Below are positions 1-43,635 of a DNA stretch of 43,635 bases, piece by piece (positions within the stretch are counted from its first letter, which is position 1; every line of letters starts with the position of its first letter). The DNA is taken from NCBI GenBank assembly GCA_022703355.1, contig JAKLDU010000009.1, positions 1-43,635 of the forward strand, written 5' to 3'. This DNA comes from Deltaproteobacteria bacterium. Lineage in GTDB: Bacteria > Desulfobacterota > Desulfomonilia > UBA1062. A model generated the notes under the pieces. That model searched no databases and was not told the DNA's origin. It saw only the letters and a program-made list of their open reading frames with translations. The translations under genes and the position numbers were made by a program.

Positions 1-170
1 TGGGGCTCGCGCAGCTCATCGCGGCGCTCACGCCCCTGCCGGCCTCGGTGGCCCCGTGGTCGCTCGTCTTCGCGCTGGTCGTGGGCGCCGGCGTCGGCAT
101 CACCGCCGGCATCTATCCAGCGAGCCGCGCCTCGCGGCTCGATCCCATCGAGGCGCTCCGCTATGAGTGA
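1..170 (+). CDS. MacB/FtsX-type ABC transporter permease, C-terminal fragment
   Basis: The window opens inside this gene; only about the last 55 residues are present, read from base 3 to a TGA at 168-170. They include a hydrophobic segment ([21 protein letters not shown]) followed by [18 protein letters not shown]. That ending, a last membrane helix then a P-A-x-x-A-x-x-L-x-P-x-x-A-L-R tail, is typical of MacB/LolC/FtsX-family permeases. The outer-membrane channel gene begins 12 bases later, so this is probably the inner-membrane part of a MacAB-TolC-like tripartite exporter. The substrate cannot be told from this fragment. Confidence 0.85.
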
Positions 171-182
171 GAAAGGACGGCC

Positions 183-1664
183 ATGATCAGCATTCTGACC
201 AGAAGCTTCACCCGGGTACGCCGGGCACGGCGCACGGTTTCCCTCCTGCTCGCGGTCCTGCTCCTTTCGGGCTGCGCCGTGGGACCCGACTACATCACGC
301 CCGACCAGGAGGTTCCCTCGGGGTGGATCGATCCCTCGAAGGCCTCCCCTTCTGACCCCGCCGCCCTGGCCTCGTGGTGGGAGTCGTTCGGAGACCCCGT
401 GCTCACCGGCCTCGTCGCGCGGGGGATGAGCTCCAACCTCGACCTTAAGATCGCGACCGAGCGCCTCAGGCAGTCGAGGGCGGCCCTTGGCCAGGCATCC
501 GGGGCGCTCTGGCCCTCCCTGGACCTGAACGCTTCCCACCAGCGCAGCGGGTCGCGCCTGCCGGGAAGCACGGTGGAGCGGGCCGGCGACAGCAGCGTCA
601 CCCTTTCCGAATCGAGCACCAAGGACCTCTCCCGCGCGGGCTTCGACGCCTCCTGGGAGATCGACCTCTTCGGGGGGACCCGGCGCACCGTCGAGGCGGC
701 CCGGGCGAACGTCCGGGCATCCCGGGAAGACCTGCGGGACGTCCTCGTCACCGTGGCGGGCGATATCGGCCAGAACTACCTCACCCTGCGGGGGCTCCAG
801 GAGCAGCTCAAGGTCACCCGGGAGAACCTCGCGGCCCAGGAGCGCTCGGAGCAGATCACGAAGAAGCGCTACGACGCGGGTTTCGCCAGCGCCCTGGACG
901 TCTCGGGCGCCCAGGCCCAGGCAGCCTCCACCAGGGCCCAGATCCCGGCCCTCCAGGCGCAGATCAGGCAAACCATCTACGGCCTCGGCTTGCTTCTCGG
1001 GCAGGAACCGGGGGCGCTCCTCGCGGAGCTCGAAGGGGAAAAGCCCATGCCGGGCGTGCCTGCGCAGGTGCCGGCGGGCCTGCCCTCGGAGCTCCTCCAG
1101 CGGCGCCCGGACATCCGCGGCGCCGAGGCGCGCCTGCACGCGGCCACGGCCCGCATCGGCGCGGCGAAGGCGGACCTGTTCCCGCGGTTCACCCTGAACG
1201 GCTCCGCGAGCATCCAGGCGTCCGACCTGGTGTCCTGGAGCGAGTCGGTCTCCCGCCTCTGGTCCTTCGGCCCTTCGGTGAGCTGGAACCTCTTCAACGG
1301 CGGCGCCACCCGCGCCCGGATCGAGGAGAACAGGTCCCTGGCGGACGAGGCTTTCGCTTCGTACCGCAAGACCATCCTCTCTGCGCTCCAGGAGGTCGAG
1401 AGCGCGTGGGTGGCCTTCGACCGGGAGACCGAGCGCGCGGCCCTGCTGGGTACGGCCGTGGAGAGCAACCGCCGCTCCGTGGACCTGGCCACCCGGCTCT
1501 ATGTCGAGGGCCAGAGCGACTTCCTCCCCGTGCTCGACGCCCAGCGCTCGCTGTACGGCGCCCAGCAGGCCCTCATTACCAGCCGCAGCCAGATCTCGAC
1601 CCACCTGGTGAGCCTGTACAAGGCGCTCGGCGGCGGCTGGGACGCGGAGAAAGCCGGGGAGTAG
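183..1664 (+). CDS. Outer-membrane efflux channel lipoprotein (NodT/OprM family)
   Basis: A 493-residue TolC-like outer-membrane factor that would carry exported compounds across the outer membrane. The N-terminus has an Arg-rich stretch, a hydrophobic segment and a lipobox (LLSGC, Cys31), followed by the AVGPDY sequence found just after the lipidated Cys in NodT-family proteins. Two repeated OEP domains follow, the second beginning near LLQRRPDIRGAEARL, with the usual helical-barrel pattern and an SVSWNLFNGG strand. Length is normal for the family. The ATG at 183 has an AAAGGA ribosome site 5 bases upstream. It follows the MacB-like permease directly and probably shares its transcript. Confidence 0.93.
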   Translation: MISILTRSFTRVRRARRTVSLLLAVLLLSGCAVGPDYITPDQEVPSGWIDPSKASPSDPAALASWWESFGDPVLTGLVARGMSSNLDLKIATERLRQSRAALGQASGALWPSLDLNASHQRSGSRLPGSTVERAGDSSVTLSESSTKDLSRAGFDASWEIDLFGGTRRTVEAARANVRASREDLRDVLVTVAGDIGQNYLTLRGLQEQLKVTRENLAAQERSEQITKKRYDAGFASALDVSGAQAQAASTRAQIPALQAQIRQTIYGLGLLLGQEPGALLAELEGEKPMPGVPAQVPAGLPSELLQRRPDIRGAEARLHAATARIGAAKADLFPRFTLNGSASIQASDLVSWSESVSRLWSFGPSVSWNLFNGGATRARIEENRSLADEAFASYRKTILSALQEVESAWVAFDRETERAALLGTAVESNRRSVDLATRLYVEGQSDFLPVLDAQRSLYGAQQALITSRSQISTHLVSLYKALGGGWDAEKAGE

Positions 1665-1722
1665 CGTCTCCGCCTCCCCGGTCCCTTGCGTAAAAAAGAT
1701 CGATCTGCTCCCTTCCGGTGTC

Positions 1723-1750
1723 TTGAAAATACCCGCCTGTCCGGCATAAT
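1723..1750 (+). promoter_or_regulatory. Sigma70-type promoter for the P-type ATPase gene
   Basis: TTGAAA at 1723-1728 and CATAAT at 1745-1750 with a 16-base spacer lie in the gap after the efflux gene. They predict an RNA start near 1757 and a leader of about 75 bases before the ATG at 1834. Assigned by inspection only. Confidence 0.5.
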
Positions 1751-1760
1751 GAGAAGAGAT

Positions 1761-1797
1761 GCGGGATTTTTCCCCGCACTCCCTGCATGATGCGGGG
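1761..1797 (+). promoter_or_regulatory. Mutually exclusive leader hairpins before the P-type ATPase
   Basis: GCGGG at 1761-1765 can pair with CCCGC at 1773-1777. The same C-rich element (CCCCGC, 1772-1777) can instead pair with GCGGGG at 1792-1797. The two stems share one strand, so only one can form, which is the geometry of a leader switch. There is no U-run after either, so attenuation is not established. Confidence 0.3.
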
Positions 1798-1833
1798 TGA
1801 AGAACCCAAGACACGGAGAGGCCGCTCATTCCC

Positions 1834-4518
1834 ATGAAAAATGAAGAGTTCAGCACCCTGGACTGGCATGTGTTGCACGTGGAAACGGTCCTCTCCATCA
1901 TGGAGTCCGGCCCGGGCGGGCTGAGCCGCGACGAAGCCCGGCGCCGCCTGGAGGTCTTCGGCCCCAACGAGCTCCAGGCCGGGGAGGCCGCCTCCCCCTG
2001 GACTGTCCTGCTCGGGCAGTTCAGGAACGTGCTCATCGTCATCCTGCTCCTGGCAATCGCTCTCTCGGCCTTCCTGGGCCACGCGGTAGAGGCCGCCGCC
2101 ATCGCCGTGATCGTGCTCTTCGCCGTGCTGCTGGGCTTCGCGCAGGAATACCGCGCGGAGCGCGCCGTGGAGTCGCTGCGGAAGATGGCGGCCCCCACGG
2201 CCACGGTCATCCGCGAGGGCGGGGAGGTGGAGGCGCCCGCCCGGGAGCTCGTCCTGGGCGACATGATCATCCTGAGGGCCGGGGACCGGGTCCCCGCAGA
2301 CGCCCGGCTGGTCGAGGCGGTGAACCTGCAGACGGATGAGGCGGCGCTCACGGGGGAGTCCCTCCCCGTGGAAAAGGCCGCCGGGGCCCTCCGGAGCACG
2401 GACCTTCCCCTGGGCGACCGCAGGAACATGGCCTACGCAGGCACCGCGGTGAGCTACGGCAGGGGGCGGGCGGTGGTCACGGCAACGGGCATGGGCACGG
2501 AGTTCGGCAGGATCGCCCGGATGCTCCAGACGGTGGAGACGGGAAGGACCCCCCTGCAGGCGAACCTCGACCGGGTGGGGAGCACGCTGGCCAGGGCCGC
2601 CCTGGGGGTCGTGGCGCTCATCGTGGCCCTCGGCCTGTTCCGGGGCCAGCCCTTCATCGACATGCTCGTCTTCGGCATCGCGCTGGCGGTGGCCGTGGTC
2701 CCTGAGGCGCTGCCCGCGGTGGTCACCATCTCGCTGGCCCTCGGGGTGCAGCGGATGGTGAAGCGCAACGCCCTCATGCGCCGCCTGCCCGCCGTGGAAA
2801 CCCTCGGGAGCACCTCGGTCATCTGCACCGACAAGACCGGGACGCTGACCAAAGACGAGATGACGGTCAGGAAGATCTTTTCCTCCGGTCTCCTGTGGGA
2901 TGTCTCCGGGGCGGGATACGAGCCGACAGGGGGCTTCTCCTCCCCGGAAGGTGCGGACGGCCCGTCGGAGCCGCTCAAGAGGCTTCTCGCCGCCGCGGTT
3001 CTGGCTTCCGATGCAGAGATCGTTTACAGCCAGGCCGAGGGCCGCTGGCAGGTGAAGGGCGACCCCTCCGAGGGGGCGCTCGTGACGGCTGCCGCCAAGG
3101 CCGGGATAAACAGGGCCGAGCTCCAGGCATCGTTCCCCCGGGTGGACGAGATCCCCTTCACGTCCGAAACCAAGCGCATGACCACCCTGGTTTCCGGGCC
3201 CGGCGGGGTGTTCGCGTGCACGAAAGGCGCGCCGGAAGTCATCCTCGGGTCGTGCACGATGATCTCCACCGACCGGGGCGATCTCCCGCTGGACGACCGG
3301 GCCCGGGCGGAAATCGTCGAGGCGGCTCGCGCCATGGCGGGAGATGCGCTCCGCGTGCTCGCGATCGCCCGCAGGGACGGCGCGGCACGGGGGAGCGCGG
3401 AGCGGGAAATGACCTTCCTCGGCCTCGCGGGCATGATCGACCCCCCGCGCCCCGAGGCCGGGGACGCGATCAAAACCTGCGAGCGGGCGGGCATCAAGCC
3501 GGTGATGATCACGGGCGACCACCCTGTCACCGCCCGGGCCGTGGCCCGGGACCTCGGCCTGCTCAAGGGCGGCCGCACGGTCACCGGCGCCGAGCTGGAG
3601 GTTATGGGCGACGAAGAGCTCGAGCGCGAGGTCGAAAACATCGAGGTCTACGCCCGCGTCTCGCCGGCGCACAAGCTCCGCGTGGTTGCCGCGCTCAAGG
3701 CCAGGGGGCACGTGGTGGCCATGACGGGCGACGGGGTGAACGACGCCCCCGCCCTGAAGAAGGCCGACATCGGCATCGCCATGGGCATCACGGGCACGGA
3801 CGTGACCAGGGAGGCCGCAGCCATGATGCTCACGGACGACAACTTCGCGTCCATCGTGGCCGCGGTGGAGGAAGGCCGGGGGATCTTCGACAACATCAGG
3901 AAATACCTGATGTACCTCCTCTCCTCCAACATCGGCGAGATCGGCCTCATGGCCGGGGCTTCGCTCCTGGGCCTCCCCCTGCCCCTGAGCGCGGTGCAGA
4001 TCCTCTACGTCAATCTCGCCACTGACGGCCTGCCCGCGCTGGCCCTGGCGGTGGACCCCCCGGAAGAGGACATCATGCGGCGGCCTCCCCGAAACCCCCG
4101 GGAGGGCGTCTTTTCCCGCCCGGTCATCGCGCTGATGGTCGCCGGGGGAGTCTGGTCCATGCTGATCAACCTCTTCCTCTTTTCCTGGACCCTGAATTCG
4201 GGCAGGGGCCTCCGGGAGGCCATGACCATGTCCTTCGTCTCCCTGGTGCTCATCCAGTTCTTCAAGGCCTACAACTTCCGGTCCGACCGCCATTCGGTCC
4301 TCGACCGGCCCTTCGCCAACAGGTGGCTGAACCTGGCCATCGCCTGGGAGCTCGCCCTGCTCATGGTGATCGTCTACGTGCCGGCCCTCCAGACGCCGTT
4401 TCTCACCTTCAGCCTGGCCCCCGGTGACTGGGCCATCGTCGCCCTCCTGTCGGCGTCGGTGGTGCCGGTGCTCGAGGCGACCAAGTGGCTGGTGAACCGC
4501 CCGGCTGCCCGGGATTGA
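1834..4518 (+). CDS. P2A-type cation-transporting ATPase (calcium type)
   Basis: An 894-residue inner-membrane pump that would use ATP to export a divalent cation. In order: an N-terminal actuator-associated domain, first helix pair near residues 55-110, actuator motif TGES near 172, TM4 motif PEALPAVV, phosphorylation motif DKTGTLT with Asp333, nucleotide domain with KGAPE, hinge TGDGVNDAPALKKAD near 630, then C-terminal helices. The residues that bind calcium in SERCA-type pumps are present: Glu in PEALP, Asn and Glu in SSNIGE, and Asn and Asp in NLATDGLP. This makes Ca2+ (or Mn2+) the likely substrate rather than Na+/K+ or heavy metals. An AGAGG element lies about 13 bases before the ATG. 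Confidence 0.93.
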   Translation: MKNEEFSTLDWHVLHVETVLSIMESGPGGLSRDEARRRLEVFGPNELQAGEAASPWTVLLGQFRNVLIVILLLAIALSAFLGHAVEAAAIAVIVLFAVLLGFAQEYRAERAVESLRKMAAPTATVIREGGEVEAPARELVLGDMIILRAGDRVPADARLVEAVNLQTDEAALTGESLPVEKAAGALRSTDLPLGDRRNMAYAGTAVSYGRGRAVVTATGMGTEFGRIARMLQTVETGRTPLQANLDRVGSTLARAALGVVALIVALGLFRGQPFIDMLVFGIALAVAVVPEALPAVVTISLALGVQRMVKRNALMRRLPAVETLGSTSVICTDKTGTLTKDEMTVRKIFSSGLLWDVSGAGYEPTGGFSSPEGADGPSEPLKRLLAAAVLASDAEIVYSQAEGRWQVKGDPSEGALVTAAAKAGINRAELQASFPRVDEIPFTSETKRMTTLVSGPGGVFACTKGAPEVILGSCTMISTDRGDLPLDDRARAEIVEAARAMAGDALRVLAIARRDGAARGSAEREMTFLGLAGMIDPPRPEAGDAIKTCERAGIKPVMITGDHPVTARAVARDLGLLKGGRTVTGAELEVMGDEELEREVENIEVYARVSPAHKLRVVAALKARGHVVAMTGDGVNDAPALKKADIGIAMGITGTDVTREAAAMMLTDDNFASIVAAVEEGRGIFDNIRKYLMYLLSSNIGEIGLMAGASLLGLPLPLSAVQILYVNLATDGLPALALAVDPPEEDIMRRPPRNPREGVFSRPVIALMVAGGVWSMLINLFLFSWTLNSGRGLREAMTMSFVSLVLIQFFKAYNFRSDRHSVLDRPFANRWLNLAIAWELALLMVIVYVPALQTPFLTFSLAPGDWAIVALLSASVVPVLEATKWLVNRPAARD

Positions 4519-4618
4519 CCTGACAGGCGACCGGGCCAGCAGCGTCTCCCCCGGGAGTCCCGGCGGAAGGCAGGGCCGCCCTTCCCGCTTCACAGGCCTT
4601 TTCCCGCACAAATATGTA

Positions 4619-4647
4619 TTGCAATGGCCTGGCTTTGCCGATACATA
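4619..4647 (+). promoter_or_regulatory. Possible promoter giving a leaderless transcript
   Basis: TTGCAA (4619-4624), a 17-base spacer and TACATA (4642-4647) end 8 bases before the ATG at 4656. Transcription would therefore start at or next to the start codon, which would explain the missing ribosome site. The -10 match is weak. Confidence 0.3.
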
Positions 4648-4655
4648 AAACCACT

Positions 4656-5993
4656 ATGGAAGACGTGTTCACACTGGAAGATCTGAGCTTTCCCCTTCTC
4701 ATGAAGGAAACCGTCGAAACGAATTTCTCGGGCATCATCTTCGTGTCTTCGGGAGAGTGGAAGAAGGGGCTCATCTTCAGGGACGGCGTCCTGTGCACCA
4801 TCCAGTCGAACAAGATAAGCGAGCTCCTCGGGAGCATCCTCGTCTCCATGGCCGCCATCAGCGAGGCGGAAAACGAGCTTTCCCTCCAGAGGTCCCGCCT
4901 GGAGCGCAGAAAGCAGGGCGTGATCCTGCTGGAAATGGACCTCGTCAATGTCAAGATCATAAACGAGGCCCTGAGGAACCAGTTCTACACGAGGTTCCTG
5001 GACATATTCACCTGGGAGACGGGCACGGTCCAGCGCGTGGCCAAGGGGCAGATCAACAAGATCCCGGACATCCCGCGGACGGAATTTCTCCGCCTGCTGA
5101 GAAAAGGCATTTTGGAGTTCTCGAACTTCAGCACGGTAATCGCCGCCCTGACCCCCCATTCCGGCACGTCCCCCAAGAAGCTCGCCGATACCTTCCCGCC
5201 GGATCTGGGGGTGAGAATCGACAACATCGACAGCTTCAAGGTCTCCGAGCTGCTCCTCCTCGGCCAGGACCCGCCCAGGGCGCTGCTGGCCCTGTACTGC
5301 ACGGGCCTGGTGAGCTTCGAGGAGAGCAGGCACAAGGCGCTCATCGAAACGCTCCTTGCCTCCCTGCACAGGATCAGGGAACAGGATCCCTTCGCAACCC
5401 TGGGGGTCGACCAGCTCATCTCCGACGCCGGGCTCAAGCGCGCGTACATCAAGCTGGTGAAGAACAACCACCCGGACACCTACTCCTACGCGGACGACCC
5501 CGAGGTGAGAAGGCTCGCCAACGAGATCTTCACGGAGATCCAGAAGGCCTACACCACCATCGCGAGGATACGTGAGGGAAAGCCGCCGGAGCAGCCCAAG
5601 GGCATCGACGAGACCCTGCAGGCGGAGATCCTCTTCAATCAGGGGACGGTCGCCCTGCGGGAAAAGGACTACAGCAGGGCTTTGGACAACTTCCGCGCCG
5701 CCGTGAAGATGAAGCCCGACGAGCGGGTCTTCCTCGAGTCCTTCGTCCGCACCCTGTACCTCAGGTACCAGAACACGGGCAAGGGGAACGGCTTCGAGAT
5801 CAAGACCGCCATCAGGGAGGGCACGAAGCTTTTCCCCGAGTCGGACGCCCTCTACGTGGTGCTCGGGTGGCTCCTCAAGAAGGAAGGCTCGAGCAAGGCG
5901 CCCGAGGCTTTCAGGAAGGCCATCCAGATCAACCGGAACAATGCCGACGCCCAGCGGGAGCTCAGGCTCTACAACATGAGATCGGGCAAGTAG
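4656..5993 (+). CDS. DUF4388-like / J-domain / TPR protein
   Basis: A cytoplasmic, probably regulatory or scaffold protein of unknown role. The first ~100 residues (MEDVFTLEDLSFPLL, SGIIFVSSGEWKKGLIFRDG) look like the PatA-N/DUF4388 fold. The middle part, DPFATLGVDQ followed by LVKNNHPDTY, resembles a DnaJ J-domain including its HPD tripeptide. The C-terminal ~130 residues have TPR spacing (NQGTVALREKDYSRALDNFRAAVKMKP). I prefer the ATG at 4656, where the DUF4388-like similarity begins; an in-frame ATG at 4614 would add 14 residues. Neither start has a Shine-Dalgarno sequence. It has no functional link to the ATPase upstream or the convergent genes downstream. Confidence 0.8.
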   Translation: MEDVFTLEDLSFPLLMKETVETNFSGIIFVSSGEWKKGLIFRDGVLCTIQSNKISELLGSILVSMAAISEAENELSLQRSRLERRKQGVILLEMDLVNVKIINEALRNQFYTRFLDIFTWETGTVQRVAKGQINKIPDIPRTEFLRLLRKGILEFSNFSTVIAALTPHSGTSPKKLADTFPPDLGVRIDNIDSFKVSELLLLGQDPPRALLALYCTGLVSFEESRHKALIETLLASLHRIREQDPFATLGVDQLISDAGLKRAYIKLVKNNHPDTYSYADDPEVRRLANEIFTEIQKAYTTIARIREGKPPEQPKGIDETLQAEILFNQGTVALREKDYSRALDNFRAAVKMKPDERVFLESFVRTLYLRYQNTGKGNGFEIKTAIREGTKLFPESDALYVVLGWLLKKEGSSKAPEAFRKAIQINRNNADAQRELRLYNMRSGK

Positions 5994-6021
5994 TCCCGGG
6001 CACCGTCTCCCGGAAAACCCT

Positions 6022-6297
6022 TCAGGAACCCTTTCCCTCCACCATCGCCCTCACCTTCGGGGGCAGGTAGATGTAGTCGAGGTTCATTTGCGCTATGGCC
6101 TCCAGGATGAGGCGGCTGCGCTCGGCCAGGGAGGAGTTGGCGTCGTAGACCACCATGAGCTTTTCCTGGAGCCTGCAGACCCCGCCCTTCCGGTTGATCC
6201 GGTCCTCGATGACCTCGATGCCGGCGTTGGAGGCCGTCTCGTAGAGGAGCTCGAACAGCTCCTTCGCATTTTCCGCGGCTTTTCGTCCGGTGCTCAT
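6022..6297 (-). CDS. Hypothetical 91-residue protein coupled to the cupin fusion gene
   Basis: A small, soluble, mainly helical protein with no recognised family. Its start ATG (6295-6297) overlaps the TGA of the upstream cupin gene in an ATGA, so the two are translationally coupled and probably work together. Visible features are an acidic and basic helical N-terminus (AENAKELFELLYETASNAG), a central INRKGGVCRLQEKLMVVYDAN and a C-terminal DYIYLPPKVRAM. The single Cys argues against a metal site. Only 28 bases separate it from the convergent TPR gene. Confidence 0.72.
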   Translation of the reverse strand: MSTGRKAAENAKELFELLYETASNAGIEVIEDRINRKGGVCRLQEKLMVVYDANSSLAERSRLILEAIAQMNLDYIYLPPKVRAMVEGKGS

Positions 6298-7064
6298 GCT
6301 CTTCCGAAATCGTCCTCGACACGGACGATGTCGTCCTCCCCGAAATAGTCCCCCTGCTGCACCTCGATGAAGACCAGGTCACCTTGACCGACGTTTTCGA
6401 TCCTGTGCGCCGCGCGGCGGGGTATGTCGACGGCCTGGGCGGACGAAAGCCTCACCCGCTCCTCCCCCACCGTGACGAGGGCTTCGCCGGAAACGACGAT
6501 CCAGTGCTCCCTTCTCCTCCCGTGGTACTGGAGGCTCAGGCGCCTTCCCGGCAGCACCGTGATCCGCTTGACCTTGTGGTCGCTCCCGTCGTCGGAGAGG
6601 ACCTCGAAGCTTCCCCAGGGCCGGTGCTCCTTCAGGCCCCCCAGGGCCAGGATGCGGGAGTAGGCGTCCAGGTAGAAGCTCACCCTGTCGCCGGAGAAGG
6701 GCGCGAGGCCCGGTATCGTTTTCAGCCCTTCCCCGGGCGCCTGCCCGTGCTCGCAGACGAAGAAGCACGACCGGGGGGCGGCCCTGAACACGGCCATGTC
6801 CTCTTCAGAAGGGCTCGGCGGAAGGGTGGTCACGAGGGGTTTACCGCACAGGCCGGCAAGGAGCAGGCCGATGGCGCCGGCCAGGTTGTGGATGAGGTCT
6901 AAGCCCGAAGACGCGCCGAGAAACGCCCCGGCCTCGCGGCAGGAAATCGCGGGGAGGCCCGGCTGGTGCGCAGCGTACAGGTCCGCGTCCACGCCGGCGG
7001 ACTTCAGTCCGGCCAGAAACGCTTCGGGCGCCGGACCGCCCGGGATGAGAATGCCTACCTTCAA
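6294..7064 (-). CDS. Glycosyltransferase-like N-domain fused to mannose-6-phosphate isomerase type II cupin
   Basis: A 256-residue, probably cytoplasmic protein. From about residue 145 it matches the cupin of type II phosphomannose isomerases and of AlgA/ManC C-termini: RPWGSFEVL, VKRITVLPGRRLSLQYHGRR, EHWIVVSGEA, DIPRRAAHRIEN, and an end with LVFIEVQQGDYFGEDDIVR. The usual Gln-x-His metal ligands are seen as LQYH and the partner His in REHW. The first ~130 residues (MKVGILIPGGPAPEAFLAGL, DLIHNLAG) resemble the N-terminal half of a GT4 glycosyltransferase but are truncated and have no acceptor or donor half. Activity on mannose-6-phosphate is an inference. It forms a two-gene unit with the 91-residue protein. 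Confidence 0.8.
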   Translation of the reverse strand: MKVGILIPGGPAPEAFLAGLKSAGVDADLYAAHQPGLPAISCREAGAFLGASSGLDLIHNLAGAIGLLLAGLCGKPLVTTLPPSPSEEDMAVFRAAPRSCFFVCEHGQAPGEGLKTIPGLAPFSGDRVSFYLDAYSRILALGGLKEHRPWGSFEVLSDDGSDHKVKRITVLPGRRLSLQYHGRRREHWIVVSGEALVTVGEERVRLSSAQAVDIPRRAAHRIENVGQGDLVFIEVQQGDYFGEDDIVRVEDDFGRA

Positions 7065-7514
7065 GCCCTGTCATCTCCTCGATAAAAAGCCTGCACGTCC
7101 CCGTGAAAGATTCCCCAGCCCGCAGCGGCCCTTCCCGTCCCCGGTGGGCCGCCGGGAAACGCCGCTCCAGGCGCTATCGTCCTCGTGCCCTCCGGCAAGA
7201 ATATCCTTTCGGCGGCACTTGAGGCAAGGAAAAAGGGCAACAGGCACCCCGGGGCCGGAAAGTGTGTTTTGCAGGAAGACATTTCCGACTCCACCCCAGG
7301 CGCACTCCGGCTGGAACCGGGGCTCGGCACGCGTTCGTCCGGCAACGTCACGCCGCTGGAAAACACCAGCAGGAAGAACGGTTTTGAGCAACCCCCGCCC
7401 AGGCACTGGACGGGTGGGCGGCCGTAAGCGATGTCCCCCTCGAATGGGTGGAAGACCATGAGGCCCCCACCCATTCAACGGGCACCTCAAAAAATCAATT
7501 TTGCAGGATCTTCA
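7065..7514. other. 450-base gap without a supported gene
   Basis: Several overlapping frames are open here only because the DNA is GC-rich; none shows family features or a ribosome site. One clear structure is a perfect 10-base inverted repeat, GAATGGGTGG at 7442-7451 with CCACCCATTC at 7467-7476, separated by 15 bases. It has no U-run on either strand, so it is not an ordinary terminator. Confidence 0.5.
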
Positions 7515-7823
7515 TCACATCCCGATAACTTTCATCGCTTCTTCGAGGGAGTAGTGGGCTTTGATGTCATATTCAAAGCCGGGAATGTCATGGAACATCG
7601 CCAATCTGCTCACTCCTAGGGCATAAGCTTCTTCGAATTTCCCTTTCTTGGGCTCAAAAACAATCATGACGGACAGTCCTTGAAGAGTCCCACGCACCGC
7701 GCCCTGCACAACGAAAGTTCCCAGGCTGGCGTCGTCAGGAAATTTCGTTATCGACTTTACGTACCTCTGTGCGACTTCCTTTGCTTTATCGGATGGGTAG
7801 GTACACGTTGTAACAATATACAT
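7515..7823 (-). CDS. Small conserved protein, paralogue of the 8316-8618 gene
   Basis: A 102-residue soluble protein of unknown function, with a GGAGAG ribosome site 7 bases before its ATG. It starts MYIVTTCTYPSDKAKEVAQRYV and ends IPGFEYDIKAHYSLEEAMKVIG. Both ends align with the third gene of this cluster (YPPEGAKEVGNRFV; VPGLTYSVHTWLDVGEALKMIG), so the two are duplicates that have diverged. The strand-helix-strand pattern would suit a dimeric ferredoxin-like alpha/beta barrel, but that is a guess. Transcribed last in the three-gene run. Confidence 0.8.
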   Translation of the reverse strand: MYIVTTCTYPSDKAKEVAQRYVKSITKFPDDASLGTFVVQGAVRGTLQGLSVMIVFEPKKGKFEEAYALGVSRLAMFHDIPGFEYDIKAHYSLEEAMKVIGM

Positions 7824-7936
7824 ATCTCTCTCCTTTCACCCATGTGACACGATCTGTTGAACAGGAACCTTTCGTGCCGTGACGCCGACTGTTCCGGCGG
7901 CATTGTCCCCCCGCTCATTTCTCCGGTTTCAGACCA

Positions 7937-8233
7937 TCACTTGGTCATGGCTTTAATCATCACCTCTACCTGGGCCACCGAGGCCGTGGGGTGGACCTCG
8001 AAATATACATAGGGGGCATACTGCTGAATGAGGTTCATGAGATCCACCTCGGTTCCTTCAACGACTGAATATCCGGCAAATTCACCGGGGAATACGCCCC
8101 AGTCCTTGAGCGGGCCCTTACTCATATCCTTCTTGACCATCTCCAGCAGCATATTCAGCCCAATACCGCGCTCTTTGATATCAACAGGTATTCTTGACCG
8201 GTCAAAGTCCCAAAGCATGAGATACTTTCCCAT
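7937..8233 (-). CDS. Small DUF3303-like protein
   Basis: A 98-residue soluble protein with an AAAGGAGAAAG ribosome site before its ATG. It begins KYLMLWDFDRSRIP, has a central LKDWGVFPGEFAGYSVVEG and ends APYVYFEVHPTASVAQVEVM. This strand and helix order is like small dimeric alpha/beta-barrel families such as DUF3303. It has no likely catalytic motif. It sits between the two paralogous genes in the same direction, with gaps of about 80-115 bases. The function is unknown; co-occurrence with the pair suggests a shared role. Confidence 0.78.
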   Translation of the reverse strand: MGKYLMLWDFDRSRIPVDIKERGIGLNMLLEMVKKDMSKGPLKDWGVFPGEFAGYSVVEGTEVDLMNLIQQYAPYVYFEVHPTASVAQVEVMIKAMTK

Positions 8234-8315
8234 TGTCTTTCTCCTTTCTCACCTTCTCAGCCAAGGCTTTGAAACAGCCTGACTGCTTTATAATCGCATC
8301 TGCATGTGCGGTGCT

Positions 8316-8618
8316 TCAGGTGGATAACCCGATCATCTTCAAGGCCTCACCAACATCCAGCCAGGTGTGGACGGAATAGGTCAAGCCGGGAACTCCGAAG
8401 TAGGCCACGTACCTGTTCGTGATGTGCTCGAGCGCATCCGGCAATTTCGATCTCTCGCAGTCATACAAGGTGATGGTCTGAAGGCCCTCCCCTTTCGTGC
8501 TGCTTATGAATGGCCCTCTCATGGTGATGTATTTGGGCAATGACTTCTGTTCAACAAAACGATTGCCGACTTCCTTCGCACCTTCAGGTGGATAGGACAT
8601 CATGCCAATGATGATCAT
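8316..8618 (-). CDS. Small conserved protein, first gene of the three-gene cluster
   Basis: A 100-residue protein starting MIIIGMMSYPPEGAKEVG. A longer frame reaches back to 8675, but a textbook AAAGGAGGATC sits just before the ATG at 8618 and the paralogue at 7515-7823 starts at the same alignment point, so the shorter start is chosen. It is the nearest relative of the 7515-7823 product. There is no signal peptide or membrane segment. It heads the cluster, so the promoter should lie in the AT-rich DNA upstream. Confidence 0.82.
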   Translation of the reverse strand: MIIIGMMSYPPEGAKEVGNRFVEQKSLPKYITMRGPFISSTKGEGLQTITLYDCERSKLPDALEHITNRYVAYFGVPGLTYSVHTWLDVGEALKMIGLST

Positions 8619-8963
8619 GGGATCCTCCTTTGTTCTGGCAGGGTTCTCCGGGGCATTCACTGTGGACTGAACCAACAGGAAAAATTGATCGATTTCAGGT
8701 GGACACCACCCCCCCTCATGCCGGGACAGTTCGATGGTGCGCTTTCGGCAGGTGTCTCAAGGGTTATCAACCGGTTTAAATTGAATAATTTCATTGAATT
8801 TCATAACAGGATTAATAAAGGTACACGGGACCCAACAAATTATGATTAGAATAATTCTGTATTAGCAAGAATCAATAGCGCTTCGAATATTTTTTTCCGT
8901 GCAGGGGCATGCAGGGAGAATCCTGTGCCGCAGCCCACGCGCTGCCTTCGCTGAACACCTCAC

Positions 8964-9058
8964 CCGACAATCGTCACCACAGGGACCAGGCAGTGGCCTA
9001 AACGTCGATGCCTGCCCTGGTTTGCTGAATGAATCATCCGACAATCGTCGCCACAGGG
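8964..9058. repeat. Spaced 21-base direct repeat
   Basis: CCGACAATCGTCACCACAGGG at 8964-8984 recurs with one change (A to G at the 13th base) at 9038-9058, 74 bases apart. It lies between the small-gene cluster and the terminator of the FeS oxidoreductase operon. It could be a protein-binding pair or a local duplication; two copies are too few for a CRISPR. Confidence 0.6.
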
Positions 9059-9082
9059 CGGTAAGACACGATCCCGCAGAAC

Positions 9083-9122
9083 GATAAAAGAAAGGGAGGA
9101 GACAGAGCCTGCCTCCTCCCTT
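9083..9122 (-). terminator. Rho-independent terminator of the etf operon
   Basis: On the minus strand GGGAGGAG pairs with CTCCTCCC across an 11-base loop, followed by a T-rich run (TTTCTTTT). It sits about 35 bases after the stop of the FeS oxidoreductase gene. Confidence 0.85.
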
Positions 9123-9155
9123 GTGTTGCTCAGGGGGTATGAGTACTGACGGGCG

Positions 9156-11312
9156 CTACCCTGCGGCCTCCTGATCTCCCTCGCTGGCCTTCAGGTCGAT
9201 TCCCGCGGCCTTTGCGACCAGCTGGGCTATGTCGAACGCCTGGAGCTTCTCGGAAAGCTCGAGCTCCTTGATGCCGTCGGAGAGCATGGTGAAGCAGAAG
9301 GGGCAAGCGGTGCACACGGTCTTCGCCCCCGCCGCCTCGGCTTCCTTGGTGCGCTTCTGGTTGATCCTCGTGCCGAGGTCCTCTTCCATCCACATCCTGC
9401 CGCCGCCCGCGCCGCAGCAGAAGCTCTTGGCGTGGTTGCTGGCCATCTCCACCACCGCCCCGGAGTTCAGGGCCTTGAGGATGTTCCTGGGCTGGTCGTA
9501 GACCTTGTTGTACCTGCCGAGGTAGCAGGAGTCGTGGTAGGTCATGGTGCCCAGGTCCGCGACGGGCTCCTTGAGCGTGATCTTGCCGCTCTTGATGAGC
9601 GTGTCGAGGATCTCGGTGTAGTGGAACACCTCGAAATCGCCGCCGAGCTCCTTGTAGTCGTACTTGAGCGTGTTGTAGCCGTGCGGGCACATGGTGATGA
9701 TCTGCTTGACGCCGTAGGCCTTGAAGGTCTCGATGTTCGCCATGGCCAGCGCCTGGTAGATGTACTCGTTGCCGATCTTCTTGGCCGAGTCGCCGCAGCA
9801 GCCTTCCTCGGTGCCAAGGATGGCGAAGTCCACGCCCGCCAGCTGGAGCAGCTTGGCGATGGAGAGCGCCACCTTCTTGTTCAGGTCGTCGAAGGAGCCC
9901 GCGCACCCGACGTAGAACAGGTACTCGGCGCCGCCCTTCTCGGACATGAGCGGGATGTTGTGGCCCTTGGCCCAGTCCGCCCTCACGTGGGCGCCGATGC
10001 TCCACGGGTTGGAGTTGTTCTCCATGCCCTTGAACACGTCGAGCACCTCGGCGGGGAAGTCGGACTCCATCATGACCATGTAGCGCCTGAGGTCGATGAG
10101 CTTCGGGAACTGGGTTATGTAGCACGGGCACGCCTCGACGCAGGCCATGCAGGTGGTGCAGGCCCAGATGGTGTGCTTGTCGATGGTGTCGCCGATGAGC
10201 GCCGGCCCGGTGTATTCCTCGTCAGCCAGGATGCGGTAGTTGCCGTCCACGTCCATGGCGAACTTCGCCTTGGTCTCCATGTAGTTGCGGATGTCCTGTA
10301 TCACGTCCCTGGGCTTGAGCGGCTTGTCCGTGTTGAAGGCGGGGCACACCTCGACGCAGCGGCCGCAGCGTACGCACGCCTCGGAGTCGTACAGGTCTTT
10401 CCAGGAGTATTCCTCGAGCTTGTGGATGCCGAAGGTCTCGGCGTTCTCGAACATCTCGGGGGGCATGAACCTGATGGGCGCCGGGTTGTCGCTGGTGTTC
10501 CTCAGGAAGATGTTCACCGGGGTCAGGAAGATGTGCATGAGCTTCGAGTACGCGATGTACACGAAGAAGACCGCCGCGCCGATCACGTGGGTCCACCACA
10601 GCAGCATGTGGAGGCTCCTGAGCCCGCTCTCGTTCATCCACGAGAACGCGAGGCCCGCGATGCGGCCGATGGGTGACGTCCAGATGTAGGGGTGCATCGG
10701 GCTCGCCGGGTTCGCCTCGGTGGCCTGGATCCTCAAGCCCTCGACGATGAAGCCGGTCACGAGGATGGCCAGGATGAACCACAGGATGGTCTTGTCCTCG
10801 GGCTTCTCATCGAGCCAGACGGGCTTGATGACGTACCTGCGGTACAGGGCCATAAGAATGCCTATGATGGCCAGGAACCCGAACACGTCCGCGAACAGGG
10901 ACAGTCCGAGGTAGAACCCGTCCTTCATGAACCACCAGTGCCAGATGGGCCAGATGACGTCGGCCTGCAGGAAGACGACCGCCGTGGTGATGGTGAGGGC
11001 GATGAAGCCCCAGAGTATCAGGAAATGGAACGTGCCCTGGTAGGGCTCCCTGAGAATCTTCTTCTGGAGGAACACGTCCCACACGGCGTGCCAGAACCGC
11101 TCCCCCGGTTTGTCGAGCCTGTCGCTCTCGGAGCCCTGGGCAGCCCAGATGGCCTTGAGGCGGGTGAAGAAGCCGTTCGTCACGAGCCCGCGGAAAAGCA
11201 TGAGCAGAGCGCCAGCCACGATGAAATAGAGAACGACCTGCGCCGTCGGGAACCCGGGCCCCAGGATGTTCCAGAAAACCTCTCTCGAAATTTCTGCGCC
11301 TGAACCGTGCAT
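9156..11312 (-). CDS. Membrane-bound ETF:quinone-type FeS oxidoreductase (CCG domain family)
   Basis: A 718-residue membrane enzyme expected to take electrons from EtfAB and reduce menaquinone. The N-terminal ~280 residues hold several helices like the cytochrome b-type NarI/gamma subunit (FHFLILWGFIALTITTAVVF; WWTHVIGAAVFFVYIAYSKL). Two [4Fe-4S] ferredoxin motifs follow near residues 309 and 384 (CVRCGRCVEVCP, CTTCMACVEACP). Two CCG domains, as in heterodisulfide reductase HdrD, come next (CCG near 504 and 631). This architecture matches the DUF224/EMO proteins proposed for syntrophs. I chose the ATG at 11312 because GGGGGG lies just upstream; an ATG at 11330 has no ribosome site. Confidence 0.92.
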   Translation of the reverse strand: MHGSGAEISREVFWNILGPGFPTAQVVLYFIVAGALLMLFRGLVTNGFFTRLKAIWAAQGSESDRLDKPGERFWHAVWDVFLQKKILREPYQGTFHFLILWGFIALTITTAVVFLQADVIWPIWHWWFMKDGFYLGLSLFADVFGFLAIIGILMALYRRYVIKPVWLDEKPEDKTILWFILAILVTGFIVEGLRIQATEANPASPMHPYIWTSPIGRIAGLAFSWMNESGLRSLHMLLWWTHVIGAAVFFVYIAYSKLMHIFLTPVNIFLRNTSDNPAPIRFMPPEMFENAETFGIHKLEEYSWKDLYDSEACVRCGRCVEVCPAFNTDKPLKPRDVIQDIRNYMETKAKFAMDVDGNYRILADEEYTGPALIGDTIDKHTIWACTTCMACVEACPCYITQFPKLIDLRRYMVMMESDFPAEVLDVFKGMENNSNPWSIGAHVRADWAKGHNIPLMSEKGGAEYLFYVGCAGSFDDLNKKVALSIAKLLQLAGVDFAILGTEEGCCGDSAKKIGNEYIYQALAMANIETFKAYGVKQIITMCPHGYNTLKYDYKELGGDFEVFHYTEILDTLIKSGKITLKEPVADLGTMTYHDSCYLGRYNKVYDQPRNILKALNSGAVVEMASNHAKSFCCGAGGGRMWMEEDLGTRINQKRTKEAEAAGAKTVCTACPFCFTMLSDGIKELELSEKLQAFDIAQLVAKAAGIDLKASEGDQEAAG

Positions 11313-11337
11313 ACTACCCCCCTGGATCATTATTCAT

Positions 11338-11362
11338 CGGGGCGGGGTGTTGCCCCGCCCCG
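11338..11362 (-). promoter_or_regulatory. Perfect intercistronic hairpin between etfA and the FeS oxidoreductase gene
   Basis: CGGGGCGGGG and CCCCGCCCCG form a perfect 10-base-pair stem with a 5-base loop, without a U-run. It lies between the etfA stop and the next start codon. A likely role is RNA stabilisation or partial read-through, giving more soluble ETF than membrane enzyme. Confidence 0.55.
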
Positions 11363-11373
11363 CGTACTGCTGA

Positions 11374-12342
11374 TTATCCCTTCACCTTCTTGATCTCGTC
11401 GATCAGTGCGGGGACCACGTTGAAGAGGTCGTCGACCACGCCATAGTCGGCCTTCTGGAAGATCGGGGCCTCGGCGTCTTTGTTGATGGCGACGATGACC
11501 TTCGAGGTTCCCATGCCGGCGAGGTGCTGAATGGCGCCGGAAATGCCGCAGGCGATGTACAGGTTGGGGCTGACCGTTTTGCCGGTCTGGCCGACCTGGT
11601 AGGAGTGCCCTCTCCAGCCTGCGTCAACCGCGGCCCTGGAGGCGCCGGTGGTTGCGGTGGGTCCGAACAGCTTTGCAAGGTCTTCGAGCAGCTTGAAGTT
11701 CTCGGGGCCCTTCATGCCGCGGCCGCCGGAAACGATGATCTCGGCCTCAGTCTGGTCGGGCTCGTTGGTCTGCGCGAGTTCGATGCTCTTCACGACCGCC
11801 TTGATCTTGGAGGCGTCGAGGGAGACCGCAACCTTCTCCACGGCGCCGGCGCCGGCGATCTCTTTCACGGAGAAAGAGTTGGGGCGCACCGCGATGACCT
11901 GCGGGTCGGCCACTGCCTCGACCATGGCGTACGCCTTGCCTGCGTAGACCGGCCTCTTGGCAACGACCTTGTCCCCTGCCTTGGTCAGGTCGACCGAGTC
12001 GGAGATGGCGCCCACGCCGAGCCGTGCGGCCACTGCGGGGATGAAATCCTTGCCCTGCGCGGTGGCGCTGGCGAGGATGACGGAGGGGTTCACGGTCTTC
12101 GCGACCTGCGCGAAAGCCTGAACGTACGCCTCGGTCACGTAGTTCTCGAACTCGGGACCGTCGACGACGAAGATCTTGTCTGCGCCGAACTTCGCAAGCT
12201 GGGGTGCGAGCGCTTCCGCGCCTTTGCCGATGATGCACACCGCAACGTCGCCGCCCAGTTCCTTGGCCTTGCTTGCTACCTCAAAAGAGCCCTTCTTGAT
12301 CTCGCCCTTCTGGACTTCTGCATAAATGAGTGTTCCTGGCAT
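11374..12342 (-). CDS. etfA: Electron transfer flavoprotein alpha subunit
   Basis: A 322-residue cytoplasmic FAD-binding subunit of ETF, which collects electrons from acyl-CoA dehydrogenases. The C-terminal FAD domain is unmistakable: SRAAVDAGW, YQVGQTGKTVSPNLYIACGI, SGAIQHLAGM, and INKDAEAPIFQKADYGVVDD. The N-terminal alpha/beta domain and length are normal. It starts 16 bases after etfB ends. There is no ferredoxin extension, which argues for the plain housekeeping ETF that passes electrons to the membrane FeS enzyme next door rather than a bifurcating complex. Confidence 0.97.
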   Translation of the reverse strand: MPGTLIYAEVQKGEIKKGSFEVASKAKELGGDVAVCIIGKGAEALAPQLAKFGADKIFVVDGPEFENYVTEAYVQAFAQVAKTVNPSVILASATAQGKDFIPAVAARLGVGAISDSVDLTKAGDKVVAKRPVYAGKAYAMVEAVADPQVIAVRPNSFSVKEIAGAGAVEKVAVSLDASKIKAVVKSIELAQTNEPDQTEAEIIVSGGRGMKGPENFKLLEDLAKLFGPTATTGASRAAVDAGWRGHSYQVGQTGKTVSPNLYIACGISGAIQHLAGMGTSKVIVAINKDAEAPIFQKADYGVVDDLFNVVPALIDEIKKVKG

Positions 12343-12358
12343 CTCTCTTCCCTCCCTC

Positions 12359-13141
12359 TTAGACTATCTTCACATCTTCGTGGAGAATTCTGGCAAGTTC
12401 TTTCGCCTTTGCAGCCGCGTCGTCGCCTGCGATCTTCTTTCCAGCCTCGCGGGCCGGGGGCAGGGTCATCTCCTTGACGACCGTCTTCGGGCCGTCGGAC
12501 ACGCCGAGCGCTGCGGCCGTCTTCACGTCAACGGGCTTCTTCTTCGCCTTCATGATGCCGGGCAGGGATGCATAGCGGGGCTCGTTGAGACCCTTCTGCG
12601 CGGAGAACACTGCCGGGAGAGGAACCTCTACCACTGCCACGCCGCCCTCGACCTCTCTGGTCACGGTGGCCTTGCTCTTGTCAGCGGCTACGTCGAACTT
12701 GATGACCATGGTGATGGAGGGGATGCCGAGCATTTCGGCAACCATCACCGGGACCTGCGCGCTGTCATCGTCGATGGCCTGCTTGCCCATGAAGATGGCG
12801 TCGTACGCTTTTCCCGAGCCCTTGATCGCCGCTGCGAGGGCCGCTGCGGTCGCAAACGGGTCGGCCTTCTCCGCATAAGCGGCGTCCGCGATGTGGATCG
12901 CGGTGTCGGCGCCCATGGCGAGAGCGGTGCGGATCGCCTCGACAGCCCTGTCAGGCCCCAGGGATACAACCGTAACCTCGCCGGCCTTCAGCTCTTCCTT
13001 CTTCTTCAGGGCTTCTTCGACTGCGAACTCGTCGTAGGGATTCATGACCCACTTGATCCCGTCCTGTACGATACCGGCTCCCTGAATCTTGATCAAAGTT
13101 TCAGTGTCAGGTACCTGCTTAATGCAAACAACTGTATTCAC
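12359..13141 (-). CDS. etfB: Electron transfer flavoprotein beta subunit
   Basis: A 260-residue ETF subunit that binds AMP or, in bifurcating types, a second FAD. It has the family start (VVCIKQVPDTET), the NPYDEFAVEEALKKKE signature, and GKQAIDDDSAQVPVMVAEMLG in the recognition-loop area. An AGGAGGAT ribosome site precedes the ATG. It is 33 bases after the TetR gene and 16 before etfA, so all form one operon. Whether it bifurcates cannot be decided from sequence inspection alone. Confidence 0.97.
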   Translation of the reverse strand: MNTVVCIKQVPDTETLIKIQGAGIVQDGIKWVMNPYDEFAVEEALKKKEELKAGEVTVVSLGPDRAVEAIRTALAMGADTAIHIADAAYAEKADPFATAAALAAAIKGSGKAYDAIFMGKQAIDDDSAQVPVMVAEMLGIPSITMVIKFDVAADKSKATVTREVEGGVAVVEVPLPAVFSAQKGLNEPRYASLPGIMKAKKKPVDVKTAAALGVSDGPKTVVKEMTLPPAREAGKKIAGDDAAAKAKELARILHEDVKIV

Positions 13142-13174
13142 ATTATCCTCCTTCCTACATACTTTTATATTAGC

Positions 13175-13801
13175 CTAGAGGCCTGTTTCCTTATCCTTCG
13201 ATCCCCCTGCCCCCGTTCCGTTCTTCACGAACCCGGAGAGGAAGGAGTTTCCGACCATGGTTGCCACCTCGTGCACATCGAAGCGTTTCCTCCTTGCCGT
13301 CACGAGGTACGTGGACAGTTCGTCCAGGGATCCGAAGATCACGCGGGCGCAGATCTCGGGCTTGAGATCCACCCTGAACAGCCCCTGCTCCTGGCCCTGG
13401 GCCACGATGTCCGCGATGATGTTCAGATAGGCAAGGAAATGCTTGTTCTTGTATTCCCTCATAAACTTGTTCGACTGCCTGAGCTCGACCTGGATCACCT
13501 CGGCCAGGGCCCTGTCTGTTTCTATCATGGTGAGATGGTTGTCGCAAAAGGTAATTATCTTTTCTCGAGGGTCGGTGATGTTCTCGAGTCTGGATTTCAC
13601 GGTGGTGATGATCCTGTTCAGCTCCTCCTCGAAGAGGGAGATCAGGATATCGTCCTTGTTTTTGAAGTAAAGGTATATCGTCCCATCCGCCACATGCGCT
13701 TCTCTCGCAATCTCGGAGACCTTGGAGTTATAGAAACCTTCCATAGCAAATACATGCTTGGCGGCGTTCAATATCATCCGGTATTTTTCTTCGCCTCTCA
13801 T
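13175..13801 (-). CDS. TetR-family repressor heading the etf operon
   Basis: A 208-residue regulator. Residues 5-50 form a TetR helix-turn-helix (KVSEIAREAHVADGTIYLYFKNKDDILISLF); the rest is a helical ligand domain (FCDNHLTMIETDRALAEVIQVELRQS). As the first gene of the tetR-etfB-etfA-FeS run it most probably controls this operon, and by analogy with FadR/PsrA-type TetR proteins the ligand may be an acyl-CoA. That ligand is inferred from context, not from residues seen. A palindrome before the neighbouring acs gene is a candidate target. Confidence 0.92.
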   Translation of the reverse strand: MRGEEKYRMILNAAKHVFAMEGFYNSKVSEIAREAHVADGTIYLYFKNKDDILISLFEEELNRIITTVKSRLENITDPREKIITFCDNHLTMIETDRALAEVIQVELRQSNKFMREYKNKHFLAYLNIIADIVAQGQEQGLFRVDLKPEICARVIFGSLDELSTYLVTARRKRFDVHEVATMVGNSFLSGFVKNGTGAGGSKDKETGL

Positions 13802-13862
13802 TTGGTCCCTTCCCTACGATAAAAACCCACAATGATGCCGTATCGTCTCAGATAATGGTGGA

Positions 13863-13894
13863 GCGGGGACCCCGCCGGAGGGCGGAATCCCCGC
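13863..13894 (-). terminator. Large GC-rich hairpin after acs
   Basis: GCGGGGA (13863-13869) pairs with TCCCCGC (13888-13894), and an inner CCGCC/GGCGG pair extends the stem. It lies just past the acs stop. No T-run follows, so it may be a 3-prime end stabiliser or an inefficient terminator. Confidence 0.5.
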
Positions 13895-13907
13895 GGTTTC
13901 TAAAAAT

Positions 13908-15869
<1,962 letters not shown>

Positions 15870-15943
15870 GTAGTGCCTCCTAAAGAATAATTTGCTACGT
15901 ATCAGCTCTATATATCCAAAGACACAAGAGAGGTCAAGGAAAA

Positions 15944-15959
15944 ATGAATCATCATTCAT
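15944..15959. promoter_or_regulatory. Candidate TetR operator upstream of acs
   Basis: ATGAATCATCATTCAT is an ATGAAT/ATTCAT inverted repeat with a 4-base centre, 75 bases before the acs start in an otherwise short divergent region. The TGAAT...ATTCA arms resemble operators of FadR-type TetR regulators of fatty-acid genes. The binding protein is not shown by sequence. Confidence 0.45.
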
Positions 15960-15989
15960 AACTGCAGCGTCCCGCCCCTCCGGTTTTGC

Positions 15990-16017
15990 TTGTGGCGATC
16001 ACCCGATGTGCTATAAT
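15990..16017 (+). promoter_or_regulatory. Extended -10 promoter for the 16050 gene
   Basis: TTGTGG (15990-15995), a 16-base spacer, and a perfect TATAAT (16012-16017) preceded by TGC, which makes an extended -10. The start codon is about 32 bases further on, after GGGAGAG. Confidence 0.65.
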
Positions 16018-16049
16018 GCGGCAAAATTGCGGCTTCAGGGAGAGACTCG

Positions 16050-17333
16050 ATGAAAAAGCCCTTTTCTGTCATTATCTTATTGCTGCTGTTTCTGATCGCC
16101 TGCCCCGCCTTCGCGCTGGACGTGGCGGTTGACGTCAAGGGGCCCCAGGACCTGGTGTCCCTCAAGGACGGCCTCGCGAAGACCATCACCGCCCGCTGCC
16201 TCGCGAAGAACGTGGACGCCGGGGGCGCCGCCCTGAACGTGTCCCTCTTCCAGATGGGAAGCGTCATCTCCCTGGACGCCATCCTCTCTTCGAAGCCCCC
16301 GAAGGCTTTTCACCGTGACCTGAAGAGCGCCGACGAGCTCTCGGGCGCCATCGACGCCATGATAGCCGAGATTTTCACGCCTGCCCCGCCTGCGCAGCCG
16401 GCTCTGCCGGCACCCGTGCATGCCGCGCCCCCGGCGGCCGCCGCCCCTGCCAGCCAGACCAGGACGGAAGCCACGTTCCCCTTTGCCGGCACGTCCCTGA
16501 CCTTCCTCGGGGACACCCTCTTCGTGAGCAGCAGCGACACCCTCTACCGGGTGGTGGACGGGAAGGCGAACCCCTGGTGGAAGGCGCCGAACGGCGCCGG
16601 GATATGCAGGCTCTACGCTTACCGCGACTCCATCGTGGCCGTGGCCAGCCTCACCAGCACCCTGTTCACCTACCAGATCAAAGACGGCAAGACGGTGAAG
16701 AAATGGAACCGCTGCGTGGTCCCCTCGAAAGACGGCCTCATCTCGTCGCACGTATTCACGGACGAAAACCTCCCCGGCGGGGAAAACCTCTGGGCAAAAC
16801 CCGTGGCCGTCGACGGCAAGCCCCTTGTTTTCCCGGAAGGAACGGACATCCTCTCCACCGTGGCCGCGGACGTGCTCCCCGAAGGAGGGGATGAAGCCGT
16901 GGGCTTCGACAAGTTCAACCACGTCACCGTCCTCAGGGGCAAGGAGCCGCTCTGGTTCTCGGAAAGCAAGTTCAGCACCCTGCCCTTCTTTGTGCTGACC
17001 CGCAACGTCAACATGTCCGGGCGGGATTCCCGCAAGGGGATCAAGAAGAACCAGGAGATCCGGTACTATTTCATGCCGAGGATCCTGACGAAGGGCCGGG
17101 AGATCTTCACGATCGCCAACAAGGAAGGGTTCTCGGGGCTGTTCGGCAACGTGAAGATTTACGACGCGTCCCGGATAGCGGCGTTCACGCCCGAGAACGA
17201 CGGGTTCGCGGAAAAGGACCTGCTGGAGATAAAGAATAATTATTGCGTGGACATCGCCCTCGACAAAGGGGATGTCCTCGCACTGGTCGTGAAGAAATCA
17301 ACGAGCTCTTTACAGCGAATCGACCTTCAGTAA
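16050..17333 (+). CDS. Exported protein of unknown function, probable beta-propeller
   Basis: A 427-residue protein with a clear Sec signal (MKKPFSVIILLLLFLIACPAFA, cleavage near residue 22). An N-terminal domain to about residue 105 (VDVKGPQDLVSLKDGL) is followed by a Pro/Ala-rich linker, and then about 285 residues of repeated strands with turns such as GDTLFVSSSDTLYRVVDG and YRDSIVAVASLTSTLFTY. This suggests a WD/VCBS-like propeller. It was not recognised as a named family. It has its own promoter and is monocistronic. The GGGAGAG ribosome site and the signal peptide support the ATG at 16050. Confidence 0.82.
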   Translation: MKKPFSVIILLLLFLIACPAFALDVAVDVKGPQDLVSLKDGLAKTITARCLAKNVDAGGAALNVSLFQMGSVISLDAILSSKPPKAFHRDLKSADELSGAIDAMIAEIFTPAPPAQPALPAPVHAAPPAAAAPASQTRTEATFPFAGTSLTFLGDTLFVSSSDTLYRVVDGKANPWWKAPNGAGICRLYAYRDSIVAVASLTSTLFTYQIKDGKTVKKWNRCVVPSKDGLISSHVFTDENLPGGENLWAKPVAVDGKPLVFPEGTDILSTVAADVLPEGGDEAVGFDKFNHVTVLRGKEPLWFSESKFSTLPFFVLTRNVNMSGRDSRKGIKKNQEIRYYFMPRILTKGREIFTIANKEGFSGLFGNVKIYDASRIAAFTPENDGFAEKDLLEIKNNYCVDIALDKGDVLALVVKKSTSSLQRIDLQ

Positions 17334-17336
17334 CCC

Positions 17337-17543
17337 TCAGAACTGGAAGGGGCCCTTCTTCTTGGGGGTCTCTTCCTGCTTTTTGGTCTGCCGTTCGAGC
17401 TCGGCTATGAGCTCGTTGTCTTTCACCGTGAGGTCTCTGCTGAAATCGGGGCAGTGGATGCCAGCGCCCTTGTTGAATTTCTTCTTGCAGTCCGCTCTCC
17501 AGGCACAGATTGGGCATAACGATCTATCCATTGTCATACGCAT
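17337..17543 (-). CDS. Small Cys-rich protein
   Basis: A 68-residue protein with four cysteines in a C-x2-C-x5-C-x11-C arrangement (CPIC, RADCKKKF, GIHCPDFSRD at residues 10-31), probably binding Zn or an FeS cluster. The C-terminal half is charged and helical (NELIAELERQTKKQEETPKKKG). It ends 3 bases from the convergent secreted-protein gene. Two further in-frame ATGs lie within the first five codons, so the exact start is uncertain. No function is known to me. Confidence 0.7.
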   Translation of the reverse strand: MRMTMDRSLCPICAWRADCKKKFNKGAGIHCPDFSRDLTVKDNELIAELERQTKKQEETPKKKGPFQF

Positions 17544-17718
17544 CTCATAAAGTGGTTTCTTTTTTGTGTCAATGAGAAACAGGGGTTATCGGAAATTTTT
17601 GCCCGGCCCCGCCGGCGCCCCGGCACCCGGTATCCGCCCACCGATGAGCGGAGGTGTTGCCGCCGGTTTTTCAATTCCCTGGCTGCAGCCCGAAGAGCTT
17701 TGACTTCCCGCCCCCGGG

Positions 17719-18960
17719 TCAGCGAAGGTATTCTCTGATTTTTTCCAGGTACCTGAGGGTCACGCCCCTTTTCTCCTCCAGCCGGTCGCGGGCCCCCCGG
17801 GCGAGATCGCGGTATTTTTCGGGAAAGAGGGCGATGTCCGCGACGGCGTCGCCGAGCTCTTCCGGGCTCTGCACCCTGATGGTGAACCCCTCCACCACCT
17901 CGAGCGCCCAGGTGAAGTTGTCCATGTGCGGGCCGTGCAGGGTGGGCACCCCCCAGGCGATGGGCTCGAGGATGTTCTGCCCGCCCGTGTCCACGAGCGA
18001 CCCCCCCACGTAGGCGGCGCTCGAAACCCCGTACAGGCTGAAGAGCTCGCCCATGGTGTCCACGAGCACGAGGTCGGCTCCGGGCTCCATCCTGCTCCTG
18101 AGGCACCACCGGAGGCCGCTTTTCTCTGCCAGCCCGGTCAGGGTCCCCATCTGCCCGGGGTGCCTGGGCGCCAGGATGGAAAACAGGGCCGGCACCCGCT
18201 TGCGCGCCCTCTCCACCGCCCTGAAAACCGGCTCCTCCTCCCCTTCCCTGATGCTCCCCGCGATGAAGACCGGGCGGTCCCCGACCCCCAGCGAGCCCCG
18301 GATCTCGTCCCTCTTCTCCGGGTCCACGTCCGCCACGCTGTCGAGCTTCAGGTTCCCCAGGGTTTCCACCTCCCCGGCCCCGAGCCGGGAGAACCGCGAG
18401 GCGTCGCTCTCCGCCATGGCCAGGACCCGCACGGACGACAGGACGGCCCGGGCAAGCGAGGGAAGAAGGCCGTATCTCCGGGCGGAGCGCTCGGTCATGC
18501 GGCCGTTCACGACGACCACGGGGATGCCCAGGGAGGCCGCCTGGGTGATGAGCGAGGGCCAGAGCTCGGTTTCCACGATGACCAGGACCCGGGGTTTCAG
18601 GCGCAGGAGGTGGCGCTTCATGGCCCGGGGGCTGTCGAAGGGGAGCGGGAAGACCAGGTCGACCCCGGGCATGCCCGCCGCCACCTGCCTCCCGGTCGCG
18701 GTCATGGAGCTCAGGCACACGGAAACCCCGGGGCAGGTGCCCTTGAGGGCCCTCACGAGGCCGGCCGCCGCCTTCACCTCGCCCACCGAGGCGGCGTGCA
18801 CCCAGAGCACCGGGCCCGTGCCCGGGGGCTCCGGGAGCGTGAGCCCCAGCCTCCCGGCGATGGTGCCCGCGAAGTTGGGGTGGCGCCGCAGGAGGAGCCC
18901 GGCGGGCCAGGCGAGCACACCCGCGAGGAGGGAGTACAGGAGCGTCAGTACTCGCGCCAT
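17719..18960 (-). CDS. waaA: 3-deoxy-D-manno-octulosonic acid (Kdo) transferase
   Basis: A 413-residue inner-membrane-anchored GT30 glycosyltransferase that adds Kdo to lipid A precursors. It has an N-terminal anchor (LTLLYSLLAGVLAWPAGLLL), the catalytic HAASVGE segment near residue 55, VIVETELWPSL, NGRMTERSARRY, GNLKLD, and a C-terminal GGSLVDTGGQNILEP donor-binding motif. Length is normal. Its start overlaps the end of kdsB by 16 bases, so the CMP-Kdo donor enzyme and its user are co-expressed. The two genes show that the organism makes lipopolysaccharide. Confidence 0.96.
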   Translation of the reverse strand: MARVLTLLYSLLAGVLAWPAGLLLRRHPNFAGTIAGRLGLTLPEPPGTGPVLWVHAASVGEVKAAAGLVRALKGTCPGVSVCLSSMTATGRQVAAGMPGVDLVFPLPFDSPRAMKRHLLRLKPRVLVIVETELWPSLITQAASLGIPVVVVNGRMTERSARRYGLLPSLARAVLSSVRVLAMAESDASRFSRLGAGEVETLGNLKLDSVADVDPEKRDEIRGSLGVGDRPVFIAGSIREGEEEPVFRAVERARKRVPALFSILAPRHPGQMGTLTGLAEKSGLRWCLRSRMEPGADLVLVDTMGELFSLYGVSSAAYVGGSLVDTGGQNILEPIAWGVPTLHGPHMDNFTWALEVVEGFTIRVQSPEELGDAVADIALFPEKYRDLARGARDRLEEKRGVTLRYLEKIREYLR

Positions 18961-19661
18961 GTCTTAAGCACCCGCTCCCGGTCTTCGGGGGTGTTGATCT
19001 CGAGGTAGCTGCCCGAGGCGATGATCACCCTGATGGGGATGCCGTTTTCCAGGGCCCGCAGCTGCTCGAGGGACTCGGCGAGCTCCAGCGGGGTGGGGTC
19101 GAGGCGAGTGAAGCGCTCGAGGGTGCCCCGGGAAAATCCGTAGATGCCGATGTGCTTGAGGGTCTCGACGCTTTTCCCCCCGCGCCGAAACGGGATGTCC
19201 GACCGGGAGAAGTAGAGGGCGAAACCCCTCGTGTCGAGGACCACCTTGACGCAGTTCGGGTCTCCGGGCTCTTCGGGGGAGGCGGGGGTGGCAACGGTCA
19301 CCATCGCGCACCCTTCCCTGAGGCCCCGGGCCACCTCGGTCAGGGCCGCGCGGTCGAGGACCACCTGGTCGCCCTGGACGTTGATGACGGCGTCCGCGTC
19401 GGTGGCCGCGGCGGCCTGTGCCACCCGGTCGGTGCCCGACCTGCAGTCGGCCCCCGTCATGGCGACCGGTGCGCCGAAGGACTCGCAGGCCTTCCGGATG
19501 CGCTCGTCGTCGGTGGCGACGATGACCTCGTCGATGTCGGGGCAGAGCTTCACCTGCTCGTAGATCCTCCGGATCATGGGCTTGCCCGCGACGTCCGTCA
19601 GGGGTTTGCCCGGGAACCGCGTCGACTCGTAGCGTGCGGGAATGATGGCGGCGACCTTCAT
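18945..19661 (-). CDS. kdsB: CMP-Kdo synthetase (3-deoxy-manno-octulosonate cytidylyltransferase)
   Basis: A 238-residue enzyme activating Kdo with CTP. The start at 19661 gives the family N-terminus MKVAAIIPARYESTRFPGKPL. The DEVIVATDDERI, GTDRVAQA and INVQGDQ motifs follow, and then HIGIYGFSRGTLERF. A longer frame to 19913 has no similarity to the family in its first 84 residues and is rejected. The start codon overlaps the macrodomain stop as ATGA and the end overlaps waaA. Confidence 0.96.
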   Translation of the reverse strand: MKVAAIIPARYESTRFPGKPLTDVAGKPMIRRIYEQVKLCPDIDEVIVATDDERIRKACESFGAPVAMTGADCRSGTDRVAQAAAATDADAVINVQGDQVVLDRAALTEVARGLREGCAMVTVATPASPEEPGDPNCVKVVLDTRGFALYFSRSDIPFRRGGKSVETLKHIGIYGFSRGTLERFTRLDPTPLELAESLEQLRALENGIPIRVIIASGSYLEINTPEDRERVLKTWREY

Positions 19662-20212
19662 CCGGCCGAGGGCCCCCCTTCCCTTTCCCCCTCCTCGAGG
19701 GCGCGGACGTGGGCGTCGTAGGCGGCGCGGTCGTAGAGGACCATGCGGACGAGCCCGATGCCGGTGTTCCCCGAAAGGTAGTCGCGGAAAGCCCTGATGG
19801 CCACCCTCGCCGCCTCTTCCACCGGGTAGCCGAAGATGCCCGTGCTCAGGGCCGGGAAGGAGACCGACCTGATGCCCCGGGCGTCGGCGGCCTGCAGGCA
19901 GCTGACGTAGCACGACCGGAGCAGGACCGGGTCCTTCTCAGAGCCGCTGTACACCGGGCCCACGGTGTGGATGACATACTGGTTGGGCAGGTTGTACCCC
20001 CGGGTTATCTTCGCCTGCCCGGTGGCGCACCCCCCGAGGAGCGAGCACTCCTGCCAGAGGTCGGGGCCGGCGGCCCGGTGAATGGCGCCGGCCACGCCGC
20101 CGCCTGGCGCAAGCCGCTCGTTGGCGGCGTTCACCACTGCCTCGGTGTCCTGGGCGGTGATGTCGCCCACCACGAGCTGCAGCTTCGCCCTGCCTATGGT
20201 CGTCTCCCTCAT
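19658..20212 (-). CDS. Macrodomain protein (O-acetyl-ADP-ribose deacetylase type)
   Basis: A 184-residue macrodomain of the MacroD/YmdB type, expected to remove acetyl or ADP-ribose groups. Motifs in order: VVGDITAQDTEAVVNAANERLAPGGGVAGAIHRAAG (residues ~12-48, with the Asn-Ala-Ala-Asn and Gly-rich loop), GYNLPNQYVIHTVGPVY, and SVSFPALSTGIFGYP. The start at 20212 has GGGAGGTGC upstream; a frame reaching 20401 lacks similarity there. It is the first gene of the unit with kdsB and waaA, linked by an ATGA overlap, although no metabolic tie is obvious. Confidence 0.93.
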   Translation of the reverse strand: MRETTIGRAKLQLVVGDITAQDTEAVVNAANERLAPGGGVAGAIHRAAGPDLWQECSLLGGCATGQAKITRGYNLPNQYVIHTVGPVYSGSEKDPVLLRSCYVSCLQAADARGIRSVSFPALSTGIFGYPVEEAARVAIRAFRDYLSGNTGIGLVRMVLYDRAAYDAHVRALEEGEREGGPSAG

Positions 20213-20393
20213 GCGCACCTCCCGGCTCCCGCCGTCCCGGCAGCCCGCCTTGCGCAGGCGGCCAGGCCTCCTTAGTATACCCGATCGCTTTCCTTTGCAA
20301 TATCGCCGTCCGGGGCAGGGGCAGCCCGCCCTTGACTTCCTGTCCGAGGGGCCGTATCCAGAAGGCGAGAACGGGAATGAAGCGAGGTAAGCC

Positions 20394-20747
20394 GTGGACA
20401 TGAACGCATTGATCGCCAGAATCAGGGAGCGGGAGGACTTTCACCGGGTAGGCATGATCCTGTGCCACAACGGCGTGGTGCGGGGCACATCGAGGGCCGG
20501 AAACACGGTGAGCGCGGTGGACGTCAGCGCCGACTGGGAGGCCATCAACGCCATCGTGGCCGAGCAGAAGGCCCGGCCCGGCATAACGGAGATCCTCGTG
20601 GAGGTGAACGAGGGCAGGCTCGAGGTGGGCGACGACCTCCTGGCCATCGTGGTGGCGGGAGACATCCGGGAGCACGTCATCGCGGTGCTCACCGACACGC
20701 TCAACGCCATCAAGGCCAGGGGCACCCGGAAGCGGGAGCACGGCTGA
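20394..20747 (+). CDS. MoaE-like molybdopterin synthase catalytic-subunit protein
   Basis: A 117-residue protein resembling a compact MoaE, which with MoaD puts the dithiolene sulfurs into molybdopterin. Family features: GVVRGTSR near residue 28, ITEILVEVNEGRLEVGDDLLAIVVAG, and a C-terminal TLNAIKARGTRKRE that aligns with the region of the two catalytic lysines of E. coli MoaE, though spaced one residue closer. It is about 30 residues shorter than usual. GTG at 20394 lies 6 bases after GCGAGG; an ATG at 20400 is also possible. No moaD is nearby. Confidence 0.75.
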   Translation: MDMNALIARIREREDFHRVGMILCHNGVVRGTSRAGNTVSAVDVSADWEAINAIVAEQKARPGITEILVEVNEGRLEVGDDLLAIVVAGDIREHVIAVLTDTLNAIKARGTRKREHG

Positions 20748-20912
20748 GGGCAGCCGGCCCTTCCCGGCGCCCGGGTGCCACGTCAGGATGAAGCTGCGGG
20801 ATCTTGATGATGCCGGTGTCTCGATGATGCCGATGACACCAGGGTAAAAACCGCGACTCTTGCCAGCTCCCGTATGCCGCGGAATGATTTTGGGACCAGG
20901 GGCGCAATGGCC

Positions 20913-20941
20913 TTGACTCGCCTTTTTTCTTATGATAGCAG
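20913..20941 (+). promoter_or_regulatory. Possible tRNA-Ala promoter
   Basis: TTGACT at 20913-20918 is a strong -35. The best-placed -10 after 17 bases is TAGCAG (20936-20941), which matches weakly. The tRNA begins 14 bases further. Confidence 0.3.
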
Positions 20942-20954
20942 GACAACGTTGCAC

Positions 20955-21027
<73 letters not shown>

Positions 21028-21034
21028 TGAGAAA

Positions 21035-21079
21035 GCGGAGGGGGCGGCCTCGAAAACCGCCCCCTCCGCTGTATTTTGT
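21035..21079 (+). terminator. Terminator after tRNA-Ala
   Basis: GCGGAGGGGGCGG at 21035-21047 pairs with CCGCCCCCTCCGC at 21057-21069, a 13-base-pair stem, followed by TGTATTTTGTT. It starts 7 bases after the tRNA. Confidence 0.9.
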
Positions 21080-21634
21080 TGTCATTTCCCCGCGCCCGCG
21101 TACCTTTTTTTCCTCACCCCCCCGGCGCCGCCCGGGGTAACCGGGCTCGTTCAGGTTATTTTCTCAATAATATTTCCTGATGTTACAAAAGGCCCCGTGC
21201 CGCCCTGCCGTCTGGCACATTTCATGAATGCTTGCTTTCAGCCGGATTGGCCTGCGCCTTTCCCTGAAACCGGGGGGATTGAAGACTTCACCCGCGCTTC
21301 GCACGGCGCTGATTCCCGCGCCAGCGGCGACGCTTACGGGCAGGTGTTCAAATGCCTGCGGGCTGTGCGAGAAGAGTCCCAGACCGGCGCAAAAGACCGC
21401 ATCACCGGATGAGAAGACCAGGGGGCCGTTCTCCTGAGGCAAAAATCCCTCCCGTGGTCGTGCCCGGCAGCAGCTGGTGCTGCCGGGCATTGTTTCCTCA
21501 ACCCTTCCCCGCAAGGCAGATTTTCACCGGTGCGACGGCCACCGGGCCGCCCCGGAAGATCACGAGCGCCCGAAGGAATCTCCTTGACAGTACGGGACGA
21601 AGCAATACAGAAAGGGGGGTAAAGGAGACATGCC
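21080..21634. other. Gap without a supported gene, possible RNA-coding stretch
   Basis: Frames are open on both strands but lack family features and ribosome sites. The segment begins with AT-rich promoter-like DNA (21150-21190) and contains the strong hairpin at 21461-21489, so a non-coding transcript of up to about 300 bases is conceivable. I looked for the conserved cores of RNase P, tmRNA, 6S RNA and the cobalamin riboswitch and did not find them. Confidence 0.35.
21461..21497 (+). terminator. Strong orphan terminator-like hairpin
   Basis: TGCCCGGCAGCA (21461-21472) pairs perfectly with TGCTGCCGGGCA (21478-21489) around a 5-base loop, followed by TTGTTTCCTC. No plus-strand gene lies between it and the tRNA terminator. 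Confidence 0.65.
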
Positions 21635-22006
21635 ATGGACAATTCGGACCCCAGGGGAATGACCGACGTCAAGGTCGACCAGAAAAACCTCTACAGGGAG
21701 GAGGTCTTCACCGATCTCCGGATCGCCACCATCCGCCAGCTCACGCCGGTCCTGCCGGACGGGCAGAAGGACGACAGGCGCGACGTGCTCTATTTCGGCC
21801 AGACGCAGATGATGACCCCCGCGGGGTCCCTTCCCATCCAGTTCGAGATCGAGGCGAAAAGCCTCAAGCAGGCCATGGACAAGTTCCCCGAGGAGGTCCA
21901 GCAGGCGGTCCAGGAGCTGGTGGAAAACGCCCGGGAGGCGCAGCGCCAGGCCGAGTCCCGCATCGTCACCCCCGGCCAGGCCGGCGGCAAGATCGTGCTT
22001 CCCTGA
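21635..22006 (+). CDS. Hypothetical 123-residue cytoplasmic protein
   Basis: A soluble acidic protein with no signal or membrane segment. The N-terminal half looks like a short strand domain (REEVFTDLRIATIRQLTPV, DDRRDVLYFGQTQMMTPAGSLPIQFEIEA). The C-terminal half is a long amphipathic helix (SLKQAMDKFPEEVQQAVQEL, ENAREAQRQAESR) ending in a flexible GQAGGKIVLP. The ATG at 21635 follows AAAGGAGAC. It looks like a conserved but unnamed protein of anaerobic proteobacteria; I assign no role. Confidence 0.78.
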   Translation: MDNSDPRGMTDVKVDQKNLYREEVFTDLRIATIRQLTPVLPDGQKDDRRDVLYFGQTQMMTPAGSLPIQFEIEAKSLKQAMDKFPEEVQQAVQELVENAREAQRQAESRIVTPGQAGGKIVLP

Positions 22007-22063
22007 GCTGTCCCGCTCCCTCCCCGATTTCCTGAGATAACCACAGGATCACGCCCTCTCCCC

Positions 22064-22086
22064 TTCCGGGCGAGGTGCGCCCGGAA
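22064..22086. terminator. Hairpin between convergent genes
   Basis: TTCCGGGCG (22064-22072) and CGCCCGGAA (22078-22086) form a perfect 9-base-pair stem with a 5-base loop. It lies between the ends of the convergent genes at 22006 and 22141. Without a U-run on either side, termination is only probable. Confidence 0.4.
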
Positions 22087-22140
22087 AGGCGGCCCAAAGC
22101 GGGAGCGCGAACATCCTCGCACCCGCCCGGGGCTGCGGGC

Positions 22141-23751
22141 CTACGCCGCGAGGATCTGCTGGAGCTCCTCCTGGATGTACCGGAGCCGGTCGATCTCCTC
22201 CTCGGTGATCTTCTCGCGGGTCTCGGCCCGCTCTATGCGCCTCTTGAGCTTCTCCAGCTCGCTCAGCACCCCGGCGTGGACCTTGAGGAGGTCTTCGCCC
22301 AGGGCGGGCTTCACTTCCACGGGGCGCGGCACTTCCACGGCGAACTCCCGGGGCTTGAGGAAGAGGGTCTCGCGCCAGGCGGGGACGTGGGTCTTCATCC
22401 CGAACCTCTCCTGGACGAGTTGGGCGAAATCGAGGCTCGCGGAGTTCTCGCCGTGGACCACGAACACGCCGGGGGCCGACTCCTGGAAGTTGCTCACCCA
22501 CTCCAGCAGGCCCTTCTGGTCGGCGTGGGCGGAGAACCCGCCGATGGTGAAGACTTTGGCCTTCACGGCCACGTCCTCGCCCAGGAGCTTCACGACGGGC
22601 TTGCCGTCCACGATGGCCCGGCCCGGCGTCCCCTGGGCCTGGAAGCCCACGATGACGACGCTCGCCCCGGGGCGCCAGAGGTTGTGCTTGAGGTGGTGCT
22701 TGATCCTGCCCGCGTTGCACATGCCCGAGCCGGCGATGACGATGGCCGGCCCCTTGTGCTCGTTGATGGACATGGAGTCCGCCGAAGTGGGGGTGTAGCG
22801 GAGGTTGGGCATCTCGAAGGGGTCGAGGCCCTGCTTCACGATGGCCAGTGCCTCGTCGTCGAAGTACTCCTTGTTCTGCTTGAAGATCTCGGTGGCCTTG
22901 ATGGCGAGCGGGCTGTCCAGGAAGATGGGGATGTCGGGGAGCTTGCCCGCCCTCTGGAACTCGCTGAGGATGTAGATGATCTCCTGGGTGCGCTCGATGG
23001 CGAACGCCGGAATGATAACCTTCTCCCCGTTGGAGACGGCGTAGCCGATGGCCTCCAGGAGCTCTTCCTTGCTGGACTCCACGTCCTTGTGCTCGCGGTT
23101 GCCGTAGGTGGACTCGACGAAGAGGTAGTCCGCGTTGTAGACCTCCTGGGGCTGCTTGATGATGAGCTGGTTGGCCATGCCGATGTCGCCGGAGAACACG
23201 AGCTTGATCTCCTTGGCGTTCTCCTGGAGCCAGAGCTCGAGGATGGAGGCGCCCAGGATGTGGCCGGAGTTCCGCAGGCGGGCCTTGATGCCCTCCTCCA
23301 CGGTGACGATCTCGCCGGCCTCCAGGGGGCTGAGGTACTTCAGGCTCTTCTGCGCGTCCTCCACGGTGTAGAGGGGCTCGATGTCCCTGCTGGCCTTGCG
23401 CTTGTTCTTCCGGGTCTGCCACTGGGCGTCCATCTCCTGCACGTGCGCCGCGTCCAGCAGCATGATCCCCAGGAGCTGGACCGTGGGGGGCGAGGTGATG
23501 ATCTTCCCCTTGAACCCGTCCCGGACGAGCTTGGGGATCCTCCCGCTGTGGTCGATGTGGGCGTGGGTGAGGAAGAGCGTGCTGATCTGGGAGGGCACGA
23601 AGTCCCAGTCCCGGTAGTTCCTGAGCTCCATCTGCCTGCCCCCCTGGAAGAGCCCGCAGTCCACCAGCACCCGCTTGCCCAGGGTGTTTTCCACGAGAAA
23701 ACAGGAACCCGTCACGCAGCCCGACGCACCAAGACATGTCACCTTTACCAT
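22141..23751 (-). CDS. Metallo-beta-lactamase/beta-CASP ribonuclease-like protein
   Basis: A 536-residue cytoplasmic zinc-dependent nuclease of the CPSF73-like RNA specificity group. Near the start is the metal motif THAHIDHSGRIP (HxHxDH). In the beta-CASP and RMMBL parts are SGDIGM, a Gly-rich GSGMCNAGR, GFQAQGTPGR, FSAHADQKGLLEW and VVHGE. A C-terminal coiled-coil of about 50 residues (SELEKLKRRIERAETREKI) is extra. The start at 23751 (MVKVTCLGASG) follows AGGAGGAGC; a frame to 23979 has no family similarity in front. The substrate is probably RNA, but the exact target is unknown. Confidence 0.92.
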   Translation of the reverse strand: MVKVTCLGASGCVTGSCFLVENTLGKRVLVDCGLFQGGRQMELRNYRDWDFVPSQISTLFLTHAHIDHSGRIPKLVRDGFKGKIITSPPTVQLLGIMLLDAAHVQEMDAQWQTRKNKRKASRDIEPLYTVEDAQKSLKYLSPLEAGEIVTVEEGIKARLRNSGHILGASILELWLQENAKEIKLVFSGDIGMANQLIIKQPQEVYNADYLFVESTYGNREHKDVESSKEELLEAIGYAVSNGEKVIIPAFAIERTQEIIYILSEFQRAGKLPDIPIFLDSPLAIKATEIFKQNKEYFDDEALAIVKQGLDPFEMPNLRYTPTSADSMSINEHKGPAIVIAGSGMCNAGRIKHHLKHNLWRPGASVVIVGFQAQGTPGRAIVDGKPVVKLLGEDVAVKAKVFTIGGFSAHADQKGLLEWVSNFQESAPGVFVVHGENSASLDFAQLVQERFGMKTHVPAWRETLFLKPREFAVEVPRPVEVKPALGEDLLKVHAGVLSELEKLKRRIERAETREKITEEEIDRLRYIQEELQQILAA

Positions 23752-23910
23752 GAGAACGCTCCTCCTGAAGTGATGACAGCCCCGTGTGCCTGTCCATCCC
23801 GGCAAGGCTGCCCCCCGGTCCCTGCGCAGAGCCGTATCATGCCGGAACCGGTCACTTTTTATATACACGCCCCCCCAGCCTGATGCCAGAGGGAATCTGC
23901 CATGATGCTC

Positions 23911-23939
23911 TTGACATGCGTCCCTCGATGAGATTACAT
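23911..23939 (+). promoter_or_regulatory. tRNA-Leu promoter
   Basis: A perfect TTGACA (23911-23916), 17 bases, then TTACAT (23934-23939), 12 bases before the tRNA-Leu. Confidence 0.5.
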
Positions 23940-23951
23940 CGCACAAAGCCT

Positions 23952-24036
23952 GCCCGAGTGGCGGAATTGGTAGACGCAAGGGACTTAAAATCCCTCGGCG
24001 CTTGGCGCTGTACCGGTTCGATTCCGGTCTCGGGCA
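23952..24036 (+). tRNA. tRNA-Leu (anticodon TAA)
   Basis: An 85-base class II tRNA. Acceptor GCCCGAG pairs with CTCGGGC, anticodon stem GGGAC... frames CTTAAAA (anticodon TAA), a long variable arm CTCGGCGCTTGGCGCTG as in leucine tRNAs, T-loop GGTTCGATTCC, discriminator A, and no encoded CCA. DNA composition drops in GC right after the 3-prime end, as at tRNA integration sites. Confidence 0.97.
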
Positions 24037-24174
24037 TTTGGTTTCAAGCCATTCTTCAGACTCTCTTCTATCTTTGATTTATCCCAAGAAAAGCTTTGAA
24101 TTTCATTTTGTCCCACTCCTGTCCCATATTATTTGCCTTAGTTGAGTAGATCACTGAGTATTATTGATTGTTAC

Positions 24175-25086
24175 CTACCGGGAGAGTATTGCTTGAAGAC
24201 GATCGAACTCGGCCTTTTTCTTTGCCTTAGTCATTTTATTGATGTTGATAAGCTTCCACTGCAGAGCTGGGAAACGATCAAGATTCTCTATACCCAACCT
24301 ATCCCATTCGGGCTCACCCTGCTTCATTGACAAGAGGAATGCCCGTTCATCCTCATCGAGAGACAGGACAAGCATACGAGGAAGTTCTTCCTGCAGATGC
24401 AGCAGCTCATGCAGCGGTACTTCTTCCAGTGTCATACCCCTGAACTGTTCTTTGTATAAGGACCTGATATCGAGTGGATTCGGCGATAGAAGTTCGTTCA
24501 TCGGCCTGTTATGGCTAGCAAGGTAAACAACGAAAGATCGCCGGATCTCAGAAGTCATGCCTGTCTCATCGAGCAGCAACTTCACATCGAACAGATCCCT
24601 GGGATGCTGACGATCCAGGGCAGCACAGAGCTTTCCCCCATAGAGATCGGCAATGGACAGTATCGGAACGCTGACGAAAGCTCCGAACTGGACTTGTGCC
24701 GCCTGACACAGGTCCATACTTTGGCAAGGATGCACTGCACCCCTGAGTATGAGATTGGGCTCGACCTTTATGACAGCATCCATGGCTGATACAAAAAGCC
24801 TGATTGCATACCCACTGCTCCGGCTCGCTTGAACACGTGCTTCAGGCAAGAGGCGTTCGATGTCACGCCCAATTGACAGGAGTGTATAGCTTATCTCGGC
24901 AAGAGCCTCGTTTCTGGATTTCAGCAACAGATATGTAAGATCCATATCGACTGATATACGGGGAAGATCCCGGATGAACAGGTTGATCGCTGTCCCACCC
25001 TTAAGGGCGAAGCAAGAATACTGATTGATTACCGGGAGACAGCGAATGAGCAGCCGGATCTGAGCCTCATACCGTCTGTCAAACAC
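24175..25086 (-). CDS. abiEii: AbiEii-type nucleotidyltransferase toxin
   Basis: A 303-residue toxin of the type IV AbiE toxin-antitoxin and phage-abortive-infection system. AbiEii proteins have a nucleotidyltransferase fold; MenT-type relatives modify tRNA. Visible motifs: FALKGGTAINLFI near residue 30 with SVDMDLTYL (the G-G-T and D-x-D catalytic core), then YGGKLCAALDRQHPRDLFDVKLLL, the conserved K...R...RDLFD motif. It overlaps the antitoxin gene by 8 bases. Codon use and GC are lower than in neighbours, consistent with acquisition. All core motifs are intact, so it is probably functional. Confidence 0.9.
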   Translation of the reverse strand: MFDRRYEAQIRLLIRCLPVINQYSCFALKGGTAINLFIRDLPRISVDMDLTYLLLKSRNEALAEISYTLLSIGRDIERLLPEARVQASRSSGYAIRLFVSAMDAVIKVEPNLILRGAVHPCQSMDLCQAAQVQFGAFVSVPILSIADLYGGKLCAALDRQHPRDLFDVKLLLDETGMTSEIRRSFVVYLASHNRPMNELLSPNPLDIRSLYKEQFRGMTLEEVPLHELLHLQEELPRMLVLSLDEDERAFLLSMKQGEPEWDRLGIENLDRFPALQWKLININKMTKAKKKAEFDRLQAILSR

Positions 25087-25861
25087 CGGGAAGCTCCCCC
25101 TGCTTCGGGACGGTTATCTGATATCGGTTGTTGAGCAGCCCTCCCCTGTATATCTGACGCTTCCCTTTCCCGAGGTCGATCTTCGAGACGTCGAGGCGTT
25201 TGAACCAGTCATGTCCGATCGTCTCAGCACTCCACAGGAAGAACCTCTTTACCCTTACAGAGCTGCAGTTCTCCAGGAGCTCCTGCACAATATCCGGCCT
25301 GAGCGTGTTAAGTCCTTCCATGAGCTGGTATGCATGCTCTACATCGTCATTGTTCCCTATAAGATGGATCTGTTCCATTACAGCTCGCTCAGCACTTGAT
25401 ATTGCGATCTCGAATCCACCGCTGTTGTATTGAACAACAGCCTCTGCTCGTATCCTCTTGAATAACGAGCTCCGTACATGCTCGATAAAAACACCCCAGA
25501 CCCTCTTGCGGAACCATGCTGGCAGCTGCTCGACTCTGTCGCTTATCAGTATAACTCTTCTATGTTCTCCGAGAGGGACATAGTGTGACAGCCCCAGCAG
25601 CTCCAGGGAAGTCTTCCCACCAACATGAATGCTCATAGCGAGCTGCGTCTGTAGAGCATACAGTCCACCTTGCCAACCAACCGTATCACCTGGCTGAATG
25701 AATGCTCTGGGACCGAAGTCTTCAAGCCATCCTGAATTCATATGCCAGTCTGCGAGTCTTGCTGATACACCAAGCTTATTGAGCCATACAAGGGTTGCCA
25801 CTGTCCCCTTGGGCCACTCTCGATAAACCTGGCTCATCTTTGAAGGCTCATTCTTCTTCAT
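25079..25861 (-). CDS. abiEi: AbiEi-type antitoxin
   Basis: A 260-residue antitoxin and autorepressor partner of AbiEii. Unlike short wHTH AbiEi forms, this resembles the longer type: an N-terminal winged-helix-like part (GTVATLVWLNKLGVSARLADWHMNSGWLEDFG, DTVGWQGGLYALQTQL), then KTSLELLGLSHYVPLGEHR, and the C-terminal AERAVMEQIHL domain. It is transcribed first, as in type IV systems. The ATG follows a weak ribosome site. The minus-strand promoter at 25921-25950 is its likely source. Confidence 0.85.
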   Translation of the reverse strand: MKKNEPSKMSQVYREWPKGTVATLVWLNKLGVSARLADWHMNSGWLEDFGPRAFIQPGDTVGWQGGLYALQTQLAMSIHVGGKTSLELLGLSHYVPLGEHRRVILISDRVEQLPAWFRKRVWGVFIEHVRSSLFKRIRAEAVVQYNSGGFEIAISSAERAVMEQIHLIGNNDDVEHAYQLMEGLNTLRPDIVQELLENCSSVRVKRFFLWSAETIGHDWFKRLDVSKIDLGKGKRQIYRGGLLNNRYQITVPKQGELPGV

Positions 25862-26143
25862 ACAAGGTCATCTCACTCTTTCCATCCTCTCATGTGTATG
25901 GGTGGTTTACTTTTTTATTCATAAAACCAGGATTACTTGTATATTGTCAATAAATATAAACTACCAGTCTTTAGATAATCTGGAGACTGGGGAATTAACT
26001 CCCTATTATTCAAGGAAAATTAAATAAGAGCCATGTTGAGCGTTCTTGATTCCACTATGTTGAGCAAGAATAAAACCCGATCACTTATCGAGCACATTGC
26101 TCCTCAGCGTGACGCCTGACAATCGAACAGGGGCTTGTGCCGA
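25862..26143. other. AT-rich gap between abiE and the nitroreductase
   Basis: No gene is supported. The stretch holds the abiE promoter and a duplicated ATGTTGAGC near 26032 and 26057. The low GC content continues from the abiE genes. Confidence 0.4.
25921..25950 (-). promoter_or_regulatory. Promoter of the abiE operon
   Basis: Reading the minus strand, TTGACA (25945-25950), an 18-base spacer and TTTTAT (25921-25926) lie about 60 bases before the AbiEi start. Confidence 0.5.
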
Positions 26144-26171
26144 TTGAAGTGTGGCCCGCAAAGGTTATAAA
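26144..26171 (+). promoter_or_regulatory. Nitroreductase promoter
   Basis: TTGAAG (26144-26149), 16 bases, and TATAAA (26166-26171), about 43 bases before the start codon. Confidence 0.5.
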
Positions 26172-26214
26172 TAATACCGTGGTGGAGATTTGATGTACAC
26201 AAGGAGGATTGGGA

Positions 26215-26769
26215 ATGACCATTACTGAAGCGATAGCTAAGAGGAAAAGCTTGCGGGCATACCTGGACAGGCAGATTCCTGCCGACGACCTGGATAAGAT
26301 AATTGAAGCCGGTCGATGTGCCCCCAATGCAGGACCTTTCGGGATATCAGTAATCCGGCGTGCAGACCTTCGCAAGAAGGTAAATGACCGGACACTCGAT
26401 GCCATGATCCACTCTGGCATCGAGTTCCTCCAACAGAGGGCTGCCCTGCCGGGATATCAGCCTCTGTATGGAGCACCCATGCTGATCCTGCTCTCAGCCC
26501 CTGACAACTCTCCCTATGGTGCTCTCAATGCAGCTCTTGCTGCGGAGAACATGCTGCTGGAAGCCACTGCCCGCGGACTCGGGTCATGCTTTCTGGTCAG
26601 TCCAACATTGGCACTGAATGGGGCAAAGAACGGTGATCTTGCAAGGGAGGCAGGCATCCCTGAAGGATACAGCCTCACGTGTGCTGTCATAGTGGGTTAT
26701 GCTGCCGCGGAGGACAAGTATACGGCTCCTGAACGGAGCAGGAAGGGCACAGTAATTTTTGTTGATTAA
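26215..26769 (+). CDS. Nitroreductase-family flavoprotein
   Basis: A 184-residue FMN-dependent oxidoreductase of the nitroreductase superfamily. It has the family N-terminus (ITEAIAKRKSLRAYLDRQIP, with the FMN-contact R-K-S-x-R), AGRCAPNAGPFG, the central ALNAALAAENMLLEATARGLGSCFL, and IPEGYSLTCAVIVGY. The ATG at 26215 lies 7 bases after AAGGAGG; a TTG at 26209 is a poorer choice. The substrate cannot be told from sequence: the superfamily reduces nitro compounds, quinones or other substrates. It is alone on its transcript in the AT-richer region. Confidence 0.9.
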   Translation: MTITEAIAKRKSLRAYLDRQIPADDLDKIIEAGRCAPNAGPFGISVIRRADLRKKVNDRTLDAMIHSGIEFLQQRAALPGYQPLYGAPMLILLSAPDNSPYGALNAALAAENMLLEATARGLGSCFLVSPTLALNGAKNGDLAREAGIPEGYSLTCAVIVGYAAAEDKYTAPERSRKGTVIFVD

Positions 26770-26827
26770 GAGGGAACCCTCATCTTACATAATGGGAAGG
26801 AGAGTTTATCCCCACTTCATATGACTA
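26770..26827. other. Short gap after the nitroreductase
   Basis: No gene or clear terminator is seen. It separates the nitroreductase from the convergent DsbA-like remnant. Confidence 0.3.
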
Positions 26828-27022
26828 TTATCCGGGTGGCTCTATTTTATTGAACAGACCTTTAAAGGCTTCGATTGGTTGTGCACCTGCAATTTCATCG
26901 TGATCACTGACGAGGAAAGTTGGAACCCCTGTAAGCATAATCCGGGTAGGTTCAATAAAAGCACTTTCAGGGAAAAGGGGATAGAACTGGCCGACTGAAA
27001 AATGAGGGCAAAAAACATGCAA
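26828..27022 (-). pseudogene. Remnant of a DsbA/FrnE-family oxidoreductase
   Basis: The last ~32 codons (LTGVPTFLVSDHDEIAGAQP then IEAFKGLFNKI) match the C-terminal end of DsbA/FrnE thioredoxin-like proteins, including the cis-Pro loop GVPTF and the GAQP motif. The rest of the domain, including the redox CxxC and helical insert, is missing. The ~30 residues in front (VFCPHFSVGQFYPLFPESAF) are unrelated, and an in-frame stop occurs about 30 bases upstream of the nearest TTG start. No ribosome site is seen. It is best read as a decayed fragment left by a rearrangement. Confidence 0.55.
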
Positions 27023-27103
27023 AATAATTTCTTCTACATAATAAAATCCTTATCATTATAAGCTTCATCTAAAATTATGACAAAGTCATGAAGGAGGCAT
27101 AAT

Positions 27104-27175
27104 ATGGAAAATTGTTTAGAGTGTATAAAAAATGGTGGCGGTGAAGGCTGTTTACCGTTATGTAACTTAAATTAA
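27104..27175 (+). CDS. 23-residue Cys-rich microprotein
   Basis: A very short gene with full expression signals: AAGGAGG at 27091-27097, ATG 7 bases later, stop TAA at 27173-27175, and a terminator right behind. The peptide begins MENCLECIKN, continues GGGEG and ends CLPLCNLN, so it has Cys at 4, 7, 16 and 20 (C-x2-C ... C-x3-C). Roles I can imagine are metal binding or a precursor peptide, but no modifying enzyme is adjacent. A small hairpin (ATGAC/GTCAT, 27077-27089) lies just before the ribosome site. It is not a fragment of any gene I recognise. Confidence 0.6.
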   Translation: MENCLECIKNGGGEGCLPLCNLN

Positions 27176-27176
27176 A

Positions 27177-27212
27177 ACAAAAAAGGGGGAATTAATAATT
27201 CCCCCTTTTCAT
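27177..27212 (+). terminator. Terminator behind the microprotein gene
   Basis: GGGGGAATT (27185-27193) pairs with AATTCCCCC (27197-27205), and flanking AAAA/TTTT extends the stem to 13 base pairs. A-rich DNA before and T-rich after allow it to act on both strands. Confidence 0.85.
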
Positions 27213-27416
27213 ATTGCTTCCTTGCCGTCAGAAAGCTCTCCACTCAAATCTACAAGCCCGATGGCATAAACGAATGCAGCAGGGATGCCTGTTCTGTCGA
27301 GCGAGCCGATGGTCAGGGTTTCGGAACGGGACAAGCAATTGGATAGGGGTGAGATCACGGACCGGTAAGGATATTCGGGAAGGATCAGACAGACGTTCCA
27401 GGCAGGAGGTGATGGC
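27213..27416. other. Gap before the small membrane protein
   Basis: A plus-strand frame (27214-27420) is open but has no ribosome site or recognisable sequence. Its stop overlaps the next start as ATGA, which may be chance. No RNA gene is seen. GC content returns toward the chromosomal level here. Confidence 0.35.
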
Positions 27417-27623
27417 ATGAAGCTGATGAGAACAAAGGTGTGGAAGCCGGGTGACATAGTACTTCTGAAGTGGTGTTGCATCATGTTCGGACTGGTGTTC
27501 GGTTCATTTTTAACCGGCCTTGTGAAAAGACACCGACTGCTCCTCACCGTCACGGCCATCCTGTTGGCAGTCAAACCTGCACGAGCCTATTTCTCGGGAG
27601 AAGAAGCTCAACAACCCTCATAG
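27417..27623 (+). CDS. Small single-span membrane protein
   Basis: A 68-residue protein. A near-ideal AGGAGGTGAT ribosome site lies just before the ATG. One hydrophobic segment (LLKWCCIMFGLVFGSFLTGLV, residues ~16-36) with positive charges on both sides suggests an inner-membrane anchor; a second, weaker one follows (LLLTVTAILLAV). The soluble ends are short. It precedes the flavin reductase by 40 bases in the same direction, so the two could be co-expressed. No known family was recognised. Confidence 0.65.
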   Translation: MKLMRTKVWKPGDIVLLKWCCIMFGLVFGSFLTGLVKRHRLLLTVTAILLAVKPARAYFSGEEAQQPS

Positions 27624-27663
27624 ACAATTGTGAGGGTGATCTTGCCGGGATGGGAGGGCACAC

Positions 27664-28209
27664 ATGAAAAAAATGCGGATGAGCAGGGCATTCACACTGA
27701 TTGAATCCGGACCGGTCGTTCTCATTACGACCAACGATGGACACAGGAACAATATCATGACGATCTCGTGGACCATGGTGGTGGACTTTACACCGGTATT
27801 TGCCATGACCACCGGGCCCTGGAACCATTCCTTTGCCGCCCTTCAGAAAACGAGGGAGTGCGTCATTTCGATTCCCACGGTCGACATGCTCGACAAGGTC
27901 GTCGGGGTGGGAACCTGCTCCGGCGCCGATACGGACAAATTTGAAAAGTTCACGTTGACCCCCGTGAAGGGAAAGCATGTCAAAGCGCCTTTGATAAAAG
28001 AATGCCTGGCGAACATCGAGTGCACAGTGATCGACATCGTCAAAGACCACAACATCATCGTCCTCGAAGGTGTTGCGGCCTATTTCGATGATTCACGAAA
28101 AGAGAAGCGGACTGTCCACGCAGTCGGGGATGGAACTTTTATCGTGGACGGGCGGAAACTGAACCGAAAGAAGATGATGTCGTCAAAGCTTCCCGCCGGG
28201 CTTTCGTGA
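27664..28209 (+). CDS. Flavin reductase-family protein (flavoredoxin-like)
   Basis: A 181-residue FMN-binding split-barrel protein of the flavin reductase/DIM6 family; flavoredoxins of this family serve electron transfer in sulfate reducers. Seen: GPVVLITTNDGHRNNIMTISW (the FMN-binding N-terminal strand pair), FAMTTGPWNHSFAAL, ECVISIPT, DKVVGVGTCSG and LANIECTV. The ATG follows GGGAGGGC. It could instead be a free reductase supplying reduced flavin. Neighbours (TusA, YedE, small membrane protein) do not identify the partner. Confidence 0.88.
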   Translation: MKKMRMSRAFTLIESGPVVLITTNDGHRNNIMTISWTMVVDFTPVFAMTTGPWNHSFAALQKTRECVISIPTVDMLDKVVGVGTCSGADTDKFEKFTLTPVKGKHVKAPLIKECLANIECTVIDIVKDHNIIVLEGVAAYFDDSRKEKRTVHAVGDGTFIVDGRKLNRKKMMSSKLPAGLS

Positions 28210-28336
28210 TCGACCTTGGGAAGTATGATTTTAACCGATACTTCCGCTCATTGAGATCCGCGAAGGGCGTCTCCCGTTTCAGGAAACTGTATACCATCAC
28301 CTGGAATCATCAGTTCCTGGGCCAGATACACTGGGC

Positions 28337-28555
28337 TCAATCTTTTTTTACGAGAATACGGTAACCATCCCCATCAGGTTCAATTGACCCGACGACCCAA
28401 TGATTGCTGCGAGCGGCACGAGAGACATTTTCCTTTGCAGTATCTGTGTCCACCAGGATGGTGAATTCACCTGATGCCATTTCCTTCATCTTTGCCGTAA
28501 CCAGGATGACCGGCTGAGGACACGATAGACCACGTGCATCGATAATATTTTTCAT
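28337..28555 (-). CDS. TusA-family sulfur/selenium carrier
   Basis: A 72-residue TusA/SirA/YedF-like protein with the conserved DARGLSCPQP motif; Cys12 is the persulfide (or selenyl) carrier. The fold pattern VILVTAKMKEM and FTILVDTDTAKENV is typical. It ends about 10 bases upstream-side of the YedE gene on the same strand, which is transcribed first. TusA proteins next to YedE are associated with selenium metabolism, although sulfur transfer is possible too. An AGGAGG ribosome site lies before the ATG. Confidence 0.93.
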   Translation of the reverse strand: MKNIIDARGLSCPQPVILVTAKMKEMASGEFTILVDTDTAKENVSRAARSNHWVVGSIEPDGDGYRILVKKD

Positions 28556-28566
28556 GGTGATCCTCC

Positions 28567-29658
28567 CTAAGTGAGCTTTTCCCGCATGGTGAAACCAATG
28601 AACAGGCAGGCGGCAAAACCGGTCACCAGGGCAGCCATGCCGTGCGGACCGATCCCCTGAGGCGAGCTGGCCAGGCCGAAATTATGGGCAAGGCCGGCAC
28701 CGACAATCATGCCGACCACGAAGACAGCAGCATCTCCGTCTCCCTCGCCTGCCAGAAAAAGCTGCCGCCCTGGACATCCACCTGCCAGTGCGAAGGCCAG
28801 GCCCGCAAGTGCCATGCCGAGGAAGTTCCATACATGTTGAGTGTGGGCCACGGGCTGCCCCATAAACCCGGGATGAAACTGACCGAGAACCAGATTGGCA
28901 ATGAGGGCTGCTATCAGCAAGGCAAGGATACCCGAGAACAAATGCACCTGTCGGAAGAGTATCAGATCCCGGATGGCGCCCATGGTGCAGAAGCGGCTGC
29001 GCTGGGCCAGAAAACCGATTCCCAGCCCGACTGCCAGGGAGATAAAGAGCGGTGCATGCATTGACCCCGGACCCTTGATACTGGAGAAGATGATGCCGTT
29101 TTTGGGCTGGCCCTCCAAGACCGGGAATATTATTGCCAGGATCAGGAGCCCAAGCATAATCAGGGGCAGGACCAGACCTGTCGCAGGACGGCTCTTTTCT
29201 GAACGTCCAAGGGTATACCCGCTCCTGAGGAACATGGTCCCGATGAAGATTCCGAATGCAAGCCCAGTCAGGCCTGTAATTGCATTAAGGTCTCCACCGG
29301 ACAGCCTGAGCAATGCACGCCAGGGACATCCCAGGAAAATAAGAGCCCCGATCATGGCAAAGACCCCAAGAACAAAACGTATGATGGGAGCGGAACCTCC
29401 ACGTGGCCTGAATTCTCTGAAGATCAGGGCAGCCAGGAGCGACCCCAACACAAAGCCCATGATTTCCGGCCGCAGGTACTGCACCACTTCGGCACGGTGC
29501 AGGCCGATGGCCCCAGCAATATCGCGCTCGAAACACGCGACGCAGATGCCCATATTGCCAGGATTCCCCAACTTCTGCAGAACCGGCGCAAGAATTCCGA
29601 TAACTGCACCCACGCCGACAATGCCCCATGACAACGACAGGATATTTCGCCCCTTCAT
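28567..29658 (-). CDS. yedE: YedE-type membrane protein, probable selenium transporter
   Basis: A 363-residue polytopic protein with about ten hydrophobic segments. YeeE/YedE hallmarks are present: GNMGICVACFERDIAGA, FLGCPWRALLRLSGGD, RSRFCTMGAIRD, and GGCPGRQLFLAGEGDGDA, each with a conserved Cys thought to pass chalcogen across the membrane. The long two-lobed form with CVACFERD and GCPWR corresponds to the selenium-associated YedE group, and the TusA gene follows in the same unit. The exact substrate (selenium versus thiosulfate) is inferred. No signal peptide. Confidence 0.9.
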   Translation of the reverse strand: MKGRNILSLSWGIVGVGAVIGILAPVLQKLGNPGNMGICVACFERDIAGAIGLHRAEVVQYLRPEIMGFVLGSLLAALIFREFRPRGGSAPIIRFVLGVFAMIGALIFLGCPWRALLRLSGGDLNAITGLTGLAFGIFIGTMFLRSGYTLGRSEKSRPATGLVLPLIMLGLLILAIIFPVLEGQPKNGIIFSSIKGPGSMHAPLFISLAVGLGIGFLAQRSRFCTMGAIRDLILFRQVHLFSGILALLIAALIANLVLGQFHPGFMGQPVAHTQHVWNFLGMALAGLAFALAGGCPGRQLFLAGEGDGDAAVFVVGMIVGAGLAHNFGLASSPQGIGPHGMAALVTGFAACLFIGFTMREKLT

Positions 29659-29815
29659 TCCCGGATCCTCCCACTGTTTCAGCCATTATTCCCATCCGCA
29701 AGATCGGACGGTATCGGGTTTCTTGCGGATAGCACAAAAGGACTCTTTGGCTTATAACTACAGGAATGGAAATGGATAAGTACAATATCTTGTTTGCATA
29801 AGAGTAATACAAATA

Positions 29816-29828
29816 TTCATTTAATGAA
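29816..29828. promoter_or_regulatory. Palindrome in the yedE/mop divergent region
   Basis: TTCATT and AATGAA flank one central T, 18 bases before the Mop start, in an AT-rich divergent gap (29659-29845). It could be an operator. A TTGTTT/TATTCA pair with an 18-base spacer just overlaps it. Confidence 0.35.
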
Positions 29829-29845
29829 CAACAAAGTGAGTAGTC

Positions 29846-30055
29846 ATGAAATACGGGGCACGAAACGATATCAAGGCAAAGGTGAAGTCTGTACAGAAAG
29901 GCGACATCATGACCCTGGTGAAACTCGAGGAGATCAAGGCATCCGAAATGGCTTCCGTTCTCACCACCGAATCGGCCGAAGCCATGGGCCTCAAACCCGG
30001 GGATGCCATAGAGCTCATCATCAAGGCCATACACGTGTTGCCGGTCAAAGAATAG
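29846..30055 (+). CDS. Free-standing Mop/TOBE molybdate-binding domain
   Basis: A 69-residue molbindin-like protein binding molybdate or tungstate in an oligomer. It has the Mop opening KYGARNDIKAKVKSVQKGDIMTLVKLE and the second half VLTTESAEAMGLKPGDAIELIIKAIHVL. Length is that of a single Mop domain. The ATG has only a weak ribosome site (GTGAG). The ModC ATPase in this window lacks the C-terminal Mop domain usual in ModC, so this separate protein could supply molybdate sensing or storage. Confidence 0.9.
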   Translation: MKYGARNDIKAKVKSVQKGDIMTLVKLEEIKASEMASVLTTESAEAMGLKPGDAIELIIKAIHVLPVKE

Positions 30056-30314
30056 ACGGGAGAACCTCGATCATAAGCTGAGAATACCCCCTTCGATCGA
30101 ATGGCCGGATTCTTCCGCCATGCCGACGGTGGCGCGTCAGGCGGTCGAGCAGAAGATCTCCATCGCATGAGGCTGCCTCCAGTCGGGGTGGATCCGGGGA
30201 AACCCCTCACCGGCACCTGCCAGGAAACACCGGCCAAAGATTCCCCCGGTCCGGATGTGCCCCTCCTGCTTCCCGCCGGTTGGCCTGCCCGGCACCGTGT
30301 GATATACGCCTGTC
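30056..30314. other. Gap upstream of the DJ-1 gene
   Basis: No gene is supported. TTGGCC (30280-30285), 17 bases, and TATACG (30303-30308) form a possible promoter that ends only 6 bases before the next ATG, suggesting a very short or absent leader. Confidence 0.35.
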
Positions 30315-30905
30315 ATGAAGAACGTGCTCATCCTGCTCGCACAGGGTTTCGAGGCGTACGAGGGGGCGGCGTTCACCGACGTGCTCGGCTGGGCCGACGC
30401 CTTCGGAAACGAGCGCATACGGACGGTCGCCGCCGGTCTGCACCGCGAGGTGATGTGCGCCTTCGGCCTGAGGGTGAGAACCGACGCCCTGCTCGGTGAG
30501 CTGGACCTCGACCCCTTCGACGCCCTGGCCATCCCCGGGGGCTTCGGCAGGGCGGGCTTCTACCGGGACGCCTTCTCGGAAGAGTTCCTGGGCGCGATCA
30601 CCCGTTTCCACGAAAGGCGCAAACCCGTCGCCTCGGTGTGCGTGGCCTCGCTCAGCCTCGGGAAGAGCGGCATCCTCAAGGGCAGGCCCGCCACCACCTA
30701 CCTCCTGGAGGAGCGCAAAAAGGAGCAGCTCGCCCGCATGGGCGCCCTCGTGCAGGAACAAGAGATCGTGGTGGACGGCCATCTCATCACGTCTTCCGCC
30801 CCGGGCAACGCCATCGACGTGGCGTTTCTGCTCCTCGGGATGCTCACCTCGGAAGAAAACGCGGCCCGCGTCCGCAGCCTCATGGGGATGGCGGGGCCGG
30901 CCTGA
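30315..30905 (+). CDS. DJ-1/PfpI-family protein
   Basis: A 196-residue DJ-1 superfamily protein. It has the start MKNVLILLAQGFEAYEGA with the conserved Glu, GLRVRTDALL, the DALAIPGGFG loop, and the nucleophile elbow SVCVASLSLG with Cys109, then VVDGHLITSSAPGNAIDVAF. Relatives act on glyoxals or guard against protein damage; which applies here is not evident. No Shine-Dalgarno sequence precedes the ATG. It converges with pckG and probably ends at the same hairpin region. Confidence 0.9.
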   Translation: MKNVLILLAQGFEAYEGAAFTDVLGWADAFGNERIRTVAAGLHREVMCAFGLRVRTDALLGELDLDPFDALAIPGGFGRAGFYRDAFSEEFLGAITRFHERRKPVASVCVASLSLGKSGILKGRPATTYLLEERKKEQLARMGALVQEQEIVVDGHLITSSAPGNAIDVAFLLLGMLTSEENAARVRSLMGMAGPA

Positions 30906-30939
30906 TCGCTTCTGCCGGCATTCCCCCGCGAGGGGCGTG

Positions 30940-30979
30940 AAAAATAAAGAAGGGGCGCCGCCCGACGGACAGCGCCCCT
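30940..30979 (-). terminator. Rho-independent terminator of pckG
   Basis: AGGGGCGC and GCGCCCCT (30951-30958 with 30972-30979) pair around a 13-base loop; on the minus strand the stem is followed by TCTTTATTTTT. Confidence 0.88.
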
Positions 30980-31003
30980 GGGTAGTGCGATTCCTGCCTT
31001 GTC

Positions 31004-32791
31004 TCAGCCGAGCCGCTTCGCGAGCCCCTCGAGCTGCGCCTTCATCCGCGGGGGGAGCCGGTCCCCGAACTGGGCGAAGTGCTTCTCCAGGCTCGGGATC
31101 TCTGCCTTCCACGCGGCCGTGTCCACGGCGAGGATCTCCTTCATGTTCTCCCCGGGCACGTCCAGGCCTTCGAGGTCGAGGGCGCCCTCCTCGGGCAGGA
31201 GGCCTATCGCGGTCTTCCGGGCGCCGGCCCGGCCGTCGATGCGCTCGCACATCCACTTGAGGACGCGGCTGTTCTCGCCGAAGCCCGGCCAGAGGAACTT
31301 GCCCGCCGCGCTCTTGCGGAACCAGTTGACGTAGAAGATCCGCGGGGCCTTGTCGCCCAGCCTGTCGCCCATGTCGAGCCAGTGCTGGAAGTAGTCGGCC
31401 ATGTTGTAGCCGCAGAAGGGCTTCATGGCGAAGGGGTCGCGCCTCAGGTCGCCCACGGAGCCGATGTTGGCCGCCGTGGTCTCGGAGGAGGCCGTGGCGC
31501 CGAGAAACACCCCGTGGTCCCAGCTGAAGGCCTCGTTCACCAGGGGCACCACGCCCGCTCGCCGGCCGCCGAAGACGAAGATGTCGATGGGCACGCCCTC
31601 GGGCTTCTCCCAGTCCGTGCATATGCAGGGGCACTGCCGGGCGGGCGCGGTGAACCGGGCGTTGGGGTGGGCCGCCACTTCCGTGCTGCCGGGTGTCCAG
31701 TCCCTGCCCTTCCAGTCGATGGCGTGGGCGGGCACAGGCCCGTCGAAGCCCTCCCACCAGATGTCGCCGTCGTCGGTGAGAGCGCAGTTGGTGAAGATGA
31801 TGTTCTCGTGGAGGGTGTCCATGGCCATGGGGTTCGAGTCGTAGGAGGTGCCCGGCGCCACGCCGAAGAAGCCCGCCTCGGGATTGATGGCGTAGAGCCT
31901 GCCGTCCGGCCCGATCTTCATCCAGGCGATGTCGTCGCCGACGGTCTCGCACTTCCAGCCTTCCACCGTGCACTGGAGCATGGCCAGGTTGGTCTTGCCG
32001 CAGGCGGACGGGAACGCCGCCGCGATGTGGTACTGCTTGCCCCCGGGGCTCGTAAGCCTGAGGATGAGCATGTGCTCCGCCATCCAGCCCTCCTTCCTCG
32101 CCATGGCCGAGGCAATGCGCAGGGCCAGGCACTTCTTGCCCAGAAGCGCGTTGCCCCCGTAGCCCGAGCCGTAGGACCAGATGAGGTTCTCGTCCGGGAA
32201 GTGGCTGATGTACTTTTTCTCGATGGGGGCGCAGGGCCAGGCGGCGTCCTTCTGGCCGGGCTCAAGAGGCGCGCCGATGGAGTGCAGGCAGGGGATGAAC
32301 TCGCCGTCTTCGCCCAGCGCCTCGAGCACCCGGGTGCCCACCCGGGTCATGATGTGCATGTTGCACACCACGTAGGGGCTGTCCGTGATCTCGATGCCGA
32401 TCTTGGCGATGGGGGAGCCGATGGGCCCCATGGAGAAGGGGATCACGTACATGGTGCGGCCCTTCATGCAGCCCCTGTAAAGGCCCTTCATGGTCGCCTT
32501 GAGCTCGTCGGGGGCCACCCAGTTGTTCGTGGGGCCGGCGTCGGCCCGGTCCGGCGTGGAGATGTAGGTCCTATCCTCGACCCGCGCCACGTCGCTGGGG
32601 TCGGAGCGGAACAGGACGCTGTTTGGTCTCTTCTTCAGCGGGGTGGCGCTGCCGCTCTCGAGCATGAGCGCCATCAGCCGGTCGTACTCCCCGGTGCTGC
32701 CGTCGCAGACGTACACTTCATCGGGCCCGCACATGGCGGCCGCTTCGTCGACGAATGCCTGGAGCTTCTCGTGTTTGATACGTGTACTCAT
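31004..32791 (-). CDS. pckG: Phosphoenolpyruvate carboxykinase (GTP)
   Basis: A 595-residue cytoplasmic enzyme interconverting oxaloacetate and PEP with GTP/GDP, for gluconeogenesis or anaplerosis. Motifs: the P-loop [13 protein letters not shown] (kinase-1a with the reactive Cys), [14 protein letters not shown], the guanine-binding region [12 protein letters not shown], and [13 protein letters not shown]. Length is typical of the GTP class. It has its own strong promoter and terminator, so it is monocistronic. The ATG follows GGGGAAG. Confidence 0.97.
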
Positions 32792-32828
32792 CTACACACT
32801 TCCCCTTTCATCAGAAATCGAGTGACGT

Positions 32829-32857
32829 ATTATACCCAAGGGAGAACCAACTTTCAA
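32829..32857 (-). promoter_or_regulatory. Consensus promoter of pckG
   Basis: On the minus strand TTGAAA (32852-32857), exactly 17 bases, and a perfect TATAAT (32829-32834). The RNA would start about 30 bases before the ATG. Confidence 0.8.
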
Positions 32858-33073
32858 TACGTGTGACACAAATGTTTTGACATGACCGATGGGCCGCATC
32901 CCCCCTGACCCGAATATTTCGCCCTGGCCGATGGGCCAGCCGACCGAATCCCCCTTCTCCGGGGAATCGTTTCAAGCCATCCCCTTCCCGCATTTCTCCC
33001 CGGGGGCGGGGTCCTCACCCTGTTTCACGATCTCACCCCGCCCACATGCCCGTAAGCGCGGCCACATGACCCG
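32858..33073. other. Gap between pckG and the Crp/Fnr gene
   Basis: No gene is supported. Bases 32880-33060 are GC-rich without a clear terminator; two GATGGGCC copies occur near 32888 and 32930. Confidence 0.35.
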
Positions 33074-33769
33074 TCAGTCGGCCGCCTGGTCCCCCTGGGC
33101 CAGGGCCCCGAGCGCGGACCTCTCGAGGATGCGGATGGTCCGGCCGTCCATGCTCAGCACGCCCTCGTCGGACAGCTTGCGGAACACCCGGGACAGGGTC
33201 TCGGGGGTCGCCCCGATGATCTTGGCCAGCTCCCGCTGGGAGAAGGGGAGCTCGAAGGAGTCGCCCTGCCCTTCCTTCGCCAGGGAATGGGTCAAAAAGA
33301 TCGCGAGGCGCTGGGGGATCTCCTGCAGCGAGAGGGCCTCTATGACGGCCAGGGCCTCCTTGAGCCTCCGGGACAGGGCGAGCATGATGCCGAAGAGGAG
33401 CGCCGGCTCCCTGCGGGCCACGCCCTCCATGACCTCCGCCGGGAAGAACAGGATGCGCGTGTCCTCCAGGGCCGTGGCGCTCGCGGGCGAGTACTCGTCG
33501 GCAAACGCGGTGAGGCAGAAGAGCTCGCCGGGGCCGAACACGAAGATCGTCTGCTCCCTGCCCTCGGGCGAGCTCTTGAAGATCTTCACCCGTCCCCACA
33601 CCACGAGGTAGAAGCCCGGCGAGTGGGCCATGTCCTCGAAGACCTGCCTGCCGGGCCTGACGCTCTTCTGGCTCGCGCATTGGGCGAGGACCCTCAGCTG
33701 GTCCTCGGGCAGGCCGCCGAACAGGGGTATGTGCCGCAGCACCTCGAAATTGTCCATGCCTTCCCTCAT
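33074..33769 (-). CDS. Crp/Fnr-family regulator with FNR-type DNA-recognition helix
   Basis: A 231-residue transcription factor. Residues ~10-125 form the cyclic-nucleotide-like sensor domain (HIPLFGGLPEDQLRVLAQ, GRQVFEDM, WGRVKIFKSSPEGREQT, FGPGELFCL), followed by the long dimer helix and a winged helix with SQRELAKIIGATPETLSRVFRKL. The E-T-L-S-R helix has the Glu, Ser and Arg that read TTGAT in FNR. The N-terminal Cys cluster of true FNR is absent, so it may sense NO or another signal (Dnr-like) rather than oxygen by an FeS cluster. An FNR box lies 12 bases before its start, suggesting self-control. Confidence 0.93.
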   Translation of the reverse strand: MREGMDNFEVLRHIPLFGGLPEDQLRVLAQCASQKSVRPGRQVFEDMAHSPGFYLVVWGRVKIFKSSPEGREQTIFVFGPGELFCLTAFADEYSPASATALEDTRILFFPAEVMEGVARREPALLFGIMLALSRRLKEALAVIEALSLQEIPQRLAIFLTHSLAKEGQGDSFELPFSQRELAKIIGATPETLSRVFRKLSDEGVLSMDGRTIRILERSALGALAQGDQAAD

Positions 33770-33780
33770 TCAAAGATTCC

Positions 33781-33794
33781 TTGATATGGATCAA
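33781..33794. promoter_or_regulatory. Perfect FNR-type box
   Basis: TTGATATGGATCAA is an exact TTGAT-N4-ATCAA palindrome in the divergent gap between the Crp/Fnr gene and the selenoprotein gene. A TATGGT at 33821-33826 would put the plus-strand RNA start near 33830, so the box is centred about 41-45 bases upstream, the position of class II activation. Confidence 0.75.
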
Positions 33795-33877
33795 TGTGTT
33801 TTTATCCCATCCGGGCGAGATATGGTAATGAAAATTCCTGCAGGCCAGGAAAAACCATCCCAAGGAGGAAACCGCCC

Positions 33878-34165
33878 ATGGTAACGCTCACCAGGTCGGG
33901 CAAGAAGCAGCTCGACAGGCATTACGACGGCAAGGCCGCCCCTCTCCTGCGCATCTACATGACCTACGGCTGAGGGGGTCCGCAGCTGCGGCTGGCTCAG
34001 GATGAGCCAAAAGAGGACGACACCAGGTTCGAGGCCGAGGGCTACACGTTCATCGTGGCAAAAGACCTCGAGGCAATGGCGGGAAGCATCACCATCGACG
34101 CCTCGTTCTCCGGCGTCAAGATTCATTCGGACCTCAGCAAAAAGAGCGGCGCCGGCTGCTGCTGA
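33878..34165 (+). CDS. HesB/IscA-like selenoprotein, in-frame TGA read as selenocysteine
   Basis: A 95-residue IscA/HesB-like protein, a family that binds or carries Fe or FeS clusters with three cysteines. AAGGAGGAA precedes the ATG at 33878. Codons 25-32 read RIYMTYG then TGA (33971-33973), after which the frame continues GGPQLRLAQDEPKEDD, FEAEGYTFIVAKDLEAMAG and SITIDASFSGVKIHS to a C-terminal GAGCC and a TGA at 34163-34165. In Cys homologues the TGA position is the first ligand Cys (G-C-x-G-P). The sequence directly after the TGA can fold: CCGC/GCGG (33980-33991) and GGCTCA/TGAGCC (33994-34008). I read this as selenocysteine 32 rather than a broken gene because similarity is intact on both sides. 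Confidence 0.88.
33971..34008 (+). promoter_or_regulatory. Candidate bacterial SECIS element
   Basis: The 38 bases from the TGA can form a CCGC-AGCT-GCGG hairpin (33980-33991) with an outer TGAG/CTCA pair (33971-33974 with 33996-33999). The alternative is a GGCTCA-GGA-TGAGCC hairpin (33994-34008). Distance and size are right for a bacterial SECIS that SelB binds; the exact fold needs computation. Confidence 0.55.
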
Positions 34166-34303
34166 GCGCCGCACGAACCCGGTGCGGGCGGCCTCTGTTC
34201 GGGGCCGGCCGCGCCGGAATCCCGTTCCCGGCACCGTCGACCCCCCTCCGGATCCGCCCGTATTGACTCGCCCCGGCTCCCCGTTATATTAAGGGCAGAG
34301 CCT

Positions 34304-34795
34304 ATGTCCAGCAAGGTCGACTACCCCATCACCCAGGCGGTGCGGTTCCTGAGGGCGAACAGCATCCCGTTCATCCCCCGCCTCTACCCCTACGAAGACC
34401 ACGGCGGCACCGGCCGCGCCTCGGAGATGCTCGAGGTGCCGGAGCACCGCGTCATCAAGACTCTCGTCATGCAGTCCGACGAAAAGAACCCGTTCATCGT
34501 GCTCATGCACGGCGACCGGGAGGTGTCCACCCGGGGGCTCGCCCGGCGGATCGGGGTCAAGCAGGTCCACCCCTGCGACACGAAAAACGCCGAGAGGCTC
34601 ACGGGCTGCCAGGTGGGGGGCATCAGCCCCTTCGGCACCAGGACGAGGCTCAAGGTCTACGTCGAGTCGACCATCCTCGAGCTGGACAGGATCTACATCA
34701 ACTGCGGCAAGAGGGGGTTCCTCGCGGAGATGGACCCCCGGGCCCTCGAGAAGGCGCTGGCCCCCGAGCGGGTCTCCGTCGCCATAGAACCCTGA
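34304..34795 (+). CDS. ybaK: Cys-tRNA(Pro)/Ala-tRNA deacylase, YbaK/EbsC family
   Basis: A 163-residue trans-editing enzyme that hydrolyses mischarged tRNA, typically Cys-tRNA(Pro). It has the YbaK pattern: TQAVRFLRANSIPFIPRLYPYEDH, VIKTLVMQSDEK with the catalytic Lys, FIVLMHGDREVS, and the loop VGGISPFGTRTRLKVYVESTIL with the G-x-x-x-P motif. Length is normal. The ATG follows AAGGGCAGAG. The GH13 gene begins 14 bases after the stop, so they are one transcript. Confidence 0.94.
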   Translation: MSSKVDYPITQAVRFLRANSIPFIPRLYPYEDHGGTGRASEMLEVPEHRVIKTLVMQSDEKNPFIVLMHGDREVSTRGLARRIGVKQVHPCDTKNAERLTGCQVGGISPFGTRTRLKVYVESTILELDRIYINCGKRGFLAEMDPRALEKALAPERVSVAIEP

Positions 34796-34809
34796 ACGGG
34801 AGGCAGTCC

Positions 34810-36300
34810 ATGCACAGGCCCAGGCGCACCCACCCCAACCTCATCGAGCTCAACGCCTTCGCCTTCATGGACCGGCTCCGCCGGGAGCGCGGCGCGGGCC
34901 TCACCCTCTCCACCGTGCCCACCAGCGTCTGGGAAGACCTCTCAGAGCGGGGGTTCTCGCTGGTGTGGCTCATGGGCGTGTGGAAGCGAAGCCCGGGCTC
35001 CCGGGCGTGCGCGCTTTCCGACCCGGGGCTGAGGCAGGCCTACGACAGGGCCCTGCCCGGCTGGACCGAGGACGACGTACTGGGCTCTCCGTACGCGGTG
35101 TTTTCCTATGAGGTGGACCCGCGCCTGGGGAGCACGGAGGACCTGCTCCTCCTCAGGAAGACCCTGGGCGGGCTGGGCATGGGCCTCATCCTCGACTTCG
35201 TGCCCAACCACCTCGCCATCGATCACCCCTGGACCGCCCGCTTTCCCGAACGGTTCGTCCGGGGAAGCGAGGCCGGCCTCAGAAACGACCCCGGCCTGTT
35301 CTTCACCGCGGCGGGCGGCGCCGTCCTCGCCCACGGCAAGGACCCGTACTTCCCGCCCTGGAGCGATACGGTCCAGCTCGACCACTCCTCGCCCGAGGCC
35401 AGGGACGCCCTCATCGCCGAGCTCGAGCGCATCGCGGCGCTGTGCGACGGCGTCAGGTGCGACATGGCCATGCTCGTGCTCAACGACGTGTTCCGGAAGA
35501 ACTGGGGGGGCTTCCTCCCGGCAGCCCCGGCCCCGGAAACCGAGTTCTGGTCCGATGCCATCCGCCGGGTGAAGACGGACCACCCCTCCTTCCTCTTCAT
35601 CGCCGAGGCCTACTGGGGCCTCGAACCCGAGCTCCAGCACCTGGGCTTCGACTACACCTACGACAAGAAGCTCTATGACCTCATGCTCCACGCCTCTGCC
35701 CGGGAAGTGAAGGCACACCTCTCCGCGGAGGAGGCCTTCCAGGAGAAGTGCGTGCGTTTCGTCGAGAACCACGACGAGAAGCCCGCAGTGAAGGCCTTCG
35801 GCAGGGAGCGCAGCCTGGCCGCGGCCGCAATCGCGGCGACCGCGCCGGGGCTCCACCTGTTCCACGAGGGGCAGACCGGCGGCCTGGCTTCACATCTGCC
35901 CGTCCAGCTCGCCCGCCGGGCCGGGGAGCGGGAGGACCCCGTGGTCGGGGACTTCTACCGCCGCCTCCTCTCCTTCTCCTCCGGAGCGCTCCCGGGAAGA
36001 AGGGGATGGACGCCCCTCGACGTCAAGCAGGCCTGGGAAGGCGACTACAGCTCCGAGAACCTGCTTTCCTGGGCCTGGCACGGGAACGGCTCCCTCAAAA
36101 TCGTCTGCGTGAACTTTTCCGACGAAACGTCCCGGGCGAGGCTGCGCATCCCCCCGGACTTCATCACCCCGGGCCCGCTCACCTTCCGGGACGCGGCCAC
36201 GGACGAGATCTACGTCCGCACCACCGAGGAAATCCTGGGCGGCGGCCTCTTCGTGGAGCTGGCACCCTGGAAGGCCCACCTGCTCGACCTCCTGTCCTGA
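34810..36300 (+). CDS. Cytoplasmic GH13 alpha-amylase-family enzyme
   Basis: A 496-residue glycoside hydrolase 13 protein without signal peptide. The barrel motifs are all seen: GLILDFVPNHLA (region I), DGVRCDMAML with nucleophile Asp218 (region II), FLFIAEAYWG with acid/base Glu266 (region III), and FVENHDE with Asp322 (region IV). A C-terminal beta domain follows (LLSWAWHGNGSLKIVCVNFSD). Intracellular maltose/glycogen-type substrates are likely but unspecified; the short B-domain region and the WKRSP N-terminus are unusual. It starts after GGGAGG, 14 bases behind ybaK. Confidence 0.9.
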   Translation: MHRPRRTHPNLIELNAFAFMDRLRRERGAGLTLSTVPTSVWEDLSERGFSLVWLMGVWKRSPGSRACALSDPGLRQAYDRALPGWTEDDVLGSPYAVFSYEVDPRLGSTEDLLLLRKTLGGLGMGLILDFVPNHLAIDHPWTARFPERFVRGSEAGLRNDPGLFFTAAGGAVLAHGKDPYFPPWSDTVQLDHSSPEARDALIAELERIAALCDGVRCDMAMLVLNDVFRKNWGGFLPAAPAPETEFWSDAIRRVKTDHPSFLFIAEAYWGLEPELQHLGFDYTYDKKLYDLMLHASAREVKAHLSAEEAFQEKCVRFVENHDEKPAVKAFGRERSLAAAAIAATAPGLHLFHEGQTGGLASHLPVQLARRAGEREDPVVGDFYRRLLSFSSGALPGRRGWTPLDVKQAWEGDYSSENLLSWAWHGNGSLKIVCVNFSDETSRARLRIPPDFITPGPLTFRDAATDEIYVRTTEEILGGGLFVELAPWKAHLLDLLS

Positions 36301-36393
36301 TCCCCCTCGCGTGTGAACGAAGGGGAGCTAGGCAAAGAGCATCACGGCGTTACTATATACATTCAGGGGCAGCAGGAAACGGGGAGGACGGGC

Positions 36394-38049
36394 ATGGCCA
36401 CGCTGATCGACGACAAGCTGAGAAAAGAAATCGGGGCGCTCTTCAACACCCTCGAGGAACCGGTTCGGGTGCTGCTCTTCACCCAGGAGGCCCCCTGCGA
36501 AGCCTGCCGCCAGCAGGAGGAGCTCTTGAGGGAGGTCTGCGGCCTCTCGGACAGGATCACCCTCGAGGTGCACGACCTTTTGAAGGAATCGGGCCTGGCA
36601 GGCACCTACGGGATCAGCAAGGTGCCGGGCACCGCCGTGATGGGCGCAGAGGACCGCGGCATCCGCTTCTACGGCGTCACCGCGGGCTACGAGTTCTCGT
36701 CCCTCCTGGAGGCGCTCATCATGGTTTCCCGGGGCAAGTCGGGCCTGAGCGCCGATCTGGAGGACCTCCTCCTGCTCGTCGACGTCCCCGTGCACCTCGA
36801 GGTCATGGTGACGCTGACCTGCCCCTACTGCCCCCGCATGGTCCACCTCGCCCACCAGATGGCCATGGCCCGCGACACCATCACCGCGGACATGATCGAC
36901 TCCGCAGAGTTCCCCCAGCTCGTGCAGCGGTACTCCGTGCAGGGGGTGCCCCGCACGATGATCAACGAGGTCTCGGCCTTCGAAGGGGCCCTGCCGCCCC
37001 TGGACGCCGTCATGGAGGTCCTCAAGGCGGTCAAGCCCAGGGAGTACGAACGCATCGACGCGCAGATGCGCACGTCCCGCGGCGAGATGCTCGCCTCGAA
37101 GGCCGACCCCCGGGTGACCTACCAGGTGGCCATCGTCGGGGCAGGCCCCGCGGCCATGACCGCGGCGATCTACGCGGCGCGGAAGGACCTGAAGGTCGCC
37201 CTCATCGGCGGGCACGTGGGCGGCCAGATCACCGACACCGCCGACGTGGAAAACTGGCCGGGCGTCCCGAACATCAGCGGCAGGGATCTGTCCGAGACCT
37301 TCCGGGCCCACGTGGAGCGCTACGCCATCGACGAACTCCTCGAGGTGAACGTGAACTCCGTGAAGAAGAACGGGGGCGCCTTCCAGCTGGAGGCGTCCGA
37401 CGGCACGGTCTACACGGCCAGCTCCGTCATCTTCTGCGCGGGCAAGCAGTACCGGACGCTGGGCGTCCCCGGCGAGAACCGCTTCGTCGGGAAGGGCATC
37501 GCCTTCTGCGCCACCTGCGACGCCCCCCTGTACCGGGACAGATCCGTGGCAGTGGTGGGCGGGGGCAACTCGGCCTTCACCGCCGCGAGGGACCTCCTCC
37601 CCTTTGCCCGGGAGATCCACCTGGTCACCCTGCTCCCCCAGTTCCAGGCCGACCCGCCCCTCGTCAGCGAGGTGACGGGCTCGCCCCGCGTCCACGTGCA
37701 CAGGTCCGTGCAGGTGAAGGAGTTCCTCGGCACCGACAGGCTCGAGGGCATCCGCGTGGAGTCGAACGACGGGAAGGAGCGCTTCGACCTCCCGGTGGAG
37801 GGGGTGTTCCTGGAGATCGGCCTTGACCCGAACACGAGCGCGGTCAGGGACCTCGTGGAGCTCAACGAAAAAGGCGAGATCCCCGTGGGGAGGGACCAGT
37901 CGACCTCCGTGGCGGGCTTCTTCGCCGCGGGCGACGTCACCGACGAGCCCCAGAAGCAGATCGTCGTGGCGGCGGGGGCGGGGGCGAAGGCCGCGCTCTC
38001 GGCGTACGAGTACGTGCTCGGAAGCACGCTCACGGTGCCGGGCGGATAG
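36394..38049 (+). CDS. Redoxin-thioredoxin reductase fusion
   Basis: A 551-residue flavoprotein. Residues 1-230 are two tandem thioredoxin folds like archaeal/thermophile protein disulfide oxidoreductase or AhpF-NTD, with CEAC (35-38) and CPYC (143-146), the second with a PRTMIN cis-Pro loop. From ~245 follows a complete thioredoxin reductase: FAD motif GAGPAAMTAAIYAARKDLK, redox CATC (372-375), GGGNSAFTAA for NAD(P)H, and GFFAAGDVTDEPQKQIVVAAG. So reductase and redoxin are in one chain, as in AhpF. The start at 36394 follows GGGGAGGACG; an in-frame start at 36313 has no similarity. Confidence 0.92.
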   Translation: MATLIDDKLRKEIGALFNTLEEPVRVLLFTQEAPCEACRQQEELLREVCGLSDRITLEVHDLLKESGLAGTYGISKVPGTAVMGAEDRGIRFYGVTAGYEFSSLLEALIMVSRGKSGLSADLEDLLLLVDVPVHLEVMVTLTCPYCPRMVHLAHQMAMARDTITADMIDSAEFPQLVQRYSVQGVPRTMINEVSAFEGALPPLDAVMEVLKAVKPREYERIDAQMRTSRGEMLASKADPRVTYQVAIVGAGPAAMTAAIYAARKDLKVALIGGHVGGQITDTADVENWPGVPNISGRDLSETFRAHVERYAIDELLEVNVNSVKKNGGAFQLEASDGTVYTASSVIFCAGKQYRTLGVPGENRFVGKGIAFCATCDAPLYRDRSVAVVGGGNSAFTAARDLLPFAREIHLVTLLPQFQADPPLVSEVTGSPRVHVHRSVQVKEFLGTDRLEGIRVESNDGKERFDLPVEGVFLEIGLDPNTSAVRDLVELNEKGEIPVGRDQSTSVAGFFAAGDVTDEPQKQIVVAAGAGAKAALSAYEYVLGSTLTVPGG

Positions 38050-38197
38050 CGCTCACCCGCCTGCTCCCCGTCGGCACCCGCACACTTAGATGCCCATGCC
38101 CGGGAAGAACTCCGCGTCGGCCAAGAAAGCGGCCTGCCGCCCGACAGGGCGAACACGGCCTTGTGCCCCATGCTCAGGGGCAGGTAATACCCCACGG
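38050..38197. other. Convergent gap
   Basis: No gene is supported. A TGCCCC/GGGGCA hairpin (38164-38169 with 38177-38182) is present but lacks a U-run. Confidence 0.3.
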
Positions 38198-39775
38198 TCA
38201 GCGCCCGTTGAGCCTTCCGAACAGGGAGCGGTTCTTGCGGTAGATGGCCGTGAAGGCGTCGAAGACCCCGTCGTAGAGGGCACGGTGCTCCGGCCGCGGT
38301 TCGAAGGTGCGGTCGTACTCCATGAAGCCCGGGATGTCGTCGAAGGAGATCTCGCCCAGGCCCACGGCCGCGATGAACGCGGCGCCCCGGGCGTTCGCCT
38401 GCCGGGGGAGCACGGGCCGCCTGAAGGCCCTGTCCATGACGTCCGCGAAGATCTGGCACCAGAGCTCCGAGCAGGCCCCGCCGCCCACGATGGCGAGCGG
38501 GTCGAGCCTGCGGCCTGCGAACCGCTCCACGAACTGCAGGCTCCAGCGGGTGTTGCAGGCGACCCCCTCGAGGAAGGCGCGGGCGATGTCGCGGAAGGTC
38601 GTGGTCTTGGACAGGTTGTAGAGCACGCCCCGGGCGCTGGGGTCGTCCACCGGGGTCCGTTCGCCGTTGAGCCAGGGGGTGAAGATGACCCCGCGGCTCC
38701 CGGCGGGCACGCCCGAGGCCGTCCGGACGAGCCCTTCGTAGGCGTCCTCGGGACGCTCGCCGGGGCTGACGCCTTCAGGGCCGTACATGACGTTGTTCAG
38801 GAGAAAGTCGAGGCAGCCCCCGGCCATGTCCTGTTCGTTCACGCTCTGGTACCTGCCCGGGATCGCCGTGGGGAACGAGGCGATGGAGTGCAGGACGTCG
38901 GTCCTCTTGAAGGGGACGATGCACTGAACCCAGGAGGAGGTGCCGATGTAGACGTGCCCCTCGAAGTCCCGCACCGCGCCCGACCCGATGCACGCGCACT
39001 GGTGGTCGGGGGAGCCCGCCACCACCACCGTGCCCCTTCTGAGCCCCATCCGGTCGGCCACATCCCCGAGCACGGGCCCCAGGACGTCCACCGACTGCTT
39101 CAAAGGCGGGAGCTTCGCCCTGTCGATGCCGGCCAGCCTGATGAGCCCGTCGTCGTAGGCAATGGCGTTCGGGTTGCGGGTGTCCGTGAGCCAGAACAGC
39201 TGGATGGCGTCGTACGTGGAGGCCAGCTCGCCCGTGAGCCTTCCGTTCAGGTAGTCCTTGCTGGGGAGGAACAGGTGGGCCCTCGCGTAAAGCTCGGGCC
39301 GCTCGTTTTTCCAGAAGAGCACGTGGGCGATGTCGTCCTTGCCCGAGAGGGTGGGCCCGCCCGCGGTCTTCGGGAGCCACCTGAGGATCTTCCCGAGCCC
39401 GTAGCCCTCGAAGCTCACGAGCCCCTTCATGAGGGCCTTCACCCAGGGCGCCCCCCGGGAGTCCATCCAGGTGAGCGCGTTGGCGAGGTGCATGCCCCGG
39501 CTGTCAACGGCCACCGTGGTGGAAAACGTGCTCGAGACGCACACCGCGGCGATGTCTCCGGCGGGCACCGCGCCCCTGGCAGTGAGCGAGGAGGATGCGG
39601 CCAGCACGCCCCGCCACCAGTCGTCGGGGTCCTGCTCCGCGCCTCCCCCCGGAAGGTACGTGATGGGGGTGGGGTGGAAAACCGAGTCTTTCACCTGCCC
39701 GTGGGTGGAGACGAGGGACGCCTTGATGCCCGACGTCCCGTGGTCGATGGCGAGGACATACCGCCGCTTCTCCAT
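38198..39775 (-). CDS. FGGY-family carbohydrate kinase
   Basis: A 525-residue sugar or polyol kinase of the ribulo/xylulo/glycerokinase group. It has the phosphate motif VLAIDHGTSGIKASLV, GGAEQDPDDWW, the adenosine-region VYIGTSSWVQCIV, RGVIFTPWLNGERTPVDDPSARG, and AIVGGGACSELWCQIFADVMDRAFRRP (the FGGY C-terminal signature region). The closest functional class (xylulokinase-like) is inferred from general layout; the substrate is uncertain. The ATG follows AGGAGGGGCGG. It comes 30 bases after the saccharopine-dehydrogenase-like gene and is co-transcribed. Confidence 0.92.
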   Translation of the reverse strand: MEKRRYVLAIDHGTSGIKASLVSTHGQVKDSVFHPTPITYLPGGGAEQDPDDWWRGVLAASSSLTARGAVPAGDIAAVCVSSTFSTTVAVDSRGMHLANALTWMDSRGAPWVKALMKGLVSFEGYGLGKILRWLPKTAGGPTLSGKDDIAHVLFWKNERPELYARAHLFLPSKDYLNGRLTGELASTYDAIQLFWLTDTRNPNAIAYDDGLIRLAGIDRAKLPPLKQSVDVLGPVLGDVADRMGLRRGTVVVAGSPDHQCACIGSGAVRDFEGHVYIGTSSWVQCIVPFKRTDVLHSIASFPTAIPGRYQSVNEQDMAGGCLDFLLNNVMYGPEGVSPGERPEDAYEGLVRTASGVPAGSRGVIFTPWLNGERTPVDDPSARGVLYNLSKTTTFRDIARAFLEGVACNTRWSLQFVERFAGRRLDPLAIVGGGACSELWCQIFADVMDRAFRRPVLPRQANARGAAFIAAVGLGEISFDDIPGFMEYDRTFEPRPEHRALYDGVFDAFTAIYRKNRSLFGRLNGR

Positions 39776-39805
39776 CCGCCCCTCCTTTCGAGGCCGCCTT
39801 CGGGC

Positions 39806-41032
39806 TCAGATGTCGAGCTTTTCCACCCTGCCCGTCTCGTCGATGCGCTCCACGATCACCCCGCCGAAGGAGTCGCCGCCCTCCTTCTTCCCGTCGAGCT
39901 TCATGACCTTCGAGATGAGCCCGATGAAGTCGAGGGGGTCGACGCAGGCCTCGGGCGGGAGGACTCCCGGCCCGGAAACCTTCCCCATGACCATGAGCAT
40001 GACACCCATGGCGGCAGGGATGCCCGTGCCCTCGCCCAGGGCCTGGGAGCGCGAGGCCATGTGGAAGCGGTACTCCTGGCGCCTGCCGTCCTTCGTCCCT
40101 CTTGCCACCACGGTGCAGCACCCGCAGGGCTTGCCGAAGCCCGAGGCCTTGAGGATCTCCCCGCGCTTCTGGATGATGTAGGCCACGGTGAAGTCGTGGG
40201 GTGAAACCGGAGAGCCCTTCACCACCACCGGCTCCCGGGAGTTCAGGCCCAGGGCACAGAGGTCCTTGGTGAGATTGTAGTACTCGATGGGCAGGACCGA
40301 GCCCTTGTTGGTGACGTTTCTGACCTTCAGATGCCGGGGCAGCGTCACCTGCTCGGGGTGGGGGTAGGGAAAGATGGGGATGTTCTTTCCGATCACGGGG
40401 AAGTCGAAGGTCTGCCGGAGCGCGATCCCGTCCTCCTCGAAGAACTTCACGTACCTGAGCCTGCCGTCCAGGAACATGGGGATGTCGATGCTCATGCAGT
40501 GGAAGCGGTGGCCGATGACGCCCTCGCCCTCGAAGGCCTCACCCCCGTGGGTGTGGAAGATGTCGATGGAGTCGGTCTCGTCGAGGAGCGTCGTGGCTGC
40601 GAGCTTCGCCAGGAGGTTGGTGGCTCCGGGGGAGCTCCCCATGCCGATGAGCGCGGTTACGCCCTTCGCTTTTGCCCGGGCGTCCAGGTCCAGGAGCTCC
40701 AGGGTCGCGTCCACGTCATCGCACACGTCCACGTAGTCGACACCCAGTTCGAGCACCGTCTCCACGATGGTCCTGACGCTTTGGTAGAAGGGCCCCACGC
40801 AGTTGAGCACCACGTCGCAGCCCTGCATGGGCCCGGTGAGGGAAGCGGGGTCCTGTGCGTCGATCTTCACGGCCGTGACCCTGCCCGCGCCGGCCTCCGA
40901 GGCGATGGCGTCCGCCCGGGACAGGTCGCGGTCGCCGATGACCACGCCCGAGAACAGGTCGCTTGCCGCAAGCGTCCTGACCGCCACGCTCCCCACCGCC
41001 CCGCACCCGCCGAGCACGATGACCTTTGCCAT
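39806..41032 (-). CDS. Saccharopine dehydrogenase-like oxidoreductase
   Basis: A 408-residue NAD(P)-dependent protein of the saccharopine dehydrogenase/LYS9-type family. The Rossmann start is VIVLGGCGAVGSVAVRTL, followed by IGDRDLSRADAIA, DVVLNCVGPFYQ, VDYVDVCDD, GMGSSPGATNLLA, and a C-terminal domain with EYYNLTKDLCALGLNSREPV. Members act on diverse amino-acid or other substrates, so the reaction is unassigned. A CGCC motif (PCGCCTVV) in the C-terminal part is an odd detail. It precedes the FGGY kinase; the pair may serve one unknown pathway. Confidence 0.88.
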   Translation of the reverse strand: MAKVIVLGGCGAVGSVAVRTLAASDLFSGVVIGDRDLSRADAIASEAGAGRVTAVKIDAQDPASLTGPMQGCDVVLNCVGPFYQSVRTIVETVLELGVDYVDVCDDVDATLELLDLDARAKAKGVTALIGMGSSPGATNLLAKLAATTLLDETDSIDIFHTHGGEAFEGEGVIGHRFHCMSIDIPMFLDGRLRYVKFFEEDGIALRQTFDFPVIGKNIPIFPYPHPEQVTLPRHLKVRNVTNKGSVLPIEYYNLTKDLCALGLNSREPVVVKGSPVSPHDFTVAYIIQKRGEILKASGFGKPCGCCTVVARGTKDGRRQEYRFHMASRSQALGEGTGIPAAMGVMLMVMGKVSGPGVLPPEACVDPLDFIGLISKVMKLDGKKEGGDSFGGVIVERIDETGRVEKLDI

Positions 41033-41273
41033 GGAGAACCTCCCTGCATTCGATTTTATGATTTAACTTCGTTCAGGATTTCCGGGGTTGTCAAGGGAAA
41101 TGTGGGGAGGGAAACAGGGGAATAAAGCAAGCCGGCAGGGGCAGGACCCCGCGGCAGGGATGCGGGGCCCGTGCTGTCGTTCATTCCCTTGTGTGCCCCC
41201 GGACGGTCAATCGGTGGACGATCTTGAGGCCGCTCGGAGCTCTCCGGCCTCCACCCGTCTTCGAACCGGACGG
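41033..41273. other. Gap with 3-prime-end duplication
   Basis: No gene is supported. Besides the duplicated segment (next entry) it holds AT-rich DNA at 41055-41085 that should carry the promoter for the minus-strand gene starting at 41032. Confidence 0.4.
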
Positions 41274-41301
41274 TCAATCGGTGGTGACGATCTTGAGGCC
41301 G
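41199..41301 (-). repeat. Duplicated 3-prime end of the FmdE gene
   Basis: CCGGACGGTCAATCGGTGG, then ACGATCTTGAGGCCG at 41199-41232, recurs at 41266-41301 with a 2-base difference (GGTGGACG against GGTGGTGACG). The second copy holds the last codons and stop of the FmdE-like gene. The first is a downstream copy, so the gene end was duplicated by about 67 bases of offset. Confidence 0.8.
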
Positions 41302-41897
41302 GGCTTCCCCTCGCGGGCGTCGTCCCGGGGGTCTTTCCCGTACGGGCTCCCCCCCTGGCAGGCGAGGCACGAGGGACCGTCCTTGATGGGGTACGCCTCG
41401 TTGCAGACCGGGCACTTCCCGACGGCGCCCTTCCCCTTCTTGCCCAGGAAGGCGCCCTCGACCTGTATGCGCCGGGCGGTGAGGATCTCCGGTCCGGCCT
41501 CTATGATCTGGTCCCTGAGCCTGTTCGCGTCCTGCTCCTTCTTGGATTTGAGCTTGAAGAACCAGTCCCTGATCTCGGGCCAGTCCTCCACTTTCTTCGA
41601 ATCGAGGGACACCCTCACGCCCTCGCCCTGATACTTGTCGAACAGGCTCAGGGCGAAACGGCCGAAGTCCATGACCCGGAGCCAGCCGTTGCCGATGGTG
41701 CAGGGGGTGAGCAGCTGGATCGCGTCGGGCAGGCAGGTCCTGGTTTCGGAGATGGCGTCGTAGAGCAGGTCCTGGGGGAAGTCCTTCCGGGCAAGGTCCA
41801 CCATGAACCCGCCGATGATGAGTCCCGGCGCGACGTTGCCGTGGAACGACTTGACCATGTGCATGTAGTCTTCAACAGAGTAGGGTCCGATATTCAT
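41274..41897 (-). CDS. fmdE: FmdE-family molybdenum/tungsten-associated protein
   Basis: A 207-residue protein of the formylmethanofuran dehydrogenase subunit E family. The N-terminal domain has DYMHMVKSFHGNVAPGLIIGG with the conserved His, then LTPCTIGNGWLRVMDFGRFAL; a C-terminal zinc ribbon is formed by KCPVCNEAYP and SCLACQGG. In non-methanogens FmdE usually accompanies molybdate or tungstate transport. Its ATG overlaps the ModC stop as ATGA, so it is coupled to that gene. Possible roles are metal or cofactor delivery to Mo/W enzymes, unproven. Confidence 0.88.
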   Translation of the reverse strand: MNIGPYSVEDYMHMVKSFHGNVAPGLIIGGFMVDLARKDFPQDLLYDAISETRTCLPDAIQLLTPCTIGNGWLRVMDFGRFALSLFDKYQGEGVRVSLDSKKVEDWPEIRDWFFKLKSKKEQDANRLRDQIIEAGPEILTARRIQVEGAFLGKKGKGAVGKCPVCNEAYPIKDGPSCLACQGGSPYGKDPRDDAREGKPGLKIVTTD

Positions 41898-42649
41898 CGC
41901 ATATACTCCTTCATCTTGATGGAAAGCTCGATCTCATCCTCATCGTCCTCGAGTCCCGGGCGCGGACTCCGGCAGAGGTCTCTCTCCCGCTCCTTGCGCG
42001 CAATCATGAACTGCAGTATCCACTTGTTTTCCACCCTGCCCCGGGCCACGGGCATGATGTCGTCCGCCAGGTAGAGCGCCTCCCTGATGTCGTGGGTCAC
42101 GTGGATGACCGGGATGTGGAGCTCGCCCTTCAGGGATTTGACCAGGTCCCTGAGCTTTCTCCGGCTCAGGGCGTCCAGGGCGGAAAAGGGCTCGTCCATG
42201 AGGAGCACCCCGGGATCCCGCGCAAGCGCCTGGCAGATGGCGCACCGCTGGCGTTCGCCGCCGGAAATGAGGTGCGGCCGACTGTCCCGCAGGGACCAGA
42301 TGTCGAACATCTTCAGGAGGTCTTCCGCCCTCTCCCGGTCCCGGGCGGCAAAGGTCACGTTTTTGTAGACGCTCAGGTTCGGGAACAGGGTGAACTCCTG
42401 GAAGACGTACCCGATGCCCCGTTTCCTGGTGGGAAGGTCGACCCGGGCCGCGGTGTCCGTCCAGACTTCCCCCCTTAAGGTCACCTCTCCCTCGTCGGGC
42501 TTCTCGAGGCCGGCGATGAGGCGGATGATGGTGGTCTTGCCCGCGCCCGAAGGGCCAACGATGGCGAGCAGCCTCCCTGCCTCGCAGGCCAGGGACACGT
42601 CCAGGTCGAAGTGCTTGAGCCTCTTTTTCAGCCTCGCTTCAAGCCCCAC
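41894..42649 (-). CDS. modC: Molybdate (or tungstate) ABC transporter ATPase, no Mop domain
   Basis: A 251-residue ATPase: Walker A GPSGAGKTTI near residue 33, Q-loop YVFQEFTLFPNLSV, signature ISGGERQRCAICQAL, Walker B VLLMDEPFSALDAL, and the H-loop in VIHVTHDIREAL. Typical ModC is ~350 residues because of a C-terminal Mop/TOBE pair; here a short tail (IELSIKMKEYMR) ends instead. It overlaps modB by 11 bases and fmdE by 4. Tungstate cannot be excluded on this evidence. Confidence 0.93.
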   Translation of the reverse strand: MGLEARLKKRLKHFDLDVSLACEAGRLLAIVGPSGAGKTTIIRLIAGLEKPDEGEVTLRGEVWTDTAARVDLPTRKRGIGYVFQEFTLFPNLSVYKNVTFAARDRERAEDLLKMFDIWSLRDSRPHLISGGERQRCAICQALARDPGVLLMDEPFSALDALSRRKLRDLVKSLKGELHIPVIHVTHDIREALYLADDIMPVARGRVENKWILQFMIARKERERDLCRSPRPGLEDDEDEIELSIKMKEYMR

Positions 42650-43304
42650 GGCGCACCTCCGGGGTGAGCCTGTTCACGAGGAGCAGAAACAGGTAGCTCA
42701 CGGGGACCAGGGCCAGGGACATGAGCCAGGCGTCCCGGTAGCGCAGCGCCTCGACCGCTTCGTAGATGGCGATGGAGGCCACTTTCGTCTCCCCGGGGAT
42801 GCTGCCCCCCACCATGAGGATGACCCCGAACTCGCCGATGGTGTGCAGGAAGACGAGTATGGCGGACGCAGCGATGCCCGCCAGGGAGTTCGGGAGAACG
42901 ACCCGCAGGAATATGGCCGTGGGCGTGAGCCCCAGGACCTGGGCGTTCTCCACGAGCCGCGGGTCGATCCGCAGAAAGGCCGACTTCATGGGCGCCACGG
43001 CAAAGGGCAGGCTGTAGACGATGGAGGCCACGACGATCCCGGTGAAGGTGAACAGGAGGGTCGACCCGAACACCGATCCCCAGGCCTGTCCGACGCCCCC
43101 CTTCGGGCCCATCACCACGAGGAGGTAGAACCCCAGCACCGTCGGGGGAAGCACGATGGGGAGGTTGATGAGGGCCTCGACAAAGGATTTCCCGGGCATG
43201 CGGAAAAAGACCAGGAAGTAGGACAAAGGCGCCGCTGCGGCGATGAGCACCACCGTGCTCACCGCGGCAAGCTTGAGGGAAAGGTATAGCGGGAGAAGGT
43301 CCAC
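42639..43304 (-). CDS. modB: Molybdate ABC transporter permease
   Basis: A 221-residue inner-membrane permease with about five hydrophobic segments (LKLAAVSTVVLIAAAAPLSY, STLLFTFTGIVVASIVY). It has the EAA-type loop VENAQVLGLTPTAIFLRVVLPNSLAGIAASAILVF and ALINLPIVLPPTVLGFYLL as in ModB. Length is standard. It starts 1 base after the modA stop and overlaps modC, so modA-modB-modC-fmdE form one operon. Confidence 0.95.
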   Translation of the reverse strand: MDLLPLYLSLKLAAVSTVVLIAAAAPLSYFLVFFRMPGKSFVEALINLPIVLPPTVLGFYLLVVMGPKGGVGQAWGSVFGSTLLFTFTGIVVASIVYSLPFAVAPMKSAFLRIDPRLVENAQVLGLTPTAIFLRVVLPNSLAGIAASAILVFLHTIGEFGVILMVGGSIPGETKVASIAIYEAVEALRYRDAWLMSLALVPVSYLFLLLVNRLTPEVRRGA

Positions 43305-43305
43305 G

Positions 43306-43635
43306 TCATCTGTACCCGTATTTCTTCTTTATGCCCGCGGCCTCGGGAGAAAGAAGGAACGCGGCGAACTTTTCCGCGGCCTGGCTGTGCTTGCTCCCGC
43401 TCAGGACGCACGCCTCCTGGACGATGTCCGGGGCCCCTTCGACGGCAAACCGGCACCCGGTGGCCCCCTGACTCGAGAGGGCCGCAGAGAGTGCACAGAA
43501 GCCGGCGTCGACGCTCCCGGTGAACGCGTACTGGAACGACTGGGCGACGTCCTGGGGGAACACGAGCCTGGGCTGGATCCCCTCCCAGAGCCCCGCCTTC
43601 TTCAGCGCGTCCATGGCCGCCGTCCCGTACGGGGC
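43306..43635 (-). CDS. modA: Molybdate-binding periplasmic protein, C-terminal part
   Basis: The window edge cuts this gene; about 109 residues are visible. They show the ModA pattern RLVFPQDVAQSFQYAFTGSVDAGFCALSAAL and the ending SKHSQAAEKFAAFLLSPEAAGIKKKYGYR, where the last segment resembles the conserved ModA FL.S.EA..I..KYGY tail. The rest of the gene, including its signal peptide, lies outside. It would bind molybdate (or tungstate) in the periplasm and hand it to ModB. Confidence 0.92.
   Translation of the reverse strand, partial: APYGTAAMDALKKAGLWEGIQPRLVFPQDVAQSFQYAFTGSVDAGFCALSAALSSQGATGCRFAVEGAPDIVQEACVLSGSKHSQAAEKFAAFLLSPEAAGIKKKYGYR

Follow-up and report, generated by a model that had tools for sequence, protein, structure and literature searches.

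HesB-like selenoproteins are already known as a family. A 2006 survey lists them in several Deltaproteobacteria (PMC1794560), in keeping with an earlier note on the DNA studied here, which had placed them among the families found in prokaryotic selenoproteome surveys, and a 2026 review gives them with the motif UxGP (PMC13188914). In M. maripaludis a HesB-like selenoprotein was identified by mutagenesis and 75Se labelling. A mutant with this gene disrupted was not impaired in nitrogen fixation (PMC11097638), and we count that result against the explanation preferred below. Curated profiles exist as well, among them NF038090 (IscA_HesB_Se) and TIGR01911.

The window is the whole stretch of DNA that was analysed, 43,635 nucleotides of a contig from a Deltaproteobacteria bacterium. 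On its forward strand, at 33878 to 34165, lies a HesB/IscA-like gene that is a new member of this known family, in a divergent subclade that uses selenocysteine (Sec) only. Genes of this kind are known; what is new is this member and the regulatory setting in which it lies. In the open-access literature no description of this clade or of its regulatory coupling was found.

The gene starts at ATG 33878, has an in-frame TGA at 33971 to 33973 (residue 32) and stops at a terminal TGA at 34163 to 34165. Reading through the first TGA yields a product of 95 residues, as the earlier note had proposed, and the strong ribosome site it had described is there too: AAGGAGG at 33862 to 33868 on the same strand, with a spacer of 9 nucleotides. 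The protein ends in Cys94-Cys95 (34157 to 34162), putative further ligands or resolving thiols. The column of Cys95 is invariant, that of Cys94 is not. The Cys-Cys end is therefore real in this protein but not a family-wide trait: it is found in 3 of 10 orthologues, and the others have a single Cys near the end.

With the TGA translated as Cys, the product matches NF038090 over model positions 1 to 101, at 65-66 bits (66.2; E 2.5e-18). This match spans the whole length, so that the claimed similarity to IscA/HesB on both sides of the TGA holds. PF01521 also matches the read-through product (E 0.006), and the UxGP motif is present at the first ligand position, as U32-G-G-P. The NF038090 score stays below the curated cut-off of 85 bits, which by NCBI's rule makes the protein a divergent relative, and in a genome scan all ten clade members stayed below that cut-off. 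For TIGR01911 the score is 18.5 bits, with a curated cut-off of 66.35. Given these scores, members of the subclade are likely to be annotated as truncated proteins, or missed. What they share with NF038090 is the full-length match, Sec in the same column and a C-terminal Cys. They differ from it in their UGGPQLRLA(Q/L)DEP core, their short C-terminus with one or two Cys, and their FNR-type box and divergent regulator. TIGR01911 proteins share the UxGP motif (here UGGP) and the relationship to IscA, but the archaeal SECIS is mostly in the 3'UTR, whereas the SECIS found here is bacterial and inside the coding sequence. The same genome has a second HesB-like selenoprotein gene (C204, L017:1501-1812), which at 99 bits is over the NF038090 cut-off and has one TGA. 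Across the phylum, 183 of the 395 genomes sampled have a HesB-like relative, and most of those listed have one in-frame TGA.

By sequence and by model, the protein takes the IscA fold. An AlphaFold model computed from the ten clade sequences has a pLDDT of 86, and its best PDB matches are 1x0g, 1r94 and 2d2a, all IscA or SufA (E 1.6e-6 to 1.7e-5). A profile search arrives at IscA from sequence, and in the HMM alignment to E. coli IscA (1s98/1r94) the Sec column falls on the first ligand Cys, which is where the earlier note had placed the TGA. The likeness to E. coli IscA (1r94, 1s98), SufA (2d2a) and the [2Fe-2S] IscA (1x0g) consists of the fold and this aligned residue. Unlike these proteins, the one studied here has Sec in place of Cys and no C-x-C end, and identity is about 18-26%. 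Canonical IscA ends in Cys-Gly-Cys, the clade in Cys-Cys (3/10) or a single Cys. In the orthologue alignment the ligand pattern of A-type carriers, C-x(n)-C-x-C, is absent; U32 is there, and the chain ends with either CC or one C. In the model the Cys-bearing C-terminus is flexible (pLDDT under 50).

Decoding UGA as Sec in bacteria involves a hairpin, the SECIS. The published bacterial model has a loop of 3-9 nucleotides, a stem of 4-16 bp, a G in the first two loop positions, a spacing of 16-37 nucleotides and a minimum free energy (MFE) of -7.5 or lower (quoted in PMC13188914). A standard SECIS of this type, which the earlier note had asked to be predicted, is present at 33994 to 34008 on the forward strand. 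It reads GGCUC-AGGAU-GAGCC, with GG in the apical loop and an outer U-A pair at 33993/34009. Its stem of 5-7 bp, its GG, its loop start about 26 nucleotides behind the UGA and its energy of -10.0 kcal/mol all fall within the published limits. A hairpin after the TGA thus exists as was claimed, but the one that the family conserves is not the G+C-rich one directly behind the TGA. At 19 nucleotides this hairpin is more stable than all 200 shuffles (z -3.7); a 48-nucleotide fold of the region is no more stable than shuffles (z -0.88).

Of the 55 Sec genes compared, 54 retain the hairpin, and every one of its five inner pairs can form in at least 54. It is absent from four Cys and four Trp (TGG) relatives. 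Over 25 distinct sequences 98.7% of cells pair and three pairs have changed on both sides, values that 0 of 500 shuffles reached. Most of the compensatory changes are contributed by two genes, the genome's own second copy C204 (UUUCUC/GAGAAA) and G056 (GGUUC/GAACC), which means that the covariation, though real, has few events behind it. Codon choice is the stronger evidence for a SECIS. The stem needs the Ala codon GCU, and 52 of the 55 Sec genes use it, although in five genes of the window it accounts for just 1.0% of Ala codons.

The source genome is a draft of 2.23 Mb in 242 contigs, 80% complete. It contains selB (342 bits, over the cut-off) and a tRNA-Sec, selC, with anticodon UCA (75 bits). 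Neither selA nor a true selD was found in this 80%-complete assembly. Two selD candidates were rejected: L020, with a score of 66, falls short of the cut-off of 125, and L021 resembles PurM and has PurN as its neighbour. Both selA and selD are present in each of the seven congeners, whose selD genes themselves hold one in-frame TGA. The most simple explanation for the missing pair is that the assembly is incomplete. A search for all four genes had been suggested, and two of them are in the genome itself while the other two are known from its congeners; taken together, this makes a complete Sec machinery probable. Three genomes that are 98-99% complete (G014, G016, G021) have in-frame-TGA HesB genes and selD, and no match to selA.

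Of 60 genomes of relatives scanned, 43 contain members of the HesB-like family, and many of these members have a single in-frame TGA. Ten genes are of the window type: six in the genus (G000, G001, G003, G004, G006, G007) and four in the family (G008, G012, G013, G014). All ten of these intact clade members, the window gene and nine orthologues, have the TGA at the same codon, and it is also kept in most of the wider HesB-like family. The orthologues are 44-67% identical to the window protein. The best relative, at 66-67%, is so across both sides of the TGA; a scan of genome contigs gave one relative only, the G007 locus. Downstream of the TGA pairwise dN/dS lies at about 0.15-0.6 and does not differ in range from the part upstream, so purifying selection acts on both sides. 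An eleventh copy (L086, in G005) is frameshifted and has lost both TGA and hairpin, with regulator and box intact; either G005 can do without the protein or its assembly is in error. Intact relatives with a plain stop at this position were not encountered, and in the broken G005 copy the TGA itself is gone.

In a tree of 97 proteins the window gene groups with seven others (support 93/86; inner seven 98/91), and G012 and G008 are placed less certainly. The sequences leave room for a single origin of all ten window-type genes. No Cys orthologues of this clade were found in the class; in the wider family homologues carry either Sec or Cys at the TGA position. The wider family also holds some unusual members. 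Sec has been lost naturally in four paralogues of a sister family (L044, L045, L046, L048), which have TGG (Trp) where the Sec UGA would be and whose SECIS has decayed. Elsewhere a HesB-like gene with Sec and one with Cys stand in tandem (L123, L124, L125, L131, L133, L140, L144, L052, L089, L090), and such pairs possibly encode partners in hetero-oligomers. Deviant HesB-like TGA genes without any C-terminal Cys also exist (L084, L085, L056).

The earlier note had read this gene as a Sec-containing HesB/IscA-like protein. That reading is supported as a whole: of the three things that would have told against it, a genome without Sec machinery, a lack of homologues with Cys or Sec at the TGA, and relatives with a plain stop, none was found. 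It did miss what lies upstream. The intergenic region between the selenoprotein gene and a divergent gene is 108 nucleotides long, and that gene, at 33074 to 33769 on the reverse strand, encodes a Crp/Fnr-family regulator of 231 residues (cNMP_binding and HTH_Crp_2 domains, ETLSR recognition helix, conserved Cys85). In the divergent promoter region, at 33781 to 33794, there is an FNR-type box, TTGATATGGATCAA, the only perfect copy in the assembly. The consensus TTGATnnnnATCAA is found in all ten clade members, nine times perfect and once degenerate (G007), 79-97 nucleotides upstream of the ATG. Around 55 other HesB-family genes were checked and none has such a box within 220 nucleotides. The perfect box occurs once in the source assembly (G000) and once in G001 (100% complete), again in front of the selenoprotein gene; in other genomes of the family it occurs 2 to 17 times.

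A divergent Crp/Fnr gene is present at nine of the ten clade loci and at the broken G005 locus. These regulators keep Cys85, and their recognition helix follows the pattern E-[TS]-L-[SN]-R. At the G007 locus, the one with the degenerate box, a dehydrogenase gene takes the regulator's place. At sequence level the arrangement is of the Fnr type, a TTGATnnnnATCAA site adjoining a Crp/Fnr protein with an E-x-x-S-R recognition helix. The N-terminal Cys cluster that holds [4Fe-4S] in E. coli Fnr is absent from the regulator, which has only Cys31 and Cys85. Nothing relevant on Fnr-linked selenoproteins was found in the open-access literature. What follows downstream varies with the locus: the window has tRNA-editing and amylase-like genes, G001 has Fe-S and cytochrome b genes, and G003 has a MASE3 sensor. 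Further downstream in the window, at 36313 to 38049, there is an AhpF-like disulfide reductase (Thioredoxin_3 and Pyr_redox_2 domains).

Could the TGA simply be a stop? A fragmented draft assembly and a broken orthologue in G005 are what one would point to if the gene were a pseudogene or an assembly error, with residual similarity downstream. The same TGA is however present in nine other assemblies, and its conservation, the purifying selection behind it and a conserved SECIS with compensatory changes weigh heavily against this; the chance left to it is very small. Just as improbable is a decoding of the TGA that inserts Trp, Cys or some other amino acid, be it genome-wide or by leaky read-through. 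The paralogue group with TGG at the Sec position would fit such decoding, but TGA is an ordinary terminator here, also for this very gene, and tRNA-Sec(UCA) and SelB are present. Genes with UGA, moreover, retain the hairpin and those with UGG or UGC/UGU do not, and together with the SECIS covariation this leads us to reject alternative decoding. From the sequence evidence the gene is real and its in-frame stop very probably read as selenocysteine, and it is nearly certain that this is a selenoprotein gene.

What the Sec does is less settled, and here the alternatives weigh more. The protein could have the HesB fold and use Sec as a catalytic redox residue, forming a selenenyl-sulfide with the C-terminal Cys under peroxide or nitrosative stress, and not as a metal ligand. 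Many selenoproteins are homologous to thiol oxidoreductases (PMC13188914), the Cys-bearing C-terminus is flexible with one C-terminal Cys alone invariant, and an Fnr-type box implies a redox-linked regulon. Yet the motif is UxGP, with no CxxU or UxxC pair nearby, and both the fold and the place of the Sec match the metal site of IscA. We therefore consider catalysis the unlikelier role and a metal-handling one, like that of IscA, reasonably probable. There is a similar minority case for the box serving only the divergent regulator by autoregulation, or a global Fnr, with no role for the selenoprotein gene. In the window it is closer to the regulator, which starts at 33769, and box and regulator are kept in G005, where the selenoprotein gene is broken. 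Against this, G007 has no adjacent regulator and still has a degenerate box upstream of the selenoprotein gene, and the box precedes all ten clade genes and is near no other HesB gene checked. Control of the selenoprotein gene by the adjacent Crp/Fnr protein through the box is, judging by these sequences, likely.

The best explanation as a whole, to which we give a probability of roughly 0.7, is a Sec-containing A-type protein with a role as Fe or Fe-S carrier, controlled by the divergent Crp/Fnr protein. SelB and tRNA-Sec would decode the UGA at residue 32, aided by the SECIS hairpin 26 nucleotides downstream, as the sequence data support. Alignment and model place Sec at the first metal-ligand Cys position, with one or two Cys at the flexible C-terminus. 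The protein would most likely be a homo-oligomeric iron or Fe-S carrier, or a factor in Fe-S maturation or repair, whose selenolate ligates or releases the metal. The Crp/Fnr-family protein probably binds the box between both genes and controls transcription, in a direction that we can only presume. The carrier may then be made on an anaerobic, redox or nitrosative signal; the site and its co-conservation are observed, the nature of the signal is our supposition. That this amounts to a dedicated module, a Sec-only IscA-like subclade with its own divergent Crp/Fnr sensor and a box that in some genomes is the sole perfect one, has slightly better than even odds.

HesB-like selenoproteins are widespread in the phylum, and this subclade is liable to be missed in annotation. 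The conserved box, and the promoter region that this gene shares with the regulator gene, make the function of the HesB-like selenoprotein family testable through this gene. Its close coupling to a single regulator and a single DNA site gives a direct way to learn under what conditions, and for what reason, a cell would want selenium in an Fe-S-type protein. If true, the selenoprotein-regulator module would place Fe-S or iron handling by a selenolate ligand under the influence of a redox or NO signal.
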